Shown here: positions 1-64,000 of the stretch, in pieces | Position numbering within the stretch: the first letter of the stretch is position 1 | Layout: the number at the start of each line of letters is the position of its first letter | DNA from: Candidatus Iainarchaeum sp. | GTDB lineage: Archaea > Iainarchaeota > Iainarchaeia > Iainarchaeales > UBA10219 | Direction: 5' to 3' | Assembly: GCA_018304425.1 (NCBI GenBank) | Contig: JAGVWE010000006.1 | Coordinates: 71,281-135,280 of the forward strand | Length of the DNA stretch: 64,000 nucleotides | The notes under the pieces: model-generated | Told to the model about the DNA's origin: nothing | The model's input: the letters and a program-made list of their open reading frames with translations, nothing else | Databases searched by the model: none | Program-made: the position numbers and the translations under genes

Positions 1-755
1 CCAAGCCCCGCGAGGACTTCGAAATCAACGCGCTCGGCACCTTCAACGTGCTCGAGGCCGCGCGGAACTGCGGCGGAAACCCCTCCCTGATTTATGCCTC
101 GACCAACAAGGTCTACGGCGGCATGGAGGACGTGAAGATAGTGAAGAAGGGCCGCAAGTACGCGTACAAGGACTTCCCCCAGGGCATCCCCGAAAACCGG
201 TTGCTGGACTTCCACAGCCCCTACGGCTGCTCCAAGGGCTGCGGCGACCAGTACGTCCGCGACTACGCACGCATTTACGGGATGAAGAACGTGGTGTTCA
301 GGCAAAGTTGTCAGTACGGCCCCCGCCAGTTCGGCGTCGAGGACCAGGGGTGGGTGGCGTGGTTCGCGATTGCCGCGGTGCTCGGCAAGAAGATAACCAT
401 TTACGGGGATGGCATGCAGGTGCGGGACGTGCTCTACATCGATGACCTGGTGCGCGCCTTCAGGGTTGCGACACAGAAAATCAACGCGGCCAAGGGCAAA
501 ATCTACAACATCGGCGGCGGCCCCGAGAACACGATGTCCCTGCTGGAACTCATTGACTTCCTGGAAAAGCACCTGGACCGGAGAATCAATTACGCGCACA
601 GCGACTGGAGGCCGGGCGACCAGCCGGTGTACGTTTCCGACATCCGCAAGGCCGGAAAGGAACTCGGCTGGGAGCCGAGGATTTCCGTGGAAAACGGGGT
701 CGCGCGCCTCATCGAGTGGGTGAAGGAAAACAGGCACTTGTTCAAGGGGTTTTAA
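1..755 (+). CDS. rfbE: CDP-paratose/tyvelose 2-epimerase-like SDR, 5'-truncated by window edge
   Basis: Extended short-chain dehydrogenase/epimerase. The frame is open from base 3, so the N-terminal Rossmann half lies outside the window; the GTG at 48 is internal. Visible motifs are NALGTFNVLEAAR, STNKVYGG, the active-site stretch HSPYGCSKG (Tyr and Lys), RQSCQYGPRQFG and YGDGMQVRDVLY. The block VEDQGWVAWF with LDFHSPYG is typical of CDP-paratose 2-epimerase (RfbE), which inverts C2 of a CDP-3,6-dideoxyhexose. rfbF and rfbG at 17.4-19.1 kb supply the CDP-6-deoxy-4-keto sugar for the same pathway. Exact substrate is inferred from family resemblance. Confidence 0.8.
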   Translation, partial: KPREDFEINALGTFNVLEAARNCGGNPSLIYASTNKVYGGMEDVKIVKKGRKYAYKDFPQGIPENRLLDFHSPYGCSKGCGDQYVRDYARIYGMKNVVFRQSCQYGPRQFGVEDQGWVAWFAIAAVLGKKITIYGDGMQVRDVLYIDDLVRAFRVATQKINAAKGKIYNIGGGPENTMSLLELIDFLEKHLDRRINYAHSDWRPGDQPVYVSDIRKAGKELGWEPRISVENGVARLIEWVKENRHLFKGF

Positions 756-780
756 GGCAAAACAACCAAAAAGTATTTTA

Positions 781-795
781 ATAGTGAAACACTAT
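781..795. promoter_or_regulatory. Palindromic operator of the vapBC-epimerase operon
   Basis: Perfect inverted repeat ATAGTG-AAA-CACTAT, directly after a TATA-like stretch (AAGTATTTTA, about 770-780) and before the ATG at 808. Its position over the expected transcription start fits autorepression by the RHH-type antitoxin. Seen in sequence; binding is inferred. Confidence 0.6.
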
Positions 796-807
796 GATTA
801 TGTGGTG

Positions 808-1011
808 ATGCATTTGTCTGCCATAACCATCCAATTCAAGGGCGCGCCCGATGAAGTGCTTAAAGCCCTGGTCAAAAAGGGTTTCGCAAAAACAAAGGCC
901 GAAGCGGTACGATTCGCATTACTCCACTTGGGCGAGGAATACGGACTCATTACGCGGCGGCTGCATGCTAAAGCGGAAGCCTATGCCTATGCTGAAATAA
1001 AGGGAACATGA
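808..1011 (+). CDS. vapB: VapB-like antitoxin
   Basis: Small protein of about 67 aa. After a short beta-strand-like start (ITIQFKGAP) come helices in the order expected of a ribbon-helix-helix DNA-binding domain (DEVLKALVKKGFAKTKAEAVRFALL), then a C-terminal toxin-binding tail. I chose ATG 808 rather than the in-frame start at 784 because the TATA-like box at about 775 and the palindrome at 781-795 place the transcript start close to 808. Its stop overlaps the PIN-toxin start by 4 nt, the usual antitoxin-then-toxin order. Confidence 0.65.
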   Translation: MHLSAITIQFKGAPDEVLKALVKKGFAKTKAEAVRFALLHLGEEYGLITRRLHAKAEAYAYAEIKGT

Positions 1012-1391
1012 TGTACGTCGACGCAGACCTATTTTATGCACTATTAAGGGCCGGTGACCGGCACGCTGAACTTGCACAGACTGTGTTGGCCAGCAAGGAA
1101 CAGCAGTACACTTCGGTCATTTGCCTTCTGGAACTGGAAATCGTGGTAAAACGTGAGTTGAGTGATGAAATGAGTAAGACCTTGCTAAGCGCTTTCAAAG
1201 CCCGCTTCCCAAAAGTGAAGATAAAACCGCTCGATGAACGGGCATTTAGGAAAAGCCTTGAGCTAAGGCAAAAATATGGCCTTGGAATATTTGATGCTGT
1301 GCACGCCGCGGTGGCACTCCTAAATGACGGGCGGATTGCTTCAACCGACAAAGCATTCGAAAAAATCCCCGGCCTTCAGGTCGTGGTCTGA
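1008..1391 (+). CDS. vapC: VapC-family PIN-domain toxin
   Basis: PIN-domain ribonuclease of 127 aa, the normal VapC length. The acidic active site is intact: D5 in YVDAD, E42/E44 in LLELEIV, D96 in GIFDAVHAA and D114 in STDKAF. VapC toxins cleave tRNA or rRNA and are held inactive by the VapB partner. Start overlaps the antitoxin stop by 4 nt. The epimerase ATG at 1392 follows the stop with no gap, so toxin and sugar epimerase are probably translated from one message. Confidence 0.88.
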   Translation: MMYVDADLFYALLRAGDRHAELAQTVLASKEQQYTSVICLLELEIVVKRELSDEMSKTLLSAFKARFPKVKIKPLDERAFRKSLELRQKYGLGIFDAVHAAVALLNDGRIASTDKAFEKIPGLQVVV

Positions 1392-2516
1392 ATGGCGACG
1401 AAAAAAGTCTTGGTCACGGGGGGAGCCGGCTTCATCGGCTCGCACCTGGTGGACGCGCTGGTGAGGGAGGGGCACGAGGTAACGATTCTGGATTGCCTGG
1501 ACCCGCAGGTGCACGAGGGCGGGAAGAAGCCGGCGTACTTGAACAAGCAGGCGGAGTTCGTCAAAGGAGACGTGCGAGAGGAGAAGACGCTGAAAAAGGT
1601 CTTGAGGGACGCGGAAGTCGTGTTCCACGAAGCCGCGGCAGTGGGGGTGGGGCAGTCCATGTACCAAATAAGGCATTACATGGACGTGAACACCCTGGGC
1701 ACGGCCAGGCTGCTGGATGGGCTGGTGAACGGCGAACACGACGTGAAGAAGTTGATGGTCGCGGCCTCCATGAGCTCCTATGGCGAGGGCTTGTATGAGT
1801 GCCCGGGCGGCTGCGGCCTGGTGGAACCCCCGTTAAGGGGCGAGGAACAGCTGAAGAAAGGCGTTTGGGCAGTGCTGTGCCCGGCCTGCGGCAAAGAGCT
1901 TACGCCCTTGCCTACTCCGGAATCCAAGCACCAGGCCTCGAACAGCATTTACGCGTTGTCCAAGGAAGACCAGGAACGCATGGTGCTGATGATTGGCAAG
2001 ACGTATGGCTTGAAGTCAGTGGCCCTCCGTTACTTCAACGTGTTCGGGCCCAGGCAATCGCTCTCGAATCCGTACACGGGGGTGGCCGCCATCTTCATGA
2101 GCCGCGTGAAGAACAACCATGCCCCCGTGGTGTACGAGGACGGCCTGCAGACGCGGGACTTCGTTTCCGTGCACGACATCGTGTCCGCGAACCTCGCGGC
2201 CATGAAGTCCGGCAACGCGGACTACGAAGCGTTCAACGTGGGGGGAAACAACCCCTTGACGATCCTGCAGGTCGCGGAAAAAATCATCGACTTGCAGGGC
2301 GCCAGGCTCAAGCCGGAAGTGACCCGCAGGTTCCGCAAGGGAGACGTACGGCATTGCTTTGCCGACATCTCGAAAATCCAGGACAAGCTGGACTGGCGGC
2401 CGAGAGTGAACTTCGAGGAAGGCATGTGGGAAATCATGGAATGGAGCCAAGGCGTCAAGGCAGTGGACCGCTTCGAGAAGGCCGCCAAGGAATTGAAGGA
2501 AAAAGGGCTGGTGTAA
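1392..2516 (+). CDS. NAD-dependent sugar epimerase with zinc-finger-like insertion (dTDP-L-rhamnose 4-epimerase-like)
   Basis: Extended SDR of 374 aa. The NAD-binding GGAGFIG is at residues 10-16 and the active-site Tyr-x3-Lys (YALSK) at about 187-191. A Cys4 insertion (CPGGC at about 137-141, CPAC at about 163-166) lies between the catalytic Ser/Thr region and that Tyr. This insertion is typical of the WbiB-like dTDP-L-rhamnose 4-epimerase group rather than ordinary GalE. NVFGPRQSLSNPYTG and QTRDFVSVHDI are substrate-domain motifs. It abuts VapC upstream and a MazEF-like pair downstream. Substrate assignment is by resemblance. Confidence 0.75.
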   Translation: MATKKVLVTGGAGFIGSHLVDALVREGHEVTILDCLDPQVHEGGKKPAYLNKQAEFVKGDVREEKTLKKVLRDAEVVFHEAAAVGVGQSMYQIRHYMDVNTLGTARLLDGLVNGEHDVKKLMVAASMSSYGEGLYECPGGCGLVEPPLRGEEQLKKGVWAVLCPACGKELTPLPTPESKHQASNSIYALSKEDQERMVLMIGKTYGLKSVALRYFNVFGPRQSLSNPYTGVAAIFMSRVKNNHAPVVYEDGLQTRDFVSVHDIVSANLAAMKSGNADYEAFNVGGNNPLTILQVAEKIIDLQGARLKPEVTRRFRKGDVRHCFADISKIQDKLDWRPRVNFEEGMWEIMEWSQGVKAVDRFEKAAKELKEKGLV

Positions 2517-2550
2517 GGGCCCAACAGCGCAAGCTTATTAATATGGTTTG

Positions 2551-2566
2551 CTATAGTGTTCTATAG
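2551..2566. promoter_or_regulatory. Operator: two palindromic CTATAG boxes
   Basis: CTATAG, itself a palindrome, occurs at 2551-2556 and 2561-2566, exactly 10 bp apart (one helical turn), just before the ATG at 2569 and behind the TATA-like TTATTAATATGG. This suits cooperative binding of a dimeric antitoxin. Confidence 0.55.
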
Positions 2567-2568
2567 TT

Positions 2569-2802
2569 ATGACTTCCATTACCACCATCCAATTAGAGCA
2601 GGCCACCAAGAAGAAATTGGAGCGCTTTAAGGCCTCCAAGCGCGAGACTTTCGACGAGGTGGTCAACCGGCTCATCCGCGTGGTGTCCAAGACAGAAAAA
2701 GAACTGCTGGCAGACAAGATGAGTTCCTACTTGTTGAGCGAGAAATCCCTTGCCAAGGATTGGCTGTCTAAAGAGGAAGACGACGCATGGAAGGACTTGT
2801 AA
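2569..2802 (+). CDS. Antitoxin of a MazF/PemK-type module
   Basis: 77 aa. The N-terminus (TSITTIQLEQATKKKLERFK, then ETFDEVVNRLIRVV) has the strand plus two-helix pattern of a ribbon-helix-helix repressor; the acidic C-terminus (SKEEDDAWKDL) would bind the toxin. The coding region overlaps the MazF-like gene by 16 nt. The ATG follows a promoter with two operator-like boxes, which fits an autoregulated antitoxin. No family name is claimed beyond RHH-type. Confidence 0.75.
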   Translation: MTSITTIQLEQATKKKLERFKASKRETFDEVVNRLIRVVSKTEKELLADKMSSYLLSEKSLAKDWLSKEEDDAWKDL

Positions 2803-3125
2803 AAGGCGACGTGGCCGTCGTACCGTTTCCTTTCTCCAACCTCGCCCAGGCCAAGCGGCGCCCAGCCCTGGTATTGGCCGTACTGAGTGGCGACGACCTC
2901 ATCCTCTGCCAAATCACAAGCAACGCCAAATACGACCAGTACGCGGTTCCGCTGCTTGCCAGCGATTTCCAACGCGGGGGGCTCGCGACCGCCAGTTTTA
3001 TTCGGCCAAACAAACTGTTCACGGCTGACAAGGCATTAATCGTCTACAAGGTTGGCACGGCATCCAAGAAGAAACTGCAGGAAGCGGTTGACCAGGCCGT
3101 CAAGACCCTTAAAGGCGAGACCTAA
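2787..3125 (+). CDS. mazF: MazF/PemK-family toxin
   Basis: 112 aa, standard length for the PemK/MazF fold of sequence-specific mRNA interferases. The start carries the family pattern KGDVAVVPFPFSN with RRPALVL; LILCQIT is the conserved central strand and TASFIRPNKLFT the strand with the catalytic Ser/Thr region. It overlaps its antitoxin by 16 nt and precedes the DUF2079 gene by 15 nt, with a purine-rich ribosome-binding stretch between them. The membrane protein therefore probably lies on the same transcript. Confidence 0.88.
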   Translation: MEGLVKGDVAVVPFPFSNLAQAKRRPALVLAVLSGDDLILCQITSNAKYDQYAVPLLASDFQRGGLATASFIRPNKLFTADKALIVYKVGTASKKKLQEAVDQAVKTLKGET

Positions 3126-3140
3126 CCAGGGGAAAAACCA

Positions 3141-4991
3141 ATGAACACCCTCGCCAGTGCCAGTCCACCCCGCTTAAGTGGAGAGTCGCTTGCCTTTGTC
3201 GGGCTTGCGGTTTACGCGCTCCAGTCTTTTCTTGGCAACGCGGAGTTGCTGGAGGGCGCGCAGGCCCTGCTATTCTCCGTTGCCGCGGTAGGCGGGCTTT
3301 GGCTGGCTTATTCCTGGCATTTAAGGGCCTGCTTTGGCTTGAGTTGGGGAAAGGCCTTGGCCTTGGATGCGCGGTCTTTCGCGCCCCTGCTAGTGCTGGG
3401 GTTGTCGCATTTCATGGACGCGTTCAAGGACGTGCAGGCCATCAATGGGGTGGATGCAGCCGGCATGGCTTCCAAACTCTTCCTCAAACTCCTACTGGCG
3501 TTCGCGCTTTCAGCCATGGCCGTTGTCAAGGTGCACGACTTCCCGGGAAAGGTGGGGCTGAGGTTCAACCCCCGGAAACTCGTGGTGGGCGGGGCACTCG
3601 CTTATTTCCTGGTCTTCTTCGGGTTGTCCGTGCTGGAATACTATTCGTTCCGCATCCCCTACCCTGACCTTACTTACTACGAGCAAAGCCTTTGGACCAC
3701 GCTGCACGGGAGGTTCTTGGAGAGCAGCCCGAGCGCCTTCAACTTCCTGGGCAACCACACCTCCTTCAACCTCTTGTTGTTGCTGCCGTTTTACGCGGTC
3801 TACCGAAACTCGTTGACGCTGCTCGCCTTCCAAAACCTTTTCCTGGCCTCGGGTGCCCTCGCCGTTTACCTCTTGGCGAAAAAAATCGTTGGCAACCGGA
3901 AAACCGCGGCCCTGCTGGGCCTCGCCTACTTGTTGTACCCGGCTACCCAGTTCTTTTCCACCCACGAATTCCACCCCGTGGCCCTGGCGGTTCCGGCCTC
4001 GCTGTTCGCCTTCTATTACCTGGTCAGCCGGCGCATGAAGCGGTTCTGGCTGTTTTTCCTGCTGGGCTTGATTTCCAAGGAAACCGTGGCCCTTACCTAT
4101 GGCTTCCTGGGGCTCTATGCCATGATTATATTGAGGCGGCCGAGGCTGGGGGCGCTGGTTGCGGGGATTTCCGCGGCCTGGTTCGTGCTGGCCATCCTGG
4201 TCATCATCCCCTACTTCCGGGGCACGCCCTACGCCTACCTGGGGGGCCCGGAAAACTTTTACCCGGACTTCGGGGGCACGCCCTCCGAAATCGTGGTCAA
4301 GATAATTTCCGACCCGCTGCACACGGTTTCCTACATGGTGAACGCGAAGAACCTGGGCTGGCTGGCCCTGCTCTTGTTGCCCCTGGCCTTCCTTCCCCTG
4401 GCCGGCATCGAAGCCCTCCTGATTGCGTCGCCCGCGTTTTTGCAGAACCTGCTGGCCAGGTATTATGCGACGAGCACGATTTACTTCCAGTACAATGACC
4501 TGGTCATTCCCTTCGCGTTCGTGGCCGCGGTGTACGGGTTCAAGCGGGTCTCGGCTTGGCTGGGTGACCCGAGAAAAGTGCAGGCCCTCACCGCGTTCCT
4601 GGTAAGCGCGGCCGTGCTGTCCAACGTGTTCTTCTCGCCTTCGCCGCTCACCCTGCTGGACCCCCTGCCCACCCAAGGAGGCTTTAGCTTCGAGCGTTAC
4701 ACGCCAACGGAAACCGATTGGGAGCTGCATCGCGTGATTGAAACCATGATTCCGGAAGGAGCCGCCGTGACCGTGAACTCGCCGCAACTCATCGCGCCCC
4801 TCAACGACCGGTTCTACGTCAAGCCCTTCCTGCAGGTGGAGGGTGCGGAGTACGTGCTGGTGGACTTGGGACGAATGGGCGTGGGCGCAAGCCTTGAAGA
4901 ACAGGAAACCCTAGTCAAGGAATTGGCCGAGAAAGAGGGTTTGGAGACGGTTTACGCGAACGGCCGGGTTCTGTTGATGAAACGGCCCTAA
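3141..4991 (+). CDS. DUF2079 polytopic membrane protein, GT-C-like
   Basis: 616 aa with many hydrophobic segments. The region from about residue 155 (EYYSFRIPYPDLTYYEQSLW, FNFLGNHTSFNLL, STHEFHPVALAVPASLFAFYYL) matches DUF2079, an archaeal and bacterial family related to lipid-sugar-dependent (GT-C) glycosyltransferases. The acidic and His residues in the first loop (PDLTYYEQ; NHTSF) resemble GT-C metal or substrate motifs. A soluble C-terminal tail of about 120 aa follows. Probably an envelope glycan transferase. Its 3' end overlaps the convergent GT2 gene by 4 nt. Confidence 0.72.
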   Translation: MNTLASASPPRLSGESLAFVGLAVYALQSFLGNAELLEGAQALLFSVAAVGGLWLAYSWHLRACFGLSWGKALALDARSFAPLLVLGLSHFMDAFKDVQAINGVDAAGMASKLFLKLLLAFALSAMAVVKVHDFPGKVGLRFNPRKLVVGGALAYFLVFFGLSVLEYYSFRIPYPDLTYYEQSLWTTLHGRFLESSPSAFNFLGNHTSFNLLLLLPFYAVYRNSLTLLAFQNLFLASGALAVYLLAKKIVGNRKTAALLGLAYLLYPATQFFSTHEFHPVALAVPASLFAFYYLVSRRMKRFWLFFLLGLISKETVALTYGFLGLYAMIILRRPRLGALVAGISAAWFVLAILVIIPYFRGTPYAYLGGPENFYPDFGGTPSEIVVKIISDPLHTVSYMVNAKNLGWLALLLLPLAFLPLAGIEALLIASPAFLQNLLARYYATSTIYFQYNDLVIPFAFVAAVYGFKRVSAWLGDPRKVQALTAFLVSAAVLSNVFFSPSPLTLLDPLPTQGGFSFERYTPTETDWELHRVIETMIPEGAAVTVNSPQLIAPLNDRFYVKPFLQVEGAEYVLVDLGRMGVGASLEEQETLVKELAEKEGLETVYANGRVLLMKRP

Positions 4992-5734
4992 TGGTAGAGC
5001 CCGCGCAGGTCGTTGAGTTTTATCCGAAGCAGGTCCACGAGCATCTGGGGCGGCACCCGCCAGAGGTTGACCTTGCTATCGCCGACGTTGCTCCACTGCA
5101 CGGGGAGCTCGCGGGTTTTCAGGCCGAGCCGCTTGGCGATGAAAACGATTTCGGCGTCAAAGCAGAAGCCATGCACGGTCTGCCTTGAAAATATTTTTTT
5201 GGCGGCCGAAGCCGTGAACAACTTGAAGCCGCACTGCGTGTCCTGGACCTGGACGTCGTTGAACAACAGGAGGCCGCAGAGGAAGCGGAAGAGTTGACGG
5301 AGCACGCGGCGCAGGAACGGCTGCCGGGCGAGAATCCGCGCGCCCCCGATGTCCCGGGAGCCGATGAGGACGTCGAAGTCCTTGGCGAGCGGCAGGAACT
5401 CGTCCAGGCCCTCGATGGGCGCGGACAAGTCAACGTCCGAGAACAAGACCAGGCTTCCCCTCGCTTCGCGCATGCCGTGCCGCACCGAATAGCCCTTGCC
5501 CTGGTTGGAGCCGTTGGAGAGCAGCCGGGTGCCTGGATGCCGCCGCGCGAATTCGTTGACCCGGCGCGGGCTGTCATCCGTGGAACCATCGTCCACGAGG
5601 AGGAGCTCGTAGTCGAAGCCCTTCCGGCCACAGTAAGCGGTGATTTTTTCAAGGCAGGCCTGGATGCGGCTGGCCTCGTTGTACATGGGCACGACGATGG
5701 AGAGGAAGGGTTGGGCACCGGCTTTGGAGGCCAT
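4988..5734 (-). CDS. Dolichyl-phosphate glucosyltransferase-like GT2 (ALG5/DPM1-type)
   Basis: 248 aa GT-A fold glycosyltransferase. Motifs are SIVVPMYNEASRI, LLVDDGSTDDS (nucleotide binding), SNQGKGYSVRHGM, the metal-binding SDVDLSAP and DTQCGFKLF. The QGKGYSVR plus DTQCGFK combination marks the polyprenyl-phosphate hexose synthases that charge the lipid carrier with glucose or mannose for membrane GT-C enzymes. No strong membrane segment beyond a hydrophobic helix near LFRFLCGLLLF. It converges on the DUF2079 gene, a plausible user of its product. Confidence 0.82.
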   Translation of the reverse strand: MASKAGAQPFLSIVVPMYNEASRIQACLEKITAYCGRKGFDYELLLVDDGSTDDSPRRVNEFARRHPGTRLLSNGSNQGKGYSVRHGMREARGSLVLFSDVDLSAPIEGLDEFLPLAKDFDVLIGSRDIGGARILARQPFLRRVLRQLFRFLCGLLLFNDVQVQDTQCGFKLFTASAAKKIFSRQTVHGFCFDAEIVFIAKRLGLKTRELPVQWSNVGDSKVNLWRVPPQMLVDLLRIKLNDLRGLYH

Positions 5735-5821
5735 AAGGGTTAAAAGGCCTCAAACATTTAAAAAACAAGGCAGGGCCCTGTTTTAGTAAAAGCCGGAGTA
5801 GAAGCCGGCAAGCGGGCGTTT
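5735..5821. promoter_or_regulatory. Divergent promoter region with CAGGGCCCTG palindrome
   Basis: Separates the two divergent GT2 genes. An A/T-rich box (CATTTAAAAAAC) near 5756-5767 can serve the minus-strand gene and TTTTAGTAAAAG near 5781-5792 the plus-strand one. Between them lies a perfect 10-bp palindrome, CAGGGCCCTG, at 5771-5780. A shared regulator is possible but untested. Confidence 0.4.
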
Positions 5822-6775
5822 ATGGCGGAAAAAATCGGGACCAGCATCCTCATCCCCTTCCAGGAAATGAATGACCTGGTTCAGGAGTCCGTGGAAGGAT
5901 GCAAGGCGTTGCCTGGCAGGGGCCATGAAATCATTTTGTTGCCGGACGCGGAAATCGCGTTCGTGGCCGGCGTGAAGACGATGGTCACGGGCAGGGTCCG
6001 GCCCTCGGCGAAAAGAAACCAGGGGTTCAAGGCCGCGAAGGGAAAGTTCATTGCCTTGATTGACTCGGACGCCTTTCCCAGGAAGGACTGGCTCGCGAAC
6101 GCGTTGAAATACTTTGATGACCCGAGAGTGGGCGCGGTCGGCGGCCCCAACCTGACCCCTCCAGGCGATTCGTTCGAGCAGAAAATGGGCGGCCTGCTCC
6201 TGGCTTCACCGCTCGTCGCCGGACCGCATGCGGTCAAGTACCGGGTGGAAAAAATGCATGAATGCGTGGACATGCCGTCCTGCAACCTGGTCCTGCGAAG
6301 GGAGTTGCTGGAAAAAATCGGGGGGTTTGACGAAACCATGCTGACCGGTGAGGACGCGAAGGCCTGTCACCTCATCCGCGGCCTTGGAAGGAAAGTGCTG
6401 TACGCCCCGGACGTCATCGTGTTCCACCACCGGCGCAAACTCTTCGCGCCCCACCTGAAGCAGATGATGAATTATGGCCGGGATAGGGGCATACTCATCC
6501 GCACCGGCAACTCGGGCGGCTATTCCCTGGTCAGTTTCGCGCCCGCAGCCCTGGTGGTTTTCTCGCTGGCCAGCGTGCCCGCGGCGTTCTTTTGGGGGCC
6601 GCACCCGGTCCTTTGGCCGCTCGGCCTCTACCTGGCGGCCCTCGCGGCCTGGGCCCTGGCCAAGAGCCCCGTAAACTCGGCGCATCTGTTCCTGGGCGGG
6701 GTTTTGACGCATTACGCGTTCGGCATAGGCTTTATTAAAGGGTTTTTGCATCCAACCCATAAGGGGAGCTTCTGA
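5822..6775 (+). CDS. Membrane-anchored GT2 glycosyltransferase
   Basis: 317 aa. The N-terminal GT-A domain has SILIPFQE, the sugar-nucleotide stretch KRNQGFKAAKGKFIALIDSDAFP (DSD metal motif), VGGPN, a CNLVLRRELLEKIGGFDE acceptor-site segment and the catalytic-base-like TGEDAKACHLIRGLG. Two or three hydrophobic segments from about residue 230 (SLVSFAPAALVVFSLASVPAAFF, LYLAALAAWALA, FGIGFIKGFL) anchor it. Its stop overlaps the ATG of the radical SAM gene by 1 nt, so the two are probably coupled. Donor and acceptor cannot be read from sequence. Confidence 0.82.
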   Translation: MAEKIGTSILIPFQEMNDLVQESVEGCKALPGRGHEIILLPDAEIAFVAGVKTMVTGRVRPSAKRNQGFKAAKGKFIALIDSDAFPRKDWLANALKYFDDPRVGAVGGPNLTPPGDSFEQKMGGLLLASPLVAGPHAVKYRVEKMHECVDMPSCNLVLRRELLEKIGGFDETMLTGEDAKACHLIRGLGRKVLYAPDVIVFHHRRKLFAPHLKQMMNYGRDRGILIRTGNSGGYSLVSFAPAALVVFSLASVPAAFFWGPHPVLWPLGLYLAALAAWALAKSPVNSAHLFLGGVLTHYAFGIGFIKGFLHPTHKGSF

Positions 6776-7905
6776 TGGCTGCGAGCGTGCTGGACTACGC
6801 CAGCGACGTGAAAAAGATTTTCTTCAACAAAGGCGCGCTGCCCACCCAGCTCATTTACTACGTCACCAACCGCTGCAACGCGAAGTGCCACCACTGCTTT
6901 TTCTGGGACGAGCTGAACGTGCCGATGAACGAGCTCACGCTCGATGAAATCCGGCAAATCACGAAGACCCTGGACTCCCTGTCCTTCCTCATCATGACGG
7001 GAGGAGAACCCTTCATGCGCAAGGACATCGCCGAACTCGCGAAGGCCTTTTACGACAACTGCGGGGTCCGGAACATCGTCATCCCCAGCAATGGCATCCT
7101 CAAAAACCAGACCCTGGAAGCAGTAAAGAAAATGTCCGGGTATTGCCCGAACGCGCACCTCGTGGTCAACATCTCCTTCGACGGACTGCGCGAGCAGCAC
7201 GACTACAACCGGGGCGTGCCCTGCTTCGACAAGGCCTGGGACACCCTCAAGGCATTGAAAGAACTCAAGAAAACGCACCCCAACCTGAATGTGGGCACCA
7301 TCATCACGTACACGGCCTTCAACCAGCACAACATCAAGGAAGTCTACGAGTTCATCCGCGATAACATGCAGCCGGACTCCATAACCATGAACTTCGTGCG
7401 CGGCAAGCCGAAGAACCCGGACACCAAGAACGTGAACGTCGAAAACTTCGAGGGCGTCAGCCGGGAAATCGAGGAGGATTTGCTCACCGGCAAGCTGGAG
7501 GGCTTCAACAACTTCCCGTTGGCGGACGTGAGCCGCGTGACCAACATCCTCATCCGCGAGCATGTGGCGCGCACCGTGCGGGAAAACCGGGAACTGATGC
7601 CCTGCCTGGCCGGCACCCTCAGCGGCGTGCTTTACTCAAATGGAGATGTTTTCCCCTGCGAGCTCCTGGACCGGAAAATCGGCAACATACGGGATTTTGG
7701 CTTCGACTTCCGGAAGCTATGGGAAACCGAGCGCGCGCGGAAGACCCGGGACTTCATCAAGGACACGAAGTGCTTCTGCACCCACGAGTGCTTCTATTAC
7801 ACGAACATGCTCATGAACCCCTTGAACCTGCCCAAGGTCGCGGCCAAGATAGCGAAACTCAAGGTCAACCGCGCGCTCCACAAACTCAAACAGGGGGCAC
7901 AGTAA
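6775..7905 (+). CDS. Radical SAM/SPASM-like protein
   Basis: 376 aa. The [4Fe-4S] cluster motif is C34-x3-C38-x2-C41 (CNAKCHHC), followed by FLIMTGGEPFMRKDI, a typical radical SAM GGEP strand. The C-terminal region has PCLAGTLSGVLYSNGDVFPCELL and CFCTHECFY, a SPASM/twitch-like set of cysteines for auxiliary clusters. Such enzymes often modify peptides or sugars. The position after a GT2 gene in the glycan locus suggests modification of a glycan, lipid or surface component, but the substrate is unknown. SAM cleavage would yield 5'-deoxyadenosine, which the 39.7-43.6 kb genes could recycle. Confidence 0.85.
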   Translation: MAASVLDYASDVKKIFFNKGALPTQLIYYVTNRCNAKCHHCFFWDELNVPMNELTLDEIRQITKTLDSLSFLIMTGGEPFMRKDIAELAKAFYDNCGVRNIVIPSNGILKNQTLEAVKKMSGYCPNAHLVVNISFDGLREQHDYNRGVPCFDKAWDTLKALKELKKTHPNLNVGTIITYTAFNQHNIKEVYEFIRDNMQPDSITMNFVRGKPKNPDTKNVNVENFEGVSREIEEDLLTGKLEGFNNFPLADVSRVTNILIREHVARTVRENRELMPCLAGTLSGVLYSNGDVFPCELLDRKIGNIRDFGFDFRKLWETERARKTRDFIKDTKCFCTHECFYYTNMLMNPLNLPKVAAKIAKLKVNRALHKLKQGAQ

Positions 7906-7918
7906 CCCCGGGGGCGAT

Positions 7919-8578
7919 TCACTGCCTCTTTTTCTGCAGAATATAATAGGTTTCCCGGCCAAACAATATTTTAACAAAATTCGGCAAAAGGGCTTCCAAG
8001 GCCGGAATAACGCACTTTCCCTTGATTGGGATAACCGTGAAAAACACTTCTGCGCCGCTCATCTTCACAACTTTGAAGCGGTTGTCAAACAGCATGGCAA
8101 AACTCGTGAACGGGTTTGCATAGGTTTTCTGCCTTGGCAAGGGCTCGCCCTTGAAACTGTAATGATTTAACGCAATCAGGATAAACCGGTGGAGGCTTGC
8201 AATCGACAAAAGGTTTGGCAAGGTAAAGCATAGGAAGCCGCCTTTTTTTGTGACGCGAAGTACTTCTCCGAATCCCTTGGGGTAGTTTGCATATTCCAGC
8301 GCGCCAATTACAAAAACGCTGTCAAAGCTTTCTTCCTTGAGTGGAGTGTCATCTATGGAAGCGCACACAAGGTGCCTGCATGGATTTGCTCTCAAATAAC
8401 CAAGGTCGATGTCTAGGCCGAACGAATCAAGCCCCAGCAGCCGCTGGAATATACCGTTGCCGCATCCCAGTTCCAAATTCTTTTTTCCTTTGAAAGGCAG
8501 AAAAAAATCCCTCTCAAATGTTGGCGCCCTCACAAAATACTCTGATTTTTCAACCATGTTGGCATGCCCCGTGTTCAA
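7919..8578 (-). CDS. Class I SAM-dependent methyltransferase, AT-rich
   Basis: 219 aa. Motif I is NLELGCGNG, the acidic post-I residue is in FGLDIDLGY, and motif IV/V is SFDSVFVIGALEYANYPKGF, as in class I methyltransferases of the UbiE/type-11 sort. Substrate unknown; sugar or lipid methylation fits the locus. Base composition is distinctly more A/T-rich than the flanking glycan genes, as is the next gene, suggesting recent transfer of the 7.9-9.9 kb segment. It converges on the radical SAM gene with a 13-nt gap. Confidence 0.75.
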   Translation of the reverse strand: MNTGHANMVEKSEYFVRAPTFERDFFLPFKGKKNLELGCGNGIFQRLLGLDSFGLDIDLGYLRANPCRHLVCASIDDTPLKEESFDSVFVIGALEYANYPKGFGEVLRVTKKGGFLCFTLPNLLSIASLHRFILIALNHYSFKGEPLPRQKTYANPFTSFAMLFDNRFKVVKMSGAEVFFTVIPIKGKCVIPALEALLPNFVKILFGRETYYILQKKRQ

Positions 8579-8730
8579 AACTTGAAAATATTTCTTGTTG
8601 TGTGTGTGCGAGAAGACCCAGTACTTTAGTGCTGAGGTAAAATTCCAGCCTTAAAGCAAGGGAGATGCCAAAAATCTCTTACCAACAGTTTATATTAGTT
8701 TTGCATGATATACTTGGCATTGGGAATCCA

Positions 8731-9878
8731 ATGCACTCGAATAATTTGAAAACTTGGGTTGTGCTGCTTTCATTTTCTTTCTTCCTTTTTAACAATTTAC
8801 CCAATGTTGCCGCGGTTTTTTCTCACTATCAAACGATTGACTTGAGTACAACCGCGTTGAGCGGCAATGTTACCACAGACTATGTTGCCACTATTCAGAT
8901 TCCCTCAAGTACTTGAGTGTTCCCGCCGAAATTTCCGCTCAACAAGCCTTTGAAGCCGGCGCCACCGAGATCCCAGTCAACCCCAACAAACCCCAAATAC
9001 TGTCAGTGGACGCCGGCCTCCAAATAGCATTAACCAGCCAAACGAATACGACTGCCAGGGTCCTCCAAGCAGAAAAACTGAATACAGCCTCCACCGGAAT
9101 GGATGCCGTGCCCCCCGAATTACACTTTTTGACCGGATACGAGATTCAAATCGAGGGAGAAGTACAACCCACTATTACCATCAGTTATGACGAAGCCCAG
9201 GTCAAAGTCAACGAAAAAACTATCAAGCCCTTCAAATTCAAGGACGGTTCCTGGCAGGAGCTACCGGGATTTGTTTTGAACCACATCACGAATTCAGTGA
9301 CGTTCACGGTCAACACGGCCGAGACGCCCTATGCTTTGTTGGATGACTCTGGTGCAACGCCTTCCTGTGCAAACATGGCCTGCGACGACGGCAACGAGTG
9401 CACGGCCGACGGCTGCTTCGAAGGCCAATGCGTGACCGGGCCGCTCCCAAACGGGATTGCCTGCAGCACGGGCATATGCAAGGAAGGTACCTGTACGGCC
9501 CAACCCCAGCAACCCCCAAAAGAAGAAGCAAAAACCACGACAGAAGAAACTCAGCCAGCCGAACAAGCAATGGAAACCCCTGAACCCACCAAGCAACTCG
9601 AACCCACACAAGAACCCTGCGGCGGCCTCTCCTGCAACGACAACAACCCCTGCACCATCGACTTATGCAAAGACAACGCTTGCGCGTACGCAGCAGCCAT
9701 TGACGGAACGACGTGTGCAAACGATGCCAGCTGCCAAGGAGGAATATGCCTCAAAGTGGTTGGCGCCGAGGCCCCCGCTCCGGTCCAGGACCTCTTTGCG
9801 TTGCCCCTGGTCATTGTCCTCGTAATCATCGGGGCCATCATCGTCACCCTGCAAATAGTTTTCCTGCTGAAAAAATAG
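8731..9878 (+). pseudogene. Exported cysteine-rich surface protein split by a frameshift
   Basis: Two open segments: 8731-8916 (signal-peptide-like start, KTWVVLLSFSFFLFNNLPNVAAVF) and 8913-9878. Each looks incomplete alone, since the first has only an export signal and the second no start signal beyond a TTG and no signal peptide. Moving back one base near 8911-8914 joins them into one secreted protein. The second part has a beta-rich region, two cysteine modules (CDDGNECTADGC and CNDNNPCTIDLC types) resembling Dickkopf/DDGN repeats, a Thr/Glu/Pro linker and a C-terminal membrane helix (ALPLVIVLVIIGAIIVTLQIVFLL). ATG 8731 fits the TATA-like box at about 8688-8697. A sequencing error or programmed shift could also explain it. 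Confidence 0.65.
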
Positions 9879-9882
9879 TGCG

Positions 9883-9938
9883 GAGACGGTTGACATTCGT
9901 CTCACCCATTAGGGTGGAGATTCCCTGTATGCGGGGAA
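9883..9938. other. Three tandem short hairpins in an intergenic region
   Basis: Inverted repeats follow each other directly: GAGACG/CGTCTC (9883-9888, 9898-9903), CACCC/GGGTG with an ATTA loop (9903-9916) and TTCCC/GGGAA (9921-9925, about 9934-9938). They start just after the surface-protein stop and could be a structured 3' end or terminator. The rest of the 197-bp gap up to 10023 shows no gene. Confidence 0.35.
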
Positions 9939-10022
9939 AACCACGCCGTAGCGCGTGCGCCGATTCTACGCCATGACCCCACAGCATGCTACAAGGGCTC
10001 GTATTGCCAACAAGGAGATAGA

Positions 10023-10066
10023 TTTAAATATATCTATGGACATAGATATATCTATGGTTGTAGATA
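10023..10066 (+). promoter_or_regulatory. Promoter and operator array of the AbiE-like module
   Basis: TATA-like TTTAAATATA (10023-10032) is overlapped by an array of one 8-mer: TATCTATG at 10031, its complement CATAGATA at 10041, TATCTATG again at 10049, and a half-site TAGATA at 10061. The first pair is a perfect palindrome with a 2-nt centre. The array covers the expected transcription start, about 10 bp before ATG 10076, so repression by the encoded wHTH protein is likely. Confidence 0.65.
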
Positions 10067-10075
10067 GGTGGTAGC

Positions 10076-10583
10076 ATGGTGAATCTGGCCGCGCCCAAAA
10101 CCCTGGAATTCATCGAGTTCATCCTCGAACAGAAGACCTTTACCCAGTACCGGGCCAAGAAGGAGTTGGGGCTGTCCATGGCCTTGGTCAATCAGGTCAC
10201 GCGTTACCTGCTTGCCCGGAACCTCATCACCCGGCAAAAAAGCGAGCGCCAATACGCCTTGCGGGACGCCGCCGGCCTCATCACTTCTATCTCGTTGTTC
10301 CGGAACATGCAGGACATTCAACTGCTCGAAGTAGGCGCCTCGCTGGAAAAAGAGGAAGCCATGAAACTGTTTTCGCCTGACACCGTTTTCTGCCTGGACA
10401 CGGCGCTAGCCAATTACACGAACTGGTGGCGTTCGAACCGCGTCTGCGCCTACATAGACCCCATCAACTTGGAGGGCCTGCAAATCCGGTTCGCCTTCAG
10501 CCCCGGCGACACCACCCTCGCAGATCAACGCCGCCGAACCCCTGTTCAAAAAACTCTGGGGGCAAGACATTGCCAAACATTGA
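10076..10583 (+). pseudogene. AbiEi-like winged-helix antitoxin/repressor, frameshifted near its 3' end
   Basis: N-terminal helix-turn-helix (TFTQYRAKKELGLSMALVNQVTRYLLARNLI) followed by an AbiEi-like region (DTVFCLDTALANYTNWW, INLEGLQIRFAFSPGD). As read, the frame runs on to 10606 with an Arg/Thr-rich tail unlike a protein. Shifting +1 at about 10511-10521 gives a natural ending (INAAEPLFKKLWGQDIAKH, stop 10581-10583) that overlaps the downstream start by 14 nt. The gene is therefore probably a frameshifted antitoxin, or the assembly has one extra base. Partner: the nucleotidyltransferase at 10570. Confidence 0.62.
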
Positions 10584-11283
10584 AGAACTCTACGCCAAAG
10601 AACTGACCGACCTGTCGTTGGCTGAGCTCAAGAAGTTCTTGGCCTGGTGCAAGGCCCGGCCCGGCAAACTCATTCCCGTGGTCGGCGGCTGGGCAGTCTA
10701 CGCTTACGTCCCCCAAATCGGCTCCATCGACATCGACGTCGTCCTGACAAAGCAGGACGAAGCACCAACAAGGGGCTTCCTGGAAGAAAACGGTTACAAG
10801 CCCAAGGAAGACGAACCAACTGTCTACCTCCAGGAAATCGGCAAAATAACCCTGCGCTTCGACTTGATCCCCTATGACAGCGAATGCCAAGCCCGCGGCA
10901 TCCAGATACCCTGGAACCTCCTCGACCAGCACTCGGCCGAAGTCGTCTTCCAAGGCCAAAAAATGCGCGTCCCCACAAAAGAACTCCTCCTCATCCAAAA
11001 AGTCACCGCCTACCGAAGCCGAGAAGACATGGCCAGGGTAGGCCATATACGGTTCCCCAACGGTGAAAAGAGCTACCTGGAAAACAAGATAGCCAAAGAC
11101 AAGAAAGACATCAAAAACCTCATCGACTCCGGGGCAAACTTCGGAAAAACGTACGAAATAGTCGACAAATTGGGCTTCAGAACAGTCTTCGACGACGCCC
11201 TAAAAGAACTCGGCATCATCCAAACAAGAAGCAAAACCATTGCAATGAACGCCCACATAGTTAAAGAAGAAAAAAAGCCGTAA
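10570..11283 (+). CDS. Nucleotidyltransferase-fold protein, AbiEii-like toxin candidate
   Basis: About 237 aa from a TTG start at 10570, preceded by a GGGGG run at 10558-10562; there is no nearby ATG, and the longer in-frame extension upstream is Pro/Arg-rich shadow sequence. It shows the nucleotidyltransferase signature: GGWAVYAYV then SIDIDVVL (D-x-D metal pair), and ITLRFDLIPYD as a third acidic strand. AbiEii/MenT-type enzymes transfer nucleotides to tRNA acceptor ends and pair with AbiEi-type regulators; the gene upstream fits that role. Toxicity and target are inferred. Confidence 0.68.
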   Translation: MPNIEELYAKELTDLSLAELKKFLAWCKARPGKLIPVVGGWAVYAYVPQIGSIDIDVVLTKQDEAPTRGFLEENGYKPKEDEPTVYLQEIGKITLRFDLIPYDSECQARGIQIPWNLLDQHSAEVVFQGQKMRVPTKELLLIQKVTAYRSREDMARVGHIRFPNGEKSYLENKIAKDKKDIKNLIDSGANFGKTYEIVDKLGFRTVFDDALKELGIIQTRSKTIAMNAHIVKEEKKP

Positions 11284-11309
11284 TGGCTAGCACCAAACAG
11301 GGCAACTAA

Positions 11310-12110
11310 CTAGGGTTTCCTGGCTTCCACGAGGAGGCCCACGCTGGTTTTCGAGTTCCGGAACAGGGCTTCGTCCAAGGCCACGAGCCTGCCGACCCAC
11401 CGCACCAGGAAGTTGTCGGGAATGGCCTTGGGCCGGATGAAAGCCGTTCCTCCCCCTCTTCCCTGGTTGGAGGCATCGGGTTTGACGAGGAACTGGAAGA
11501 GGCTGGAGAGATAGTTCTCGCAGAGCCCGGCCAGGAAACGGGTGAGCCGCTTCCTCTTCTCGACGACGAAGCCGGCCACGGCCAGTTTGTTCCACAGCTC
11601 TTCCTCCGAGTAGAGGCGCAAGTGGCCGAAGCCCCACATGCCGATGGGGAGATGCAAGCCGAAGACGCCGAGCAAGGCGTTGACGGGGTCATAGGTGAAG
11701 GGAAACCGCTGATGGGGCACTGAAACAATCAACTGGCCGCCCGGGCGAAGCAAGCCATAGATTTCGGCGAGCACGCTTTCGTCGCCGGGAACGTGTTCTA
11801 GGGTCTCCAAGCAGAGGGCCACGTCAAAGGACCGGGGCTGCAAGGGCAGCCGCGTGACGTCCCCCACCAGCAGGCACTGGTTGCCGGCCTTCAGCCGCTG
11901 GCCGCAGGCGATGTCGGGCTTGCACAAGTCAACACCCACCACGGCCTTGAAGCGGGGCGCGAGCAGGCCCCCGATTTCGCCGGCGCTGCAGCCAATGTCC
12001 GCCAACCGCTCGCCGCCCCGGACAAGGCCCAGAACGGCTTTCACGCGGGCATGATACGTCGGGGCCAGGAATTTCAGGTTCACGTCAGTTCCTCCTCCTT
12101 TCTCCCTCAT
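11310..12110 (-). CDS. Class I SAM-dependent methyltransferase
   Basis: 266 aa. SAM-binding motif I is LADIGCSAGEIGGLL, post-I acid in VVGVDLCKPD, then SFDVALCLETLEHVPGDESVLAEIYGLLRPGGQLIVSVPHQ, a classical type-11 methyltransferase core. The C-terminal 120 aa (ending in LVRWVGRLVALDEALF) are less conserved and presumably set the acceptor. Its start overlaps the stop of the GT4 gene by 4 nt, so both come from the minus-strand message that begins with the COG4627-like methyltransferase. Likely a glycan or lipid methylase. Confidence 0.8.
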   Translation of the reverse strand: MREKGGGTDVNLKFLAPTYHARVKAVLGLVRGGERLADIGCSAGEIGGLLAPRFKAVVGVDLCKPDIACGQRLKAGNQCLLVGDVTRLPLQPRSFDVALCLETLEHVPGDESVLAEIYGLLRPGGQLIVSVPHQRFPFTYDPVNALLGVFGLHLPIGMWGFGHLRLYSEEELWNKLAVAGFVVEKRKRLTRFLAGLCENYLSSLFQFLVKPDASNQGRGGGTAFIRPKAIPDNFLVRWVGRLVALDEALFRNSKTSVGLLVEARKP

Positions 12111-13255
12111 TTGAGTTCGGCTTGCTTGAACAACCGGTACACCTTTTCCAGTTGGTTGGCGAGGTCCACCCAGTTCAGGCGGCTCTCAGCGGTGTCGCGC
12201 GCGTGGACGGCAACGACCTGGTTGAAGGCAGGCCTCCGCACGATTTCGTCCAAGACCTGGCCGAATTCCGCGGCGTCATGGACGAGGAAGCCGTTGCGCC
12301 GGTCTTCAAGGAAGTCGTTGACCACTCCCACCGGGTTGGCGATGATGACCTTTCCCGCGGCCAGGTATTCGCCGAGCTTGACGGGAAACCTGGACTTGTT
12401 GGCGAGGTTGTCCTTCAAGGGCAAGGCGACGGCATCGGCTTCGGCGAGCAGCCCGGGGATTTGCTGGCGGGGCACGAAGCCGAGGAACCGCACTTTCCCC
12501 GTAACCCGCAGTTGCCGGGCGAGTTCCTCGAACTCGGCGCGGCGCGGGCCGTCTCCCACGACGAGGAGTTCGACACCCAAGGCAATGGAGTGCTTCAAGC
12601 CATGCAAGACCAGGTCCAGGTCACAGGACTTGAACAGGTGGCCAAGGAACAACAACTTGAAAGAGGTTCCGGGCAGGTGGGGGCTTGGCTGGAAGGCCTC
12701 GAGGTCGGCGCCGTTGGCGATCAGGAAGACGTGGGGCGAAAACTTTTTGGCCTCTTTTTCGAGGAAAGGGGTTACCGCGACGATGCCATCGCAGTGGCGG
12801 AGCGCGAAGCCCTGGAACCAGTCCAGGAAGCCGCGCAACGGCCAGGGGTCCTGGTCGGCGAAGCCGCCTCGGCCCTCCCAGTCATCCCAATCCAGTAACA
12901 GCCTGGCCCCGAAGAGGCGGGCCAGGAGCCAGGCCGGGATGAACGAGGAAGGCAGGGGCTTGAAGCAGTGCACGAGGTCATACCGGCGGAAGCCGTAAAG
13001 CAGTTTGAGGGGGATGCCGAGGAGGAGCGTGGGGTAGAGGCTGCCCAGCCAGGGCGTGAAGCGGGGGTTCAGCCTCGAGTGCTTGCCGGAAAGGGGAAGC
13101 GCGTTGCCCCCTGTGCGGGGGTTGCCGCCGTCGAAGAGAATAGCCACTTCGTGGCGGCGGGCCAGCTGCGAGGCCAGGCCCAGGAGGCGGGAAGCGTTGC
13201 CGCTCGCGCAGTCGGAGTAGGACACCATCAGGATTTTCATCCGGTCCAGGCTCAT
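12107..13255 (-). CDS. GT4-family glycosyltransferase (GT-B fold)
   Basis: 382 aa. N-terminal ILMVSYSDCASGNASRLLGLASQLARRHEVAIL, then a C-terminal donor domain with KLLFLGHLFKSCDLDLVLHG, LLVVGDGPRRAEFEELARQL, VRFLGFVPRQQIPGLLAEADAVALPL and the sugar-nucleotide motif in FPVKLGEYLAAGKVIIA. This is the usual layout of GT4 enzymes. The acceptor domain holds RLLLDWDDWEGRGG. Sits in an overlapping minus-strand trio with two methyltransferases (4-nt overlaps on both sides), as in O-antigen-like clusters. Confidence 0.87.
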   Translation of the reverse strand: MSLDRMKILMVSYSDCASGNASRLLGLASQLARRHEVAILFDGGNPRTGGNALPLSGKHSRLNPRFTPWLGSLYPTLLLGIPLKLLYGFRRYDLVHCFKPLPSSFIPAWLLARLFGARLLLDWDDWEGRGGFADQDPWPLRGFLDWFQGFALRHCDGIVAVTPFLEKEAKKFSPHVFLIANGADLEAFQPSPHLPGTSFKLLFLGHLFKSCDLDLVLHGLKHSIALGVELLVVGDGPRRAEFEELARQLRVTGKVRFLGFVPRQQIPGLLAEADAVALPLKDNLANKSRFPVKLGEYLAAGKVIIANPVGVVNDFLEDRRNGFLVHDAAEFGQVLDEIVRRPAFNQVVAVHARDTAESRLNWVDLANQLEKVYRLFKQAELK

Positions 13256-13749
13256 TTGAGGACCTTCAGCGTGGCGCGGATTTGGCCGGGAAAGGTGAAA
13301 AACATTTCAATCAAGTAGGGCTGCCAGGACAGGATGCCGCGGATTATTTTCCCAAGCGGGCCTTGGAGGGTGCCGAGTTCCCACACGAGTTTCACCAGCG
13401 TGAAATTCTTTTTGCGGCCGCCCCAGTCGCAGCCCGCGTTCAGGAACTCGTCTTGGAACGCGCGGCAGCCGTAGAGGCGGGGGTGTTCGACGAAGGCGCA
13501 GCTGGCGTTGAAGTGGGGCACGATGATTTCAATCAAGGCCCCGGGCCTTGACACGCGCCAGAGTTCGCGGAGGAATTCAATCGGCTGGTCGGTGTGCTCG
13601 AAGACGTGGGAGAGCCGGAGGGCGTCGAAGGAGTTGTTGCGGAAGGGCAGGACCTGGAAGCAGTCCGCTTTCACGTCCGCATCCGCGTAGAGGTCGAGGT
13701 TCACCCAGCCCTCGCGGTAGTCTTTGTAGGAGCCTATGTTGAGTTTCAT
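13252..13749 (-). CDS. COG4627-like predicted SAM-dependent methyltransferase
   Basis: 165 aa from the ATG at 13749 (KLNIGS...), chosen because KLNIGSYKDYREGWVNLDL is the normal family N-terminus; the in-frame start at 13767 adds an unlikely MITFLS. It has a short motif I (NIGS), the acid in NLDLYADADVKAD, then NSFDALRLSHVFEHTDQPIEFLRELWRVSRPGALIEIIVPH. COG4627 members occur with glycosyltransferases. First gene of the three-gene minus-strand operon; its promoter is the A/T-rich box at 13777-13785. Confidence 0.78.
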   Translation of the reverse strand: MKLNIGSYKDYREGWVNLDLYADADVKADCFQVLPFRNNSFDALRLSHVFEHTDQPIEFLRELWRVSRPGALIEIIVPHFNASCAFVEHPRLYGCRAFQDEFLNAGCDWGGRKKNFTLVKLVWELGTLQGPLGKIIRGILSWQPYLIEMFFTFPGQIRATLKVLK

Positions 13750-13776
13750 GGATAGAAACGTTATCACGGGAAAGCC

Positions 13777-13851
13777 TTAAAATGGTTGCATGCCGCAGCA
13801 TGCCCGCTTTAACCGGGCAGGAACGCGAATCCTGTACCAAATCCATTTTAA
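13777..13851. promoter_or_regulatory. Mirror-image divergent promoters
   Basis: TTAAAATGG at 13777-13785 and its exact complement CCATTTTAA at 13843-13851 lie about 28-48 bp from the outgoing starts at 13749 (-) and 13899 (+), as BRE/TATA boxes facing opposite ways. Between them is a hairpin TGCCCG/CGGGCA (about 13801-13819). Confidence 0.5.
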
Positions 13852-13898
13852 AGCCTGCAGGGGAAATAATGTACTGACTGGGCGGGGGATGAGCCGGC

Positions 13899-14861
13899 AT
13901 GACTTCGATTGGGTTGAGTGTCATCAGCTATAACCGGAAGGACGACCTCCGCAAGGCGTTGAAGTCCGTGTTCGCGCAGTCGCGGAAGCCCGACGAAGTG
14001 CTGGTGGTGGACAATGCTTCGGTCGATGGTGCGCCAGCGATGGTGGAAAAAGAGTTCCCCCAGGCAAGGCTCCTGCGGCTGGAAAAGAACCTGGGCTTGT
14101 GCGGGGGGGCGAACGTGGCCTTCGAGGCCTTGCACACCGACCTCGTGGGCATCGTGGAAAGCGACACGGTTTTGTCGGGGAACTGGGTGGAAGAAGTCGT
14201 GAGAGACTTCGAAGCCAGGGGCCATGAACGCGTGGGCATCGTGTGCCCAAAGTACATTCAGCGGCTGCCATCAGGCTGCGTGGACGTGGAGATTCCTCCC
14301 AAGGAAAACGGCTCGATTTCCCACACGAATGGCATCTTCGCCATCCACAAAAAGGTGTTTGAGGGAAAGAAGGAGAAACTGTACTCGGAGCCGTACGAGA
14401 TGTACGCCCAGGAGTTTGACTTGAGCGCGCGGGTCTTCAACCAGGGTTACTGGATCAAGCGGAACCTGGCTGCGGCAACCTATCACAACGTTCGAAACGA
14501 CGCGGCACGCGCACCCAGCGAGTGGGTGTTCAAGAACCAGTTCCGGAACAACCTCTGGAGCCTGTGGCGGTTTTACTCCAAGCGGAACATCCTGGCGTTC
14601 ACCCTGCCCTTCTTGGTTTACTTCCTGTTTTACGTGAAAAGCCCCTGGATTTGGCTGTGCGGCCTGGCCGAGGCCTTGGCCGGCCTGCCCTGGTGCATGG
14701 CCACGCGCAAGGTGCCGGCCAGCGGGGAACACGCCTTCTATAGAAGCATTTTAGCCAATTTAAGCCATATCCGGGCCATGCGACACTATGGGTATGGCTC
14801 CAGGCCCCAGGAAAAATACCATTACCTGGACGAAAAAACGTTGCCGGAGGCCGCTGCATGA
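13899..14861 (+). CDS. GT2 glycosyltransferase, rhamnosyltransferase-like
   Basis: 320 aa. GT-A motifs: SVISYNRKDDLRKAL, VLVVDNASVDGA, LLRLEKNLGLCGGANVAFEAL (the NxGxxGGxN loop common in WbbL/rhamnosyl and galactofuranosyl transferases), the metal site VGIVESDTVL, and HTNGIFAIHKKVF. The C-terminal half is amphipathic with one or two membrane-associated helices (LPFLVYFLFYVKSPWIWLCGLAEAL). The next gene overlaps its stop by 4 nt. Donor sugar unproven. Confidence 0.84.
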   Translation: MTSIGLSVISYNRKDDLRKALKSVFAQSRKPDEVLVVDNASVDGAPAMVEKEFPQARLLRLEKNLGLCGGANVAFEALHTDLVGIVESDTVLSGNWVEEVVRDFEARGHERVGIVCPKYIQRLPSGCVDVEIPPKENGSISHTNGIFAIHKKVFEGKKEKLYSEPYEMYAQEFDLSARVFNQGYWIKRNLAAATYHNVRNDAARAPSEWVFKNQFRNNLWSLWRFYSKRNILAFTLPFLVYFLFYVKSPWIWLCGLAEALAGLPWCMATRKVPASGEHAFYRSILANLSHIRAMRHYGYGSRPQEKYHYLDEKTLPEAAA

Positions 14862-15790
14862 TGGCTACGTGGAGAGCACTGGGTGAAACCCAAAAAGCAT
14901 TGGTCTTGGGGGCTATGGTGGTCCTGGTGCGGGCGGCTTACCTTGCCTTGTTCCCGGAGAACGCCTTGACCGACTACCAGTTCCACTTGCAGGTGGTGCA
15001 AGACATCCATGCCGGCGTGAACGTGTACGGCTACATGCCTACTCCGTTGTTCCACGTGCTGGGCGCGCTGGTTTTCTTCGGGCAGGAGCGCTTATACCTG
15101 CTGCTGATCAACCTGTTCTATGTTTTCGCAGCGTACCGGTTTGCCGGGACGCTGCCCAACCGGTGGCTGGGCTTCTCCTTGATTGCCTTGAACCCGGTTT
15201 CCCTGATTTATGGCGTGAGCTTTTACCCTGATTTGTTGGCTGCCGCCTTCGTGCTGTTGGCCGGTTCTCTCGTCAATGCCGGAAAGCGGTGGGCGGTGGT
15301 GCCGGCGCTGGCCGCGGCCTTCACGAAGGTCAACGCCGCCGCGGCCACTGCGCCGTACCTGCTCTGGTGCGCGGCCCGCTCCGGGTTGCTCGAGAAAAAA
15401 AACCGGCTGGTGCTGGCCGCACTGGGCCTGGCCTTCCTCGGCGGCTTCCTCTACCTTGCCACGCTCGTGACCGGGAACTTGCTCCAGCCCTCGTGGAGAA
15501 ACCTCTCCATCACGCTGCCCTTGTCGGCGTACTTCCTGCTGCCTGCCCTGCTGGCGCGGCGCACGCGCACGAACCTGGCTGGCTTCGCCGTCCTGGCCGG
15601 GTTCTCGGCGTACATGTTCGCCTCAAGCCTGGTCATCGAGGCCCGGTATCTCCTGCCCTTCCTGCCCTACGTCTACCCGTTGCCAAGGCTGGAAGGACGC
15701 AAGAAACAAGCCCTGCTGGTGCACGGCCTCCTCGGCTTTTTGGGCGCCCTGCTGTTCCTAGGGCATTTCAGGGCCAAGCTGGGAGCATGA
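14858..15790 (+). CDS. Polytopic membrane protein, truncated GT-C-like
   Basis: 310 aa with about eight hydrophobic segments. A loop after the first helix contains ENALTDYQFHLQVVQDIHAGVNVYGYMPTP, resembling the catalytic loop of PMT/GT-C mannosyltransferases, and LNPVSLIYGVSFYPDLLAA resembles the following conserved segment. No soluble C-terminal domain. It is translationally coupled to the preceding GT2, so it probably acts on the same polyprenyl-linked glycan. Function is inferred from topology and context. Confidence 0.65.
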   Translation: MMATWRALGETQKALVLGAMVVLVRAAYLALFPENALTDYQFHLQVVQDIHAGVNVYGYMPTPLFHVLGALVFFGQERLYLLLINLFYVFAAYRFAGTLPNRWLGFSLIALNPVSLIYGVSFYPDLLAAAFVLLAGSLVNAGKRWAVVPALAAAFTKVNAAAATAPYLLWCAARSGLLEKKNRLVLAALGLAFLGGFLYLATLVTGNLLQPSWRNLSITLPLSAYFLLPALLARRTRTNLAGFAVLAGFSAYMFASSLVIEARYLLPFLPYVYPLPRLEGRKKQALLVHGLLGFLGALLFLGHFRAKLGA

Positions 15791-15845
15791 AAGGACGAGT
15801 AGCGACTTGTTTTCGGCGAGCAATCCAAACCAATAAATAGGTGAA

Positions 15846-15863
15846 TTGTATAAGTATATACAA
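15846..15863. promoter_or_regulatory. Palindromic operator of a RelE-like module
   Basis: TTGTATA-AGTA-TATACAA, a perfect 7+7 inverted repeat, 11 nt before the GTG at 15875 and just downstream of TATA-like AATAAATAGG. The placement suits autoregulation of the two-gene module. Confidence 0.6.
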
Positions 15864-15874
15864 GTGGTGAAGGC

Positions 15875-16141
15875 GTGAACTCCTTGGAAACAACCCTGCA
15901 TTTTCCGCGGTTGGACACCGTGCTCATGGTGGAGCAGGCCATCCAGGACGCGGAAGACTATCCCAGCCGCATGAAGCTGTGGAAGAGCCTTCCCAAGCAG
16001 GTCCAGTACCAGACCTTCAAACTGATCCTGGAATACCTGGAAAAATCCCATAAAATCGTTTTCACCAAAGACAACAAGGTCATGTGGATTGCTACGAACC
16101 CCACACTCGACGCACTCGTCGACAAGGGGAAGGAATACTGA
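15875..16141 (+). CDS. Putative antitoxin, helix-rich, partner of RelE-like toxin
   Basis: 88 aa from GTG 15875. I do not recognise a named family. The sequence is helical (VLMVEQAIQDAEDYPSRMKLWKSL, QVQYQTFKLILEYLEKSHKIVF) and ends in a strand pair (KVMWIATNP), compatible with a small winged-helix DNA-binding protein. It lies directly upstream of a RelE-like gene with no gap and behind a perfect palindrome, the pattern of an autoregulated antitoxin. Confidence 0.55.
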   Translation: MNSLETTLHFPRLDTVLMVEQAIQDAEDYPSRMKLWKSLPKQVQYQTFKLILEYLEKSHKIVFTKDNKVMWIATNPTLDALVDKGKEY

Positions 16142-16486
16142 TTGTATCGCACCAAGGGCATCCCGGAATTCGACCGTTACTGCGAGGAACTCGACAGGCA
16201 AGCTATGGACGGGAACGGTGAAGAAAAGTATTTAGTCAAGATAATCGGCAACGGCATCGCGAAACTGAGATTCGACTTCAAGTACGGCGACCACATCCCG
16301 CGAAACCGGATTCCACGCGAATACTTCGACAAATACCAGGTCAACAACCTGTGGAAACTCAACCTCGACTCCAACTGGCGGCTGGTTTACACCATGCGGG
16401 GAACCAAGGAAGACGTGATGTCCCTGTTGATCGAAGTCCTCGACCACAAAGCCCATGACCGGAAATTCGGCTACCATGCCGGTTGA
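16142..16486 (+). CDS. RelE/ParE-superfamily toxin-like protein
   Basis: 114 aa from a TTG start that abuts the stop of the preceding gene. The C-terminal half shows the RelE/YoeB-like beta-sheet pattern: NNLWKLNLDSNWRLVYTMRG followed by MSLLIEVLDHKAHDRKFGY (Trp/Arg and terminal His/Tyr residues typical of ribosome-dependent mRNA interferases). Its N-terminus is longer than in classical RelE. Two-gene order and palindromic operator support a toxin-antitoxin module. Confidence 0.68.
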   Translation: MYRTKGIPEFDRYCEELDRQAMDGNGEEKYLVKIIGNGIAKLRFDFKYGDHIPRNRIPREYFDKYQVNNLWKLNLDSNWRLVYTMRGTKEDVMSLLIEVLDHKAHDRKFGYHAG

Positions 16487-16508
16487 AGCCGTTGACCTCC
16501 TCCCGACC

Positions 16509-17324
16509 CTAATCCCCGCGGTTCGCCCCGAACAGTTCCTCGTACCACGCGAACCAGAAGGCCGTGAAGAGGAACGCGAATTTCTTGAACTGCAGCCAGG
16601 AAAGCGGGTAAAAGATGTTGTAGGCCGCCCTCGCAATCCAGTGCAGGTTATGGTATTTCCGGATGAGCTGCACGTATCCCCGGCTTCCCCGCAGGCACTG
16701 CTTCCAGAGGCTCTGGTTGGCCCCCGACTTTTCCAGGGGACCAAAGTGCCAGACTTTCGCGTCTCTGCAGCCAAAGACCGGGTACTTGCCGCGCAAGCGG
16801 TAGCCCAGCTCGACGTCATCCCAGTAAATGTCTTCCACGAACGGGTTCTTTTCCAGGACCTCACGGTGGAAGGCCGCATTACAACAGTTGATGAACTCGC
16901 CTCGTTCGGCGAGGCCCGAGGCGAAGATGCCGCGCTCACTGCCGTCCTGGGAGTGAATCAGGACCTGGCCCTGCATGACCTTGGCTTCCGGGTGCGAGGC
17001 AAAAAAGCGGTGGATGGCCTCAATCCAGTCCGGTCTGGGCTCGGCATCGAAGTCCGTGAACGCCACGATTTCCCTGGAACTGTGCTGGACTCCGATGTTG
17101 CGCTTGAAGCCCGCGTTGTCCCGCCCCGGGGGAGGAAGGGCTTTCACGATTTGGTCGACGAACGGCTCCGCGATTTCCGGCATGCGGTCCGTGAAGGCGT
17201 CCACGAGGATGACTTCCTCGGGTTTACGGGTCTGCCGCTGCAAGGCCTTGAAGAAGGCAGGGGCATGCCGTTCCTCGTTCCGGGAAACCAGTATAAGGCT
17301 GATGCCGGGTGCATGGACGGGCAT
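16509..17324 (-). CDS. GT2 glycosyltransferase
   Basis: 271 aa. Motifs: SLILVSRNEERHAPAFFKAL, VILVDAFTDRMPEIAEPF, the sugar-nucleotide stretch NAGFKRNIGVQHSSREIVAFTDFDAEP (DFD metal motif), CCNAAFHREVLEKNPFVED and the catalytic-base-like YWDDVELGYRLRGKYPVF. Hydrophobic C-terminal region (FLFTAFWFAWYEELF) for peripheral membrane contact. An A/T box at about 17347-17356 lies about 25 bp from the ATG at 17324, suggesting a leaderless transcript divergent from rfbF. Confidence 0.83.
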   Translation of the reverse strand: MPVHAPGISLILVSRNEERHAPAFFKALQRQTRKPEEVILVDAFTDRMPEIAEPFVDQIVKALPPPGRDNAGFKRNIGVQHSSREIVAFTDFDAEPRPDWIEAIHRFFASHPEAKVMQGQVLIHSQDGSERGIFASGLAERGEFINCCNAAFHREVLEKNPFVEDIYWDDVELGYRLRGKYPVFGCRDAKVWHFGPLEKSGANQSLWKQCLRGSRGYVQLIRKYHNLHWIARAAYNIFYPLSWLQFKKFAFLFTAFWFAWYEELFGANRGD

Positions 17325-17389
17325 TACGCTAATGGGCTTGAAAACCTTTAAAAACAGTAAGAGACAGCCTATTATCCATGGGCCTATCC

Positions 17390-18091
17390 ATGGACCTGCA
17401 AACCCTGATTCTCTGCGGGGGGAAGGGCACCCGCATGGGCCCCTCGAATGGCTCGCCCAAGCACATGCTGGAAGTCGGCGGCAAGCCCGTGCTCTGGCAC
17501 CTCATGAAATCCTATGCCCACCACGGCTTCAAGGACTTCGTGCTCTGCCTGGGGTATAGGGGAGAGGCCATCCGCAGGTATTTCAGGCATGAACGGCAGT
17601 GGAACATCGAATTCGTGGACACGGGCCTGGAAACGAACACAGGCGGCAGGGTGAAACGGGCCAGGCCCTACATCGAGGGCGAAAATTTTTTCTGCACGTA
17701 TGGGGACGGCTTGTCCGACGTGGACCCCGGAAAACTGCTGGCCTTCCACTTGCGGCATGGAAGAACCGCGACCGTGACCGCCGTGCGGCCGGCCAGCCAG
17801 TTCGGCTTGCTGGAAATCAACGGCCGAAACCACGTTACCGAGTTCGTGGAAAAGCCGGTGCTCGACCACTGGATCAACGGCGGCTTCTTCGTCTTCGGCA
17901 AAAAGGTCTTCAAGTACATCCAGGACAACGAGGTGCTGGAGCGGCAGCCCTTTGAGCGGCTGACCCAGAAGAAGGAGATGATGGCGTTCAAGCACAAGGG
18001 ATTCTGGGAGTGCATGGACACCTTCAAGGACTACATGAAGCTGAACAGCTTGTGGGAAACCGGGAAAGCCAAGTGGAAGGTGTGGCCGTAG
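17390..18091 (+). CDS. rfbF: Glucose-1-phosphate cytidylyltransferase
   Basis: 233 aa. The pyrophosphorylase signature LILCGGKGTRMGPSNGSPKHMLEVGGKPVLWHLM is close to RfbF, including the WHLMK segment; LCLGYRGEAIRRYF, the FVDTGLETNTGGRVKRARPYI block and the metal-binding TYGDGLSDVD are further family marks. It makes CDP-glucose from CTP and glucose-1-phosphate. ATG 17390 gives the normal N-terminus; ATG 17378 is the alternative, about 26 bp from the TATA-like CCTTTAAAAACA at 17348. The stop abuts the rfbG start. Confidence 0.9.
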   Translation: MDLQTLILCGGKGTRMGPSNGSPKHMLEVGGKPVLWHLMKSYAHHGFKDFVLCLGYRGEAIRRYFRHERQWNIEFVDTGLETNTGGRVKRARPYIEGENFFCTYGDGLSDVDPGKLLAFHLRHGRTATVTAVRPASQFGLLEINGRNHVTEFVEKPVLDHWINGGFFVFGKKVFKYIQDNEVLERQPFERLTQKKEMMAFKHKGFWECMDTFKDYMKLNSLWETGKAKWKVWP

Positions 18092-19063
18092 ATGGCCGGG
18101 AAAAACTTCTGGCAAGGACGACAGGTGCTGGTCACGGGAGCGGACGGCTTCATCGGCAGTTGGGTGGCCAAGGGCCTCCTCGAACAAGGCGCCCAGGTGC
18201 GAACCATCGTGCGGCAGCCCGGGCTTGCCTGCTCCATGGATGCCCTGGGCATCCGGGAAAAGCTGGACGTGAAACCCGGCGACATCACCGACTACAAGGC
18301 CGTGGAAACGGCTTTTAACGGGGTTGACAGCTGTTTTCACCTGGCGGCCCAGGCCTTCGTCGAGCAAGCCAACAGGAACCCCCTGCCGACCTTCGAGTCC
18401 AACATCAAGGGCACGTGGAACATCCTCGAAGCGGCAAGGAAGGGAGCCGGCGTGGAACGGGTCATCGTGGCCTCCTCGGACAAGGCCTATGGCGTGCAGA
18501 AAAAGCTGCCCTACACCGAGGACAGTCCCCTCCTGGGAAGGTTCCCCTATGACGCCTCCAAGGCCTGCGCGGACGTACTCGCGCAAGGCTATGCCACCAG
18601 CTATGGCTTGCCGGTCTCGATCACGCGGAACGCCAACACCTTTGGGGGCGCCGACCTGAACCTGAGCCGCATCGTGCCCGGCGTAATCAAGTGGGTGCTG
18701 CACAACGAGGTTCCAGTCATCCGCAGCGATGGCAAACCAAAGCGCGACTACGTGTACGTCAAGGACATCGCGAACGCGTACCTGCTCCTGGGAGAAAACC
18801 TGCACCGCCGGGAAGTCCGGGGGAACGCTTTCAACTTCGGCTCGGGAAAGCCAGTGAGCGTGCTGGAGTTGTTCACGCGCATCATCCGCTTGTGCGGCAA
18901 GAAAGTCAAACCCCACATCCTCAACGAGGCGAGAAACGAAATCCCCGCGCAGTGGCTCTCCAACCGGAAGGCAAAGAAAGTGCTGGGCTGGAAACCCCGT
19001 TACTCCCTTGACCAGGGGCTGCGGGAAACCATTGACTGGTACAAGGCCTATTACCGGTTGTGA
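18092..19063 (+). CDS. rfbG: CDP-glucose 4,6-dehydratase
   Basis: 323 aa extended SDR. NAD-binding GADGFIGS at about residues 16-23; VASSDKAYG carries the catalytic Ser/Thr-Asp-Lys arrangement of 4,6-dehydratases, and FPYDASKACADVL gives the Tyr-x3-Lys. NTFGGADLNLSRIVPG and KRDYVYVKDIANAYLLL are diagnostic of RfbG. Product is CDP-4-keto-6-deoxyglucose. Immediately follows rfbF with no gap, so the two form a unit. The next enzyme for 3,6-dideoxyhexoses (RfbH, PLP and iron-sulfur) is not in this window. Confidence 0.88.
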   Translation: MAGKNFWQGRQVLVTGADGFIGSWVAKGLLEQGAQVRTIVRQPGLACSMDALGIREKLDVKPGDITDYKAVETAFNGVDSCFHLAAQAFVEQANRNPLPTFESNIKGTWNILEAARKGAGVERVIVASSDKAYGVQKKLPYTEDSPLLGRFPYDASKACADVLAQGYATSYGLPVSITRNANTFGGADLNLSRIVPGVIKWVLHNEVPVIRSDGKPKRDYVYVKDIANAYLLLGENLHRREVRGNAFNFGSGKPVSVLELFTRIIRLCGKKVKPHILNEARNEIPAQWLSNRKAKKVLGWKPRYSLDQGLRETIDWYKAYYRL

Positions 19064-19078
19064 AACGCATCCCGCCGG

Positions 19079-20011
19079 CTAGCGGCGGTAGCGCAGCTTC
19101 CATCCTGTCTTGGTGTCGGCCTGGCTGAAGGCCGCGGCCGCCATGGCCAGGCCTGCCAGCACCCACCACCAGAAAAAGCCGAGAATTGCTTTGAACCGAT
19201 GGACGCGGGGCAACTGGCTCAAGCCATACCCGAACAACGGCCCATAGAAACCGGCCAGGCTCGCCTTATACTGGCCGTATAACTGGTTCACTTGGCGTTT
19301 GGCGAGGAAGCCGCGCTTGCGTTGTCGGAAGTAATCCATCCACCCAATGCGTTCCCAGCAGACCTTGAAGTAGGGCCGGCTTTCGGGCTCGAAGGTGAGG
19401 ACGTCGAAGCCGTTGGCCTGGAGCTGGTACAAGCGCTCCGCGTCATCGGCCAGGGTTTGCTGCGCGCCGATGGCGCTCTTGCGGAAAAAGTTCACGAAGA
19501 ACGGATAGGCCGGGTTGGGGCTGACCACGTCCTTGCCCGCGCGCTTTTCGACGAAACGCCGGTAGCGGAACTCGGCGAGGAACAGGGTGTTCCAGGCATC
19601 CCCCAAAAAAAGAAGGTCCTTGTTCTCCCGCATGCGTTGCGGGGTGTAGGTCGTGGAATACCAGTCGCCGAGGCCCCCACATTTTGGGTCGGCGAAAAGC
19701 GTTACCAGTTTCCGGAACTCCTCCGCCGAGCAGTCGAACACCCAGTCGGCGTCGTGCACGCAAACGATTTCGTGCCGGGCCAGGGACACCAGTTTCTCCA
19801 TGACCTGGTGCTTGCCTTGCCGCTCGCGGAAAACCACCGTGTCAGCGAAGGAAAAGCCGCGCACGATTTCTTCGGTGCCATCCGTGCAGCCGTCCAGGCC
19901 CACCAGGACCTGGAGGGAGGGAACGCTTTCCCGCAGCTGCGCGAGGCGGCGCAGGGCGTGGGCGATTATTTTTTCCTCGTTGTGCGCGGGAATAAGGAAG
20001 CTGACGCTCAT
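19079..20011 (-). CDS. GT2 glycosyltransferase of the heptose operon
   Basis: 310 aa. GT-A motifs: SVSFLIPAHNEEKIIAHALRRL, VLVGLDGCTDGTEEIV, RERQGKHQVMEKL and the metal-binding EIVCVHDADWVF. A later acidic stretch LADDAERLYQLQANGFDV fits the catalytic base region. One C-terminal hydrophobic helix (AILGFFWWWVLAGLAMAAAAF). The start overlaps the gmhB stop by 4 nt, making it last in the seven-gene operon. A heptosyltransferase role is attractive but purely contextual. Confidence 0.8.
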   Translation of the reverse strand: MSVSFLIPAHNEEKIIAHALRRLAQLRESVPSLQVLVGLDGCTDGTEEIVRGFSFADTVVFRERQGKHQVMEKLVSLARHEIVCVHDADWVFDCSAEEFRKLVTLFADPKCGGLGDWYSTTYTPQRMRENKDLLFLGDAWNTLFLAEFRYRRFVEKRAGKDVVSPNPAYPFFVNFFRKSAIGAQQTLADDAERLYQLQANGFDVLTFEPESRPYFKVCWERIGWMDYFRQRKRGFLAKRQVNQLYGQYKASLAGFYGPLFGYGLSQLPRVHRFKAILGFFWWWVLAGLAMAAAAFSQADTKTGWKLRYRR

Positions 20012-20559
20012 TTTCCTTCACGTCCCACGATCCAGGCAACGGCGGCCGGCAAATCCGCGCACTCGAAGTCGGCCCTGGCTTCGGCCTGACAATCCAGGCC
20101 AGCGTGCCCGGTCGCCTCTTTTCCGGCCAGGATGTCGCGGGCCATGTCCCCCACCAGATAGGAAGCCCGTAAATCGAGGTCATGCGCCTTGGCTGCCTGT
20201 TTTAGCATGCCTGGCTTGGGTTTGCGGCAATCGCAGTCCAACCGGTATGCTTCGACTTCGGCCAGGGTGGAGTGCGGGCAGTAGTAGAAGCCATCGATTT
20301 TCCCGCCCTCCCCTGCCACCAGCTTCCGGAGGCGGTCGTTGATGGCCCTTACCTCTTTTTCCGTGCACAGGCCGCGCGCCACCACGGGCTGATTCGAGAC
20401 GACCAGCACCTTGAAACCGGACTTATTGAGGACGGCAATGGCTTTGCCTGCGCCGGGCAGCAGCCGGAGCGCGGCCGGCTCGTGGAGGAGGTGGACTTCC
20501 TCGTTGATGGTGCCATCGCGGTCCAGGAAAACAGCGCGATTCAAGACGGCGCGGTTCAT
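20008..20559 (-). CDS. gmhB: D-glycero-D-manno-heptose-1,7-bisphosphate 7-phosphatase
   Basis: 183 aa HAD-superfamily phosphatase. The nucleophile motif RAVFLDRDGTIN (DxDxT), VVSNQP (motif II), and CRKPKPGML with YLVGDMARDILAG (motifs III/IV) match GmhB. The zinc-loop region is reduced to YYCPHS plus DCDCRKP. It removes the 7-phosphate from heptose-1,7-bisphosphate between the HddA and HddC steps. Encoded next to gmhA, hddA and hddC with 1-4-nt junctions, which makes the assignment firm. Confidence 0.87.
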   Translation of the reverse strand: MNRAVLNRAVFLDRDGTINEEVHLLHEPAALRLLPGAGKAIAVLNKSGFKVLVVSNQPVVARGLCTEKEVRAINDRLRKLVAGEGGKIDGFYYCPHSTLAEVEAYRLDCDCRKPKPGMLKQAAKAHDLDLRASYLVGDMARDILAGKEATGHAGLDCQAEARADFECADLPAAVAWIVGREGK

Positions 20560-21114
20560 CTACATCAATTCCCTGATGCGTTGCATCATCAGGTGGTCCA
20601 GCACCAGGTGCAGGTCCTCGCAGGGGCCGTACTCGTGGCTGGGCACGACGATGCTCAGGTCGGCCAACGGCTTCAACTTGCCGCCGCCGAAACCGGTCCA
20701 GGCGACGGTCTTCGCGCCCCGTTCCTTGGCGTACTCCACGGCTTTCAAGACGTTGGGGCTGTTGCCGGACGCCGAAATCGCGAGGACCACGTCCCCTTTT
20801 TGCAGGAAATTCTTCAAGGGCTCGACGAAAATGTCTTCATAGCTTGAATCGTTGCCCCACGCGGTCATCAGGGGAACGTTGTCGTTCAGGCAGATGGCCT
20901 TGAAGCGCGGCTTGCCGGGGAGGAGGCAGCCCTTGTTCAAGTCGTTGGCGACGTGGGAGGCGGTGGCCGCGCTGCCTCCGTTGCCGAAGACGAAGACCTG
21001 GTGGCCTGCCTGGCAGGCCTGCAGCAGGGCCTGGATGCAGGCATCGATGTCCTTGCAGGGCAGGCCGTCGATGACCTTTTTCAGGTTCTCTAAATAGGCT
21101 TGGGTTGAAACCAT
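20560..21114 (-). CDS. gmhA: Sedoheptulose-7-phosphate isomerase
   Basis: 184 aa SIS-domain protein, the usual GmhA length. Substrate-binding motifs are VFVFGNGGSAATASHVANDLNKG and LAISASGNSPNVLKAVEYAKERGAKTVAWTG; PSHEYGPCEDLHLVLDHLM carries the C-terminal His/Glu residues of the active site. It converts sedoheptulose-7-phosphate to D-glycero-D-manno-heptose-7-phosphate, the first step of heptose synthesis. Two nucleotides downstream of hddA, one before gmhB. Confidence 0.9.
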   Translation of the reverse strand: MVSTQAYLENLKKVIDGLPCKDIDACIQALLQACQAGHQVFVFGNGGSAATASHVANDLNKGCLLPGKPRFKAICLNDNVPLMTAWGNDSSYEDIFVEPLKNFLQKGDVVLAISASGNSPNVLKAVEYAKERGAKTVAWTGFGGGKLKPLADLSIVVPSHEYGPCEDLHLVLDHLMMQRIRELM

Positions 21115-21116
21115 GT

Positions 21117-22091
21117 TCAGTCCTCCTCGTAGACGATGCGGCTCCCCCCTTCTTCCAGGGAGAACGGCGTTTCCTTCAACGGCCTTAACGCCTGCCGCAA
21201 GGCGTTTTGCCGGCGTTTCTCACAGTAGAAGGCCAGGAAGCCCCCGTTGCCCGAGCCACAGATTTTGCCGCCCACCGCGCCGGCCTTGAGGGCCCGGGCA
21301 TAGTATTGGTCAATCAAGGGGTTGGAGACGTTGGCGGCCAGCCGCTTCTTGAGCAGCCAGTTCTTGTGCAAGAGGTTCCCGAACCGCGTGAGGTCATCGG
21401 CGTGCAATGCATCATAGGCGTCGTAGGCCAGCGCCTTCAGGAGGTGCAGGAACACGAGGTTTTTCTTCGTGTTCTTTTTCTGTTTGGCGAGCACGCTCTT
21501 GGAGTCGCGGGTGAGGCCGGTGAAGAAGAGCAGGAGGTTCGCGTCGAGTTCGCGCAGGGAGTTCTTCGAGCAGCGCACGGGATGCACGGAAACCGTTTCA
21601 TCGGGGTTGAATTCGAAGAGGTTGAGGCCGCCGAAGGCCGCGGCGTACTGGTCCTGCTTGCCGATGGGTTCGCGGAGCAGGCCGATTTCGACGTGGCATG
21701 CCTGTTCGGCGAGGGACCGCGCTGGCTTTTTTTTCCCCTGGTAGGCGTGCAGGACGTTGAGGAGGCCCACGGCGAAGGAGCTGCTGCTGCCCAGGCCCGA
21801 GCCCTTGCTGGGGATGTCGGCCAGGGAAAGCAGTTCGATGCCGGAGTCGATGCCCGCGGCCTTCATGCAGGCGTTGAACAACGGGTGCCTGACCTGCTGG
21901 CGCCGGTCGATGATTTCGGTCTGCGAGTACCCGAGGCGGATGCCTTTCTCGAAGCGCTTGTTGGCGATGAGGTAAACGTATTGGTCGATGGCCGTGCTCA
22001 GGACCGCGCCGCCGTGCCTCGCGTAATAGTCTTTGAAGTCGGTGCCGCCACCGCAAAAGCTTATCCTCAAGGGCGTCCTACTGGCGATCAA
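21117..22091 (-). CDS. hddA: D-glycero-D-manno-heptose-7-phosphate kinase
   Basis: 324 aa GHMP kinase. N-terminal SRTPLRISFCGGGTDFKDYY and the ATP loop PSKGSGLGSSSSFAVGLLN match HddA; GKICGSGNGGFLAFYCE is the C-terminal GHMP motif. Starts at a TTG (22089-22091) inside the end of hddC (14-nt overlap); TTG is accepted because it gives the family N-terminus exactly and no ATG is near. The alpha-phosphorylated product feeds GmhB and then HddC, i.e. the GDP-heptose route. Confidence 0.88.
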   Translation of the reverse strand: MIASRTPLRISFCGGGTDFKDYYARHGGAVLSTAIDQYVYLIANKRFEKGIRLGYSQTEIIDRRQQVRHPLFNACMKAAGIDSGIELLSLADIPSKGSGLGSSSSFAVGLLNVLHAYQGKKKPARSLAEQACHVEIGLLREPIGKQDQYAAAFGGLNLFEFNPDETVSVHPVRCSKNSLRELDANLLLFFTGLTRDSKSVLAKQKKNTKKNLVFLHLLKALAYDAYDALHADDLTRFGNLLHKNWLLKKRLAANVSNPLIDQYYARALKAGAVGGKICGSGNGGFLAFYCEKRRQNALRQALRPLKETPFSLEEGGSRIVYEED

Positions 22092-22797
22092 GGCCGAATT
22101 CCTCCTTTACCTGCTTATACCGTTCGAGGGTGCCGATGTCCCGCATATAGTCTGTTGAAACAAAGCCATATAATGGTTTACTGGCCCCCTTTGCGGCTGC
22201 CTTCACGAGGGCGGGGAAGACGTCGCGGCCGAAGTCCAGGGGAGTGGCATGGGGAATGCCCTTGAAGATGGCGGGTTCCAGGACGTAGCAGCCCGCATTG
22301 GTGAGACCCCCGAGCACGGCAGCTGCCTTGCGGCCGAAGAACGTGATGCGGTTTTGGGAGTCGAGTTCGGCGAGGTCGCTGTCTGCCGGGTGGTCGGAGG
22401 GGTGGAGGACGAGCGAGGCCAGGCCCCCGTGTTCCTGGTGGAAGGCGATGAGCTTGGAGTAATCGAGTCGGCTGGCGACGTCGCCGTAGACGACAAGGAA
22501 GGTTTCCCCTGGCTGGGATTCGAGTTGCCGGACGCTGCCCGCGGTGCCGAGGAATTCCGGGTCCACCGAGTACGTGATGTGGGCCTTGAACCGTTCCCCG
22601 TAGCCGAAGTAGTCGGAGATTTTTTCGCGCTGGTGGGAAACGCATAAGAGGAGGTCTTGGATGCCGTGCCGGACCAGTCCTTCCACGAGCCACTCAAGCA
22701 GGGGCTTGCCGGCCACGGGCAGCATGACTTTGGGCGTGTCCTGGGTCAGGGGCCTCAACCGTTCCCCCTTTCCTCCCGCGAGGATGACGGCTTTCAT
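22078..22797 (-). CDS. hddC: D-glycero-alpha-D-manno-heptose-1-phosphate guanylyltransferase
   Basis: 239 aa nucleotidyltransferase with an intact signature (VILAGGKGERLRPLTQDTPKVMLPVAGKPLLEWL), metal site VVYGDVAS and PDFG-type end segment TPLDFGRDVFPAL. Sequence alone fits mannose- or heptose-1-phosphate guanylyltransferases. The position directly before hddA-gmhA-gmhB identifies it as HddC, which makes GDP-D-glycero-alpha-D-manno-heptose. ATG overlaps the flippase stop by 4 nt. Confidence 0.82.
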   Translation of the reverse strand: MKAVILAGGKGERLRPLTQDTPKVMLPVAGKPLLEWLVEGLVRHGIQDLLLCVSHQREKISDYFGYGERFKAHITYSVDPEFLGTAGSVRQLESQPGETFLVVYGDVASRLDYSKLIAFHQEHGGLASLVLHPSDHPADSDLAELDSQNRITFFGRKAAAVLGGLTNAGCYVLEPAIFKGIPHATPLDFGRDVFPALVKAAAKGASKPLYGFVSTDYMRDIGTLERYKQVKEEFGLDRQ

Positions 22798-24401
22798 GGC
22801 TTTGCCTCCGGCCGGGCGAAGGCCTGCAGGAACCGGCCGACGCGGCCGATGCGGGCGAACAACTGCCCGTCCTGCCGGGGAAAGGGCTTCAGGTAGAGGG
22901 AAACCGCGGCGTAAACGCCGGCAGCCACCAGGACGAGGAACAGGAGGCTGGACAGGGAATGGACCTGGTCCCTGAACAGGTAAACAAACAAGCCCATGCC
23001 CAGGGTGGCCGCGAGGGTCGCACTCAAATCGCGGAAGGGGATGCGGAGCCGGACTTTTCGCCGGGTGAGGAAGAACTCGAGGAGCATCATGACCAGGAAA
23101 CCGGCCGCGTTCACCAAGGCAACCGTGAGGATGCCTTGCCCGGACTGGAGGAGGAGGACGTTGGCCGCGGTGGTGACGAGGAAAACCGTTTTCGCGTAGA
23201 GCCCGATTTCCGGGCGTTCAATCGTGTTGTAGATGTTGACGATGGAGTGCCGGAAGGAAAGCAGGCCGTGGGAGACGGCTGCCACGATGAAGACGTTGAC
23301 GGCCACCAGGTATTTGGGGTCGAACACGAATTGAATGGTTTGGGGCGCGAGCAGGACGAGGCCCAGCAGGGTGGGGAAGACGAAGAAGGCCGTGAACCGC
23401 GAATAGGCTTGGAAGAAGTATTCGAGTTCGCCGAGGTTCTTGGACTGGGTGAAGCGTTTGACGACCGAGGGGAACACGACCAGGGCCGAGACCACGGCAG
23501 GGGAATAGGCCATGAGCACCTGGGGCATTTTCACGCCGAAGGAGTACCAGGCGATGGCGGTTGTGCCGGCGAAGTAGCCGATGAGGAGGTTGTCGATGGT
23601 GAGGTTGGTGACGAGTTCGCCGAGGTAGCTGAGCTGGCTGAAGGCCCCGTACCGTAGCACGCGCTTGAAGTCCGAGAACTTCGCGCCCAGGTCGGGGAGG
23701 TCGAGGAGCGCGGATTTCAGGGAGAGGAAGCCTATCGAGGCCGTCAGGAGGCTGGAGGCGAGGATGACGGCCAGTACGGTGCCCAGGGGCCCAACCGGCC
23801 CGGTGAGCCCAGTCGACCCCGTCAACCCGGCCAGCCCGGTCACGGAGAGGCCTTGGGAGAGGGCCAGGAACGCGAACACGAGGACGAACCCGGTGTAAAA
23901 CACGCGCATGACGGCGCGGGGCTTTTGCCGGAGCAGCGCGTTGAGCGTCCAGTCGAATACCCCGGTGAGGAGTTGGACGAAGTTGATGAAGGCGAAGAGC
24001 CACACGTAGAGGGGGTGGAAGCCCGTGCTCTTGAACACCGCGTTGAAGACGCCTGGGAACAGGCCCAGCAGCACCAGCACCAGCAACCCGTTGGCAAGGG
24101 TGAGCTTGACTGAAAAGCCGAAGAGGTCCTTGGCGGAGCGGTAGTTTTTTTTCGCCATGTAATCCGGGATGAACCGGGCCAGCGCGTAGAGGACCGCTCC
24201 CGAAACCAGTCCGAGGAAGGTGACCGTGCTGAAGAACAACGAGTAAATCCCGAACTCGTCCACGGGCAGGAACTTGATGAGGACCAGGGTCACGAGGAAC
24301 TGCAGGAGGATGCCGGCGTTGGCCGCCACGTAATTGAACAAGGCGCCTTTCGCCGTGCGCTGGTACAAATCGTCGAACTCGCCGTCCATGTCTAGTCTCA
24401 C
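22794..24401 (-). CDS. Polysaccharide flippase (Wzx/MurJ-like) with a collagen-like insert
   Basis: 535 aa with about 12-14 hydrophobic segments, starting with GALFNYVAANAGILLQFLVTLVLIKFLPVDEFGIYSLFFS, the typical start of MOP-superfamily lipid-oligosaccharide exporters. It would turn the lipid-linked glycan across the membrane. Between two membrane segments (residues about 185-208) lies a Gly-x-y run (GLAGLTGSTGLTGPVGPLG) that is not normal for the family. Overlaps the dehydrogenase stop and the hddC start by 4 nt each. Confidence 0.85.
   Translation of the reverse strand: MRLDMDGEFDDLYQRTAKGALFNYVAANAGILLQFLVTLVLIKFLPVDEFGIYSLFFSTVTFLGLVSGAVLYALARFIPDYMAKKNYRSAKDLFGFSVKLTLANGLLVLVLLGLFPGVFNAVFKSTGFHPLYVWLFAFINFVQLLTGVFDWTLNALLRQKPRAVMRVFYTGFVLVFAFLALSQGLSVTGLAGLTGSTGLTGPVGPLGTVLAVILASSLLTASIGFLSLKSALLDLPDLGAKFSDFKRVLRYGAFSQLSYLGELVTNLTIDNLLIGYFAGTTAIAWYSFGVKMPQVLMAYSPAVVSALVVFPSVVKRFTQSKNLGELEYFFQAYSRFTAFFVFPTLLGLVLLAPQTIQFVFDPKYLVAVNVFIVAAVSHGLLSFRHSIVNIYNTIERPEIGLYAKTVFLVTTAANVLLLQSGQGILTVALVNAAGFLVMMLLEFFLTRRKVRLRIPFRDLSATLAATLGMGLFVYLFRDQVHSLSSLLFLVLVAAGVYAAVSLYLKPFPRQDGQLFARIGRVGRFLQAFARPEAKP
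23775..23850 (-). repeat. Short Gly-x-y coding repeat within the flippase gene
   Basis: On the minus strand a C/G-rich imperfect 9-nt repeat encodes consecutive Gly-x-y triplets (GLA-GLT-GST-GLT-GPV-GPL). It resembles the collagen-like tracts that expand by slippage, and lies in a loop of the transporter. Confidence 0.6.
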
Positions 24402-25681
24402 CTCCCGATGCCCTTGTACCGGATGCCGGCGGCAAGGATGCCTTCCTTGTCCAGGGCATTGCGGGCATCGAAGACCGCTTTCACGTTCCAGGCTTTCAGT
24501 TGCCGGGGGGAAAGGCTTTTGACGAAGGAACGGTGGTTGGTGGCGAGGAGGACGCAGTCGGCTCCCTGCACGGCTTCTTCGAGGGAACGGACATTGCTTT
24601 TGCCGGGGACGAACGGGTCGAAGGCCTTGAGGGACTTGTTCTTGGCGGACAACAAGCGCAGGATTTCCAGGGCCGGGCTCTCCCGCACGTCATCCACGTC
24701 CGCCTTATAGGAAAGGCCTAAAAGGGCCAGGTGGGCGGTTTCAACGGGTTTGCCGAGGCTGGCCAGCAGTTGCTCGACGAGGGAAACCGCGTAGACGGGC
24801 ATGGCGTTGTTCAGGGAGCGCGCCAGCGAGACAAACCGGTGCTCGAAACCCTTTTCCCGTGCGCGCTCGATGAGGTAATACGGGTCCTTGGGGATGCACG
24901 TTCCCCCGACTCCCGGCCCGGGATAAAAGGGCATGAAGCCGAATGGTTTCGTGGAACAACCCTTGATGACCTCCAAGACGTCGATGCCGAGCTTGTCAAA
25001 GGACATCGCAATCTCGTTGATGAACGCGATGTTCACGTCCCGAAAGGTGTTCTCCATGATTTTCACGGCTTCCGCGGCCTTGATGGAGTTCAAGGGGGTT
25101 ACGCTGGCCGCCAGGATTTTCCGGTAGAATTTCACGGCCTCGGTCGTCGAGTGTTCGTCGACGCCGCCGACGACCCGTGGGATGTTTTCAAGTGCGAACT
25201 CCTGGTTGCCGGGGTCGATGCGTTCCGGGCAGTGCACGAGCCCGAAATCCTTTCCGGCCCTGAGGCCGCTTTGCTCGAGCAGGGGTTTCACGATTTCATC
25301 CGTGACCCCGGGATACACCGTGGACTCGATGACGACCAGCATGCCTTTCCGGAGATGCCGGGCAAGGGTCCGGCAAGCCGATTCCACGAAGCCCAGGTCG
25401 GGGTGCTTGTCTTGCGTGACGGGGGTTGGGACGCAGACCAGGACGATGTCCGCCCCTGAAAGCGCGAGCCCCGCGTCACCGGTGGCAAGCAGTTTCCCTT
25501 TCACGGCCTTGACTGCCTTGATTAAAGCGGGGTCCCGGATGTGGCTCTTGCCTTGATTGACCTGGTCTACCACCCTGGGATTGAGTTCAAGGCCATGGGT
25601 TTTGAAGCCCTTTTTGGCTACCAGGCAGGCCACCGGCAGCCCCACATACCCCAGCCCCATGACAGCCACGGTTTTCGGCAT
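24398..25681 (-). CDS. UDP-N-acetylhexosamine 6-dehydrogenase (WbpA/WecC-type)
   Basis: 427 aa UDP-sugar dehydrogenase. N-terminal NAD site MGLGYVGLPVACLVAKKG, CVPTPVTQDKHPDL, ESTVYPGVTDEI, CPERIDPGN, then KIMENTFRDVNIAFINEIA (catalytic Lys/Asn) and the active-site Cys in GPGVGGTCIPKDPYYL. PGPGVGGHC/TCIP with PERIDPG is typical of enzymes oxidising UDP-GlcNAc or UDP-ManNAc, distinct from the Ugd at 33 kb. First gene of the heptose/flippase operon. Confidence 0.84.
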   Translation of the reverse strand: MPKTVAVMGLGYVGLPVACLVAKKGFKTHGLELNPRVVDQVNQGKSHIRDPALIKAVKAVKGKLLATGDAGLALSGADIVLVCVPTPVTQDKHPDLGFVESACRTLARHLRKGMLVVIESTVYPGVTDEIVKPLLEQSGLRAGKDFGLVHCPERIDPGNQEFALENIPRVVGGVDEHSTTEAVKFYRKILAASVTPLNSIKAAEAVKIMENTFRDVNIAFINEIAMSFDKLGIDVLEVIKGCSTKPFGFMPFYPGPGVGGTCIPKDPYYLIERAREKGFEHRFVSLARSLNNAMPVYAVSLVEQLLASLGKPVETAHLALLGLSYKADVDDVRESPALEILRLLSAKNKSLKAFDPFVPGKSNVRSLEEAVQGADCVLLATNHRSFVKSLSPRQLKAWNVKAVFDARNALDKEGILAAGIRYKGIGR

Positions 25682-25771
25682 AAAATCCCGTTAACCCCCA
25701 AATAACAGCAGAATAAGCTAAATAATCATTGCATATATTTTTAAAGGCGTAAACCGGACAATCGTGAAACC

Positions 25772-27274
25772 ATGCCCCTGCCCCGCTTGCACCCTGGACT
25801 CGTTCCCTTGATTGCCGCCGCGGCAACCGTGTTGCTTTCGCTGGGGTTCCTGCAGGCCCGGCCGTTCCCCGACGAAGGCATCTTCGTGACCGGCGGCTGG
25901 CTGGCCAGCCAGGGCCTGCTGCCGTACCGGGACTTCTTCGACATCCACAGCCCCGGCATTTTCTTCGTGCTGGGAAGCTTTTACCGGCTGCTTGGCTCCG
26001 GCCTGGGCCTCGACCTGGCGGGCATGGACTTCCTCTTGGCAGGCCGCTTGCTGGCCGTGCTCGTGAACGCGGCCACCCTCCTAGCCATCTATTTCCTGGC
26101 CCGCAAAATATTCGACGCCTGGACGGGAGCCCTGGCCGTGGTCCTGCACGCGGTCTGGCTGCCGGTCTTCTACGGTTTCTGGGCGGTGATTGAGCCGTTC
26201 ACGGCCTTCTTCTCGGCGCTGTCCGTGCTGGCCCTGCACCGGGTGGTGGCCGAAAAACGACGCGAGCCCCTGGACCTGCTCTGGTTGGGCCTCGCCCTGG
26301 GCTTCACCCTGGTGTTCAAGCAGACGCTCCTGGTCTTCGTGGCCGCCATGGTCTTGGTTGCCGCGGCCTACCTCATCGCCTACCGGCAGACCCGGCACCT
26401 GGTTTCCCTCAAGACCCTGGCAGCCGTGGCCGGCTTGGCGACGCCGCTCCTGCTGGTGTTGTTGCCCTATGCCTTGTCCAATGCCTTGCCGGCCCTCATG
26501 CAACAGACCCTTTCCTATGCCGTGGAAAACGCGGGGCTGTTGTCGAACCCAGGCCTCAAAGCCGAGTACCTGGCGGTGCCCCTGCTGTTGTTCTTTTTCA
26601 CGCCACTGGGCTTTTACTGGGCGGCAAGGAAGGGCTTGAACCCCTTCGACTCGGCATTCTGGGAACGCGTCATCCTGTTTGCCTGGCTGCTTTCCACCCT
26701 GCCCAACCTCTTTCCGTTCGTGGGCTGCTGCCACCATCTCCTGCCCTTGTCTCCGCCGGCGGCCATCATTTCCGCGGGCGTGGTCATGAAAATCATGGGC
26801 AACCATTATCCGCGGCTGAAAAAAGTGGCCTTCCTCGCGTTGTTGCTGGTCCTGGCCTTGAACGCCTTCGTCGCCCTCCGCTTGGTGGGCAAGGACGAGT
26901 TCAAGGGCGTGAAAGAAGTCGCGGCCTTCCTCCAGGCGAATTCCACGCAGCGGGACCGGATTTTCGTGGTGCACGATGACCCCGAAGTCTACTTCCTCGC
27001 CCAACGGCTGCCGGCCACGAAATACATCTACTATCCCTTCCTTTCACCGCAGGGATTCCAGGGGATGCAGGCCGAAATCAAGGCGGACCTCCAGGCGTTC
27101 AAACCCTGGTTTGTGGTGGACTTCTCCGGCACCGGTGAGCCCTTGAACCCCGCGCGGAACGCGGAAGCCGAGCAATGGGTGCTCGACGAGTACGATAAAG
27201 TCAAGACCTTCGAGTTCGAGTCGCGCTACAACGACTACTACCGGTACGCGTACGTGTACCAACGGAAGGGATAG
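25772..27274 (+). CDS. GT39/PMT-like polytopic glycosyltransferase
   Basis: 500 aa with about ten hydrophobic segments. The first external loop holds ARPFPDEGIFVTGGWLASQGLLPYRDFFDIHSPG, the acidic (D-E) and Asp/His loop of PMT_2/ArnT-like GT-C transferases that use polyprenyl-phosphate sugars. Soluble C-terminal domain of about 110 aa. TATA-like TATATTTTTAAAGG at about 25733-25747 lies about 28 bp before ATG 25772, indicating a leaderless message divergent from the heptose operon. Confidence 0.8.
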   Translation: MPLPRLHPGLVPLIAAAATVLLSLGFLQARPFPDEGIFVTGGWLASQGLLPYRDFFDIHSPGIFFVLGSFYRLLGSGLGLDLAGMDFLLAGRLLAVLVNAATLLAIYFLARKIFDAWTGALAVVLHAVWLPVFYGFWAVIEPFTAFFSALSVLALHRVVAEKRREPLDLLWLGLALGFTLVFKQTLLVFVAAMVLVAAAYLIAYRQTRHLVSLKTLAAVAGLATPLLLVLLPYALSNALPALMQQTLSYAVENAGLLSNPGLKAEYLAVPLLLFFFTPLGFYWAARKGLNPFDSAFWERVILFAWLLSTLPNLFPFVGCCHHLLPLSPPAAIISAGVVMKIMGNHYPRLKKVAFLALLLVLALNAFVALRLVGKDEFKGVKEVAAFLQANSTQRDRIFVVHDDPEVYFLAQRLPATKYIYYPFLSPQGFQGMQAEIKADLQAFKPWFVVDFSGTGEPLNPARNAEAEQWVLDEYDKVKTFEFESRYNDYYRYAYVYQRKG

Positions 27275-27344
27275 CCAAGCGGTTCAAGAAGCGGATGCTG
27301 CGGTGACTGTAGGCTTTAATGCGACTTCGTGCCTAAAGTAGTTG

Positions 27345-27512
27345 GTGGTGCAAGTGGTCAAAGCGCGCTCGATAATGGAATTATTTGGGACTATAAAAGA
27401 CCCAAAAATGACTACTCAAGAGTTCAAGGACGAATTGAGGCGGGTTGAAGCCGCCAGCGAACGAAGGCGTTTCGGGTCGCTTCGAAAAAAGAAAAGTCGG
27501 CCACGTAGGTAA
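27345..27512 (+). CDS. Possible small basic protein, antitoxin-tail-like
   Basis: A 55-aa frame from GTG 27345 in the 250-bp gap 27275-27526. It reads like protein (MELFGTIKDPKMTTQEFKDELRRVEAASERR) and ends in a basic tail. The pattern GTIKDPK..T.EF..EL resembles C-terminal tails of AbrB/VapB-type antitoxins, so it may be an antitoxin remnant; an ATG lies at 27375. TTTAAT at about 27316 could be a promoter. The rest of the gap shows nothing else recognisable. Confidence 0.35.
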   Translation: MVQVVKARSIMELFGTIKDPKMTTQEFKDELRRVEAASERRRFGSLRKKKSRPRR

Positions 27513-27526
27513 TGTTTGGTAGACGT

Positions 27527-28216
27527 TCAGATTTTCAACCGCAACTCGACCAGGTCGGAGAGCATGCGGAGGTTGTTGAGGCCGAGCCGCATCTTAGAGC
27601 CCTCAACGTGGCCCCACTCAATGGGAATGGTTTTGAGCTGGTAGCCCTTGCGCTTGAGGCGGTACAGCCATTCGACGTCGAAAATCCAGCCATCCGAGAC
27701 CAACTCATTGGCCAGTTCCCGGGCCAGGGGCCTGGAAAGGCCCTTAAACCCGCATAACGCGTCGTAAAAGCCGATGGGAAACAAGAGGTTCACGAGGAAG
27801 TTGAAGGCCTTCCCGAGCAGGATGCGGCGCAGGGGCTGGGAGACCACGATGCGCGTCCCCGGCTCCTTGCGGGAAGCCACGACCACCGGGTTCGCCTGGA
27901 GCGCGGCCTCCATCTTGTCGAGTTCCCTGGCGGGAGTGGAGCCGTCCGCGTCCATGAAGACCACACCCGCGTTTTTGGCGGCCGCGTAGCCCGTGCGGAT
28001 GGCCGCGCCCTTGCCCCTGTTTTTTTCGTGGCGCAGCAGCACGACGTCCTTGCCGAGTTTTTTGACGACGTCAACCGTCTTATCCTTGCTGCCGTCGTCG
28101 ACGACGATGAGCTCGACGGGGTAGGCCGCGCGCCGCTTGAAGGCCACAAGCTCGGAGAGAAAGGGCTGGATCCGGGTTTCCTCGTTGTAGGCCGGGATGA
28201 TGACGGATAGCGCCAT
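27527..28216 (-). CDS. Polyprenyl-phosphate glycosyltransferase-like GT2
   Basis: 229 aa from ATG 28216 (ALSVIIPAYNEE...), chosen over the GTG at 28237 because GAGGG lies 7 nt upstream and the GT2 domain starts at once. Motifs: LIVVDDGSKDKTVDVV, RHEKNRGKGAAIRTGYAAAKNAGVVFMDADGSTP (metal-binding DADG), LCGFKGLSRPLAREL and WIFDVEWLYRLKRKGYQ. RGKGAAIRTG plus DADGSTP marks the DPM1/ALG5-like group that glycosylates polyprenyl phosphate. Last gene of the ugd operon, 17 nt after uxs. Confidence 0.83.
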   Translation of the reverse strand: MALSVIIPAYNEETRIQPFLSELVAFKRRAAYPVELIVVDDGSKDKTVDVVKKLGKDVVLLRHEKNRGKGAAIRTGYAAAKNAGVVFMDADGSTPARELDKMEAALQANPVVVASRKEPGTRIVVSQPLRRILLGKAFNFLVNLLFPIGFYDALCGFKGLSRPLARELANELVSDGWIFDVEWLYRLKRKGYQLKTIPIEWGHVEGSKMRLGLNNLRMLSDLVELRLKI

Positions 28217-28233
28217 GGGAATGCCCTCACACC

Positions 28234-29184
28234 TCACACCAGTTGCTGCCGGAAGTAATCAATCGTGAGCCCTAACCCCTCGTCCAGGGAAACCCTTGGC
28301 CTCCACCGGAGTTCGCGCCGGGCCTTGGAGATGTCCGGCTTCCTCCGGGTCGGGTCGTCTTCGGGCAGCGGCTTGAAAACGATTCGGCTCTTCGAGCCGG
28401 ATAGTTTCCTTATTTTTTTCGCGAAGGCGAGCACCGTGAACTCGGCGGGGTTGCCGAGGTTGGTGGGCCCGGGAAACCGGGAGTTCATCAAGGAGTGGAG
28501 GCCTTTCACGAGGTCCGAGACAAAGCAGAAGGAGCGGGTCTGGCGGCCATCCCCGTAAACCGTCAGGGGCTGGCCTAAAACGGCTTGCTTGACCAGGTTC
28601 GGCACGACTCTCCCGTCTTTTAGGTCCATGCGCGGCCCATAGGTGTTGAAGATGCGCGCAATCCGGGTCTCCACCTTGAAGCGCCTCCGGTACACCATGA
28701 CCAGGGCTTCCGCGTACCGCTTGCTCTCGTCATAGCAGGAACGCAAGCCGATGGGGTTGACGTTGCCCCAGTAGTCCTCGCGCTGGGGATGCACTTTTGG
28801 GTCGCCGTAGACTTCCGAAGTCGAAGCCTGCAGGAAGCGCGCACGGTTCCTGAGGGCAAGGTCCAGCATGTTCTTGACGCCGTACGAACCGACCAGAATG
28901 GTTTCCAGGGGCTTCTTGTAATACCCCACCGGCGAAGCCGGCGAGGCCAGGTTGTAGACTTGCCTTAGTTTCACGCCGGGCTTGAAGGGCCGGGTGATGT
29001 CCTGCTTCCTGAACCTGAACCGGGGATGGCCCAGGAGGTGCGCGATGTTCCGCTTGTTGCCGGTAACAGTGTTGTCCACGCATAGCACGCGTTCGCCTCT
29101 CGCAACCAGGTAATCGCATAAGTGGGAGCCGATGAAACCCGCGCCCCCCGAAACCAATATCCACTTCGCCTTGCCAACCGCCAT
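28234..29184 (-). CDS. uxs: UDP-glucuronate decarboxylase-like (UDP-xylose synthase)
   Basis: 316 aa from ATG 29184 (the start at 29217 would add unrelated residues overlapping the next gene). Extended SDR with SGGAGFIGSHLCDYL, YNLASPASPVGYYKKPLETILVGSYGVKNMLDLA, the catalytic STSEVYGDP and SCYDESKRYAEAL (Tyr-x3-Lys), and ARIFNTYGPRM. ASPASP with KPLETI and EVYGDP...HPQ is characteristic of UXS, which converts UDP-glucuronate (Ugd product) to UDP-xylose. The fifth gene downstream in the operon begun by ugd, so substrate supply fits. Confidence 0.85.
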   Translation of the reverse strand: MAVGKAKWILVSGGAGFIGSHLCDYLVARGERVLCVDNTVTGNKRNIAHLLGHPRFRFRKQDITRPFKPGVKLRQVYNLASPASPVGYYKKPLETILVGSYGVKNMLDLALRNRARFLQASTSEVYGDPKVHPQREDYWGNVNPIGLRSCYDESKRYAEALVMVYRRRFKVETRIARIFNTYGPRMDLKDGRVVPNLVKQAVLGQPLTVYGDGRQTRSFCFVSDLVKGLHSLMNSRFPGPTNLGNPAEFTVLAFAKKIRKLSGSKSRIVFKPLPEDDPTRRKPDISKARRELRWRPRVSLDEGLGLTIDYFRQQLV

Positions 29185-29185
29185 G

Positions 29186-30142
29186 TCAACGCGCCCCCCG
29201 GTGCGGCTCCCGGGCAAACCATTCCACGGTTTGCTTCAAGCCCACGTCAAAGGAATGCCGGGGCGTGAACCCCAGCAGCCGCTTGGTCTTGGCCATGTCG
29301 GCCTGGGTGTGCAGCACGTCTCCCGGGCGGAGCGGCTGGTATTCCGGCTTCACCGAACGGCCCAGCAAGGCATTTACTTTGTCCAGTAGTTCGCGGACCT
29401 TGATGGAGTTGCCCTGGCCCACGTTGAAGACCTCGCCACAAGCCCGTTCCCCGGCCCTTAAAGCCGTTAGATTGGCATCCACGACGTTCTTTACATAGGT
29501 GAAATCGCGGGACTGCATGCCGTCGCCGTAGATGACGGGCGAGCGGCCTTCGAGCACGGACGAGATGAAGCGCGGGATGACCGAGGAATACTGCGAGCTG
29601 GGGTCCTGGCGTTCGCCGAAGACGTTGAAGTAACGCAGGCACACGGTTTCAAGGCCGAGGCACTCGTAAAACATGCGGCAATAGAGTTCGCCTCCCAGTT
29701 TCGAGACCGCGTAGGGGGAGAGCGGGCCGGGGAGAAGCGATTCGCCCAGCGGCATCTTTTCGGCGTTGCCGTACGCGGAGGAAGAGGCCGCGTAGACCAC
29801 GCGCTGGACATTGTTTTCCTTCGCCACTTTCAGCACCGTGTAGGTGCCATCCACGTTGACGCGGTTGTATTCGAGGGGCCGCTTGAAGGACTCAGGAACC
29901 GAGCGCAGCGCGGCTTCGTGGAAGACAAAGGCGCAGCCCTTCATGGCCCGTCCCAGCGTGTCCTCATTGAGGATGTCGCCTGACTGGAAATTGATTTGCT
30001 TCATCACGGCCGCGAGGTTCTGGCGGCTGCCCGTGGAAAGGTTGTCGAGCACGCGGACTTCAAAGCCCTTTTCGAGCAGGCCCTCCACCAGGTGCGAGCC
30101 GATGAAGCCGGCTCCCCCCGTAACCAGAACCCTTTCAGCCAT
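29186..30142 (-). CDS. UDP-hexose/HexNAc 4-epimerase-like (GalE/WbpP family)
   Basis: 318 aa from ATG 30142, one nucleotide from the upstream gene's stop. Rossmann motif VTGGAGFIGSHLVEGLL, HEAALRSVPESFKRPLEYNRVNVDGTYTVL, ASSSAYGNAE, the catalytic PYAVSKLGGELYC and RYFNVFGERQDPSSQYSSVIPRF. This is the WbpP/Gne-like branch that acts on UDP-GlcNAc or UDP-glucose. In an operon with ugd, uxs and a nucleotidyltransferase. Which UDP-sugar is used cannot be decided by reading. Confidence 0.82.
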   Translation of the reverse strand: MAERVLVTGGAGFIGSHLVEGLLEKGFEVRVLDNLSTGSRQNLAAVMKQINFQSGDILNEDTLGRAMKGCAFVFHEAALRSVPESFKRPLEYNRVNVDGTYTVLKVAKENNVQRVVYAASSSAYGNAEKMPLGESLLPGPLSPYAVSKLGGELYCRMFYECLGLETVCLRYFNVFGERQDPSSQYSSVIPRFISSVLEGRSPVIYGDGMQSRDFTYVKNVVDANLTALRAGERACGEVFNVGQGNSIKVRELLDKVNALLGRSVKPEYQPLRPGDVLHTQADMAKTKRLLGFTPRHSFDVGLKQTVEWFAREPHRGAR

Positions 30143-30143
30143 T

Positions 30144-30929
30144 TCATCCCCCGTTGAATTCCTCGCGGGCCTTGCCAAGCTGCTCGAAGGAACCGATGTC
30201 AAACCACTTGTCCTTGAAGACGAAGCCCATGACTTGCTCGCGGGTGTGCAGCCATTCCAGGAAATAGCCGGGCGCGTCCGCCTTCCCGCCTTCCGCCAGG
30301 AACTGGCCTATGAGGCCAATGGCGGCCTTTGGGAAGAAGTAGATGCCGGTGGAAATCAGGTTGGACTTGGGTTCGAGGGGCTTTTCCTCAAACCCCTTGA
30401 CGAGGTTGCTGCCGTTGAGTTCCACCACCCCGAACTTGCCGGCCACCTCTGCCTTGGAGAGCCCGCCATACAGGCCCACGAGGGGCTTTCCAGCGCAGAC
30501 CTTGCCTTGCGAGGCTTTTCGCTGCGACTCAAACAACTCATAGGGGACGTTCAACGAGAAGTTGAACAGGTTGTCCCCGTTGACGACCATGAAGTCCTCG
30601 TCCAGCTTTTCCTCGTCGAAGACGTACTTGAGGTCTCCCATGGTGCCCAGCCGGTCCTCGTTGGACTGGGTGTGGTCGTTGATTATCTTTATCTTCACGC
30701 CGAAGTCGCGGTGCTTTTCCTGGAACTCTTCCAGCCAGTAGTCGAAGTTCTCGTAGAACCGGGCGTTCGTGACGATGAGGACTTCATCAATGGCCTTGAC
30801 TTCCCGTATCTTGGAGAGGATGTGCTCGAGGATGGGCTTGCCCTTGACTTCAAGCAGGGCCTTCGGCGTGTCCCTGGTCAACGGATACAACCTGGTAGCA
30901 TAGCCTGCCGCCGGAATGATGGCTTTCAT
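30144..30929 (-). CDS. Sugar-1-phosphate nucleotidylyltransferase
   Basis: 261 aa with an intact pyrophosphorylase signature, IIPAAGYATRLYPLTRDTPKALLEVKGKPILEHIL, and metal site VVNGDNLFNF. PAAGYATRLYPLT resembles the archaeal glucose-1-phosphate uridylyl/thymidylyltransferases. C-terminal VFKDKWFDIGSFEQLGKAREEF is the usual D-x-G end motif. It probably makes the UDP-glucose used by Ugd and the epimerase encoded beside it. Close junctions (1-16 nt) on both sides. Confidence 0.83.
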   Translation of the reverse strand: MKAIIPAAGYATRLYPLTRDTPKALLEVKGKPILEHILSKIREVKAIDEVLIVTNARFYENFDYWLEEFQEKHRDFGVKIKIINDHTQSNEDRLGTMGDLKYVFDEEKLDEDFMVVNGDNLFNFSLNVPYELFESQRKASQGKVCAGKPLVGLYGGLSKAEVAGKFGVVELNGSNLVKGFEEKPLEPKSNLISTGIYFFPKAAIGLIGQFLAEGGKADAPGYFLEWLHTREQVMGFVFKDKWFDIGSFEQLGKAREEFNGG

Positions 30930-30945
30930 TGGAATAACCTGTAAA

Positions 30946-32088
30946 CTACTTGGTCATCAGCTTGCGGACCGCGGCCGCGCTGCCCTGGGAGTTGAAGGCG
31001 GTCATGAAAATCCTGGCCTCGCTGTAGGCAACGGCTTCAATCGTGTCCTTCGTGGACTGCCGCACGCTGTAAATACGCGTAAAGAACTCCTTGATGGCGA
31101 ATTTGCCGTATTTGCCGAAGACCTCGACGTCGGACTTCATGCCCTTCTTCCGGGCTTCCCCGCCATAGGCCTTGAGCGTCCAGTCCCAGATGTCCTGGTA
31201 GAGGCCGGGCTCGCATACCTTGAAGACGTCGTAGACGAGGTTCATCCAGAAGGTGCCCACGTTGGCTTTGCTGATGTATTTCTTGGGGAACTGCGTCGCA
31301 ATCAGGTGCCTCGGGGTTCCCGTTACCCCGTGCTGGGCGATGCGCACCTTTTGTCCCAGCCGCTCCAGGGCCTGCGCGATTTCAAGGGTACGCGGCAAGT
31401 CAATCGACAACTGCTCGATGGGCATTCCCCGGTCATCGTAGAGGTTGCCGTGCGTGCTGCCATTGGAAGTGGCCAGCACGTGGGGGAAAACGCCGTTGGC
31501 GTTCAAGGCCTTGACGAAAGTGGTGGCTTCCTCGGGCTTCGTGATGATCATGCCGTGCTGGTCCTTCCAGCCGACTTCGCCGACTTCGACTTCGAGGCCA
31601 AACGGGGTCTTGCCCATGCGCTGCTGCAGCCATTTGACCATGTGGGTCGTGCACTCGATGTTTTTCTTGAGCTGGTCGGCAACGGTTTTCCCCTGCAAGT
31701 CGAACAGGAAGCTGGCGTCAACCGCAAAGCTGGTGTAACCGGCCTTGATTTGCGCGTCAATCAAGGCCTTGAGCTTGTCCATTTCCTCCTGCGAGCCCTT
31801 CTTGACCGGCAGGTGGTCGGCGTGCAGCGCCCATATATCCCAGCCCACTTGCTTGGCGGCCTTCTTGCATTCGGCCGCGAACGTTTCAGGCGTGAGGCCG
31901 GTGTAGCCGCCGTCCAGGTCGCACTCGGACTTGGCCAGCTCCAGGATGACCGCCGAATCCAGGTCCCTGGCCGCCCGGAGGATGCCGGGAATGACCAGGG
32001 CGATGCGGGCATTGGCCGCCATGACAATGGCTTCAAGGTCTTTCACGGCCTCGAAAAGGTAGTTCCCCGGAATAGGTCTGCCATGCAT
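30946..32088 (-). CDS. fba: Class II fructose-bisphosphate aldolase-like protein
   Basis: 380 aa TIM-barrel class II aldolase pattern: WALHADHLPVKKG (zinc and catalytic His/Asp), GYTSFAVDASFL, LEVEVGEVGWKDQHG (zinc Glu region), SNGSTHGNLYDD and the phosphate loop RIAQHGVTGTP. Class II enzymes cleave or form fructose-1,6-bisphosphate, unlike the bifunctional FBPA/P of many archaea. Lies 24 nt downstream of the FBPase gene, so DHAP and GAP can be turned into fructose-6-phosphate by adjacent genes. Related ketose-bisphosphate aldolases are not excluded. Confidence 0.75.
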   Translation of the reverse strand: MHGRPIPGNYLFEAVKDLEAIVMAANARIALVIPGILRAARDLDSAVILELAKSECDLDGGYTGLTPETFAAECKKAAKQVGWDIWALHADHLPVKKGSQEEMDKLKALIDAQIKAGYTSFAVDASFLFDLQGKTVADQLKKNIECTTHMVKWLQQRMGKTPFGLEVEVGEVGWKDQHGMIITKPEEATTFVKALNANGVFPHVLATSNGSTHGNLYDDRGMPIEQLSIDLPRTLEIAQALERLGQKVRIAQHGVTGTPRHLIATQFPKKYISKANVGTFWMNLVYDVFKVCEPGLYQDIWDWTLKAYGGEARKKGMKSDVEVFGKYGKFAIKEFFTRIYSVRQSTKDTIEAVAYSEARIFMTAFNSQGSAAAVRKLMTK

Positions 32089-32112
32089 GATGACGCTCCA
32101 TTACTCCCTAAA

Positions 32113-33003
32113 TTACTCTTTAAAGCAGCGCTCAACTAAGGCGATTTCCTTTTTGCCGCCCACGTAGAGCGGCACTCTCTGCGACAATTGGGTGGGCAAA
32201 ACCTCTAAAACCTTTTGCATGCCGGTGCTGGCATCCCCGCCAGCGGCCAGGCAAAGGAAGGCGAGGGGCGCGCACTCGAAGAGGAGGCGCAGCTTGCCCT
32301 GCGGGGCCTCCCGGGTGGCAGGATAGGTAAAGAGGCCGCCGTAGTGCAGGATTTGGTTGAAGTCCGCGACAAAGCTGCCCGAAAACCGTATCTTATAGCC
32401 CTGGGCTTCCAGGCCCTCGATGAACCGCGCATGCGCCGGCAGGTACTCGGATTTCGCCCCCCCCGGCCCGAAAATCTTCTTGGAACCCAGGCGCAGGTTC
32501 TCCTCGCGCAAGCGGAACTTGCCTTTGGGGTCGGCCACGAACTCGTGCACGCCGCCGGCGCCCGCCACGCAGTACACGAAGGTAGTGAGGGGACCGTAGA
32601 GGATATAGCCCGCGGCGAGCAGGTCTCTTCCGGGCTTCCGAACCGAGTCCTTGTGGACGCCGAAAATGGTGCCCACCGCGAGGTTGGTTTCAATGCAGCT
32701 GCTGCCGTCCAGGGGGTCCATGCAGACCGCGAACGGCCCTCCCCCGCCTTCCACGACCTCGGCTTGTTCCTCGGAAGCGATTTCCCGGGTCAACCGGCTT
32801 TCCTTCAGGGCCGCGATGAAGTGGGCATCGGCCCACTTGTCAAGCTCCATTTGCTGCTCACCGTACACGTTGCGGGTGTCGGACAGGCCCTCTACCTGGA
32901 GGAACGCCTGGCGCACGGCCAGCCCCTCGCGCGCGAACAACTGGATGAGGCGCGCGAGCTTCGCGGGGACGTTCTGCTTCTTCAGGTGCTCGGACAACTC
33001 CAT
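32113..33003 (-). CDS. fbp: Fructose-1,6-bisphosphatase, class I
   Basis: 296 aa from ATG 33003 (ELSEHLKKQN...); the longer in-frame start at 33090 runs into ugd and is not used. Metal-binding motifs are intact: ASEEQAEVVE, CMDPLDGSSCIETNLAVGTIFGVH (the Li-sensitive phosphatase DPLDGSS) and GKLRLLFECAPLAFLCLAAGG with TGMQKVLEV. Removes the 1-phosphate from FBP to give fructose-6-phosphate. Sits between ugd and the aldolase in one operon, tying gluconeogenesis to sugar-nucleotide synthesis. Confidence 0.9.
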   Translation of the reverse strand: MELSEHLKKQNVPAKLARLIQLFAREGLAVRQAFLQVEGLSDTRNVYGEQQMELDKWADAHFIAALKESRLTREIASEEQAEVVEGGGGPFAVCMDPLDGSSCIETNLAVGTIFGVHKDSVRKPGRDLLAAGYILYGPLTTFVYCVAGAGGVHEFVADPKGKFRLREENLRLGSKKIFGPGGAKSEYLPAHARFIEGLEAQGYKIRFSGSFVADFNQILHYGGLFTYPATREAPQGKLRLLFECAPLAFLCLAAGGDASTGMQKVLEVLPTQLSQRVPLYVGGKKEIALVERCFKE

Positions 33004-33016
33004 TGCTTTCCCGCCT

Positions 33017-34300
33017 TCACTGGCCGACGCCGTAATACTCGAAGCCCGCGGCCTCGACTTGCTTGCGCGAGTAAAGGTTGCGGCCGTCAACGATTACCCG
33101 GCCATTCATCAGGGCTTTTACCTTCCGAAAATCGATTTCCTTGAACTCGTTCCACTCGGTCAACACCAACAGGGCGTCCGCCCCCTGCGCGCAGTCGTAC
33201 ACGGACTCGCAGTACGTGATGCCAGTCAACACCTTCTTCGCGGCCTCCTCGGCCACGGGGTCCATGGCCGAAACCAGGGCGCCCTTTGCCTTCAGGGCCC
33301 GGATGACTTCCAAGGAAGGGGCCTCCCGCAGGTCATCGGTGTTGGGCTTGAACGCCAGGCCCAAAACCCCTATCCGCCTCCCTTTAAGGCTTCCCAGGGC
33401 CTTCTCTAGTTTCCGGACGGCCAAGGTTTTCTGCAGGCGGTTGACTTCCTCAACCCCCTTCAAAATCCGGAAGTCATAGCCGGCCTTTTCCGCGGTCTTG
33501 GCCAGGGCCTTCACGTCCTTGGGAAAACAACTGCCCCCATAGCCAACCCCCGCGTTCAAAAAAGCGGGCCCGATTCTCGCGTCCAGGCCCATGCCTTCCG
33601 CGACTTTTTTCACGTCCGCCCCGACCAGGTCACAGACGTTGGCAATCTCGTTGATGAAGGAAATCTTCGTCGCGAGGAAAGCGTTGCTGGCGTACTTGAT
33701 GAGCTCGGCGGACTTGACGTCGGTGAAAATCATTTTTGCGCCGAGGGGCGCGTAGATTTCGCGCATGCGCTTCTCGGCCGCCACTGAACCGTTGCCGATG
33801 ACGACCCGGTCCGGCTTCATGAAGTCGTTGATGGCCGAGCCCTCGCGGAGGAACTCCGGGTTGGACACGACGTCGAACTCGCCCGCGTAAAACTTTGTCA
33901 CGGTGTCCCTGACGAGGCTGCCGGTTCCAACCGGGACCGTGCTCTTGTTCACGATGACCTTGTAGCCGTTCATGTTTTTCCCGATTTCTTCGGCGACCTG
34001 GATGACGAACCGGAGGTCGGCGTCGCCGTCCACGGACTCCGGCGTTCCAACGGCGATGAAAACGACGTCCGACTTTTCCACGGCCCCTCCGAGGTCCAAG
34101 CTGAAGGAAAGCCTCCCGGCCTTCGCGTTTTTTTCCACCAGTTCCTGGAGGCCGGGCTCGTAGATGGGAATAACTCCCCGGCGAAGGGATTCGATTTTTT
34201 CCTTGACCGCGTCCACGCAAACGACTTCGTGGCCCAACTCGCTGAGGCACGTGCCCAGGACCAGGCCGACATAGCCGCAACCCATGACCGCAATCCGCAT
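33017..34300 (-). CDS. ugd: UDP-glucose 6-dehydrogenase
   Basis: 427 aa from ATG 34300 (RIAVMGCGYVGLVLGTCLSELGHEV); the start at 34645 would run through the divergent gene and its promoter. Motifs: VGTPESVDGDADLRFV, NKSTVPVGTGSLV, SNPEFLREGSAINDFMKPDR, IKYASNAFLATKISFINEIAN (catalytic Lys/Asn) and the catalytic Cys in GVGYGGSCFPKDVKAL. Oxidises UDP-glucose to UDP-glucuronate, substrate for the uxs product downstream. First gene of the operon, divergent from the RHH-nucleotidyltransferase fusion. Confidence 0.92.
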   Translation of the reverse strand: MRIAVMGCGYVGLVLGTCLSELGHEVVCVDAVKEKIESLRRGVIPIYEPGLQELVEKNAKAGRLSFSLDLGGAVEKSDVVFIAVGTPESVDGDADLRFVIQVAEEIGKNMNGYKVIVNKSTVPVGTGSLVRDTVTKFYAGEFDVVSNPEFLREGSAINDFMKPDRVVIGNGSVAAEKRMREIYAPLGAKMIFTDVKSAELIKYASNAFLATKISFINEIANVCDLVGADVKKVAEGMGLDARIGPAFLNAGVGYGGSCFPKDVKALAKTAEKAGYDFRILKGVEEVNRLQKTLAVRKLEKALGSLKGRRIGVLGLAFKPNTDDLREAPSLEVIRALKAKGALVSAMDPVAEEAAKKVLTGITYCESVYDCAQGADALLVLTEWNEFKEIDFRKVKALMNGRVIVDGRNLYSRKQVEAAGFEYYGVGQ

Positions 34301-34319
34301 GAAATGACACCCAATTAGC

Positions 34320-34394
34320 AAAGGTATAGCCATTTTGAGGCAAAATACCTTTAAATATGTGATGGATGCATATAGTGTATGAGCTAGTATGAGC
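34320..34394. promoter_or_regulatory. Divergent control region between ugd and the RHH-nucleotidyltransferase gene
   Basis: AAAGGTAT (34320-34327) and its complement ATACCTTT (34345-34352) are 17 bp apart; the second overlaps TATA-like CCTTTAAATATG. Downstream are CATA-TAGTG-TATG (34369-34381) and a direct repeat TATGAGC at 34378 and 34388, the second covering the ATG at 34389. TATAGTG also occurs in other antitoxin promoters here. A good candidate operator for the RHH domain, able to affect both genes. Confidence 0.5.
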
Positions 34395-35201
34395 AGGGAA
34401 CGGGTTACGATTACCATCCGCAAGGACCTCCTGACCCAGGTGGACCGGCTAGTGGATGGGTCGACCATCCGGAGCCGGAGCCAGGCCATCGAGTCCCTGC
34501 TGAGCAAGCTGCTTTCCGAATTCCGGATAGGGCGGGCGCTCATCCTCGCGGGCGGGAAGAGCAAGCACTTCGCACCCGAGGAATCGCGGTTCCTGATGGA
34601 GCTACAGGGCAAGCCCCTCATCGAGCAGGTCATGAACGCCATCAACAGCTTTCACATCAGCAATTTCCTGGTGTATGTCGACGGGTTCAACCGCAAGGCC
34701 ATCGACGTGCTGGGCGCGCGCCGGCTGCCCTATCACGTGGACTTCCTGACCGAAGGGGAATCGAAGGGGACCATCGCCCCACTGCTCAAGGCCAGGCCCC
34801 AATTGAAGGAAACCTTCCTGGTGTCCTATGGGGATACCATCTGCTCGCTGAACCTCCACGACATGCTGGCACTCCACAAACAGAACAAGGCGCTCGCGAC
34901 CATCGCCCTGACAACCGTGAGCAACCCGAAGGACTATGGGGTCGTGATGCTGCAGGGCGGGAAGGTCAGCGAGTTCATCCAGAAACCGGAACAGGAAGCC
35001 AAGAGCTACCTCATCAACGCCGGCTACTTCCTCTTCGAGCCGCAGATTTTCGACTACCTCACCCCGAAGATGACCAGCCTGGAGAACGAGTTGTTCCCCT
35101 TGCTGGCGCAAAAGGGGCTGTTATACGGGTATCCCTTCCAGGGCAAGTACCTGAACGTGAACACCCCGGCCGAGCTGGAACGGGCGGAAATGCTGCTGTG
35201 A
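34389..35201 (+). CDS. Ribbon-helix-helix DNA-binding domain fused to a degenerate sugar nucleotidyltransferase
   Basis: 270 aa. Residues 1-45 (RVTITIRKDLLTQVDRLVDG, then SRSQAIESLLSKLLSE) are a classic CopG/RHH repressor domain. From residue 48 a complete nucleotidyltransferase fold follows (RALILAGGKSK, LVSYGDTICSLN with Asp149, KDYGVVMLQGGKVSEFIQKP, INAGYFLFEP). The catalytic signature is altered: the GTR of GGKGTR is SKH, and the usual PK before the GKP segment is missing. I infer a sensor-repressor that binds a sugar phosphate or nucleotide sugar, controlling itself and perhaps the divergent ugd operon. Residual catalysis is possible. Confidence 0.75.
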   Translation: MSRERVTITIRKDLLTQVDRLVDGSTIRSRSQAIESLLSKLLSEFRIGRALILAGGKSKHFAPEESRFLMELQGKPLIEQVMNAINSFHISNFLVYVDGFNRKAIDVLGARRLPYHVDFLTEGESKGTIAPLLKARPQLKETFLVSYGDTICSLNLHDMLALHKQNKALATIALTTVSNPKDYGVVMLQGGKVSEFIQKPEQEAKSYLINAGYFLFEPQIFDYLTPKMTSLENELFPLLAQKGLLYGYPFQGKYLNVNTPAELERAEMLL

Positions 35202-35234
35202 AATAGCCAAGCACCAAGGGAGGAAGGAAAGTAT

Positions 35235-35256
35235 TTATAGTTCGTATACACTATAA
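35235..35256. promoter_or_regulatory. Palindromic operator of the PIN/RHH-UPF0175 module
   Basis: TTATAGT (35235-35241) and ACTATAA (35250-35256) form a perfect 7+7 inverted repeat with an 8-nt centre, ending 8 nt before ATG 35265 and overlapping the A/T-rich promoter. Confidence 0.6.
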
Positions 35257-35264
35257 TATATTGT

Positions 35265-35801
35265 ATGACAAATAGGCTGGTGGTATCGGACAGCAGTTCG
35301 CTGATCCTTGCCACGAAGGCCGCGGTCCTGCAAACGCTGTGCATGTGCTTCGCAGTCCAAATCCCTGAAGCCGTATTCGAGGAAACCGTGGAAGCGGGCA
35401 AGCGCGCTGGAAAAGCGGATGCGTTAAGGATCGAAGAAGCCGTCGAAACCGGAAGAATAAAGGTCGCAAAAGTTGCGGCGCTAAAGGACAAAAAAATCGA
35501 AAAATGGCTGAAAGAACTCTGCCTGGGTGAAGGTGAAGAACAGGCCCTCAAGCTCTGCCTGCAAGTGAAAGCCAATCTCTTTCTGGTCGATGACCGCCAA
35601 GCTATCAACGCGGCGAAACTGCTGGAAATAAATTGGTCGACGTTGCCGGGCTTGATCGTGGGCCTCGCCGAAAAAAACAGGCTGGCGCCAGAGAAGGCAT
35701 TGGATGCCCTCCGCGTCCTCCAGGAAGAAGGAAGATATAAGCTGGATTTCATCCTCGACGCATTCAAAAAAATCGAAGCATTGAAGGAGGCGAAAAAATG
35801 A
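35265..35801 (+). CDS. PIN-domain toxin, DUF3368-like
   Basis: 178 aa. N-terminal RLVVSDSSSLILATKA gives the first PIN Asp, LCLGEGEEQALKLCLQ the central acidic pair and NLFLVDDRQAINAAKLL the third site, as in DUF3368 PIN proteins. These RNase-type toxins pair with UPF0175-containing antitoxins, which is exactly what follows. Gene order is toxin first, the reverse of vapBC, and the stop overlaps the antitoxin start by 4 nt. Confidence 0.8.
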   Translation: MTNRLVVSDSSSLILATKAAVLQTLCMCFAVQIPEAVFEETVEAGKRAGKADALRIEEAVETGRIKVAKVAALKDKKIEKWLKELCLGEGEEQALKLCLQVKANLFLVDDRQAINAAKLLEINWSTLPGLIVGLAEKNRLAPEKALDALRVLQEEGRYKLDFILDAFKKIEALKEAKK

Positions 35802-36112
35802 AGACCCAACTGGTTTCGGTAAGGCTCCCTGAAGAGGACCTCAAGATAATCGAACAAAAGACCAAGGAAGAAAAAATGGCTAAAACCACGGCTTTGAAGC
35901 AGATGCTGGCTCTTGGCATCAAGCAATACCAACTCGCAAGAGCCGTCGAAAGATACGGGCGGGGAAAGACCAGCCTCGGCAAGGCCGCCGAAGAAGCCGG
36001 TCTCACAGTATGGGAAATGATGGACTGCCTCAAGGAAAAAGGCGTGCCCAACCCCCTCACCGCCGAAGACTTTCGACAAAGCCGCAAAAACCTCGAAAAG
36101 GCGTTGCAGTAA
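35798..36112 (+). CDS. Antitoxin combining an RHH domain and a UPF0175 domain
   Basis: 104 aa. Residues 1-45 (QLVSVRLPEEDLKIIEQKTKEEKMAKTTALKQMLALGIKQY) look like a ribbon-helix-helix; residues about 50-90 (RYGRGKTSLGKAAEEAGLTVWEMMDCLKEKGVP) are a UPF0175 HTH-like module. The module is closely similar to the separate protein at 36308. Overlaps the PIN toxin by 4 nt, so it is the antitoxin and probably the repressor at 35235-35256. Confidence 0.78.
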   Translation: MKTQLVSVRLPEEDLKIIEQKTKEEKMAKTTALKQMLALGIKQYQLARAVERYGRGKTSLGKAAEEAGLTVWEMMDCLKEKGVPNPLTAEDFRQSRKNLEKALQ

Positions 36113-36246
36113 CCGATTGAATGGAACCCCGCCTACCGCGCAAAATGACTATTCATTTTTATCTGGCTTCCACTAACATTAAAGAAATAGCTAATAAACA
36201 CATTATAAGGCATTAAAATAATTAAACACGCAGCCTAAATCCGTCC
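36113..36246. other. A/T-rich intergenic stretch, no gene seen
   Basis: A/T-rich DNA (many TTAAA and TAATAA runs) between the toxin-antitoxin pair and the UPF0175 operon. No open frame, RNA gene or clear repeat is visible; several possible TATA boxes. Confidence 0.5.
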
Positions 36247-36266
36247 AATTGCCTTAAGAGGCAATT
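36247..36266. promoter_or_regulatory. 20-bp palindrome upstream of the UPF0175-nucleotidyltransferase operon
   Basis: AATTGCCT-TAAG-AGGCAATT, a perfect 8+8 inverted repeat that runs into the TATA-like ATTTTAATAGG (about 36264-36274). The encoded UPF0175 protein at 36308 is the obvious candidate ligand. A GGAGG ribosome-binding site follows at about 36294-36298. Confidence 0.6.
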
Positions 36267-36304
36267 TTAATAGGTTACTGGCCATAAACTTCTGGAGGCG
36301 ACAG

Positions 36305-36496
36305 ATGATGAAATCCGTGGAGAAATCGTTCCTTGCAGATGCGCTGAAAGCGTACGAAAACGGCCAGCTTACGCTCTGGCGAGCCGCAAAAAAGGCCGGC
36401 CTGTCCTTGTGGGAGATGATGGACGAATGCCAGCGCAAACAGGCTCAGGTGCCTTATTCGGTCAAAGACTTCGCAGAAGACATGGGGAAAGCATGA
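36305..36496 (+). CDS. UPF0175-family small DNA-binding protein
   Basis: 63 aa (62 from the second ATG at 36308). YENGQLTLWRAAKKAGLSLWEMMDECQRKQ matches the UPF0175 module of the antitoxin at 35798 position by position (Y..G..TL..AA..AGL..WEMMD). Such modules normally occur as antitoxins of PIN toxins, but no toxin follows; its TGA overlaps the ATG of a sugar nucleotidyltransferase (ATGA). GGAGG lies upstream. I infer a local repressor or a partner protein of that enzyme. Confidence 0.75.
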   Translation: MMKSVEKSFLADALKAYENGQLTLWRAAKKAGLSLWEMMDECQRKQAQVPYSVKDFAEDMGKA

Positions 36497-37200
36497 TTCA
36501 CAAGGCATTCATCCTCGCCGGCGGCAAGGGGGAACGGTTGAGGCCCCTGACGGATGAAACGCCCAAGCCCATGCTGGAGGTCTCCGGCAAGCCCATCCTC
36601 CAGCATGCCATCGACTGGCTGGAATACCATGGCGTGCAGGAAATCGTGTTAGGCGTGGGCTACCAGCACGAAAAAATCATGCACTACTTTGGCAACGGCC
36701 GGCCGTCGGGCGCGAGGATAACCTACAGCGTGGAAGGAAAACCCCTGGGCACCGGGGGCGCGGTCAAGGCCGCCCAGGAAATGCTGGGCAAAGAGCCATT
36801 CATCATGCTGAACGGCGACAACCTGATGGACGTCGATTACCGGAAAATGGCGGCAGTCCACGAAAAAAACAAGGCGCTGGCCACGATTGCCCTGGTGGAA
36901 GTCAAGGACGTGACCGGTTACGGCGTGGCCCGGCTCCAGGGAGAAAAAATAACAGAGTTCGTGGAAAAACCCGCGCCTGGCCTGGAGCCCAGCAAGCGCA
37001 TCAATGCCGGCTGCTATGTCCTGGAACCCAAAGCCCTGGACTTCATCCCCGACGGCTTTTCCCTGATTGAAAAAACCGCTTTTCCCGCGCTCGCCAAGAA
37101 AGGCCGGCTCTACGCGTTTTCCCATGTTGGACAATGGTTTCCCACCGACGACCCCCCGAAATGGGAGGCCGCGAAAAAGGCCTGGAAGCCACCGGTGTAA
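36493..37200 (+). CDS. Sugar-1-phosphate nucleotidylyltransferase (mannose-1-phosphate guanylyltransferase-like)
   Basis: 235 aa from ATG 36493; the longer in-frame start at 36409 overlaps the UPF0175 gene and is rejected. Intact catalytic signature FILAGGKGERLRPLTDETPKPMLEVSGKPILQHAI, metal site MLNGDNLMDVD, GYGVARLQGEKITEFVEKP and INAGCYVLEPKAL. Contrast with the degenerate homologue at 34389. Overlap with the UPF0175 gene implies coupled translation; the next gene is a membrane glycosyltransferase. Confidence 0.85.
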   Translation: MIHKAFILAGGKGERLRPLTDETPKPMLEVSGKPILQHAIDWLEYHGVQEIVLGVGYQHEKIMHYFGNGRPSGARITYSVEGKPLGTGGAVKAAQEMLGKEPFIMLNGDNLMDVDYRKMAAVHEKNKALATIALVEVKDVTGYGVARLQGEKITEFVEKPAPGLEPSKRINAGCYVLEPKALDFIPDGFSLIEKTAFPALAKKGRLYAFSHVGQWFPTDDPPKWEAAKKAWKPPV

Positions 37201-37221
37201 GGAAGAGGCAAAGGTGAAAAC

Positions 37222-38346
37222 GTGGACAAACGCGTGGCAGGCGTCCTAGGCGCTTTCCTGGGCTTGCAGCTCCTGGCCTTGTTCCTGGGCCCGACCGGTT
37301 ACGTGGGCACGGACGGGGACGCGCACCTCCGCTACTACGAGTTCCTCGCCCAGGAAAAGCGGCACCCGGTCACGGCGGACTTCAAGGGCATGGCGGACCG
37401 CGAACTATTCCAGGTGCCCATCCTCTCCTACCTGCTGAACTACCCGGCCTGGGCGCTGGCAGGCTCGACCGGAGTCCGGTTCATGAACCTCGCGTGGACT
37501 GCGCTGGCCCTGCTGGTGTTCTGGCGTTTCGTGCTCAAAAGCCGCTGCAAAAAAAACAAGTGGCTGTGGCTGGCCCTGCCCTTGCTGGCCTTCCTCCCCC
37601 ACACGGTTTTCTACGCGCAGGCGGTGGGCCCCGAAGCCGTGCTGCTGCTGGCCTCCGCCCTCTCCACGGCTTTCTTCCTGCGGTTCCTGGACGGCAAAGG
37701 CAACGCGGGACTGAACGGCCTCGCGACCGGCCTGCCCTTGCTCGTGAAATTGAATGGCCTGGCCTTGCCTGCCGCAGCCCTGCTTTATTTGGGCTGGCGT
37801 TACTGGAAAGACAAAAAACTACCTGCCCGAGTCAAGCCCTTCCTTGCCGGCATGCTGGTGGTAATCGCCTGGTTCTTCGCCAACAACCTCTACCACTTCG
37901 GGAGGCTCATCCCGTTCGCGATGCCCTACACCCTGCGGCCACTGGCGAATTACCCGGCCTGCCTCCGGGAAACTCTGACCTCGTTCTGGGGCGGGCTGCC
38001 GGCCACGGAAACGCATCTCCCCCTACTGGCCGTCAAAGGCCTCCTGCTGCTGGTCCTGGGACTGGCCTTCCTCCGGTTCTTCCTGTCGAAGAACCAGCAA
38101 AGGGGCTTCCCGGCCTGCGTGGCCCTGACCTCCCTGGGCTTGTACGCCTTCAACGCCTTGTTCGCCTCGGGCAGCGAGTGGTGCACGCACTCCCGTTACC
38201 TCATCCCCCTCTACCCCGTGCTCGCCCTCGTCGTCGTGCAAGGCCTTCGGCAGGACAAGCCCAAGCCCCGGCTGCTGCAGGCCTGGATGGGATTGCTTTT
38301 TATTAGTGCCGTGGTTGAAATTGCCTTGTTTGCCGCGTTCCGGTAA
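37222..38346 (+). CDS. GT-C-like polytopic membrane protein
   Basis: 374 aa from a GTG start (GTGGACAAACGC). About eight to ten hydrophobic segments. The first loop carries GYVGTDGDAHLRYYEFLAQEKRHPV, an acidic D-x-D-like motif typical of GT-C transferases, and FYAQAVGPEAVLLLASAL is the following conserved-type segment. A late loop has SEWCTHSRYLIPLYP, as in PMT-like proteins. Presumed user of polyprenyl-phosphate sugars made by the GT2 encoded next. Confidence 0.68.
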   Translation: MDKRVAGVLGAFLGLQLLALFLGPTGYVGTDGDAHLRYYEFLAQEKRHPVTADFKGMADRELFQVPILSYLLNYPAWALAGSTGVRFMNLAWTALALLVFWRFVLKSRCKKNKWLWLALPLLAFLPHTVFYAQAVGPEAVLLLASALSTAFFLRFLDGKGNAGLNGLATGLPLLVKLNGLALPAAALLYLGWRYWKDKKLPARVKPFLAGMLVVIAWFFANNLYHFGRLIPFAMPYTLRPLANYPACLRETLTSFWGGLPATETHLPLLAVKGLLLLVLGLAFLRFFLSKNQQRGFPACVALTSLGLYAFNALFASGSEWCTHSRYLIPLYPVLALVVVQGLRQDKPKPRLLQAWMGLLFISAVVEIALFAAFR

Positions 38347-38354
38347 GTGAAACC

Positions 38355-39041
38355 ATGCCACCAGAGAAGGGACTCAGCGTCATCATCCCCTGCTTCAACG
38401 AGGAAGAAAACGTCGCGGAATGCGTGAACCGCGTGCCGGCCATGCCGTGGAAGACCGAGGTCATTGTGGTGGATGACGGCAGCATCGACGACACCTCGGA
38501 AACCGCGCGCAAACTGAAGAAGCCCGGCCTCAAAGTCATCAGCTACAAGCCCAACAAGGGCAAGGGCTACGCGGTCCGCATGGGCATCGCCAAGGCAAGT
38601 CATGACGTGGTCGTCATCGTGGACGCGGACATGGCCACCATGCCCGAGGAAATCCCGGACGTGGTCAAGCCCATCATGGAAGGCAGGGCCGACTTCGTGA
38701 ACGCCTCGCGCCTGGTCTACTCCATGGAAGCGGGGGCCATGAAATGGTTTCACGTGCCCGTGAACCACTTGTTCGCCTTCCTGGTCGGCTTGCTGGTGGG
38801 AGCGCGGCTGACGGACAGCCTGTGCGGGTTCAAGGCCTTCCGGAAAAGCATGCTATTCGAGCACCTGCAGGAAGACGGCTGGCCGGACTTCGAAATGCTC
38901 ATCCAGGCGGGAAGGAACGGCATGCGCGTAGTGGAGGTGCCCACCCATTACATGGCGCGGAGGAAAGGGGCCTCCAAGATGAAGAGCTTCCGCCACGGCT
39001 TCGCCATGCTCTTGATGCTCTTGAAAGCGGTGTTCGAATGA
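38355..39041 (+). CDS. Polyprenyl-phosphate mannosyl/glucosyltransferase-like GT2
   Basis: 228 aa, DPM1-like: GLSVIIPCFNEEENVAECV, VIVVDDGSIDDTSETA, PNKGKGYAVRMGIAKASHDVVVIVDADMATMPEEI (DAD metal motif), VNHLFAFLVGLLVGARLTDSLCGFKAFRK and the C-terminal RKGASKMKSFRHG. The SKMKSFRHGF ending is typical of enzymes that put hexose on dolichol-type lipids. Its stop overlaps the methyltransferase ATG by 4 nt. Confidence 0.84.
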   Translation: MPPEKGLSVIIPCFNEEENVAECVNRVPAMPWKTEVIVVDDGSIDDTSETARKLKKPGLKVISYKPNKGKGYAVRMGIAKASHDVVVIVDADMATMPEEIPDVVKPIMEGRADFVNASRLVYSMEAGAMKWFHVPVNHLFAFLVGLLVGARLTDSLCGFKAFRKSMLFEHLQEDGWPDFEMLIQAGRNGMRVVEVPTHYMARRKGASKMKSFRHGFAMLLMLLKAVFE

Positions 39042-39715
39042 GTTCGGTCAAGGAAGTGCAGGCGCACTTCGACGGCATCGCGAAAGACTACGATTATTAC
39101 AAGAAAAAGAACTGGTACTATTACCAGAACCTCAAGGAATTCTTTGCCGGGCTCATTCCCCCGGGTTCGAGCGTCCTCGAAATCGGCTGCGGCACGGGCG
39201 CCCTCCTCCACCACGTCCGGCCGAAGAGGGGATTGGGCATCGATTCCAGCCGGGCCATGCTGGAGATTGCACGGAAACGGTTCCCCGAACTCGAGTTCCG
39301 GCAAATCCCCGCCGAAGAACTGCAGGGAAAAGAGAAATTCGATTACCTGGTGATGGCCGACGTCGTCGAACACCTGTCCAACCTCGAGCAGGCCCTGGCC
39401 AAGACCGCTGGCTGCTGCCGGAAGGGCTCGGTGCTGATCATCACTTCCATCAACCCGGTCTGGGAACCCATCCTGGACCTCGCCGAAAGGCTTGGCCTGA
39501 AAATGCCGGAAGGGCCGCATGACTGGCCGGGCCAGGAAAGGCTGCGGCAATTGCTGGAACGCCAGGGCTTCCAAGCCAGGAGCACGGGCTATCGGCTGCT
39601 CATACCCAAGCACGTGCCCTTCCTCTCGGATTACGCGAACAAGCACTTCGCGCGGGTGCCCTTCCTGCGGGGCCTGGGGGTCATCCAGTTCCTGGTGGCC
39701 GAATTCAAGCCATAG
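39038..39715 (+). CDS. Class I SAM-dependent methyltransferase
   Basis: 225 aa from ATG 39038. EVQAHFDGIAKDYDYYKKKNWYYYQ is the common UbiG/UbiE-like lead-in; motif I SVLEIGCGTGALLHHV, acid in LGIDSSRAML, then DYLVMADVVEHLSNLEQALAKTAGCCRKGSVLIIT. Coupled to a polyprenyl-phosphate GT2, so glycan or lipid methylation is likely. The frame continues upstream but only as a shadow of the GT2. Confidence 0.8.
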   Translation: MSSVKEVQAHFDGIAKDYDYYKKKNWYYYQNLKEFFAGLIPPGSSVLEIGCGTGALLHHVRPKRGLGIDSSRAMLEIARKRFPELEFRQIPAEELQGKEKFDYLVMADVVEHLSNLEQALAKTAGCCRKGSVLIITSINPVWEPILDLAERLGLKMPEGPHDWPGQERLRQLLERQGFQARSTGYRLLIPKHVPFLSDYANKHFARVPFLRGLGVIQFLVAEFKP

Positions 39716-39753
39716 GGTTTTATTCCATTCGCGGCTCAAATCAAGGGATTTCC

Positions 39754-40284
39754 ATGGACTTGAAAGCCTGCATCCGGAAGATCCCGGACTTCCCCAAGAA
39801 AGGCATCCTCTTCTACGACATCACGACCCTGTTAAAGGACCAGGCCGCGTTGAAGCACGTCATCGACCAGGTCTACGAGCACTACATCAAGAAAGAAGCG
39901 GCCCCCGCCAAAATCGTGGCCGTGGAAAGCAGGGGCTTCATTTTCGGCGCGGCCCTCGCCTACAAACTGCACGCCGGCTTCGTCCCCGTGCGGAAACCCG
40001 GCAAGCTGCCGGCCAAAACCCTGTCCACCAGTTACGCCCTCGAATACGGGAAGGACTCGATTTGCATGCACGAAGACGCCATCGTCCAAGGCGAGCGCGT
40101 GCTCATCGTGGACGACCTGCTCGCAACGGGGGGAACGGCCAAGGCCGCCATCGACTTGGTGGAAAAATGCGGCGGCAAAGTCATCGGCCTGGCCTTCGTC
40201 GTCGAACTCGGCTTCCTGCGGGGCCGCGAAAAACTCAAGGGATACGACGTGTTCTCGCTCGTCAACTACGTGAAAGAGGAATGA
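39754..40284 (+). CDS. apt: Adenine phosphoribosyltransferase
   Basis: 176 aa. The start LKACIRKIPDFPKKGILFYDITTLLKD is characteristic of Apt; AVESRGFIFGAALAYKL and the PRPP loop VLIVDDLLATGGTAKAAIDLVEKCGG complete the type I PRTase fold. Converts adenine plus PRPP to AMP. It overlaps mtnP by 4 nt, so adenine released by MtnP is recycled at once. Confidence 0.92.
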   Translation: MDLKACIRKIPDFPKKGILFYDITTLLKDQAALKHVIDQVYEHYIKKEAAPAKIVAVESRGFIFGAALAYKLHAGFVPVRKPGKLPAKTLSTSYALEYGKDSICMHEDAIVQGERVLIVDDLLATGGTAKAAIDLVEKCGGKVIGLAFVVELGFLRGREKLKGYDVFSLVNYVKEE

Positions 40285-41066
40285 CCTTGATTGGCATCAT
40301 CGGCGGCAGCGGCTTGTACGACCCGGAACTATTGGAAAACAAGAAGACCGTGAACGCGAAAACGCCGTACGGCAAACCCTCGGACAAGATAACTACTGGC
40401 ACCATCCAAGGCGTGAAGGTCGCGTTCCTGCCCCGCCACGGCGCGAAGCACACCCTGAACCCCAGCAACATCCCTTACCGGGCCAACATCTGGGCCCTGA
40501 AGAAACTCGGCTGCCGCCGAATCCTCGCGCCCTGCGCAGTGGGCTCGCTCCAGGAAGACGTGGAACCCGGGACCCTGGTGTTCCCCGACCAGTTCATTGA
40601 CCGCACCTACAAGCGCGAAACCACGTTCTACGACAAAAAACGGGTCTGCCACATTTCGGTGGCGGAACCCTTTTGCGGCGAACTCCGCGAGCGCCTCGTC
40701 AAGTCAGCCATCCAACAGGACATCCCCTACCGCCGCGACGGCACGTATGTCTGCATCGAGGGGCCAAGGTTTTCCACCAAAGCCGAGTCAAGGCTTTACC
40801 GGGGCTGGGGCGCCCACCTCATCGGCATGACGCTCTGCCCCGAAGCCGTGCTGGCCCGGGAAGCCGAGCTATGCTATGCCCCCATCGCCATGATAACGGA
40901 TTACGACACCTTCAAGGAACAACCCGTGACCACCGAGGAAATCCTTTCCACGATGAAGGCCAATGTGGAAAAGGTCAAGAAACTCCTGCTCGACGCCATC
41001 ACGAAAATCCCCGCCGAGCGGGAGAAGTGCGGGTGCGGGAACGCGTTGAAGGGCGCACTCATCTAG
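40281..41066 (+). CDS. mtnP: S-methyl-5'-thioadenosine phosphorylase
   Basis: 261 aa from ATG 40281 (TLIGIIGGSGLYDPELL). PNP/MTAP motifs: LPRHGAKHTLNPSNIPYRANIWALKKLGC, CAVGSLQEDVEPGTLVFPDQFIDRT, CIEGPRFSTKAESRLYRGWGAHLIGMTLCPEAVLAREAELCYAPIAMITDYD. Substrate-site residues TLCPEAVLAREAE follow the archaeal MTA-phosphorylase pattern. Releases adenine and methylthioribose-1-phosphate, or 5-deoxyribose-1-phosphate from 5'-deoxyadenosine. Coupled to apt. Confidence 0.92.
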   Translation: MTLIGIIGGSGLYDPELLENKKTVNAKTPYGKPSDKITTGTIQGVKVAFLPRHGAKHTLNPSNIPYRANIWALKKLGCRRILAPCAVGSLQEDVEPGTLVFPDQFIDRTYKRETTFYDKKRVCHISVAEPFCGELRERLVKSAIQQDIPYRRDGTYVCIEGPRFSTKAESRLYRGWGAHLIGMTLCPEAVLAREAELCYAPIAMITDYDTFKEQPVTTEEILSTMKANVEKVKKLLLDAITKIPAEREKCGCGNALKGALI

Positions 41067-41104
41067 GCCCATGGTCGGCTCCCATAGCCAAAGGTTTAAA
41101 TAAA

Positions 41105-41130
41105 CGTTAATAGTAACTCTAATATTAACG
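41105..41130. promoter_or_regulatory. Palindromic operator of the RHH gene at 41150
   Basis: CGTTAATA (41105-41112) and TATTAACG (41123-41130) form a perfect 8+8 inverted repeat with a 10-nt centre, about 20 nt before ATG 41150 and overlapping the TTTAAATAAACG promoter stretch. Confidence 0.6.
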
Positions 41131-41149
41131 CCCGCGTGGGTGGAAAACA

Positions 41150-41425
41150 ATGAAGCAGTACGTCACGAATGTGGAGCCAGCCCTCATCAAGGAAGTCGAC
41201 AAAATCGTCAAGAAGAAACAGCATTACAGTTCCCGCAACGAGTTCATCCGGGACGCCATCCGAAGCAAGGTGAAAGAACCACGGGCCATGAAACTCCGGG
41301 AAGCGCTGAGAAAAATCAGAGAAACTGCATTGAAGCGGGGTTGGAATGGAGAGATGCCAACCAAAGCGGAACGCGAAAAAATCCTGCAAGAATTTCTGAA
41401 AGAAAAAGGTCTTTCACTCGATTAA
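41150..41425 (+). CDS. CopG/RHH-type antitoxin or repressor
   Basis: 91 aa. KQYVTNVEPALIKEVDKIVKKKQHYSSRNEFIRDAIRSKV is an RHH DNA-binding domain (archaeal NikR/CopG-like pattern, EF-IRDAIR helix), followed by a charged helical tail. Behind a palindromic operator. The last 12 nt overlap the 3' end of the PIN toxin on the other strand, so this is a convergent rather than tandem antitoxin-toxin arrangement. Confidence 0.78.
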   Translation: MKQYVTNVEPALIKEVDKIVKKKQHYSSRNEFIRDAIRSKVKEPRAMKLREALRKIRETALKRGWNGEMPTKAEREKILQEFLKEKGLSLD

Positions 41426-41851
41426 GTCCCTGGGTGCTACGACGCGAATCAAACCCGCAGCAAGCACAAAATCTTTTTTGTTGAAAGTCATCAAGGCATC
41501 GCAATGGGCTTCGATGGCAATCGCTGCATGGAGGGCATCCATGGAAGGAACGCCTTTTCCGCGAAATTCCTCGGCCAAAGAAGTGCACCGCCCAGTAGAC
41601 TCGGTAACTTCGACAGATATTTCTCGCTCTCGGAAGAAATCGAGCACTTCTTGTGCGGAGTGGTATGCAATCCGCTTGATTTCCCGAAACACGTAATCAG
41701 ACAACACTACGGTAAACCGTTCCGGGCACGCGTCAAAGAAATCCTCGACGTCTTGGTACATCAACTTGAATGGCTTGCCCATGTCGGCCTTAACGAAGGC
41801 GATGAAAATGTTGGCATCCAGGTAGACACGCTGTTTAGGGGCTGGCGACAT
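41414..41851 (-). CDS. PIN-domain toxin, convergent with RHH gene
   Basis: 145 aa from ATG 41851 (SPAPKQRVYLDANIFIAF), the natural PIN start; the GTG at 41907 would add 19 unrelated residues. Acidic sites: YLDANIFIAF, YVFREIKRI, SMDALHAAIA, and the final FNKKDFVLA. RNase-type toxin of the VapC group. Convergent with the RHH gene, with 12 nt of 3' overlap, so toxin mRNA is antisense to antitoxin mRNA at its end. Confidence 0.78.
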   Translation of the reverse strand: MSPAPKQRVYLDANIFIAFVKADMGKPFKLMYQDVEDFFDACPERFTVVLSDYVFREIKRIAYHSAQEVLDFFREREISVEVTESTGRCTSLAEEFRGKGVPSMDALHAAIAIEAHCDALMTFNKKDFVLAAGLIRVVAPRDLIE

Positions 41852-41943
41852 GCACGACCCTCCGAAGGGTTTCGGCAACGGGTGCGGTGCCAGCCATAAT
41901 AGCCACACGCCAACCAGTTTTTAGGCTTTTCGACGATTGCCGA

Positions 41944-42537
41944 TTACTTCAGGGCGCGCGCCTTTTCCAGCATCTCGACGGCGCGCTTGCCGCATTCATC
42001 CAGGGTCTTCCCCAAGCAGTAAAAGCCGTGGCCCTTGACGACCACGAAATGGGTTTGCTTGAGCGCGGACAGGACTTCCTCGACTTCCTTGCGCGTGCCG
42101 TACTCGACCTCGGACTTGGTTTCCGGAACCCCCAACGCCCTTGCATGGGCCAGGATGTCCGGGGAATGACCGTGGAACACCGCGTTCGCGTCCCGCCTCG
42201 ACCGGTAAATCGCCATGTGCACCATGGACTCGGAGCTCGGCTCGTACTTGCCGGTGACCGCGACCCGGACATCCACCATGTTCACGTCCTCGACGTTGAC
42301 GAACTCGTCTTCCACGATTTTCCCGAGGTCGGCGCCGGTGCGAGTGATGAGGCAGCCGTTCTTGTAGCGCGCCGACAGGTTGCCGGAGGTGCCGGCGCCT
42401 TCTCCCTGAGGGGGACAAAACCCCTTCGCAGCCAGCTCATGCGCCCACTTGACCAGGTCCTTGGCCTTGTCGACCTTGAAGGAAGCCCGGTTCATGAACA
42501 CGGTCTCGAACTTGGTTCCACGATAGGATTCAGGCAT
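41944..42537 (-). CDS. Class II aldolase (fuculose-1-phosphate aldolase-like), DHAP-shunt candidate
   Basis: 197 aa from ATG 42537 (a GTG lies 9 nt earlier). Zinc ligands of the FucA family are all visible: E103 in PSSESMVH, H122 and H124 in VFHGHSPD, and the later His in VVKGHGF; GTSGNLSARY is the phosphate-binding loop. Sits 10 nt downstream of mtnA. That pairing points to cleavage of 5-methylthioribulose-1-phosphate or 5-deoxyribulose-1-phosphate to DHAP and an aldehyde, rather than fucose metabolism. A dehydratase (MtnB) role is the alternative. Confidence 0.8.
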   Translation of the reverse strand: MPESYRGTKFETVFMNRASFKVDKAKDLVKWAHELAAKGFCPPQGEGAGTSGNLSARYKNGCLITRTGADLGKIVEDEFVNVEDVNMVDVRVAVTGKYEPSSESMVHMAIYRSRRDANAVFHGHSPDILAHARALGVPETKSEVEYGTRKEVEEVLSALKQTHFVVVKGHGFYCLGKTLDECGKRAVEMLEKARALK

Positions 42538-42547
42538 GTCAACCAAT

Positions 42548-43582
<1,035 letters not shown>

Positions 43583-43586
43583 GGAA

Positions 43587-44132
43587 TCACATGGGGTGGC
43601 CAACCCGGTACCGGCGCTTGCCGCTTCGCTCTGCTGCGCCGGTGGGGTCGGGTCTGCCCGTTGCCCCAGGCCACCAGCCCTTGGGCTCCAATTGCTGGAC
43701 TACCGCATCAATGACGTCTCGGTCCTCGATGCCAAGGACATTCATAAGCCTTGCTTCCACGGCACGTGCGGCGGTGCGAAGGGATTTTTTCATAGGAATA
43801 GGAAGTTCACGAACGTCAAGCCACTGGCCCAATGCATCACGGACGCGCATGAGTTCCACAATCGGTGGCATCGCTTCCTTGAGTTCCGGCAGCTCGCGTG
43901 CAACAAAGCGATAACGCGGCACCCGGTTCAATCGCACGCCAAGCGCGACTTCCATTCTGCGAACCGCTTCCCGGGCCTGTTGCAGGCGCGCAGCCCGCGC
44001 GGCCCGTAACCGGGCAACCGCCACCGGGTTCGATTTCTTTATTTTCTTGGCAAAAATCACATAGTTCTTCGGGGCCTTCACGGGCCTTGGATGATAGTCC
44101 ATGGGGTTCGGCGGTCTGGGCTTTCGCGGCAT
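43587..44132 (-). CDS. Lineage-specific basic protein, function unknown
   Basis: 181 aa, rich in Arg, Lys and Pro at both ends (PRKPRPPNPMDYHPRPVK; RSGKRRYRVGHP). The middle (ARLRAARAARLQQAREAVRRMEVALG) is strongly helical with coiled-coil character, followed by PPIVELMRVRDALGQWLDVRELPIPMKKSL. I recognise no domain. ATG 44132 follows, by 28 nt, a promoter box nearly identical to those of the two large genes at 44745 and 46477, suggesting common control. Confidence 0.6.
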   Translation of the reverse strand: MPRKPRPPNPMDYHPRPVKAPKNYVIFAKKIKKSNPVAVARLRAARAARLQQAREAVRRMEVALGVRLNRVPRYRFVARELPELKEAMPPIVELMRVRDALGQWLDVRELPIPMKKSLRTAARAVEARLMNVLGIEDRDVIDAVVQQLEPKGWWPGATGRPDPTGAAERSGKRRYRVGHPM

Positions 44133-44160
44133 TTAATCCACTATAAGAGAAGCCGTCGAA

Positions 44161-44178
44161 CTATTTAACGGTTTCGGG
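44161..44178 (-). promoter_or_regulatory. Shared promoter module, copy 1
   Basis: Minus strand reads CCCGAAACCGTTAAATAG, a BRE-TATA-like box 28 nt before ATG 44132. The same string is found at 44706 and 46439. Confidence 0.6.
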
Positions 44179-44255
44179 TTCCGCCTTCCTTGCCGTTCAC
44201 TTCCATTCCTTGGCCCCCAACCTGAATTCCAGTCTTTTCCCCGGCATGCAAACCA

Positions 44256-44573
44256 CTAGCCTTGCACGTCCAGTACCCTGTACCAGCGTTCGCCGAAGGC
44301 ATCCTCCAACATGGATGCATACCCCTCCCCACAGAGGTTTTTGAGACGACGCTCCACATCCCCGTAGAGGCGCATGGCTGCCTTGGTCAATACCGTGTCC
44401 CTTTCTCCCGTATGCTGGCCAAGCCAGATAACGAGCCGCCTGGCGGCATCGCGGGCGACAAACAATTGGCGAAACGGCTCGGGTTGCGTACTGATGATAT
44501 TCACGCGCTTGCTGCGCGGAAGGCCTTTGTCCCACTTCACGGCTGGCACGGCATCGAGGGAAGACAACACGAC
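44256..44573 (-). CDS. Hypothetical small protein
   Basis: About 105 aa from GTG 44573 or TTG 44570. I recognise no family. The sequence is protein-like and helical (QLFVARDAARRLVIWLGQHTGERDTVLTKAAMRLYGDVERRLKNLCGEGYASMLEDAF), with Cys and Trp conserved-looking spots (GERWYRVLDV). The overlapping alternative frame ending at 44197 is Arg/Gly/Pro-rich and less likely. No clear promoter box. Confidence 0.5.
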   Translation of the reverse strand, partial: VVLSSLDAVPAVKWDKGLPRSKRVNIISTQPEPFRQLFVARDAARRLVIWLGQHTGERDTVLTKAAMRLYGDVERRLKNLCGEGYASMLEDAFGERWYRVLDVQG

Positions 44574-44705
44574 CGTCCCTTGAACAAACCCCGATTGTAG
44601 CGGTGTTTCCTGGATTGGCCCATGCTGCCTCGGCGCGTCATGGAAACAATTACGCTACAGGGACTTAATTAACGTTTGCAGGCCTAGGCATCAGGCAGGC
44701 AGCGA

Positions 44706-44724
44706 CCCGAAACCGTTAAATAGG
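44706..44724 (+). promoter_or_regulatory. Shared promoter module, copy 2
   Basis: CCCGAAACCGTTAAATAGG, a BRE-TATA box, 22 nt from the end of TAG to ATG 44745. The 16-nt core and spacing are identical to copy 3 at 46439. The 44574-44705 stretch upstream holds no gene that I can see. Confidence 0.65.
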
Positions 44725-44744
44725 CTGGAAGCCTTGACTATTAC

Positions 44745-46433
44745 ATGGCTTTCAGCACGCGGGGCATTCGGATGCGCAATCCGCGGACGCACCGGATGCA
44801 CTGGGTCGAGTTTGCTGGCACCGTGCCCATGAAGCAGGCACCGAGGCGCTGGATTCAGGTGCCAGAACCGAGTGCGTGGAAGCAGGAAGGCGGGAAAGAG
44901 AATGCAAGCGCGGCGTTCAAAGCATCCCACAGGGACTTGACAAAATATTATCGGGCAAAGCGGGGCGTGCACGGCCCTGGGGGCATGCCGGCGGACACGC
45001 ACCGACGCGCCACGCAATTGCTACAGTTCCTGAAAAAGTTCCCCCCCCAGCCCAGCGCCGTCGAAGTCATGGCCAACCTGGCCTTCAAGAAGGGCCTGAC
45101 CAAGAAAGCCTTGGGCCCTTGGGCCACCATGCTGCGGTGGTTCCATCAAAAAAATCCGGGCGTGGTATCGGGTTACCCGCAGTGGACGGCAGTGGCCGTG
45201 AACACGGGCACCCTGGCTAGAGTCGATGAGCTGCTGGACCGGCGGCCTGAATTGTTCGACTCCGGAAAAATCGCGGACGCCTTGTCAATCAAGCCAACCA
45301 AGACGAACATTCAAATCATCAACACGGCCGTCGCCATCCTGGATGCCATGAAATTCGTGCAACGGTGGCAGGGGGAAAACAAGGGCCGCATGCAGGTGGT
45401 GGCGTCCAGGCACCGCTTCAAGGTGCGGTCCGCCCCCTTTGACCGGTCCGTGTTCAAGGTGCTCGATGCGCTCGTGAAGGGAGCGACGACCACGGCCGAA
45501 ATAAAGGCCCAGGGAATCAAATACCCCAAGGGACCCCTCAAGCGGCTGGAAGACCACGGCTTTATCGCGGTCAGGAAAGGGAGGGCCCGGAAGTTTTCGC
45601 TCGAAGTGACAGCAGTCGGCCACGAAGCCCATTTTGGCCAAGTGAACCGAAAAAGCGGGACGATTTCGCCGGCCTTCCGGCGGTTGCTCGAAGACAAGCG
45701 GAGCCCAGGCATCCACAAACGGGCGCGGGACAAGGAAGCCCTCCGAAAGTGGGTGGAGGTGTGGGCGGCAAGGCTTGGCCCGGAAACCCCGCTTCCGCGC
45801 GTGATTGCACAAACGCTGGGAATATCACAAAAATACGTGAATTTAGTCATTTATGAGAACCGGTTTCCCTTGGTCGGTGCCGACCGCATGCCGCGCGCCC
45901 GCGCGTTTATCGCGGAGTTAAGCCGGGAAGTGCCGGGCATGGCCGAGAAATGCCAGACCATCGAAGGCGTGCTGACGAAAATGGAGGCGTTCGACCACGC
46001 CCGGCAGGCAGCGAAAGAATTCGGGAACAGGATAGCCAAGCGCTTTGGCCTCGATTTGAAAGCGCGCCCACGCCTCGAGTGGAAGGATATGGCCGTGGAA
46101 GAAATCAGGGCGTCCCGCAAACGCATCGGCGAACTGTGGAACGCGCGGCAGGAACTGGAAGAAGTGGCGAAAAGCGTGCCGAGAAAATCGCCTTCCGGCA
46201 GGCACCTCCGAAGAACGGTGCAGGCCGTGGACGCCGAACTCTGCCGGTTGACTGGTGCGGGCGACCCCAGGAGGCTGGAAAACGTACTGGTCGTCGTGGC
46301 ACCGAAGGGAACCGATTGGCACCTGTGGCTCGGCATAACCGGCTTGCCCCAACCAATTAGACGGCCCTTCAACGAGAACGAAGGCAACCGAAGGGCAGCC
46401 GCCGGGAGTAGTCGACCTTCGGCCTGGCAGTGA
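44745..46433 (+). CDS. Large unknown protein with winged-helix-like modules, paralogue 1
   Basis: 562 aa, no named domain recognised. Helical N-terminal part (TQLLQFLKKFPPQPSAVEVMANLAFKKGLTKKAL), then two helix-turn-helix-like units: KIADALSIKPTKTNIQIINTAVAILDAMKFVQRW, and FKVLDALVKGATTTAEIKAQGIKYPKGPLKRLEDHGFIAVRKGRARKFSLEVTAVG, the latter a winged-helix pattern. A further HTH-like unit is LPRVIAQTLGISQKYVNLVIY. Strongly basic, without signal peptide, so probably a cytoplasmic DNA- or RNA-binding protein. Homologous along most of its length to the next gene, with the same promoter. Confidence 0.65.
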   Translation: MAFSTRGIRMRNPRTHRMHWVEFAGTVPMKQAPRRWIQVPEPSAWKQEGGKENASAAFKASHRDLTKYYRAKRGVHGPGGMPADTHRRATQLLQFLKKFPPQPSAVEVMANLAFKKGLTKKALGPWATMLRWFHQKNPGVVSGYPQWTAVAVNTGTLARVDELLDRRPELFDSGKIADALSIKPTKTNIQIINTAVAILDAMKFVQRWQGENKGRMQVVASRHRFKVRSAPFDRSVFKVLDALVKGATTTAEIKAQGIKYPKGPLKRLEDHGFIAVRKGRARKFSLEVTAVGHEAHFGQVNRKSGTISPAFRRLLEDKRSPGIHKRARDKEALRKWVEVWAARLGPETPLPRVIAQTLGISQKYVNLVIYENRFPLVGADRMPRARAFIAELSREVPGMAEKCQTIEGVLTKMEAFDHARQAAKEFGNRIAKRFGLDLKARPRLEWKDMAVEEIRASRKRIGELWNARQELEEVAKSVPRKSPSGRHLRRTVQAVDAELCRLTGAGDPRRLENVLVVVAPKGTDWHLWLGITGLPQPIRRPFNENEGNRRAAAGSSRPSAWQ

Positions 46434-46438
46434 ATCGT

Positions 46439-46457
46439 CCGAAACCGTTAAATAGGC
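46439..46457 (+). promoter_or_regulatory. Shared promoter module, copy 3
   Basis: CCGAAACCGTTAAATAGGC, then 22 nt from the end of TAG to ATG 46477. Overlaps the 3' end of the preceding gene's flank (stop at 46433), so paralogue 2 has its own promoter. Confidence 0.65.
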
Positions 46458-46476
46458 CGAAATGGAAGGATAATAC

Positions 46477-48012
46477 ATGGCTACCTTGCGGAAGTTCATC
46501 GGCAAAGTGCCCCTCGTCAAGCGGGTGACCATCCAGACGCGGGCAGGCCCCAGGGAAATCGTGAAGCCCGCGCTCAGGCCCTGGATGCGACAGGAAAGCA
46601 CGGCCTATGCAGGCAAAAAGGAGAATGAACCCGAAGCCAATGCCCAGTATAAGAAAGACGTAGCCGAGCTGGCGCAAGAATACGCCAAGGAAGTGGACCG
46701 TTTTGCGGGACACCCGCGTTCCCGCATTGTGGACAGCGCGCGGCGCATGGCCGAGGTGCTCGAATATTTGGCGGCCTTGCCGGAAAAACCGCACGCCAAT
46801 GAAGTGCTGGCCGGCCTGGCCTTCGCCAAAGGCCTCGAAAAAGGGCGGCTACAAGAATATGCGAATAGCCTGGTGCGACTCCAGCGGTTGCGGAAAAAAC
46901 TGTTCTACGGTTCGACCATCAAGATACGGGAACTCGTGAACGCGGACATCCTGCACAAGGTCGACGTCGTGCTGAGGCGCGCCCCCAAAATCATGAATCC
47001 CGCGGAAATCGCGGAAAAGGCTGGGATTGCATCCACGAAAATCAACCGGGATGCGGTGGCAACGGCGGTGAATGTCCTCTCCACCATGAAACTGGCACAA
47101 AAACAACCCCTGTCAGCGAAAGGGAAATCGTTCCGCGTCGTGAACGCCTGGTATAGGCACCGCGTACGGTCCTCACCCGAGGAAAACACCCAATACCAGC
47201 TCATGCAGGCACTGGCCAAGGGACCCCACACGGGGGAACAATTGCAGGAAGCATTGGATTTGCGCAGCAACAGCGGTACCCAGGAGGCTTTGAACACGGC
47301 CATCTCCAGGGGGCTTGCCACGGCCTCCCGTGGCCGCAGCGGAACGCTCGCGCTGACGATAACCGAGCTTGGCAAGGAGCTCCTCGAAGAACAAGCGGGC
47401 CGGAAGCGCATCGTTCCCCGGTTGCGACGCAAATTGCTGGGGGAAAAAAACCATGGACTGACGCCGACGGAAGAATACTCCTACCAATCGCTGTTACGGT
47501 GGGCACGCGTCCAAGCGTTCAGGGCCGAAAATCCGGGATTGACGGACGCTCAAGTCGCCGAGAGAATGGGTGAAATGAAATGGTACCCGACGTTCATTAA
47601 TCGAAAAAACTGGGTGTTGCCCGTGAACGCCCAAAGCCCGGAAGCCCGAATCCGGCGGGCGCAGAAACTCTGGCACGTCATGCGGGAACGCGATCCCAAG
47701 CTGGCCCCCTTCCTGGCCCGGAAAATCGAGGCGGATGCAGCGGCCCATGGCATCCCGGTGGAAAAGGAGGTGCCGGCCAACGGGCTACAGCAACACGTCC
47801 GCAACATGGGGTTCCGGTTGCTCAGGCCAAACGAGGAGGGACTACTACTGACGAGGCCGCAGGAAGATGCCCTAGTAGCCCGTTTTACCATGGCACCGGA
47901 AATGCAAACGCTTTCCCCGGCGGGTCACGCGGCCATGCTTGAATTCCTGGAACGCGTTACTACGCTTTCCCCGGGTGCCCTGCACAGGCTACGCCAGGCA
48001 TGGAGAGTTTGA
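46477..48012 (+). CDS. Large unknown protein with winged-helix-like modules, paralogue 2
   Basis: 511 aa. Aligns by eye with the preceding gene: EVLEYLAALPEKPHANEVLAGLAFAKGLEKGRLQ; PAEIAEKAGIASTKINRDAVATAVNVLSTMKLAQ; YQLMQALAKGPHTGEQLQEALDLRSNSGTQEALNTAISRGLATASRGRSGTLALTITELG, again a winged helix; and LTDAQVAERMGEMKWYPTFI. The C-terminal 120 aa diverge. No nuclease, ATPase or membrane motif is visible. The pair probably arose by tandem duplication. Functions could include lineage-specific transcription or nucleoid proteins. Confidence 0.65.
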   Translation: MATLRKFIGKVPLVKRVTIQTRAGPREIVKPALRPWMRQESTAYAGKKENEPEANAQYKKDVAELAQEYAKEVDRFAGHPRSRIVDSARRMAEVLEYLAALPEKPHANEVLAGLAFAKGLEKGRLQEYANSLVRLQRLRKKLFYGSTIKIRELVNADILHKVDVVLRRAPKIMNPAEIAEKAGIASTKINRDAVATAVNVLSTMKLAQKQPLSAKGKSFRVVNAWYRHRVRSSPEENTQYQLMQALAKGPHTGEQLQEALDLRSNSGTQEALNTAISRGLATASRGRSGTLALTITELGKELLEEQAGRKRIVPRLRRKLLGEKNHGLTPTEEYSYQSLLRWARVQAFRAENPGLTDAQVAERMGEMKWYPTFINRKNWVLPVNAQSPEARIRRAQKLWHVMRERDPKLAPFLARKIEADAAAHGIPVEKEVPANGLQQHVRNMGFRLLRPNEEGLLLTRPQEDALVARFTMAPEMQTLSPAGHAAMLEFLERVTTLSPGALHRLRQAWRV

Positions 48013-48024
48013 ATTACCCCCCCA

Positions 48025-48528
48025 CTACCCCAACCCGCCTGCGAACAATCCGAGGCTGGCCAGGGTGACGAGGACGCCGGCTAGGAGGACGCCGAGGGCG
48101 CTGGCGAGGGCAAAGCGTTGCCAGCTCAGGTTGACGAGGTAGGCGGCCAGGGCCCCGGTCCAGACTCCGGTGCCGGGAAAGGGCACGGCGATGAACAAGG
48201 CGAGGCCCAGCCACCCGAATTTTTCGATGAAAGCATGGCTCTTGCGTTCGGCGCGGGCGGCGGCCTCGGCGTAGAGGAAGGCCAGGGGTTTGAAGCACAG
48301 GAAGCGGCCCAGGAAGAGGTGCAGGGCTTCATAGACGAGGATGCCGACCGCGAAATTGGCGGCCACGGCGACCACGAAGACGAGTTGCCAGGGCAGGCCA
48401 TAACCTGGCAGGACCCAGCCATAGCCGAGGCCCACGTCCCGGGACATGATGCCCAGGGGAATGGCTGCGCGTAACTCGAACACGGGGAGCATGGAGATAA
48501 AGGCGATTAAGGCGAGTTTAACGAGCAT
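48025..48528 (-). CDS. COG2426 small-multidrug-export-like membrane protein
   Basis: 167 aa, four to five hydrophobic segments. LVKLALIAFISMLPVFELRAAIPLGIM is the family start (PELRGAIPLG-type), and KFGWLGLALFIAVPFPGTGVWTGALAAYLV the second conserved block. Despite the name, transport has not been shown for most members. Convergent with the paralogue pair, 12 nt between stops. Confidence 0.78.
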   Translation of the reverse strand: MLVKLALIAFISMLPVFELRAAIPLGIMSRDVGLGYGWVLPGYGLPWQLVFVVAVAANFAVGILVYEALHLFLGRFLCFKPLAFLYAEAAARAERKSHAFIEKFGWLGLALFIAVPFPGTGVWTGALAAYLVNLSWQRFALASALGVLLAGVLVTLASLGLFAGGLG

Positions 48529-48582
48529 GCAGGAGAGTGAACTGCATTAAGAATAAATAGTTGTAGTAATCAATTATAAGCG

Positions 48583-51500
48583 ATGAAACGGGCTACCCGC
48601 ACTGCGTTGGTCGTTGCCTGGCTGGCCCTGTTGGTGGCCGGGGCCTGGGCCGCGGCGCCCACGATTTCCGGCCTCTCCCCCGATGGAAGCACGACCGTCA
48701 CCAGCAACCAGCCCACCATCCAGTTCGAGGTCAGCGAGAACGGGGCAGGGGTAACGGACTATAACGTGTCCATTGACGGAACCAAGGTGAAGGGCAAAGG
48801 GGATACGGGAATAACCGTGCAGCCGGTGGATACGGACACCAACCGCATTTCGTTCAGCGTTTCAAGCGCCTTGTCCGACGCCACGCACACCCTCAAAATC
48901 GGGGCCACCAGCGCGGATTCACCGGCCCAATACGTTGAGACCGGGACCGTGAACTTCACGGTTTCCGCGACCACGGCTTCCAACGCCCCCACCAACCCCC
49001 GCATCAGCGTGCCGCCGTTCACGCGGACCGTGAAGCCCAAGCTCCAGTTGAAGGCGGACGGCAGCCCGGCCAAGATGCGGTTCAGCTGCTCGCAGACTGG
49101 TCCATGGGACGCCAACCACTCGTATGCGACGAGCTACAGCGACTTCAACATCTTGGACCAGAACGTGGGTTGCTCGGCCAGTGAGGGCCTGCATGCCATC
49201 TGGGTGCAGTACGCGTTCGCCGCCAGCAACTGGAGTGACGCCAACACGGCTTCCACTTTCTACGATGTTTCGAAGCCCTCGAAGCCCGGGAACCTCTCCG
49301 TGGCCATCCGCGACACCGATAATGCGGTCAACGTGAAGTGGGACGAGAGTTCGGACAGCTCGGGCAGCAAGCCCCGGTACAACGTGTACCGGTCCATGGA
49401 CTTGAACTTCGTGGGCAAGGAACTCGTGTCCACGGGGCTGGCGGCCAACCAGTTCTTTGACAAGAAGGGGTTGAAGGACGGCACCACTTATTATTACCGG
49501 GCCACGGCCGTGGACAGCGCGGGCAACGAGTCGGAGCCCAGCGACGCCAAGCAAATCGTGGCCAAGGTCATCATCACCGGGGACACGGAGAAGCCCGGGG
49601 ACGGCGGCAAAGCCATTTCCGAGGGAGACCTCAAGATTGTCCTGGTGCGGGCCGACGGCAAGGAAACCCTGTCCGTGCGCAAGGAAAAGGTGACGCTCAA
49701 GGGCTCGTTCGGCAAGAAGCTCATCAACGTGAATTTGCTGTTTAAACTGCCGGGCGGGAAGACCCTGGAATTGATTGACGCCTCCAAGCCCGCGGAATCC
49801 GATAACCTGGACGGGTTTTCAAAGGAAGTGGATGCCTCGGAGGCGAAGAGCGGCAAGGGCCAGATACTATTCAAGGCCAAGGACCCGGATACCGACAAGC
49901 TGTTGTCCCGGGCCATTGAGTTCGACGTCGACACCGATGAACCGGTGGCGGACTGGATTAACCCGGAAAAGGAGAAGGCCTCGTTTGCCGGCAAGGTCTT
50001 GTTGAAGGTCAAGGCCAACGACAAGGGCTCGGGCCTCGAGAAGGCCGTGTTCTCGTACAAGGAGGCCAGGACGGGAAAGGCAGGGGAGCTGGGAACGGTT
50101 ACCAGGGACGACAACGGGTTTTACTCCCAGGAATGGAAGTTTGACGGCTACTATAACGGGGCCTACTCGGTTTCCGTGACCGTGTACGACAAGGCCGGCA
50201 ATTCCGTGACCGAGTCGCTCAAGGAAGTCAACCTTTCGGGGGCCAAGAACCCGGACAAGGAAGTCACGGAAGCCAAGGTTGTCGAGGCCGAGGCCCGGCA
50301 AGCCGACATCGACAAGTTCGCGGACCGGCTCAAGCAGAAGAACGTGGTGTCCTCGAAGCTGACCAATGCCCGGGATTCCTTCACGGCGAAGATTGCGGAA
50401 GCCAAGAGCCTGCAAGCGGCCAAGAACTATGCCGAGGCCCAGAAGCGGGTCGCGGAGGCCCTGGCGATTGTCACGGGATTGCCAAACCTCATTGAGGTAC
50501 GGGAGGCCCGGAAAGTCGATTACGTCCTCGACGCGAATGCGTTGGAGAAGGGCGTCAAGGAAGCCGGTTTGGACGAGAAACTGGTGCCCAAGGCGGTTGA
50601 CTTAATCAAGAAGTCGAAAGCCCATCGCTCGCTGGAAGTGCTGGAAATCAAGGAGGGAAGCGATTCGACTTTCCAGGTGAACGTCGTCGTGTCGGTGTCG
50701 AACCCGGGCACGGAAGCGGTTTCGCTCAAAGTCATTGAAGTGATTCCCAAGGAGTTCGCGGCCAAGGCCAGTGACTTGCGCAGCCAAGCTGATTTCAAGG
50801 TGTTGAACGCCGACCCGTCCATCGAGTTCAGGGCCGAACTCGGGAAAGGCGCTTCCCAGGAGTTCGTGTACTCGCTGAGCAAGGCGTTGTCCAAGGAAGA
50901 GGCCCGCGTGTTCCTGGACGCGGAGCCCTTGAAGGCGTTCCCCGCGCCGCCCCTGGTCTTGGAGGCTAGCCAGGCAGTCGGCGAAGTCAAGCCCAAGGCA
51001 AGGATTGACTTGACGCCGGTCCTCGCCTTCCTCGCCGTGTTGGTGGTGGCAGGGCTTGCCTTCTTTTCCTGGAAGAAGTTCGGGGGCGAAGGCCTGGGCG
51101 GGGTGGGCGCAATGATGGCCGGCTTGTTGGAACAGGTTCAGGCCGGGTTGAAGGGAGCCATGCCAGGCAAGAAGAAAGCCGAAGGCCTTTCACGGCCGTC
51201 AGGCAAGCGCGTGGACTTCCTCGACGAAGGCGAGGGCGAAGGAGTCATCAGCTTCAAGAAGGCCCGGGAAGCCCGGGGCTTTGGCGGCAAACGCTATGAG
51301 CCCTTGTTCTTGGGCGGTGACGAGGACTCGGCGGCCAAGAAACCGGAGAGAAAACTGCATCCCCTGGAGCGGCTCATCGAAGAGCACCCGCGGCCGGCTC
51401 CCCCCAAGCACGTGTTCAGGGAACCCCTGCCGGTGCGCGAGCGAAGCGAGCGCAGGGAGCGAAGCGAGCCCCCGAAGGACTTCTTCGAGGGATTGAAGAA

Positions 51501-51591
51501 GCGATTCGAGCCCAAGCCCACAGAAGAAGCCGAGGAAAAGCCCGTGCCCCGCAAGAAGGCCGGCAGCAAGTGGGGATACGGCAGCGAGTGA
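48583..51591 (+). CDS. Large secreted, membrane-anchored surface protein with Ig/FN3-like domains
   Basis: 1002 aa. Signal peptide (TRTALVVAWLALLVAGAWAAAP). N-terminal Ig-like domain (TISGLSPDGSTTVTSNQPTIQFEVSENGAG), then a fibronectin type III domain at about 227-325 (SKPGNLSVAIRDTDNAVNVKWDESSDS...TYYYRATAVDSAGNESEPSD), further Ig-like repeats (SYSVTVYDKAGNSV type) and a helical stretch at about 565-650. One membrane helix at about 810-828 (VLAFLAVLVVAGLAFFSW) is followed by a charged 170-aa cytoplasmic tail with ERSERRERSE. Probably a cell-wall or adhesion component. Confidence 0.8.
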   Translation: MKRATRTALVVAWLALLVAGAWAAAPTISGLSPDGSTTVTSNQPTIQFEVSENGAGVTDYNVSIDGTKVKGKGDTGITVQPVDTDTNRISFSVSSALSDATHTLKIGATSADSPAQYVETGTVNFTVSATTASNAPTNPRISVPPFTRTVKPKLQLKADGSPAKMRFSCSQTGPWDANHSYATSYSDFNILDQNVGCSASEGLHAIWVQYAFAASNWSDANTASTFYDVSKPSKPGNLSVAIRDTDNAVNVKWDESSDSSGSKPRYNVYRSMDLNFVGKELVSTGLAANQFFDKKGLKDGTTYYYRATAVDSAGNESEPSDAKQIVAKVIITGDTEKPGDGGKAISEGDLKIVLVRADGKETLSVRKEKVTLKGSFGKKLINVNLLFKLPGGKTLELIDASKPAESDNLDGFSKEVDASEAKSGKGQILFKAKDPDTDKLLSRAIEFDVDTDEPVADWINPEKEKASFAGKVLLKVKANDKGSGLEKAVFSYKEARTGKAGELGTVTRDDNGFYSQEWKFDGYYNGAYSVSVTVYDKAGNSVTESLKEVNLSGAKNPDKEVTEAKVVEAEARQADIDKFADRLKQKNVVSSKLTNARDSFTAKIAEAKSLQAAKNYAEAQKRVAEALAIVTGLPNLIEVREARKVDYVLDANALEKGVKEAGLDEKLVPKAVDLIKKSKAHRSLEVLEIKEGSDSTFQVNVVVSVSNPGTEAVSLKVIEVIPKEFAAKASDLRSQADFKVLNADPSIEFRAELGKGASQEFVYSLSKALSKEEARVFLDAEPLKAFPAPPLVLEASQAVGEVKPKARIDLTPVLAFLAVLVVAGLAFFSWKKFGGEGLGGVGAMMAGLLEQVQAGLKGAMPGKKKAEGLSRPSGKRVDFLDEGEGEGVISFKKAREARGFGGKRYEPLFLGGDEDSAAKKPERKLHPLERLIEEHPRPAPPKHVFREPLPVRERSERRERSEPPKDFFEGLKKRFEPKPTEEAEEKPVPRKKAGSKWGYGSE
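51439..51469 (+). repeat. Tandem GAGCGAAGCGAGC repeat in the cytoplasmic tail
   Basis: The 13-mer GAGCGAAGCGAGC occurs at 51439-51451 and 51457-51469 (period 18), encoding RERSERRERSE. The unit is nearly self-complementary, so it can fold as a hairpin. Confidence 0.7.
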
Positions 51592-51634
51592 AACCCGGAG
51601 AAAGGCTTTTATTCCGGCGAGCGGGTAGGTTAGT

Positions 51635-52054
51635 ATGGGATTGAAAAGCCCCTACTTGAACAGGCTCCACCGCGTGCTGAGTGCAGCCCACGCCGATTAT
51701 TTGGTGGCGCCCTGGGACGCGAGCCGGGAACAGCGCCGGAATTTGCGGCGCCGGACGAGAATCGCCGCAAACGTGATGCTGGCCATGGGAGAACTGTCGC
51801 CCGCCCAGCAACGAGCCGTGAACGCCGCCAGGGAACACTGGACTGCAAGCGGCTTTGACAGGGAACACAGGCTAAGCCTGGCTGACGCGGCGCTCCTGCG
51901 GGACGTGGCCGCACTCCCTTCCGTGACCCTGATCGCGTTGAAAAGGGGCCAGCCCTACGACCAGGTGGAGCGCAGGATTAGGCAGCTGATGGAACGATAC
52001 CAACTCACCTTGCTTTATTTTCATAGGGCGCTTATGGAACAGGGCAAAGGCTAG
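51635..52054 (+). CDS. Hypothetical helical protein
   Basis: 139 aa, no recognised family. Almost entirely helical and basic: YLNRLHRVLSAAHADYLVAPW, EQRRNLRRRTRIAANVMLAMGELSPAQQRAVNAAREHW, PYDQVERRIRQLMERYQLTLLYFHRALME. A TATA-like CTTTTATTCC lies about 30 bp before ATG 51635. Overlaps the 3' end of the KaiC-like gene by 4 nt (convergent). Confidence 0.58.
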   Translation: MGLKSPYLNRLHRVLSAAHADYLVAPWDASREQRRNLRRRTRIAANVMLAMGELSPAQQRAVNAAREHWTASGFDREHRLSLADAALLRDVAALPSVTLIALKRGQPYDQVERRIRQLMERYQLTLLYFHRALMEQGKG

Positions 52055-52917
52055 TAGTTTCCGCCCGTGTAGCTGATGTCGAAGCCCTTGTTGCCCAACC
52101 GATAGGCGACCATGCGTTTTTCGTGGGCGCAGCTCCGGAGTTTGAGGAGTTCCAAGGCGTTTTCGCGGCGCTTGTCGGTCTTCATGTTGTACAAGACCAC
52201 GACGCCGTCGGCGAGGAACTCTTCCACGCCCGTGCGGGAATAGAGTTGGGGGTCCTGCTCGGTTTCGCCGATGACGAGGTTCACCGAGTTATTGTATTCA
52301 AGCGTTTCGAAGAGTTCGCGGAGGTACTTCCGGTAGTTTTCCTCGGCCTCGAAGCCGATGGACAAAGCGGAAAGCGAGTCGATGGCGATGCGGTCGGGCA
52401 CGAAGGGCAGCTCCATCTTCCGGAACTTGATGCGCAGCGAACCCGTTTTTTCGGCGAGCCTTCCCTCCACGCTGCGCGCAATCTTGGTGGGGTCGAATTT
52501 CACGATGGCCACCATGCCCTGCCGCTCGAGGGCGTCAAAGTCCCAGCCATAGTTCTTGACCATGTGCTTCTTGACTTTGTGGGGCTCTTCCTCAAAGGAA
52601 ATGAAAATCCCTTTCTCCCCAGCGAGGGCGCCGTGGTAAATGGATTGCAGGCAAAAAGTGGTCTTTCCCGTGCCGCAGCCGCCCGTAACCAGGGTCGTGG
52701 AACCGCGTTCGAGGCCGCCGTCCTTGATGAGCTTGTCGAAGCTGCTGACGCGGGTGGGCAGGGTTTCAATGGGTGCCCTGCTGACTTCCTTGGGTTTCAG
52801 GCGGAGGATGTCTTCCTCGGCCGCTTCTCCCGGGGCTTCCTCGTCATCCCCGAAGGAAATCACGCGGCTCTTGCGCCACTTGCTGAGCTTTTCCTCGAGT
52901 TTGCTCTCTTCGTCCAT
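52051..52917 (-). CDS. KaiC/RecA-superfamily ATPase
   Basis: 288 aa. Short charged N-terminal tail, then THR..SFDKLIKDGGLERGSTTLVTGGCGTGKTTFCLQSIYHGA with the Walker A at residues 79-87, IFISFEEEPHKVKKH (catalytic Glu pair as in KaiC) and DRIAIDSLSALS (Walker B). Single KaiC domain of the archaeal circadian-like or signalling ATPase type; substrate unknown. Behind the surface-protein operon at 53.0-56.4 kb, on the same strand but with a 95-nt gap. Confidence 0.83.
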   Translation of the reverse strand: MDEESKLEEKLSKWRKSRVISFGDDEEAPGEAAEEDILRLKPKEVSRAPIETLPTRVSSFDKLIKDGGLERGSTTLVTGGCGTGKTTFCLQSIYHGALAGEKGIFISFEEEPHKVKKHMVKNYGWDFDALERQGMVAIVKFDPTKIARSVEGRLAEKTGSLRIKFRKMELPFVPDRIAIDSLSALSIGFEAEENYRKYLRELFETLEYNNSVNLVIGETEQDPQLYSRTGVEEFLADGVVVLYNMKTDKRRENALELLKLRSCAHEKRMVAYRLGNKGFDISYTGGNY

Positions 52918-53012
52918 TCCAGTGCCTCACCCGTACTCCATTCCCTTGCTATATAAATAAAAGCCTTGCCGTATGGAAAGCCCCTGCCTGGCCCAAACGG
53001 CTTCCAACGGCC

Positions 53013-54245
53013 TTATAGGGCTCCTTCTTCGCCTCCCTGGCTCTTCAAGATCTTGTCGATTTCGATGAGGCGGGCCTCGGCTTCGCCCAAGCGCTTCTTG
53101 AAGGTGTTCTTGTCGATGACCATGCGGTCAAAGTAGTCCGCCTGGATCTTGCGGATGCCTTCCCGCAACCGCCCGCGCTCGGCCAACAAGGACTTGCGGT
53201 CAAGCTGGCCACGCACCTTGGAATAACCCGTGTAAGCCGCGGCCCCCAGGAGGACCAACGCGAAGACGATGATCAAGCCATTGTTTTTGAGGAACAAGGC
53301 CGTTCGGTCCACGGTAATCACGAGGTCAATCACCTTTTTCCCCTCGTTTCCGGCGGAGTCCGCGACCGTCAAGGCAAAGGACAGGGAACCGATGTGTTTT
53401 TCCTCGGCCTCGAATTTGCCGGCAAAAGTGCTTTCCACGCCGGACACGGGCTGCAACTCCAGCTTGGAGCCATTGAATTCAAGCCACGCCTTCCCCCCCG
53501 TCAAGGGCTTGCCGCTGGGGTACGAGGCCTTCACTTTGAAGGGGATCTCGGTCTCCAAGTCAAAGTTGGAGATGCTGGGCTCCAGGACTTCCAGCTTGAG
53601 GTCGGCACGGTCAATGCCCACCACCAAGGTGTTGGCGCCCCCCAAAGACTTTTCCCCGGTTTTTTCGGCCAGCACGTGCAGGAACCAGTTCCCGCCCTGG
53701 GCATCAAAGGGCACCAGATAGTCAGCGGAATACACGCCCAAACCGGTTTCCTCCAGGGGGCGGGGCTCGCCGGACACGTCGAAGAACACCACGTTGGCGC
53801 CGCTGACGGGTTCCCCTGACTCGGAGAGCTTCACGCTAATCGACAACGACTCGGTCTTATAGTGCTTGACCGGTGCCGGGCTCACGAAGGTAACCAGGTA
53901 ATAATCGCTGTCCGCCGTGGGCTTGACCTCGGTTTCGGCTTCAGCCGAGGCCTGGCCCTCCACGGCCTTCACCGTCCACTGACCGGAGGGCACCAGGAAA
54001 GAAATGCCTTGGAACAAGGAGTACTTGCCTTCCGCGTTGCACGGCACCGCCTGCGCAAACGGCTTGGCCTTGCCCTTTTCCGTCCACGCCGAAACTTCAA
54101 CGGTTTCATTGGCCGTGCACTGGCCGGAAACCGCCATTTCCTGGCCCTTGAAATAGGTCTGCTTGTCCAATTCCACGGTCAACGCCTGGACCCCCACGAA
54201 GGCCAGGCAAAAAACCAGCAAAAACAGGGCCCGCCCGGAATTCAT
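53013..54245 (-). CDS. Secreted membrane-anchored protein with Ig-like domains, SHOCT-like tail
   Basis: 410 aa. Signal peptide (RALFLLVFCLAFVGVQALTVEL). Beta-rich extracellular part of Ig/bacterial-intermin-like repeats (YKTESLSISVKLSESGEPVSGANVVFFDVSG; PFKVKASYPSGKPLTGGKAWLEFNGS). Membrane helix at about 325-345 (NNGLIIVFALVLLGAAAYTGY). A cytoplasmic tail (GIRKIQADYFDRMVIDKNTFKKRLGEAEARLIEIDKIL) resembles SHOCT-type oligomerisation helices. ATG overlaps the stop of the paralogue upstream by 4 nt. Confidence 0.75.
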   Translation of the reverse strand: MNSGRALFLLVFCLAFVGVQALTVELDKQTYFKGQEMAVSGQCTANETVEVSAWTEKGKAKPFAQAVPCNAEGKYSLFQGISFLVPSGQWTVKAVEGQASAEAETEVKPTADSDYYLVTFVSPAPVKHYKTESLSISVKLSESGEPVSGANVVFFDVSGEPRPLEETGLGVYSADYLVPFDAQGGNWFLHVLAEKTGEKSLGGANTLVVGIDRADLKLEVLEPSISNFDLETEIPFKVKASYPSGKPLTGGKAWLEFNGSKLELQPVSGVESTFAGKFEAEEKHIGSLSFALTVADSAGNEGKKVIDLVITVDRTALFLKNNGLIIVFALVLLGAAAYTGYSKVRGQLDRKSLLAERGRLREGIRKIQADYFDRMVIDKNTFKKRLGEAEARLIEIDKILKSQGGEEGAL

Positions 54246-55984
54246 TTGGCTGCCTCCAGTTGCTGTTCCAGCTTGTCCAATTCCTCGCCATACTTTTCCG
54301 TGAGCCGCGTGAACTCGGACTTGGGCAGCGTGCCCTCGTCATAGTACTTGTTGTTTATCTCCTCGATCATGGCCTTGAGCTGCTGCCTGCGCATCCCCAT
54401 CTTTTCCTTTGACTTCTTGGAAGAAAACTGGAAGAAGCCATAGCCTCCTCCCCCGACCACCAAGACCAACACCACCAACACCATCAACCAGTTCTTCTGC
54501 AAGACGAAGGCAAGCGATTCCCCGGTGACCTCGATGCTTACCTCCTTTTCCACGGCATTGCCATGCTGGTCCCTGACCACGAACTTGACCGGCCGGTTGC
54601 CCTGGTCCTTTTCCTGCAAGTAATACGTGCCGCCAAAAATCCCGGTCTCCAACGCCGTGAGCGGGGCCTCCGCGCCGCTGACCACGAGCTTGACCTCGGC
54701 TTCCTCGACCTTGGAGCCATCCGGGTAGGTCAACCGGAGCTTGGCCACCAGGGCATCCCCGATGCGGAAATGCACGTTCACGGGTTCCAGGACTTCCACG
54801 ACTATCTTACCCGATTCGATGACCACCAGCAACCGGGTCATGCCCTCGGCCGGCAGCCCCTCCAGGGCCCCCGCAGCCGAGAACTCGAGTTGCTGGCTGC
54901 CCGCCGGGAACTCATAACCTATCTCCAGGTCAACCGCGTACACCCCGCTGCCTTGGTCCTCCAAGTCAAGGACCCTTCCGTCGGGCACCTTGACCTTGAC
55001 GCTCGCGCCCGAAACCTTGTTGCCTTCCTCGTCCACCACCGTCACGCTGACCGGCTTCTTTTCCCCGCGCTTGAGCACCGTGTTGTTGGGAATGGAGGGG
55101 GAAAGCTTCAACTCGGTCTTGGTGCGCGGCGCCTCCACGAGCACGTCCTTGGAGTAACTCAGTTCGTTGCCAGCGGAGTCCTTTCCCTGCAACTGCACCC
55201 TCCACTTGCCCACGGGGTCAATGGTGGAAAGATGGTAGGAAGCGCTGAACGCGCCGCTGGAGTCCGCGGAAACGGTTTCACTGTACTTGGTTTCGCTGCC
55301 ATAGAAGACCTTGGCCTCGACCTGGATGGGCGCGGGCTCGGACTTCTTCAAGGCCAGGCCACTCAAGTCAATGGTGTCACCCAGCTGGTAACGGTCCTTG
55401 ACCTTCACGTCCGCGGAAATCTTGGGCTCGACCACGAACTCGAAGTCCCGGGTTATCTCGAGTTTCCGGAAGCGGGCCACGAACTGGGCCGGGTACTTGC
55501 CGGGCGGCATGGAGGCCTCGACCGGGAACCGGTTGGCGTACACGTTGTCGAAATTCGAGCCGTCCTCGTGGGCTCCGTCATTGTACAAGTAGAACTGCGG
55601 CCCCGGCAAGCCGGTAACCTCCAACTCCGCGCCGACCACGGGAAAGCCGCTGGAGCTCACGGTTATCTTCAGCAGCCCCTTTTCCCCCAGGTAATAGGTT
55701 TCGCCTTCGGCGGGGTTCAAGACCTCGAACTCGAGGGTCGTCGGAGGACAGTCGGCCGGGCAGGTGCCATAGCTCTCCGCATAGCCCTCGCTGACCTCGC
55801 ACAAGTCGTTGCGGCAGCAGTTGGGAACAACGACTTTCTCGCACTTGTTTTCCTTGACCTCGTAGACCATGCAGTACTCGCCGGCCACGGGGCCCTCGCA
55901 AAAGGTTTCCTGGGCGGACGCGAACGCCGCAAACGAGGACAAGGCCAGGACTGCAAGAAAGCCGAAATGGATTGCTTTTTTCAT
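54242..55984 (-). CDS. Secreted membrane-anchored protein with cysteine-rich N-terminus, paralogue of the next
   Basis: 580 aa. Signal peptide (IHFGFLAVLALSSFAAFASAQ), a cysteine-rich module (CEGPVAGEYCMVYEVKENKC...NCCRNDLCEVSEGYAESYGTCPADCP), then repeated Ig-like beta domains (RYQLGDTIDLSGLALKKSEP; VLKRGEKKPVSVTVVDEEGNKVSGASVKVKVPDG). Membrane helix at about 492-512 (NWLMVLVVLVLVVGGGGYGFF) and a helical cytoplasmic tail (MIEEINNKYYDEGTLPKSEFTRLTEKYGEELDKLEQQLE) like that of its neighbour. The set 56365 to 53013 reads as one operon. Confidence 0.76.
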   Translation of the reverse strand: MKKAIHFGFLAVLALSSFAAFASAQETFCEGPVAGEYCMVYEVKENKCEKVVVPNCCRNDLCEVSEGYAESYGTCPADCPPTTLEFEVLNPAEGETYYLGEKGLLKITVSSSGFPVVGAELEVTGLPGPQFYLYNDGAHEDGSNFDNVYANRFPVEASMPPGKYPAQFVARFRKLEITRDFEFVVEPKISADVKVKDRYQLGDTIDLSGLALKKSEPAPIQVEAKVFYGSETKYSETVSADSSGAFSASYHLSTIDPVGKWRVQLQGKDSAGNELSYSKDVLVEAPRTKTELKLSPSIPNNTVLKRGEKKPVSVTVVDEEGNKVSGASVKVKVPDGRVLDLEDQGSGVYAVDLEIGYEFPAGSQQLEFSAAGALEGLPAEGMTRLLVVIESGKIVVEVLEPVNVHFRIGDALVAKLRLTYPDGSKVEEAEVKLVVSGAEAPLTALETGIFGGTYYLQEKDQGNRPVKFVVRDQHGNAVEKEVSIEVTGESLAFVLQKNWLMVLVVLVLVVGGGGYGFFQFSSKKSKEKMGMRRQQLKAMIEEINNKYYDEGTLPKSEFTRLTEKYGEELDKLEQQLEAAK

Positions 55985-56011
55985 GGGGGTTCAACTCTCA
56001 TGGAAACCAAT

Positions 56012-56365
56012 TCACTTCCAGGGAAGCGGGGAAACCGCGTCCCCTGCCTTCACCATGGGAAAAAACCGGTTCAACGCCTTCGGCACGCTTACCTTTCCAA
56101 TGCGGACGAGGAAGGTCAGGATGCCCAGCAACACCAGGAACAAGGACAAGCCCAGCACGGTCTCCGCGTTCACGGGCATGCGCAGCAACTGGTTGCCCAA
56201 CAGCAACGCCAGGGGCAGGAAGGTAAGGCTGAACACCACCGAGAACACCCACCGCTCGAGCCTCGAAATCTCGCCGCGCCGGGGAAAAAACCCCAGCACC
56301 AGGAAGTACCCCGGAACCACCAACAGGAAGCCAAAAACCAATGCGCCGCCCAACAACTTCAGCAT
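56012..56365 (-). CDS. Small DUF1616-like membrane protein
   Basis: 117 aa with three or four hydrophobic segments. LVVPGYFLVLGFFPRRGEISRLERWVFSVVFSLTFLPLALLLGN is the DUF1616 hallmark (PGY...FPR..ldg.ER.a.s.glSl...pl). Full-length DUF1616 proteins are longer, so this may be a minimal version. First gene of the surface-protein operon, 27 nt before the next; divergent from the lipid reductase. Confidence 0.7.
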   Translation of the reverse strand: MLKLLGGALVFGFLLVVPGYFLVLGFFPRRGEISRLERWVFSVVFSLTFLPLALLLGNQLLRMPVNAETVLGLSLFLVLLGILTFLVRIGKVSVPKALNRFFPMVKAGDAVSPLPWK

Positions 56366-56387
56366 GCCAAACCACTAACATATACCT

Positions 56388-56400
56388 GATTTATATTTAA
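56388..56400 (+). promoter_or_regulatory. TATA-like box of the lipid reductase gene
   Basis: ATTTATATTTAAA. The expected start of transcription is about 25 nt downstream, at 56418-56426, which selects the ATG at 56426 as the first codon instead of 56402 or 56408. Confidence 0.5.
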
Positions 56401-56425
56401 AATGGTTATGGCTCAATTGGCTTTA

Positions 56426-57577
56426 ATGACCGAGGAATACGCGGCTGCCGTGGTCGGAGCGGGTCCCGTGGGCTTGAATGCCGCCATCCAGGTGCAGAAG
56501 AACGGCTTCGACGTCGTGGTCTTGGAGGACTCCGAGGAAATCGGCCTGCCCTGCCAGTGCTCGGGCCTGATTTCGCGGAGCGGCTACGAGGGCCTGGGCC
56601 TGAAGTACGACAAGACCATCGTCAACCGCGTGCGGGGCGCCAGGATTTTCGCCCCCGACCGCACCGAGTTCAAGGTCGAACGGTTTGACACGGTTGCCTA
56701 CGTCATCGACCGGCCGAAGCTCGACAAGGTCTTCGCCCGGGACGCCAAGGAACTGGGGGTCGACATCTGGCTGAACTCCAGCGTCGTGGACGTGAAGGAC
56801 GGAACGGTTTTCTACAAGAACAAGGCCGGCAAAGGCGAGATGGTGAAGGCCAAGGCCGTGGTGGGCGCGGACGGAATCGTTTCAACGGTGCGGAAGTCCA
56901 TGGGCATCGAAGCCCAAAAGGAGTGGTACGTGCCCGGCTACCAGATTACCGGCCGCGGAAAGTTCGACCCCGACTTCGTGGAAGTGCACTTCGGGCCCTG
57001 GGCCGACAAGTTCTTCGCCTGGGTCATCCCGGAAAGCAAGACCACGGCCCGGATTGGCTTGGGCGTCACCGGGAAGAACGCGCGCACCTGCCTCGAGCAG
57101 TTCATGGACGACCGCGGCATCAAGGCGCAGAAGCTGGACTTCCAGGCCGGTGTCATCCCGGCCGGGCCGCCGGTAACCAATCTGGTGAAGGACAACGTCT
57201 TGCTGGCCGGGGACGCGGCGTTCCAGGCCAAGGCCACGACGGGCGGGGGAATCATGCTGGGCATCGAGGCCAGCAACCACGCCGCCAAAGCCATCGTGGA
57301 CCACTTCAAGTACAAGACGCCCCTGACCTCCTACCAGAAGCACGTGGAACCCGTGACGCGGGAGCTGGAAATCCATTGGCGCGTGCGCAGGTACCTGAAC
57401 CAGTTGAACGACGAGGACCTGAACAAGCTCTTCCAGCGCATGAAGGCCGCGGGCATGGAAAAGTTTTTGTCGGACAACGCGGACATGGACAAGCCCAGCA
57501 GTTTCTTGAAGAAAGTCGCGGGCAGCCCCAAGATGTGGATGATGCTGCCGGAGATGATTAAGTTCCTCAGAGGATAA
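56426..57577 (+). CDS. Geranylgeranyl reductase family protein (archaeal lipid saturation)
   Basis: 383 aa from ATG 56426 (TEEYAAAVVGAGPVGLNAAI). FAD-binding GxGPVGL, LPCQCSGLISRSGYEGLG (GGR Cys motif PxxxGxxCxG variant, here CQCSG) and later NVLLAGDAAFQAKATTGGGIMLGIEASNHAA, the GD motif typical of digeranylgeranylglycerophospholipid reductase. It saturates the isoprenoid chains of archaeal membrane lipids. The C-terminal end (MLPEMIKFLRG) is repeated 149 bp downstream. Confidence 0.87.
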   Translation: MTEEYAAAVVGAGPVGLNAAIQVQKNGFDVVVLEDSEEIGLPCQCSGLISRSGYEGLGLKYDKTIVNRVRGARIFAPDRTEFKVERFDTVAYVIDRPKLDKVFARDAKELGVDIWLNSSVVDVKDGTVFYKNKAGKGEMVKAKAVVGADGIVSTVRKSMGIEAQKEWYVPGYQITGRGKFDPDFVEVHFGPWADKFFAWVIPESKTTARIGLGVTGKNARTCLEQFMDDRGIKAQKLDFQAGVIPAGPPVTNLVKDNVLLAGDAAFQAKATTGGGIMLGIEASNHAAKAIVDHFKYKTPLTSYQKHVEPVTRELEIHWRVRRYLNQLNDEDLNKLFQRMKAAGMEKFLSDNADMDKPSSFLKKVAGSPKMWMMLPEMIKFLRG

Positions 57578-57722
57578 TGCATATGCACAACCAAGGCACA
57601 TTCGAAGTGGCAGGCCTCGTCCCATTGAGCCTCTTTGGGGCGAAATGGGACCAGTCCACAGATGTCAACTGGCTGGGCAGTTGGTGGGCGATGCTGCCGG
57701 AGATGATTAAGTTCTTGCGGGG
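57541..57722 (+). repeat. 33-bp direct repeat of the reductase 3' end
   Basis: Copies at 57541-57573 and 57690-57722 share GATGCTGCCGGAGATGATTA and continue AGTTC with three mismatches thereafter; both encode MLPEMIKFLRG and a stop. The 116 bp between them have no visible gene. This suggests a local duplication or recombination scar. Confidence 0.8.
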
Positions 57723-57734
57723 TTGAAGGGTGGG

Positions 57735-58718
57735 ATGCAGGTGGACGCGGAACAACGCAAGTGGCTGGAAAAAATCGGGATTCCCCTGGCCATCGCCCTG
57801 GTACTGGTGGCGATAGCCTTTTTTGTCCTCAGTGACCGGCTGGAGGGGCTCCGCCAGGACCTCCGCACGGAGGCCGGGAAAAACGCTGAAGCGCTGGCCG
57901 CGCTCGAGAAAGCCCAGAAAGGCGAGCTGGCCACGCTGCGGCAAGGCGTGGAAGCCAAGGCCGAGGAACTGGAGGCAGCGGACACCGCGTTGGCCGCCCA
58001 ACTCGAGTTGACCACGCAGCAGACCAACCAGACCTTTGAATCCGTGGCCAGCACGATGGAGGCATTGGAAGCCAAGCGGAGCAGCGAGTTGACCGCGCTC
58101 AAGGACCAGGTGTCCGGTTTGAGCCTCGAGGCGGGGGACTTTTCGGGCATCGTGGACGAGCTGATTCCGAAGGTCGTGAGCATCAAGAGCCAGGGCAGCC
58201 TGGCCAGCGGCGCGATTTTCCGGCAGGACGGCTTCATCGTCACGAACTACCACGTCATCGAGGGCAAGACCGACATCAGCATAACGCTTTCAAACAAGAA
58301 ACAGTACAAGGCGGAAATCATCGGCTTCAACCAGGACAACGACTTGGCCGTGCTGAAAGTGGAGCGCACGGGCCTGCGGTTCTTCGAGTTCGGGAACAGC
58401 GACAACGTCAAGGTCGGCGAGAAAGTGCTGGCGCTTGGAAACCCCTTGGGCCTGGACTTCACGGTCACGCAGGGCATCGTCTCGGCCAAGAACCGCAAGA
58501 TTTCAGGGCTGCCCGGGGAGTTCATCCAAACGGACGTGCCCATCAACCCCGGGAACTCGGGCGGGCCCCTCGTGAACAAGGCAGGGGAGCTCATCGGCAT
58601 CAACACCCTGAAAGTCAAGGACCAGGAGAGCCTGGGCTTCGCCATCCCCAGCAACTTCGCGCGCTCCAACGCCGAGGAAATCATCCGCAAGTGGGAAGCG
58701 AAAGAAGCGCAGGGGTAA
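57735..58718 (+). CDS. HtrA/DegP-like serine protease, membrane-anchored, without PDZ domain
   Basis: 327 aa from ATG 57735, with GAAGGGTGGG as ribosome-binding site. N-terminal membrane helix (IPLAIALVLVAIAFFVL), then a coiled coil of about 100 aa, then a trypsin-like domain with the complete triad: H173 in TNYHVI, D203 in NDLAVLKV, S275 in NPGNSGGPLV. GIVSAKNRKISGLPGEFIQTDVPI is the HtrA signature. Ends after the protease domain, with no PDZ. Likely an extracytoplasmic quality-control or sheddase protein. Confidence 0.87.
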   Translation: MQVDAEQRKWLEKIGIPLAIALVLVAIAFFVLSDRLEGLRQDLRTEAGKNAEALAALEKAQKGELATLRQGVEAKAEELEAADTALAAQLELTTQQTNQTFESVASTMEALEAKRSSELTALKDQVSGLSLEAGDFSGIVDELIPKVVSIKSQGSLASGAIFRQDGFIVTNYHVIEGKTDISITLSNKKQYKAEIIGFNQDNDLAVLKVERTGLRFFEFGNSDNVKVGEKVLALGNPLGLDFTVTQGIVSAKNRKISGLPGEFIQTDVPINPGNSGGPLVNKAGELIGINTLKVKDQESLGFAIPSNFARSNAEEIIRKWEAKEAQG

Positions 58719-58726
58719 CAGCAAGC

Positions 58727-58797
58727 GGGCTATGCGGTGGGGCCGGGATTCCCTGGCCCGGCCAGGACGGGCGAACCCGGGACGGACGGACTAGCCC
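58727..58797 (+). ncRNA. Candidate structured RNA with a three-way fold
   Basis: GGGCTA (58727-58732) can pair with TAGCCC (58792-58797), enclosing two hairpins: GGCCGGG/CCCGGCC with a 9-nt loop (58741-58763) and CGGG-CGAA-CCCG (58768-58779). The CGAA loop is tetraloop-like. I do not recognise it; it is not a tRNA (no T-loop) and I could not match an SRP or RNase P RNA core. It may be only a GC-rich 3' region between convergent genes. Confidence 0.35.
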
Positions 58798-58800
58798 TTA

Positions 58801-58817
58801 GCTGCCTATCAGGCAGC
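58801..58817 (+). terminator. Perfect hairpin between convergent genes
   Basis: GCTGCCT-ATC-AGGCAGC, 7-bp stem with a 3-nt loop, followed by a T-rich run (CGTTCTTTTCCC). Suited to ending transcription of the HtrA-like gene. The remainder, 58818-58935, shows no gene; a TTTAAAAAC box at about 58890 has no clear target. Confidence 0.45.
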
Positions 58818-58935
58818 CGTTCTTTTCCCGCCTCCATCAAGACGGGATTGATTTTAATCCAAAGCCAGCCGATAGACTAACCATTGAAGCGTTTAAAAAC
58901 AAAAGGAGACCTGATTTCCGGTGCGGATTGCTGAA

Positions 58936-59574
58936 TCAGGGCTTTTTGTAAGCCGACCAGTTGAAGGGAATGACTGCGCCCTGGGCCACGAGTTTGGCGT
59001 CCGGGAACAACCGCCGCAGGTCTTCGGCCGTCAGCAGGTCGGTGTCGAGGAACACTTCGCTTCGATGCGCGTCCAAGCCAAAGGCTTTCGCGCACCAGCG
59101 TTGCATGCCCTTGGGGAGGAAGTGAAAGAACGGCAAATGGTAGTGCACGTCCAGGGGAAACCACTTGTTGGGGGTCGACACCCAGTAGCTTTTCCCGACC
59201 CTTCGGACTTCGTCGGCGAAGGCCTGCCAGTTTTCTTTGCCCACGTGTTCCAGCGTGGCATTCGAGTACACGATGTCGAGGGCCTGGTCCTTGAAGGGCA
59301 GCCTGCAACCGTTTCCCACGATGACGTGCGGCACTTCCCTCCCGTTCCAGGTCCTGCGGCCCTGCCACTCCAAGAGGTTCAAGACCAGGAGGCGGTCCTT
59401 GAAGGGAAACCATTCAAAGAAGTCCTGGCCCGCGCCCACGTCCAGCACGCGCTTGCCGGGGGTCGGCTGGAGTTCACGGGAAAACAAGGCAAACCGCTCG
59501 GTCCGCGCCCGGTCCGAGTAACCGGACTGGATGCCTTTGACGAAGCGGCTGAAGAACGCCAGCATGAAAACCAT
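58936..59574 (-). CDS. Class I SAM-dependent methyltransferase
   Basis: 212 aa from ATG 59574 (VFMLAFFSRFVKGIQSGYSD); the extra 69 residues of the longer frame would run through the tRNA and hairpins and are rejected. Motif I RVLDVGAGQDFFEWF, second motif LNLLEWQG, then GNGCRLPFKDQALDIVYSNATLEHVGKENWQAFADEVRRVGKSYWVSTPN. Small-molecule or glycan methyltransferase type; target unknown. Confidence 0.76.
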   Translation of the reverse strand: MVFMLAFFSRFVKGIQSGYSDRARTERFALFSRELQPTPGKRVLDVGAGQDFFEWFPFKDRLLVLNLLEWQGRRTWNGREVPHVIVGNGCRLPFKDQALDIVYSNATLEHVGKENWQAFADEVRRVGKSYWVSTPNKWFPLDVHYHLPFFHFLPKGMQRWCAKAFGLDAHRSEVFLDTDLLTAEDLRRLFPDAKLVAQGAVIPFNWSAYKKP

Positions 59575-59666
59575 CCGCTGCCCTTGCCGGCACGCGAACC
59601 ATTTATGCCCCGTTGAGCCCCCCACAGGGGCGAAACAGGGCACGCCCGCGCGCATCCGGCGCATGT

Positions 59667-59689
59667 CGTGCCATGCAACGCATGGCACG
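59667..59689. repeat. 10-bp stem, 3-nt loop perfect hairpin
   Basis: CGTGCCATGC-AAC-GCATGGCACG followed by GTTTTT on the plus strand. Lies between tRNA-Gln and the methyltransferase gene. Could be a terminator or part of a small palindromic element. The rest of 59575-59732 shows no gene. Confidence 0.55.
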
Positions 59690-59702
59690 GTTTTTCCCCA
59701 GG

Positions 59703-59723
59703 CTTTTTGCCGAAGGCAAAAAG
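59703..59723 (-). terminator. Hairpin downstream of tRNA-Gln
   Basis: On either strand CTTTTTGCC pairs with GGCAAAAAG across a 3-nt loop (9-bp stem with a T run in the arm). It starts about 10 nt past the 3' end of the minus-strand tRNA, as a terminator would. Confidence 0.5.
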
Positions 59724-59732
59724 GCTGGCGGA

Positions 59733-59805
59733 TAGCCCCAAGGAGATTCGAACTCCTGTCTGCAGGGTCAGAGCCTGCCATCCTTGGCCACTAGACGATG
59801 GGGCT
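59733..59805 (-). tRNA. tRNA-Gln (anticodon CTG)
   Basis: 73 nt cloverleaf on the minus strand: acceptor AGCCCCA/TGGGGCT with discriminator A, D-arm with TAGTGG, anticodon stem GCAGG/CCTGC enclosing loop CTCTGAC (CTG at 34-36, reading CAG), T-arm AGGAG-TTCGAAT-CTCCT. The 3' CCA is not encoded. No intron seen. Confidence 0.93.
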
Positions 59806-59882
59806 AAATGAAGCGACAAAAAAACGGGTCTGACACCTAGTCTGGCTGGCGAATGCTTTTAAGGCTTATTGGGGGGCAAAGC

Positions 59883-60581
59883 TCAGCACATTGCCTTGGC
59901 TTCCGCCGGGACGAATTGCTGCATGACCCCGTCGAGGAAGCCCCACATGGCGTCAACGGCTTGGTTGACGGCTTGGATGGCCTTTGCTTCGTCTTCCTTG
60001 GATTGCACGGCTTCCGCCAGCAGGTGGCGCCAGGCGTTCGAGTGCTGGACGTCCGCAATGGCGTGGGTGGAGAAAAAGCCCAGGCTCTTCGCGTCGGACA
60101 AGCCGTAGAACTTGCGGAGGCCGTCCATCTTGGACTCGGACACCGCGGGCAGCATGGCCTCATAGGCCAGCAGGGCAGCCAAGCCCTCCAGGTAAGAGCC
60201 TTTCGTCAACCGCGTGAACGCGTTGACTTCGGCGGCGGTTTCCCGGATGGGAACGGCCGTGGTTGCCTGTGCCTCGTTCAAGCCCAGGCCTTCCGCGAAG
60301 TCCAGCCACAACCGGGTGTGCGGCTTGGGGTTGGCCGGGTTTTGGCCCAACTCGTCGCGGAGGTTTTCCCGGATGGCTTGCCGTGCCTCTTCCGAGGGCG
60401 CGAGGGCCAACAGGTTTTGGAGGTAAGCGGGGAACGCGCGTTCCAGGTGATAGTATTGGCGTGCGTACTCGCGGAGGCTCTCCCTTGAAAGCCCGCCCTG
60501 GCTCCACACCTGGTAGAATGGATGCCGGGTCAGGGACCGTTCCACGAGTATTTCCTCGATTGCCTGAATGAATGCAGTCAT
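59883..60581 (-). CDS. CADD-like diiron protein, possible p-aminobenzoate synthase
   Basis: 232 aa, TenA/PqqC-superfamily helical bundle. It follows Chlamydia CADD closely (HPFYQVWSQGGLSRESLREYARQYYHLERAFPAYL). The expected metal ligands are present: E77, H88, E141, H173, D177, H180, nearly the same numbers as in CADD, as are Y23 (CADD Tyr27, the residue consumed to form pABA) and K151 (CADD Lys152). CADD is a self-sacrificing enzyme that makes pABA from its own Tyr; here pABA would serve a pterin cofactor. Recollected residue roles should be checked. Confidence 0.72.
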   Translation of the reverse strand: MTAFIQAIEEILVERSLTRHPFYQVWSQGGLSRESLREYARQYYHLERAFPAYLQNLLALAPSEEARQAIRENLRDELGQNPANPKPHTRLWLDFAEGLGLNEAQATTAVPIRETAAEVNAFTRLTKGSYLEGLAALLAYEAMLPAVSESKMDGLRKFYGLSDAKSLGFFSTHAIADVQHSNAWRHLLAEAVQSKEDEAKAIQAVNQAVDAMWGFLDGVMQQFVPAEAKAMC

Positions 60582-60618
60582 GCTTGCTCCCCCTTTAGCC
60601 GTTAAAAGCTAAGCGTAA

Positions 60619-61323
60619 TCATTTCCCGAAATTGCGTTGCGTGGACTCGTAGAAGTCAATGGCTTCGGCGAGGTCTTGTTGCGTGAGTTCGGGCCAGTAC
60701 TTGTCCATGAAGTACAACTCGGAGTAAGCGGACTGGTAGCTGAGGAAGCCGGACAACCTCCTTTGGCCGCCGGTGCGGATGATGAGGTCGGGGTCCGGGT
60801 AGTCCGCGTAGAGGTATTGCTTGAACGCGCGCTCGTCGATGGATTCGGCGCTCACTTTCTTGGAGCCGATGTCCCGGGCGAGGTGCTTGGCCGCGTCCAC
60901 GACCTCGGCTTGCCCGGAATAGCATAGGGCGACGTTCATGGTCTTGTTCTTGAAATTTTCCGTGAATTCCTCGGCGCGCGCCATCTTTTGCTGCAGGTTC
61001 TGGGGGAAGAGGCTCGTGCGGCCGATGAACTTCAAGCGGATTTGGTTGGCGTCGAAGAGGCTTCCCTCTTTCACCTTGTCGAGTTCGTGTTCGAAGATTT
61101 TGAACAGCACCTGGAGTTCGAGTTGGCTGCGGTTCCGGAAGTTGTCGAGGGCCAGCGCCCAAAACGTTCCCGTCTTGATGTGCGGGTAGTTCAGGGTCCA
61201 CTGGAGGACGTCCCAGGCTTTTTGCGCGCCCCGGAAGTAGCCGTCGAAGAGGTTGAGCCCCATTTTCTTGGCGTACCGCCGGTTGCCGTCGGGAATGAAG
61301 GCAATAGAAGTCAGTTCAGTCAC
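60619..61323 (-). CDS. uppS: cis-Prenyltransferase (undecaprenyl/dolichyl diphosphate synthase)
   Basis: 234 aa from a GTG start (61321-61323). Conserved region I is IAFIPDGNRRYAKKMG (catalytic Asp), then ALALDNFRNRSQLELQVL (a variant of the region III ...LYAFSTENWKR block), and region V PDPDLIIRTGGQRRLSGFLSYQSAYSELYF. Makes the long-chain polyprenyl diphosphate used as lipid carrier for the glycan enzymes of the left part of the window. Region V has GFLSYQ in place of the common NFLLWQ, a normal variant. Confidence 0.9.
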   Translation of the reverse strand: MTELTSIAFIPDGNRRYAKKMGLNLFDGYFRGAQKAWDVLQWTLNYPHIKTGTFWALALDNFRNRSQLELQVLFKIFEHELDKVKEGSLFDANQIRLKFIGRTSLFPQNLQQKMARAEEFTENFKNKTMNVALCYSGQAEVVDAAKHLARDIGSKKVSAESIDERAFKQYLYADYPDPDLIIRTGGQRRLSGFLSYQSAYSELYFMDKYWPELTQQDLAEAIDFYESTQRNFGK

Positions 61324-61407
61324 AAGGCCACCCGATTACTCCCGTCATGCAAGGAAATTGACTATTATTAGATAACAATTTATATTTATAAACGTATGCT
61401 GGCCAAA

Positions 61408-61433
61408 CCGGCTTTATAGCCCTTATAAGCCGG
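61408..61433. repeat. Inverted repeat upstream of tnpB
   Basis: CCGGCTTTATA and TATAAGCCGG pair over 10 bp with one bulged T and a GCCCT loop. It lies about 105 nt before tnpB in an A/T-rich 216-bp gap (61324-61539) and may be the left-end structure of the element. Confidence 0.45.
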
Positions 61434-61523
61434 ATTAAAGCAAAATTGTGAAAAGCACCCCCTACCGTAGTTCCATGGCGCTGGCACCGGAAATCTACTG
61501 TTCCGAAACGTTTAAACCCCTGA

Positions 61524-61541
61524 ATGAAGCAATTGCTTCAT
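61524..61541. promoter_or_regulatory. 18-bp perfect palindrome overlapping the tnpB start
   Basis: ATGAAGCAATTGCTTCAT, whose last bases are the first bases of the ATG at 61540. It could sequester the start or bind a dimeric repressor, keeping TnpB expression low. Confidence 0.55.
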
Positions 61542-62742
61542 GTGGCTCGTCAAAACAGTCCGAGTCAAAGCCTTTGAGCCGACCAGGGTCAAAAAACAGT
61601 TCATGGCGTTGTTGCTTGAAAACAGTAGACTAATGAACGAATACCTCTCGCTGATGCAGGCCCATCAAACGACTTCCAAGCAGCACCTGCACTTGCTGAG
61701 CTATGAAAGATTAACCCAGGCACTCAAGTTGCCAGCAGCGGTTGTTCAAACCGCAAGAGACAAGGCAGTGCAAATTTATCGCTCCCACCTTGCCATGAAA
61801 AAGGATGGGCCTGATTGCAAGCTACCGTGTTTCCGTATGACGACTCCCGTCCGCCTAGACAGAAGATGCTTCAACATCATTGAAACAAAGAACAAGTTGA
61901 CTTATGTTGCCGCAATGAGCGTAAAGGGCGGGCGCGTGCATGTTCCCTTGCTTGGACAGCGTTATCAATACAGGCAACTGAGAAAAATAGTCGCAGGGGA
62001 ATTAAAACTTGGTTCGGTGGAGCTAGTGAAAAGAGGCAAGGATTTCTATTTTCATCTCGCGATAAAAAAAGAAACCCCGGACATTGACCCGGATTACAGT
62101 TATACGCCTGTAGGCGTTGACCTTGGCCTAATCAACCTTTCAACTTCCGTGATTTTGAAAGGGGGGCGGCCATGCAACATACTCTTTCAACGTGGTGGCA
62201 ACGCCCTGGAAATGCGCAAGCGGTTCGCAACTTTCCGCGCGTCCCTGTCAAGAGCCGGGAAATTCCGACGTATCAGGGAAACAACGGGAAAGGAACGGCG
62301 ATGCATGCGCGACATCAACCACAAAATAAGCAAGTCCATCCTTGCACAGGCAAACCAAACAGAAAAGCCGATAATCGTGATGGAGCGGCTTACCTACATC
62401 CGTGAAAGAATCCACAGGGGAAAAAAATTGAACGCAATGCTGCATAGTTGGGCTTTCGCTCAATTACAGGAATTCATAGCCTATAAAGCTGCCTGGGCCG
62501 GCATCCCGGTGATGTATATAAACCCAAAATACACCTCCCAGCAATGCAATAAATGCGGTTTCACGTCAAAAGCCAATAGGCTGGGGAGAAGCTTTAAGTG
62601 TGGAGACTGCGGATATGAATTAAACGCCGACTTGAATGCAGCCATCAACATTGCCAAGGCATATAAGAACTTTGCACCAGGCTATAGGTCCGGTGCATTG
62701 GGCGCACGTGACAGCGCCTTAACCCTGCAAGCAAGGGCTTGA
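61540..62742 (+). CDS. tnpB: TnpB RNA-guided nuclease (IS1341/OrfB type)
   Basis: 400 aa, normal size. RuvC catalytic residues are intact: D194 in GVDLGLINLST, E282 in IVMERL and D364 in LNADLNAA. Zinc ribbon C336-x2-C339...C354-x2-C357 (CNKCGF, CGDCGY). N-terminal wedge region with VKTVRVKAFEPTRVKKQFMALLLENSRLMNEY. TnpB enzymes cut DNA guided by an RNA from the element's right end; here that RNA would begin in the 3' part of the gene and run past 62742. Appears functional by motif. Confidence 0.93.
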   Translation: MWLVKTVRVKAFEPTRVKKQFMALLLENSRLMNEYLSLMQAHQTTSKQHLHLLSYERLTQALKLPAAVVQTARDKAVQIYRSHLAMKKDGPDCKLPCFRMTTPVRLDRRCFNIIETKNKLTYVAAMSVKGGRVHVPLLGQRYQYRQLRKIVAGELKLGSVELVKRGKDFYFHLAIKKETPDIDPDYSYTPVGVDLGLINLSTSVILKGGRPCNILFQRGGNALEMRKRFATFRASLSRAGKFRRIRETTGKERRCMRDINHKISKSILAQANQTEKPIIVMERLTYIRERIHRGKKLNAMLHSWAFAQLQEFIAYKAAWAGIPVMYINPKYTSQQCNKCGFTSKANRLGRSFKCGDCGYELNADLNAAINIAKAYKNFAPGYRSGALGARDSALTLQARA

Positions 62743-62802
62743 CTGGGAAGCACGCGCAAGCGGGCATGTCACAAACGTATCCCCTATGAGAGGCTTTAAA
62801 TC

Positions 62803-63039
62803 GTGACGCCGAACAGGCAAGCAGAGGTCCAAAAAATCGTGGCCGAATTAAGGCAAAAAATACAGGAAATAGAGGAGCTAAAGGAACGGTTAAACCGCTT
62901 CCAAAGGTCTCCCTTTTCGGCGGAAAAAAGCCGCGCTATGCTGGAGGAAATAAAGGTTCCCAGCCTCGAAGCCCTCCGGGAAACCGAGCGGGAGGCCAGG
63001 GCCGCGTACCAGGGGAAGGCCAGGGCCGCGGCCAAGTGA
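62803..63039 (+). CDS. Small coiled-coil protein
   Basis: 78 aa from GTG 62803. Helical throughout, with heptad character (RQAEVQKIVAELRQKIQEIEELKERLNRFQ). No named domain. A TATA-like CTTTAAATCG lies just before it. Its stop overlaps the GTG of the DUF192 gene by 4 nt, so the two are co-expressed. Confidence 0.6.
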   Translation: MTPNRQAEVQKIVAELRQKIQEIEELKERLNRFQRSPFSAEKSRAMLEEIKVPSLEALRETEREARAAYQGKARAAAK

Positions 63040-63398
63040 ACTCCATGCCCTTGTTCAACCGGTCCACGGGAGAAAAACTCGTTGACCGCGTGCGCGTGGC
63101 AAAGGGTTTGTGGGCGCAGTTCCAGGGCCTCATGTTCGAGCGTCCCAGCCGGTTCGATTACGCGCTGGTGTTCCCGTTGCCCTTCGAGTCCAGGGTGGGG
63201 GCCAGCGTGCACATGTTGTTCGTGTTCTTTTCCCTGGACCTTGTTTTTTTGGACAAGGCCAAGCGCGTGGTGGACAAAAAGGAAAACTTCAAGCCCTTCA
63301 GCCTCAATTACACGCCGAAAAAGCCCGCCAGGTACTTCATCGAGTTGCCGGCCGGTCTCGGACAGGGGATTCGGCTGGGGGACGAGTTGACCTGGTGA
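63036..63398 (+). CDS. DUF192 family protein
   Basis: 120 aa from GTG 63036 (or ATG 63045). RVRVAKGLWAQFQGLMFERPSRFDYALVFPLP is the DUF192 start (A..RG.MFR), with SVHMLFVFFSLDLVFLDKAKRVVD (the 'IHMfFM.fpiDvvFLD..g.Vv' block) and ARYFIELPAG.....IRLGDEL. Small beta-barrel proteins of unknown function, frequently exported elsewhere but lacking a signal peptide here. Confidence 0.85.
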   Translation: MNSMPLFNRSTGEKLVDRVRVAKGLWAQFQGLMFERPSRFDYALVFPLPFESRVGASVHMLFVFFSLDLVFLDKAKRVVDKKENFKPFSLNYTPKKPARYFIELPAGLGQGIRLGDELTW

Positions 63399-63419
63399 AC
63401 CAGGGGAAAAAATATTTAT

Positions 63420-63438
63420 GTCCCGCCGTAGGCGGGAC
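63420..63438 (+). repeat. 8-bp stem, 3-nt loop hairpin
   Basis: GTCCCGCC-GTA-GGCGGGAC, a perfect inverted repeat just after the DUF192 gene. Same architecture (long stem, 3-nt loop) as those at 58801, 59667 and 59703. Confidence 0.6.
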
Positions 63439-63448
63439 GACGTATAGC

Positions 63449-63477
63449 GCGCAGCCGGCGCTCTCGTCCGGCTGCGC
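63449..63477 (+). repeat. 10-bp stem hairpin
   Basis: GCGCAGCCGG (63449-63458) and CCGGCTGCGC (63468-63477) with a 9-nt loop. Second of a tandem hairpin pair between DUF192 and the DsbA-like gene. Confidence 0.6.
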
Positions 63478-63486
63478 ATATCGTTA

Positions 63487-63497
63487 GTTATTTAAAC
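63487..63497 (+). promoter_or_regulatory. TATA-like box of the DsbA-like gene
   Basis: GTTATTTAAAC, about 24 nt before the upstream ATG 63514 and 60 nt before ATG 63553. A GGGGAGG Shine-Dalgarno sequence lies 8-16 nt before 63553. Confidence 0.45.
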
Positions 63498-63552
63498 TTG
63501 TGCGGTGGCAAGCATGTTTAGGGGTTCGTCCAAAGTTGGGGAGGCAAAAACG

Positions 63553-64000
63553 ATGTCAAACAACGACCAGAATTATTTGGCGCTTTCACTCATCATCGCG
63601 GCCCTCATCGTGGGCGGTTCCATGATTTGGGCGTCCAACAACCTTGTGGCGGGCGCGGACAGGCTGCAGGTCGCGGCTCCATCGACGGGCCTGGCCATCC
63701 TGCCGCCGCAGGCGCCGGAGCCAAGCGGCAACCAGCCCGAAGCGGCGCCGCCAGCGGCTGCCCCCACCGGCCCGGAAATGAAGGACTTGTTGAAGGACGC
63801 GGCCGGAAAGATGGGCAGAGACGATGCCCCTGTTCTTTTCGTCGAGTACTCGGACTTCCAGTGCCCGTTCTGCGGGCGATGGTATTCGGATTCGAAAGCC
63901 CAGTTGAAGCGGGACTACGTGGACACGGGCAAGGTCTTGTTCGTCTACAAGGACTATCCTTTGAGCTTCCCCCCCAACGCCGGCCCAGCCGCCAACGCGG
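63553..64000 (+). CDS. DsbA/thioredoxin-fold thiol oxidoreductase, 3'-truncated by window end
   Basis: At least 149 aa in the window, open to base 64000. N-terminal membrane anchor (ALSLIIAALIVGGSMIWASN), an Ala/Pro-rich linker, then a DsbA-like domain with FVEYSDFQCPFCGRWYSDSK; the CPFC pair is the redox site, as in the DsbA_4/BdbD-like group. Faces the cell exterior, where it could form disulfides in the cysteine-rich surface proteins of this region. ATG 63553 has a strong GGGGAGG site; ATG 63514 is in frame and possible. Confidence 0.88.
   Translation, partial: MSNNDQNYLALSLIIAALIVGGSMIWASNNLVAGADRLQVAAPSTGLAILPPQAPEPSGNQPEAAPPAAAPTGPEMKDLLKDAAGKMGRDDAPVLFVEYSDFQCPFCGRWYSDSKAQLKRDYVDTGKVLFVYKDYPLSFPPNAGPAANA

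Follow-up and report, generated by a model that had tools for sequence, protein, structure and literature searches.

PutA is an RHH domain fused to a proline catabolic enzyme, and it acts as the autogenous repressor of its own pathway while remaining catalytically active (PMC5293562). A different use of an enzyme fold is found in GMPPA, a non-catalytic, sugar-nucleotide-binding paralogue of GDP-mannose pyrophosphorylase with a feedback role (PMC11228364). A third described system is the toxin-antitoxin pair formed by a PIN protein and a UPF0175 (COG2886) protein, which PADLOC lists as the candidate PDC-S70 (PMC2701414).

The window analysed here, 64,000 nucleotides of contig JAGVWE010000006.1 from Candidatus Iainarchaeum sp., contains a gene at 34389-35201 that can be compared with these systems. 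Its product has the layout of PutA, an N-terminal RHH on a metabolic enzyme domain, but the enzyme part of PutA is active and unrelated, whereas that of 34389 has lost catalytic residues and the pathway concerned is nucleotide-sugar synthesis. It shares with GMPPA a sugar nucleotidyltransferase fold that is probably devoid of catalysis, although GMPPA acts on its catalytic partner through protein contact and has no DNA-binding domain. Enzymes of the MurU, HddC, RmlA and GMPPB type have the fold and family of both nucleotidyltransferases of the window, but they carry no RHH, and their GxGxR loop is missing in 34389. The genes at 35265-36112 form a PIN/UPF0175 pair, which includes no nucleotidyltransferase and is simply a neighbour of the fusion. 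The sequence-only reading of this DNA had known of no described system with such an architecture, and none was found in the literature: a search that lay mostly outside subscription papers returned nothing relevant on RHH-nucleotidyltransferase fusions or on ADP-heptose in DPANN.

A conserved fusion in DPANN archaea

The features of the fusion locus are as follows.

33017..34300, minus strand: UDP-glucose dehydrogenase gene, proposed shared target, divergent to 34389 (Pfam NAD-binding domain, E=1.5e-64)
34350..34357, plus strand: TATA-box-like TTTAAATA, directly 5' of the operator (direct reading)
34368..34393, plus strand: conserved operator GCATATAGTGTATGAGCTAGTATGAG (consensus TCATAnATAGTATGATAGnGTATGA), with the start codon inside its final half-site (PWM and profile from relatives)
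34389..35201, plus strand: RHH and sugar-nucleotidyltransferase fusion, 270 aa (Pfam, orthologues, AlphaFold, residue table)

The fusion, which had been claimed from the letters alone, is real and conserved. The RHH occupies approximately residues 1-45 and the nucleotidyltransferase fold residues 48-270; Pfam recognises the latter as NTP_transferase (E=1.6e-21) and places RHH_1 just below its cut-off (E=0.001, score 19.4 against 20.5). The family is placed among RHH proteins, which have an N-terminal strand and then two helices, by its RHH_1 matches (13 of 25 members in one set, 14 of 38 in another) together with the predicted helix pattern. The AlphaFold model that the earlier reading had proposed reached a pLDDT of 88 and predicts the RHH helices at 12-21 and 30-44, the N-terminal strand not being visible in the monomer. 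GMPPA and GMPPB are among the top structural matches of the nucleotidyltransferase domain (GMPPB: Z 28.4, rmsd 1.9, 222 aligned residues, a comparison that spans this domain and not the RHH). The domains assigned earlier to 34389, 35798, 36305 and 36493 all lie where they had been placed (Pfam).

Orthologues of the fusion with 43-60% identity are present in 11 other genomes of the same order among 53 searched. Across collections it also occurs in 'Diapherotrites', Aenigmatarchaeota and Woesearchaeota/Nanoarchaeota, so that the archaeal search suggested earlier reveals a recurrent architecture and a DPANN-wide family, and RHH is joined to a nucleotidyltransferase in 20 of 20 extra regions from the class of one group-W genome. 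The neighbourhood is conserved too: UDP-glucose dehydrogenase is divergent to the fusion gene at 13 of 17 loci of group A, to which the window gene belongs, as is an ADP-heptose operon at 30 of 34 group-W loci. Paralogues of the fusion adjoin differing sugar pathways, and one genome (G144) has three of them, the first next to cupin/ADP-heptose genes, the second to UDP-glucose dehydrogenase and the third to epimerase genes. In part, the earlier suggestion is thereby supported: sugar nucleotidyltransferases carry a fused DNA-binding module, which probably serves to control genes of nucleotide-sugar metabolism.

Loss of catalytic residues

Catalytic residues are gone in every aligned member of three subgroups of the family, A, W and T. 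In the residue table, the GxGxR Arg is missing from all rows of the three groups, its position being taken by His in the window protein. Group A retains the PKP Lys as K/R and has Asn in place of the second Mg-binding Asp; in groups W and T the former position is deleted and the latter is His. Both the GxGxR Arg and the second Asp are missing in 29 of 29 group-A rows, some genomes being counted twice. The first Mg-binding Asp is invariant, as are the EKP Lys and the NAG Gly in groups A and W. The GxGxR...PKP loop together with both Mg-binding Asp, which would mark an enzyme, is not found in 34389, and the sugar-phosphate/sugar-nucleotide pocket is only partly retained in the family, least in the T group. 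We propose that 34389 is a pseudo-enzyme regulator, with a nucleotidyltransferase domain from which the catalytic residues are apparently gone.

Could the protein instead still transfer nucleotides while repressing its own gene, as PutA does for proline? RHH-nucleotidyltransferase paralogues with intact catalytic motifs exist in L179, L188 and other genomes, several with similar operators, and group A keeps the first Asp and a K/R at the PKP Lys. However, no group-A row has the GxGxR Arg or the second Mg-binding Asp, and the loop is deleted in W and T. To judge from these residues, the window protein would not share the catalytic activity of PutA, and this explanation is unlikely.

A conserved operator at the fusion promoter

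The operator, with half-sites GTATGA/TCATAC, lies between the TATA-like box and the start of the gene, an order that is also visible in relatives. Its model was trained only on relatives, with the window sequence excluded, and 34368-34393 is the top match in both the window and the whole genome (genome-wide E-value 0.13). It spans -21 to +5 of the start, the same placing as in 10 of 14 training sequences. In group A one half-site overlaps the start codon, and coding constraint may account for some of its conservation; this is countered by four training loci in which the complete element lies 42-61 bp upstream. Motif log-likelihood was 232 in group A, where the search covered the last 75 bases, against 67-77 in shuffles, and 406 in group W against 72-82. 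A first group-A motif was rejected as the coding start of UDP-glucose dehydrogenase.

Each of eight woesearchaeal genomes holds a single copy of GTATGA-N5-TCATAC (GTATGANNNNNTCATAC), against 0 for the control. In group W (operator site AGTATGAATATTTCATACT), the palindrome is missing at L091, L108 and L116 and weak at L099 and L106; at four of these five loci there is no adjacent divergent gene. A residue of the RHH strand varies with the operator, Thr occurring with GTATGA (15 genes) and Ser with GTATTA (6 genes) without crossing, in a count uncorrected for kinship. At the promoter of UDP-glucose dehydrogenase no further copy turned up, which makes control of that gene less certain than autoregulation.

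The palindromic control site envisaged earlier for each gene group is less well founded than described. Neither the inverted repeat at 34320-34352 (an 8-bp-arm repeat of this kind arises in 8% of shuffles) nor that at 36247-36266 is clearly above chance, and conservation was seen at neither. The conserved element at 34368-34393 falls within the interval 34320-34394 of that reading, where it went undescribed.

Autoregulation alone could explain the conserved operator if the RHH were a constitutive local repressor and the nucleotidyltransferase only a dimerisation or scaffold domain with no metabolite input, a reading also consistent with the erosion of several pocket motifs, which has gone furthest in T. 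Groups A and W nonetheless show no variation in the motifs of the sugar side (first Asp, EKP Lys, NAG Gly), and paralogues adjoin different sugar pathways, which renders such a repressor quite unlikely.

A proposed regulator derived from an enzyme

On these comparisons it is fairly probable that 34389-35201 encodes a dedicated, autoregulated sensor of sugar nucleotides or sugar phosphates that controls divergent genes and descends from an active RHH-nucleotidyltransferase. We infer that the protein would be a one-component regulator of transcription, with an RHH dimer at the N terminus binding the GTATGA/TCATAC operator and, from its place between TATA box and start, blocking transcription initiation. 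The nucleotidyltransferase domain, with catalytic residues lost and parts of its pocket kept, may bind the product of the neighbouring pathway or one of its intermediates: in group A a UDP-sugar, in group W a compound of the ADP-heptose pathway. Binding would alter DNA affinity and so provide feedback on the fusion gene and the divergent nucleotide-sugar genes. The origin was probably duplication of an RHH-active nucleotidyltransferase of the kind that seems to persist in other DPANN archaea, followed by loss of catalysis. The chances are about even that this gave rise to a whole DPANN sensor family, with one non-catalytic copy per sugar pathway and an operator variant (GTATGA, GTATTA or GTAGGA) set by the RHH strand.

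The neighbouring toxin-antitoxin pair and solo UPF0175 gene

Downstream of the fusion lie the following features.

35244..35269, no strand assigned: site resembling the operator, at the toxin-antitoxin promoter (GTATACACTATAATATATTGTATGAC), second-best genome match to the fusion operator model
35265..35801, plus strand: PIN-type toxin gene (PADLOC PDC-S70, 4.9e-14), orthologues of which adjoin UPF0175 antitoxins
35798..36112, plus strand: RHH and UPF0175 antitoxin (Pfam UPF0175 1.5e-10, RHH weak), 4-base overlap with the toxin gene
36247..36266, plus strand: 7-bp-arm inverted repeat AATTGCCTTAAGAGGCAATT; a 6-bp-arm repeat occurs in 55% of shuffles of the same intergenic stretch
36305..36496, plus strand: solo UPF0175 (HTH) protein, 63 aa (Pfam 8.8e-11), ATGA overlap with the 36493 gene
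36493..37200, plus strand: second nucleotidyltransferase, catalytic loop intact (GGKGERLRPLTDETPKP), without RHH (Pfam NTP_transferase 4.4e-40)

The antitoxin role given earlier to the RHH-UPF0175 protein is supported by the adjacency of toxin and antitoxin, the PIN gene being recognised by PDC-S70 and having no Pfam match. By its sequence, this is an ordinary toxin-antitoxin pair, separate from the fusion. Cross-control by the fusion, suggested by the match at 35244-35269, is unsupported: toxin-antitoxin promoters of other genomes score much alike, so the site is probably the pair's own operator.

The solo UPF0175 gene is probably an orphaned antitoxin domain. Its ATGA overlap with the nucleotidyltransferase is present here as described; recurrence is lacking, since no relative searched has the pair, and elsewhere, in L066, a similar solo UPF0175 has a 4-bp overlap with HicA. 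Relatives of the 36493 nucleotidyltransferase often have an RHH domain. The UPF0175 domains of 35798 and 36305, the only two in the 1.48-Mb genome, had been said to match position by position; their identity is only 43% across 47 residues. Antitoxins from other genomes resemble either one at least as closely, so a local duplication is not supported.

RHH is a general DNA-binding fold, and PIN/RHH-UPF0175 is a standard unit that occurs in relatives without a linked RHH-nucleotidyltransferase. Part of what the earlier reading named as refuting it has come true: elsewhere, PIN and UPF0175 have no link to nucleotidyltransferase genes. The RHH-nucleotidyltransferase fusion, by contrast, is conserved. 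It is very unlikely that a captured toxin-antitoxin module was shuffled among nucleotidyltransferases and that a single regulated system comprises the PIN pair, the solo UPF0175 and the two nucleotidyltransferases. The clustering of the genes, the ATGA overlap and the toxin-antitoxin promoter as sole other genomic match to the operator model are set against equal matches at unlinked promoters and a UPF0175-nucleotidyltransferase pair seen only here.

Implications

The fusion is a variant of enzyme-derived regulators for which no earlier description was found, and toxin-antitoxin capture is only partly supported. Gene regulation in DPANN archaea is, to our knowledge, almost unexplored. If 34389 is indeed a sensor-regulator, the synthesis of DPANN surface sugars would be controlled by regulators built from the pathway's own enzyme fold, and the ADP-heptose operons of Woesearchaeota would be linked to a dedicated regulator. 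The family would then offer an evolutionary series of active fusion, dead fusion and unfused enzyme, along with operators that are conserved and a specific prediction of the ligand.

Gene layout and distribution of the fusion

The genome that carries the window (1.48 Mb, 7 contigs) has 'Candidatus Diapherotrites' records among its same-order relatives. The domain assignments of the sequence-only reading, including an ATGA overlap, were borne out for the following genes:

34389-35201 (+), ribbon-helix-helix (RHH) + NTP_transferase fusion
35798-36112, RHH + UPF0175
36305-36496, UPF0175 alone, sharing ATGA with the start of the next gene
36493-37200 (+), NTP_transferase

The two UPF0175 domains are the only ones in the genome. 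A search of 53 same-order genomes recovered full-length matches to the fusion (43-60% identity) in 11 genomes in addition to that of the window, together with more distant RHH-containing paralogues at 34-37% identity. Scanning of a species-genome collection yielded 72 loci, comprising two sets of fusions, A and W, and some unfused nucleotidyltransferases. The members of group A, among them the window fusion, come from 'Diapherotrites' and, in a few cases, Aenigmatarchaeota; the roughly 40 loci of group W are for the most part from Woesearchaeota and Nanoarchaeota. A few relatives also carry a third set, T. Within the class of one group-W genome, the fusion-type RHH was detected in 40 of 93 genomes (E<=1e-6), and most frames bearing it were 245-340 aa long. 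It was part of an RHH-nucleotidyltransferase fusion in all 20 regions fetched, with catalytic motifs intact in some and degenerate in others.

Catalytic residues, phylogeny and structure

Alignment by HMMER to human GMPPB, in which the group-A rows include some genomes twice, demonstrated that the GxGxR arginine is missing from every row of groups A, W and T. Group A has K/R at the PKP lysine, a position deleted in W and T; at the second Mg-binding aspartate, A has N and the other two groups have H. The first Mg-binding aspartate is invariant, as are the EKP lysine and the NAG glycine in A and W. Judged from these residues, catalysis is lost in all three groups. The nucleotidyltransferase at 36493-37200 retains the loop. 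Because its second aspartate lies two residues out of register in the alignment, activity is graded as likely rather than proven. A tree of the nucleotidyltransferase parts united A, W and T on a single branch (support 92/80); RHH-bearing and RHH-free forms are intermixed on the other, that of the active type. Distant members of the active type have similar RHH parts, from which we infer an ancestral RHH in this type and its loss from the 36493 gene. Two AlphaFold models were confident (pLDDT 88.4 and 90.2); the nucleotidyltransferase part of the window fusion model aligned to GMPPB over 222 residues (Z 28.4), and GMPPA was among the Foldseek matches.

Predicted operator

A motif search upstream of group-W genes returned AGTATGAATATTTCATACT (log-likelihood 406 vs 72-82 in dinucleotide shuffles). 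In each of eight woesearchaeal genomes (0.8-1.7 Mb), GTATGANNNNNTCATAC occurs exactly once, and its reversed control is absent from the same eight. At the two loci where the position was calculated (L105 and L113), this single place maps to the intergenic region upstream of the fusion. The group-A motif is TCATAnATAGTATGATAGnGTATGA (232 vs 67-77 in shuffles). Of its 14 training sequences, 10 have it at -21 to +5 relative to the start, as does the window, and the remaining 4 have it 42-61 bases upstream. With a profile built from relatives only, the window site 34369-34393 was the best match in the genome (E 0.13), and the toxin-antitoxin promoter was the sole other match at E up to 10. Across the 53 relatives, the best matches were promoters of RHH-nucleotidyltransferases, including those of the active type, absent from the training set.

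The first outward residue of the RHH strand is Thr in 15 genes with GTATGA half-sites and Ser in 6 with GTATTA half-sites, counted over both lineages irrespective of kinship, and no crossing occurs among these RHH-nucleotidyltransferase genes. This pairing agrees with a predicted direct contact between the RHH and its site. A possible third operator type, ACCTTTATCCTAC, was seen upstream of degenerate fusion genes at three loci (L179, L180 and L194), two of which have GTAGGAT.

Gene neighbourhood

UDP-glucose dehydrogenase (33017-34300 (-) in the window) is divergent from the fusion gene in 13 of 17 group-A loci. Genes for ADP-heptose (GmhA, HldE kinase, HldE nucleotidyltransferase domain, GmhB) are present at 30 of the 34 group-W loci with sufficient flank. 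They typically form an operon that points away from the putative regulator and whose first gene encodes a cupin or GmhA; 24 loci also have a glycosyltransferase of family 9 (heptosyltransferase-like). A GSU2086-family protein (NF052581; L113 6397-7302) is located between GmhA or cupin and HldE kinase in many woesearchaeal ADP-heptose operons. One genome (G144) has three RHH-pseudo-nucleotidyltransferase paralogues (L182, L183 and L184) with differing upstream sequences, adjoining cupin/HldE, UDP-glucose dehydrogenase and epimerase genes, respectively.

Toxin-antitoxin genes and known systems

The PIN/RHH-UPF0175 pair (PIN gene at 35265-35801) matches both PADLOC PDC-S70 and the COG2886-PIN pairs already known (PMC2701414). 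Relatives carry it without a linked RHH-nucleotidyltransferase, and the operator model likewise fits promoter sites of these unlinked pairs. The match of the solo UPF0175 to antitoxins from elsewhere is as good as that to its neighbour at 35798-36112, and none of the other relatives examined has it paired with a nucleotidyltransferase. It is read as an orphaned antitoxin domain, possibly with an autoregulatory role. In another genome (L066 6219-6867), a HicAB-like pair is followed by a similar solo UPF0175 overlapping the HicA-like gene by 4 bp. Elsewhere in the window, translations inspected by eye revealed a second RHH-like ORF (41150-41425 (+)) convergent with a PIN-like ORF (41414-41908 (-)), their 3′ ends overlapping. 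The sequence-only reading, that toxin-antitoxin regulators had been recombined with sugar nucleotidyltransferases, identified a real feature for a partly wrong reason: a toxin-antitoxin regulon was not borne out and is rejected in favour of the fusion as one member of a family.

In PutA, an RHH is joined to an enzyme domain and acts in autogenous repression (PMC5293562), and GMPPA has a nucleotidyltransferase fold that binds sugar nucleotide without catalysis (PMC11228364). By analogy, the RHH-pseudo-nucleotidyltransferases would combine the two workings; they belong to neither, as the enzyme part of the window fusion differs from that of PutA and GMPPA has no DNA-binding part. The window fusion belongs to an apparently undescribed family of putative regulators built from a sugar-nucleotide enzyme.

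Follow-up and report, generated by a model that had tools for sequence, protein, structure and literature searches.

Three neighboring genes in Candidatus Iainarchaeum sp. probably encode, as judged from their sequences, a few transcription regulators that are expressed together. Two of them, W1 (44745-46433, plus strand) and W2 (46477-48012, plus strand), encode multi-winged-helix proteins of 562 and 511 aa, and the third, W3 (43587-44132, minus strand), encodes a basic protein of 181 aa. All three lie downstream of the same 16-nt string, CCGAAACCGTTAAATA, in the 64,000-nt stretch of DNA that we analyzed (the window). The reading that we prefer, with belief and doubt in about equal measure, is that a rare family of DNA-binding regulators has expanded locally here, with identical promoters, most likely under negative autoregulation.

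Exact copies of CCGAAACCGTTAAATA sit ahead of all three genes, as the initial annotation had stated, at 44162-44177 on the minus strand (W3) and at 44707-44722 and 46439-46454 on the plus strand (W1 and W2, respectively). The gap from the box to the ATG is 29 nt for W3 and 22 nt for both W1 and W2. A search of the whole 1,477,149-base genome (1.48 Mb) found no fourth exact copy, and the exact string thus precedes these three genes alone rather than most genes.

The string has the makeup of an archaeal core promoter, an A-rich BRE (CGAAA, 44708-44712 at W1) closely followed by an A/T-rich TATA element (TTAAATA, 44716-44722 at W1), with the TATA center about 26 nt 5' of the ATG, a distance that matches other promoters of the same genome. 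CGAAA agrees with VRAAA, the BRE consensus of Pyrococcus (PMC5937170). Archaeal TATA and BRE elements lie at about −27 and −33 relative to the transcription start (PMC5316973). From the BRE/TATA fit and these published positions, we infer that CCGAAACCGTTAAATA is the core promoter and that the ATGs lie close to the predicted transcription starts. It is a strong, near-leaderless archaeal promoter, one or two steps removed from the generic BRE/TATA sites of the genome, and not a new kind of box; the initial annotation had taken it as the sign of a small lineage-specific regulon. We also tested whether CCGAAACCGTTAAATA could be read as a bacterial sigma-70 promoter and found no support for this.

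When up to three mismatches to CCGAAACCGTTAAATA were allowed, the window still yielded the same three sites alone (shuffle mean, 0.23), while the genome yielded 44 sites versus 4 with a reversed control, most commonly in the form nnnAAAnCnTTAAATA. This abundance, like the fit to BRE plus TATA, is consistent with a plain strong promoter that was inherited by duplication, has no dedicated regulator, and has been kept identical by TFB and TBP alone, an account that we consider possible though somewhat doubtful. Our promoter sample, ~0.43 Mb of genome stretches (about one third of the genome), contained 33 TTAAATA sites 12 to 45 nt ahead of open frames, with gap lengths most often of 22 and 23 nt. 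Since this is the modal gap of the genome, the equal spacing at W1 and W2, correctly described in the initial annotation, is generic and carries no special information; the modal spacing too is what a plain promoter would give. So is the similarity of the W1 and W2 promoters, which agree at 77% of positions over the whole 44 nt from the box through ATGGCT.

A plain promoter accounts less well for the identity of the sequence next to TATA. The BRE-proximal stretch within the W1, W2, and W3 promoters is CCGAAACCG, and the nine bases 5' of TTAAATA are identical in all three. Calculated from position frequencies in the sampled promoters, a promoter would carry exactly this 9-mer with a probability of ~1.3e-4, and two TTAAATA promoters of the genome would carry the same 9-mer with a probability of ~4e-5 per pair. 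Both values are rough because the trio contributes to the frequencies and some of the stretches overlap one another. Across the sample, about a third of the genome, agreement at 9 of 9 positions was confined to the trio, the next pairs agreeing at 8, and a perfect VRAAA at −8 was found in four promoters, three of which were those of W1, W2, and W3. The W1 and W3 promoters have 19 nt exactly in common, and W1 and W2 coding DNA contains no match longer or better than the promoter match. Three identical 9-mers would not be expected from core-promoter constraint alone between genes whose proteins have diverged by more than two changes per site (as estimated from the tree), and their identity goes far beyond generic promoter similarity, despite the 30% protein identity of W1 and W2. 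Against our preferred reading, we count that the promoter identity can largely be explained by ordinary selection on a strong core promoter and shared ancestry. A promoter simply inherited and then kept by core-promoter selection is a serious rival to autoregulation. The box did not recur ahead of 11 relatives from other genera, so an operator conserved upstream of orthologues, which would have left a phylogenetic footprint, was not seen among them.

W1 and W2 had been described as tandem paralogues over most of their length. They align with 30% identity over ~326 residues (E 6e-31), which upholds the paralogy but takes in some 60% of each protein, as the two differ in their C-terminal parts; the common core corresponds to W1 residues 29-343 (44829-45773, plus strand). 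In the family tree the two are sisters (support 80/89) on long branches, and on this sequence evidence we regard them as true paralogues. Both are rich in K and R (104 of 562 residues in W1 and 86 of 511 in W2). No Pfam, NCBIfam, or PHROG family passed for either protein, and neither matched sigma regions 2 and 4.

The AlphaFold model of whole W2 (six sequences) was of moderate confidence (pLDDT 69.5), and a model of residues 50-228 alone was better (pLDDT 89.4, pTM 0.82). In the shorter model, residues 108-179 (W2 ~157-228) were superimposed by VIA-align on the SelB winged helix 1lva (Z 10.9, rmsd 1.4, 64 aligned), and in the whole model residues 233-311 of W2 were superimposed on MarR 5h3r (Z 10.9, rmsd 1.6, 76 aligned). 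A 13-row family profile searched against PDB sequences matched BldR (3f3x) and PadR proteins at the same residues, 233-311 (E 1.2e-5). Further along, the region of one relative (G094) equivalent to W2 residues 330-377 matched HTH_23 (E 1e-7). The predicted order in W2 is thus an N-terminal helical domain (residues 50-145, 46624-46911), a winged helix (residues 147-223, 46915-47145), a MarR/PadR-type winged helix (residues 233-311, 47173-47409), and a C-terminal helix-turn-helix seen as AlphaFold helices (residues 330-377, 47464-47607), all on the plus strand. Models and fold comparison agree with the original proposal of at least two HTH or winged-helix units in each protein. Whole-model Foldseek matches to RPC62, ESCRT-II, and ScpB were weak (E above 1e-3), and we set these relationships aside. 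A short RKFIGKVP-like motif recurs at W2 residues 5-12 (46489-46512) and at the N termini of relatives, which are otherwise disordered and variable around it; it may be a docking peptide.

The proteins had also been said to match no familiar family. This holds for W1 and W2 as whole proteins, for which no Pfam or NCBIfam family exceeded its cutoff, but one domain of W2, at residues 233-311, is of the PadR/MarR superfamily by both profile and fold (Z about 10-11 across that superfamily). PadR/MarR regulators are small single-domain dimers of ~100-190 aa, with dimerization helices around one winged helix. Unlike these, chains of the W1/W2 family run to 430-600 aa and contain several HTH units; beside the one unit of PadR/MarR type there are another winged helix, a helical domain conserved in the family, and an HTH toward the C terminus.

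W3 had been listed as the product of a divergent unknown gene, but it is not unrelated to the others. With W3 as the query in its own genome, the C terminus of W1 was matched (E 1.7e-5), and W3 residues 39-178 aligned with W1 residues ~410-554 at z 12.8, a score reached by none of 1,000 shuffles. BLASTP, phmmer, and the shuffles were concordant. We call this region domain X (43599-44018, minus strand, in W3; 45972-46406, plus strand, in W1). W3 is thus homologous to the C-terminal extension of W1 and a partial relative of it, and all three proteins are related in part. No relatives of W3 turned up in the 86 remaining genomes of the phylum, and among 389 archaeal genomes domain X was present in W1 and W3 alone, plus one marginal match. 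Between the divergent promoters there is a possible fourth gene, a 104-aa open reading frame with a GTG start (44256-44570, minus strand) whose codon bias agrees with coding. By eye it resembled domain X, but the scores do not support this likeness (Smith-Waterman z 2.1 versus W3 and 0.6 versus W1). A weak match to it in another genome (G084; E 9e-4) is probably due to chance, the matched frame looking like a methyltransferase.

We looked across 87 genomes of the phylum and found the family in 11, the genome of the cluster included. Subfamily A comprises the W1/W2 pair and five single-copy relatives, and subfamily B comprises five shorter proteins. Two further full-length members occur in other archaeal families, so the family is not restricted to this lineage. 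Short profile matches elsewhere mostly span a single winged helix, and those are left out of this membership. The family is thus rare and unannotated and has variable C-terminal modules. Its gene neighborhoods differ from genome to genome and are mixed, with replication, repair, nucleotide, and cell division genes as well as TFB. One subfamily B gene (L063:8338-10462) follows a TFB gene at a distance of 74 nt, both being on one strand. A second (L067:6995-8149) comes immediately after the gene for the PolD large subunit, and a Cdc6 gene is close by.

One relative (L009:305-2227, G055:C47), on a contig of 5.3 kb, is a fusion: a single open frame carries bacterial sigma-70 regions 2 and 4 at its C-terminal end. 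Region 2 was recognized by Pfam at E 1.2e-4, just under the curated cutoff, and region 4 matched SigA chains in the PDB (E 1.3e-5). Sigma-70 factors have previously been reported in DPANN archaea (PMC8204110). Region 2 matches were found in 25 of the 87 genomes, patchily and sometimes in long frames; the fusion is the sole match in its genome, and there was none in the genome of W1, W2, and W3. Both the fusion and the TFB adjacency point to a role in transcription. They would also fit W1 and W2 as general accessory initiation factors that touch promoter DNA and the TFB/RNA polymerase machinery, with no local regulon. Foldseek placed transcription proteins with tandem winged helices, RPC62 among them, at the top, though weakly (E 6e-3). 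This we consider improbable, since presence in 11 of 87 genomes argues against a general factor and one fusion plus one neighbor pair is thin evidence. A bolder idea, and decidedly a long shot, is that these proteins form an archaeal module for binding promoters, to which some lineages have coupled a bacterial-type sigma; archaeal-style winged helices would then bring the sigma module to archaeal promoters. The fusion protein resembles the DPANN sigma-70 factors in having regions 2 and 4. W1 and W2 contain no sigma region, and on this idea the trio would represent a form of the module without sigma that controls its own BRE/TATA promoters.

The patchy distribution of the family could instead suggest replication, segregation, or mobile-element proteins whose winged helices would attach to an origin or a centromere, the cluster being a decayed integrated element. 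The plasmid centromere protein AspA (4rs8) was among the winged-helix matches (Z 10.4), and PolD, Cdc6, or FtsZ genes lie near some relatives. We think this very unlikely, because searches of viral contigs, phages, and plasmids gave no match, the composition of the cluster is ordinary, no integrase was present among the reading frames around it, and its neighbors in the window are housekeeping genes. Elsewhere in the window, a small CopG-like gene converges on a PIN-like gene and overlaps it (41150-41908, near the cluster), the two possibly forming a toxin-antitoxin-type pair, and a gene for a TnpB-like transposon protein (61540-62742) lies in a stretch of lower GC. A PADLOC search for defense systems gave no match of note.

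In the history that we favor, W1 and W2 would stem from an old duplication in which the promoter was copied as well, and W3 would have the tail domain of W1 and the same promoter. The three genes would be transcribed from identical strong BRE/TATA promoters with little or no leader; joint expression is therefore expected whenever nothing keeps TBP and TFB from binding, and co-expression of the three genes is likely. W1 and W2 are likely to bind DNA and to have a regulatory role, given their domains. An HTH protein sitting on BRE and TATA would keep TFB and TBP off, and the promoters may have stayed identical because of a need for matched expression, most likely through negative autoregulation. 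Autoregulation through the common promoter is plausible and is the reason for the promoter identity that we prefer. TFB-RF1 (PF1088) of Pyrococcus furiosus acts at the BRE, controls its own operon and one more, and activates by binding a palindrome upstream of a weak BRE (PMC5937170). The proposed role at the BRE and the proposed self-control are alike, as compared by description. Unlike the TFB-RF1 case, the BRE here is perfect and the common string is the core promoter itself, so repression suits the W1, W2, and W3 promoters better than activation.

The paralogy, the domain folds, the promoter identity, and the W1-W3 homology rest on sequence or prediction. The original observation is confirmed and its interpretation is partly supported, a regulon being what we infer from it. 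The result is an unannotated archaeal multi-winged-helix family whose C-terminal modules are swappable and include, in one case, a bacterial-type sigma factor. The fusion of sigma regions to an archaeal DNA-binding-type protein offers a concrete handle on the control of DPANN sigma factors, and the cluster is a clean test case for promoter-level autoregulation in an uncultured phylum.
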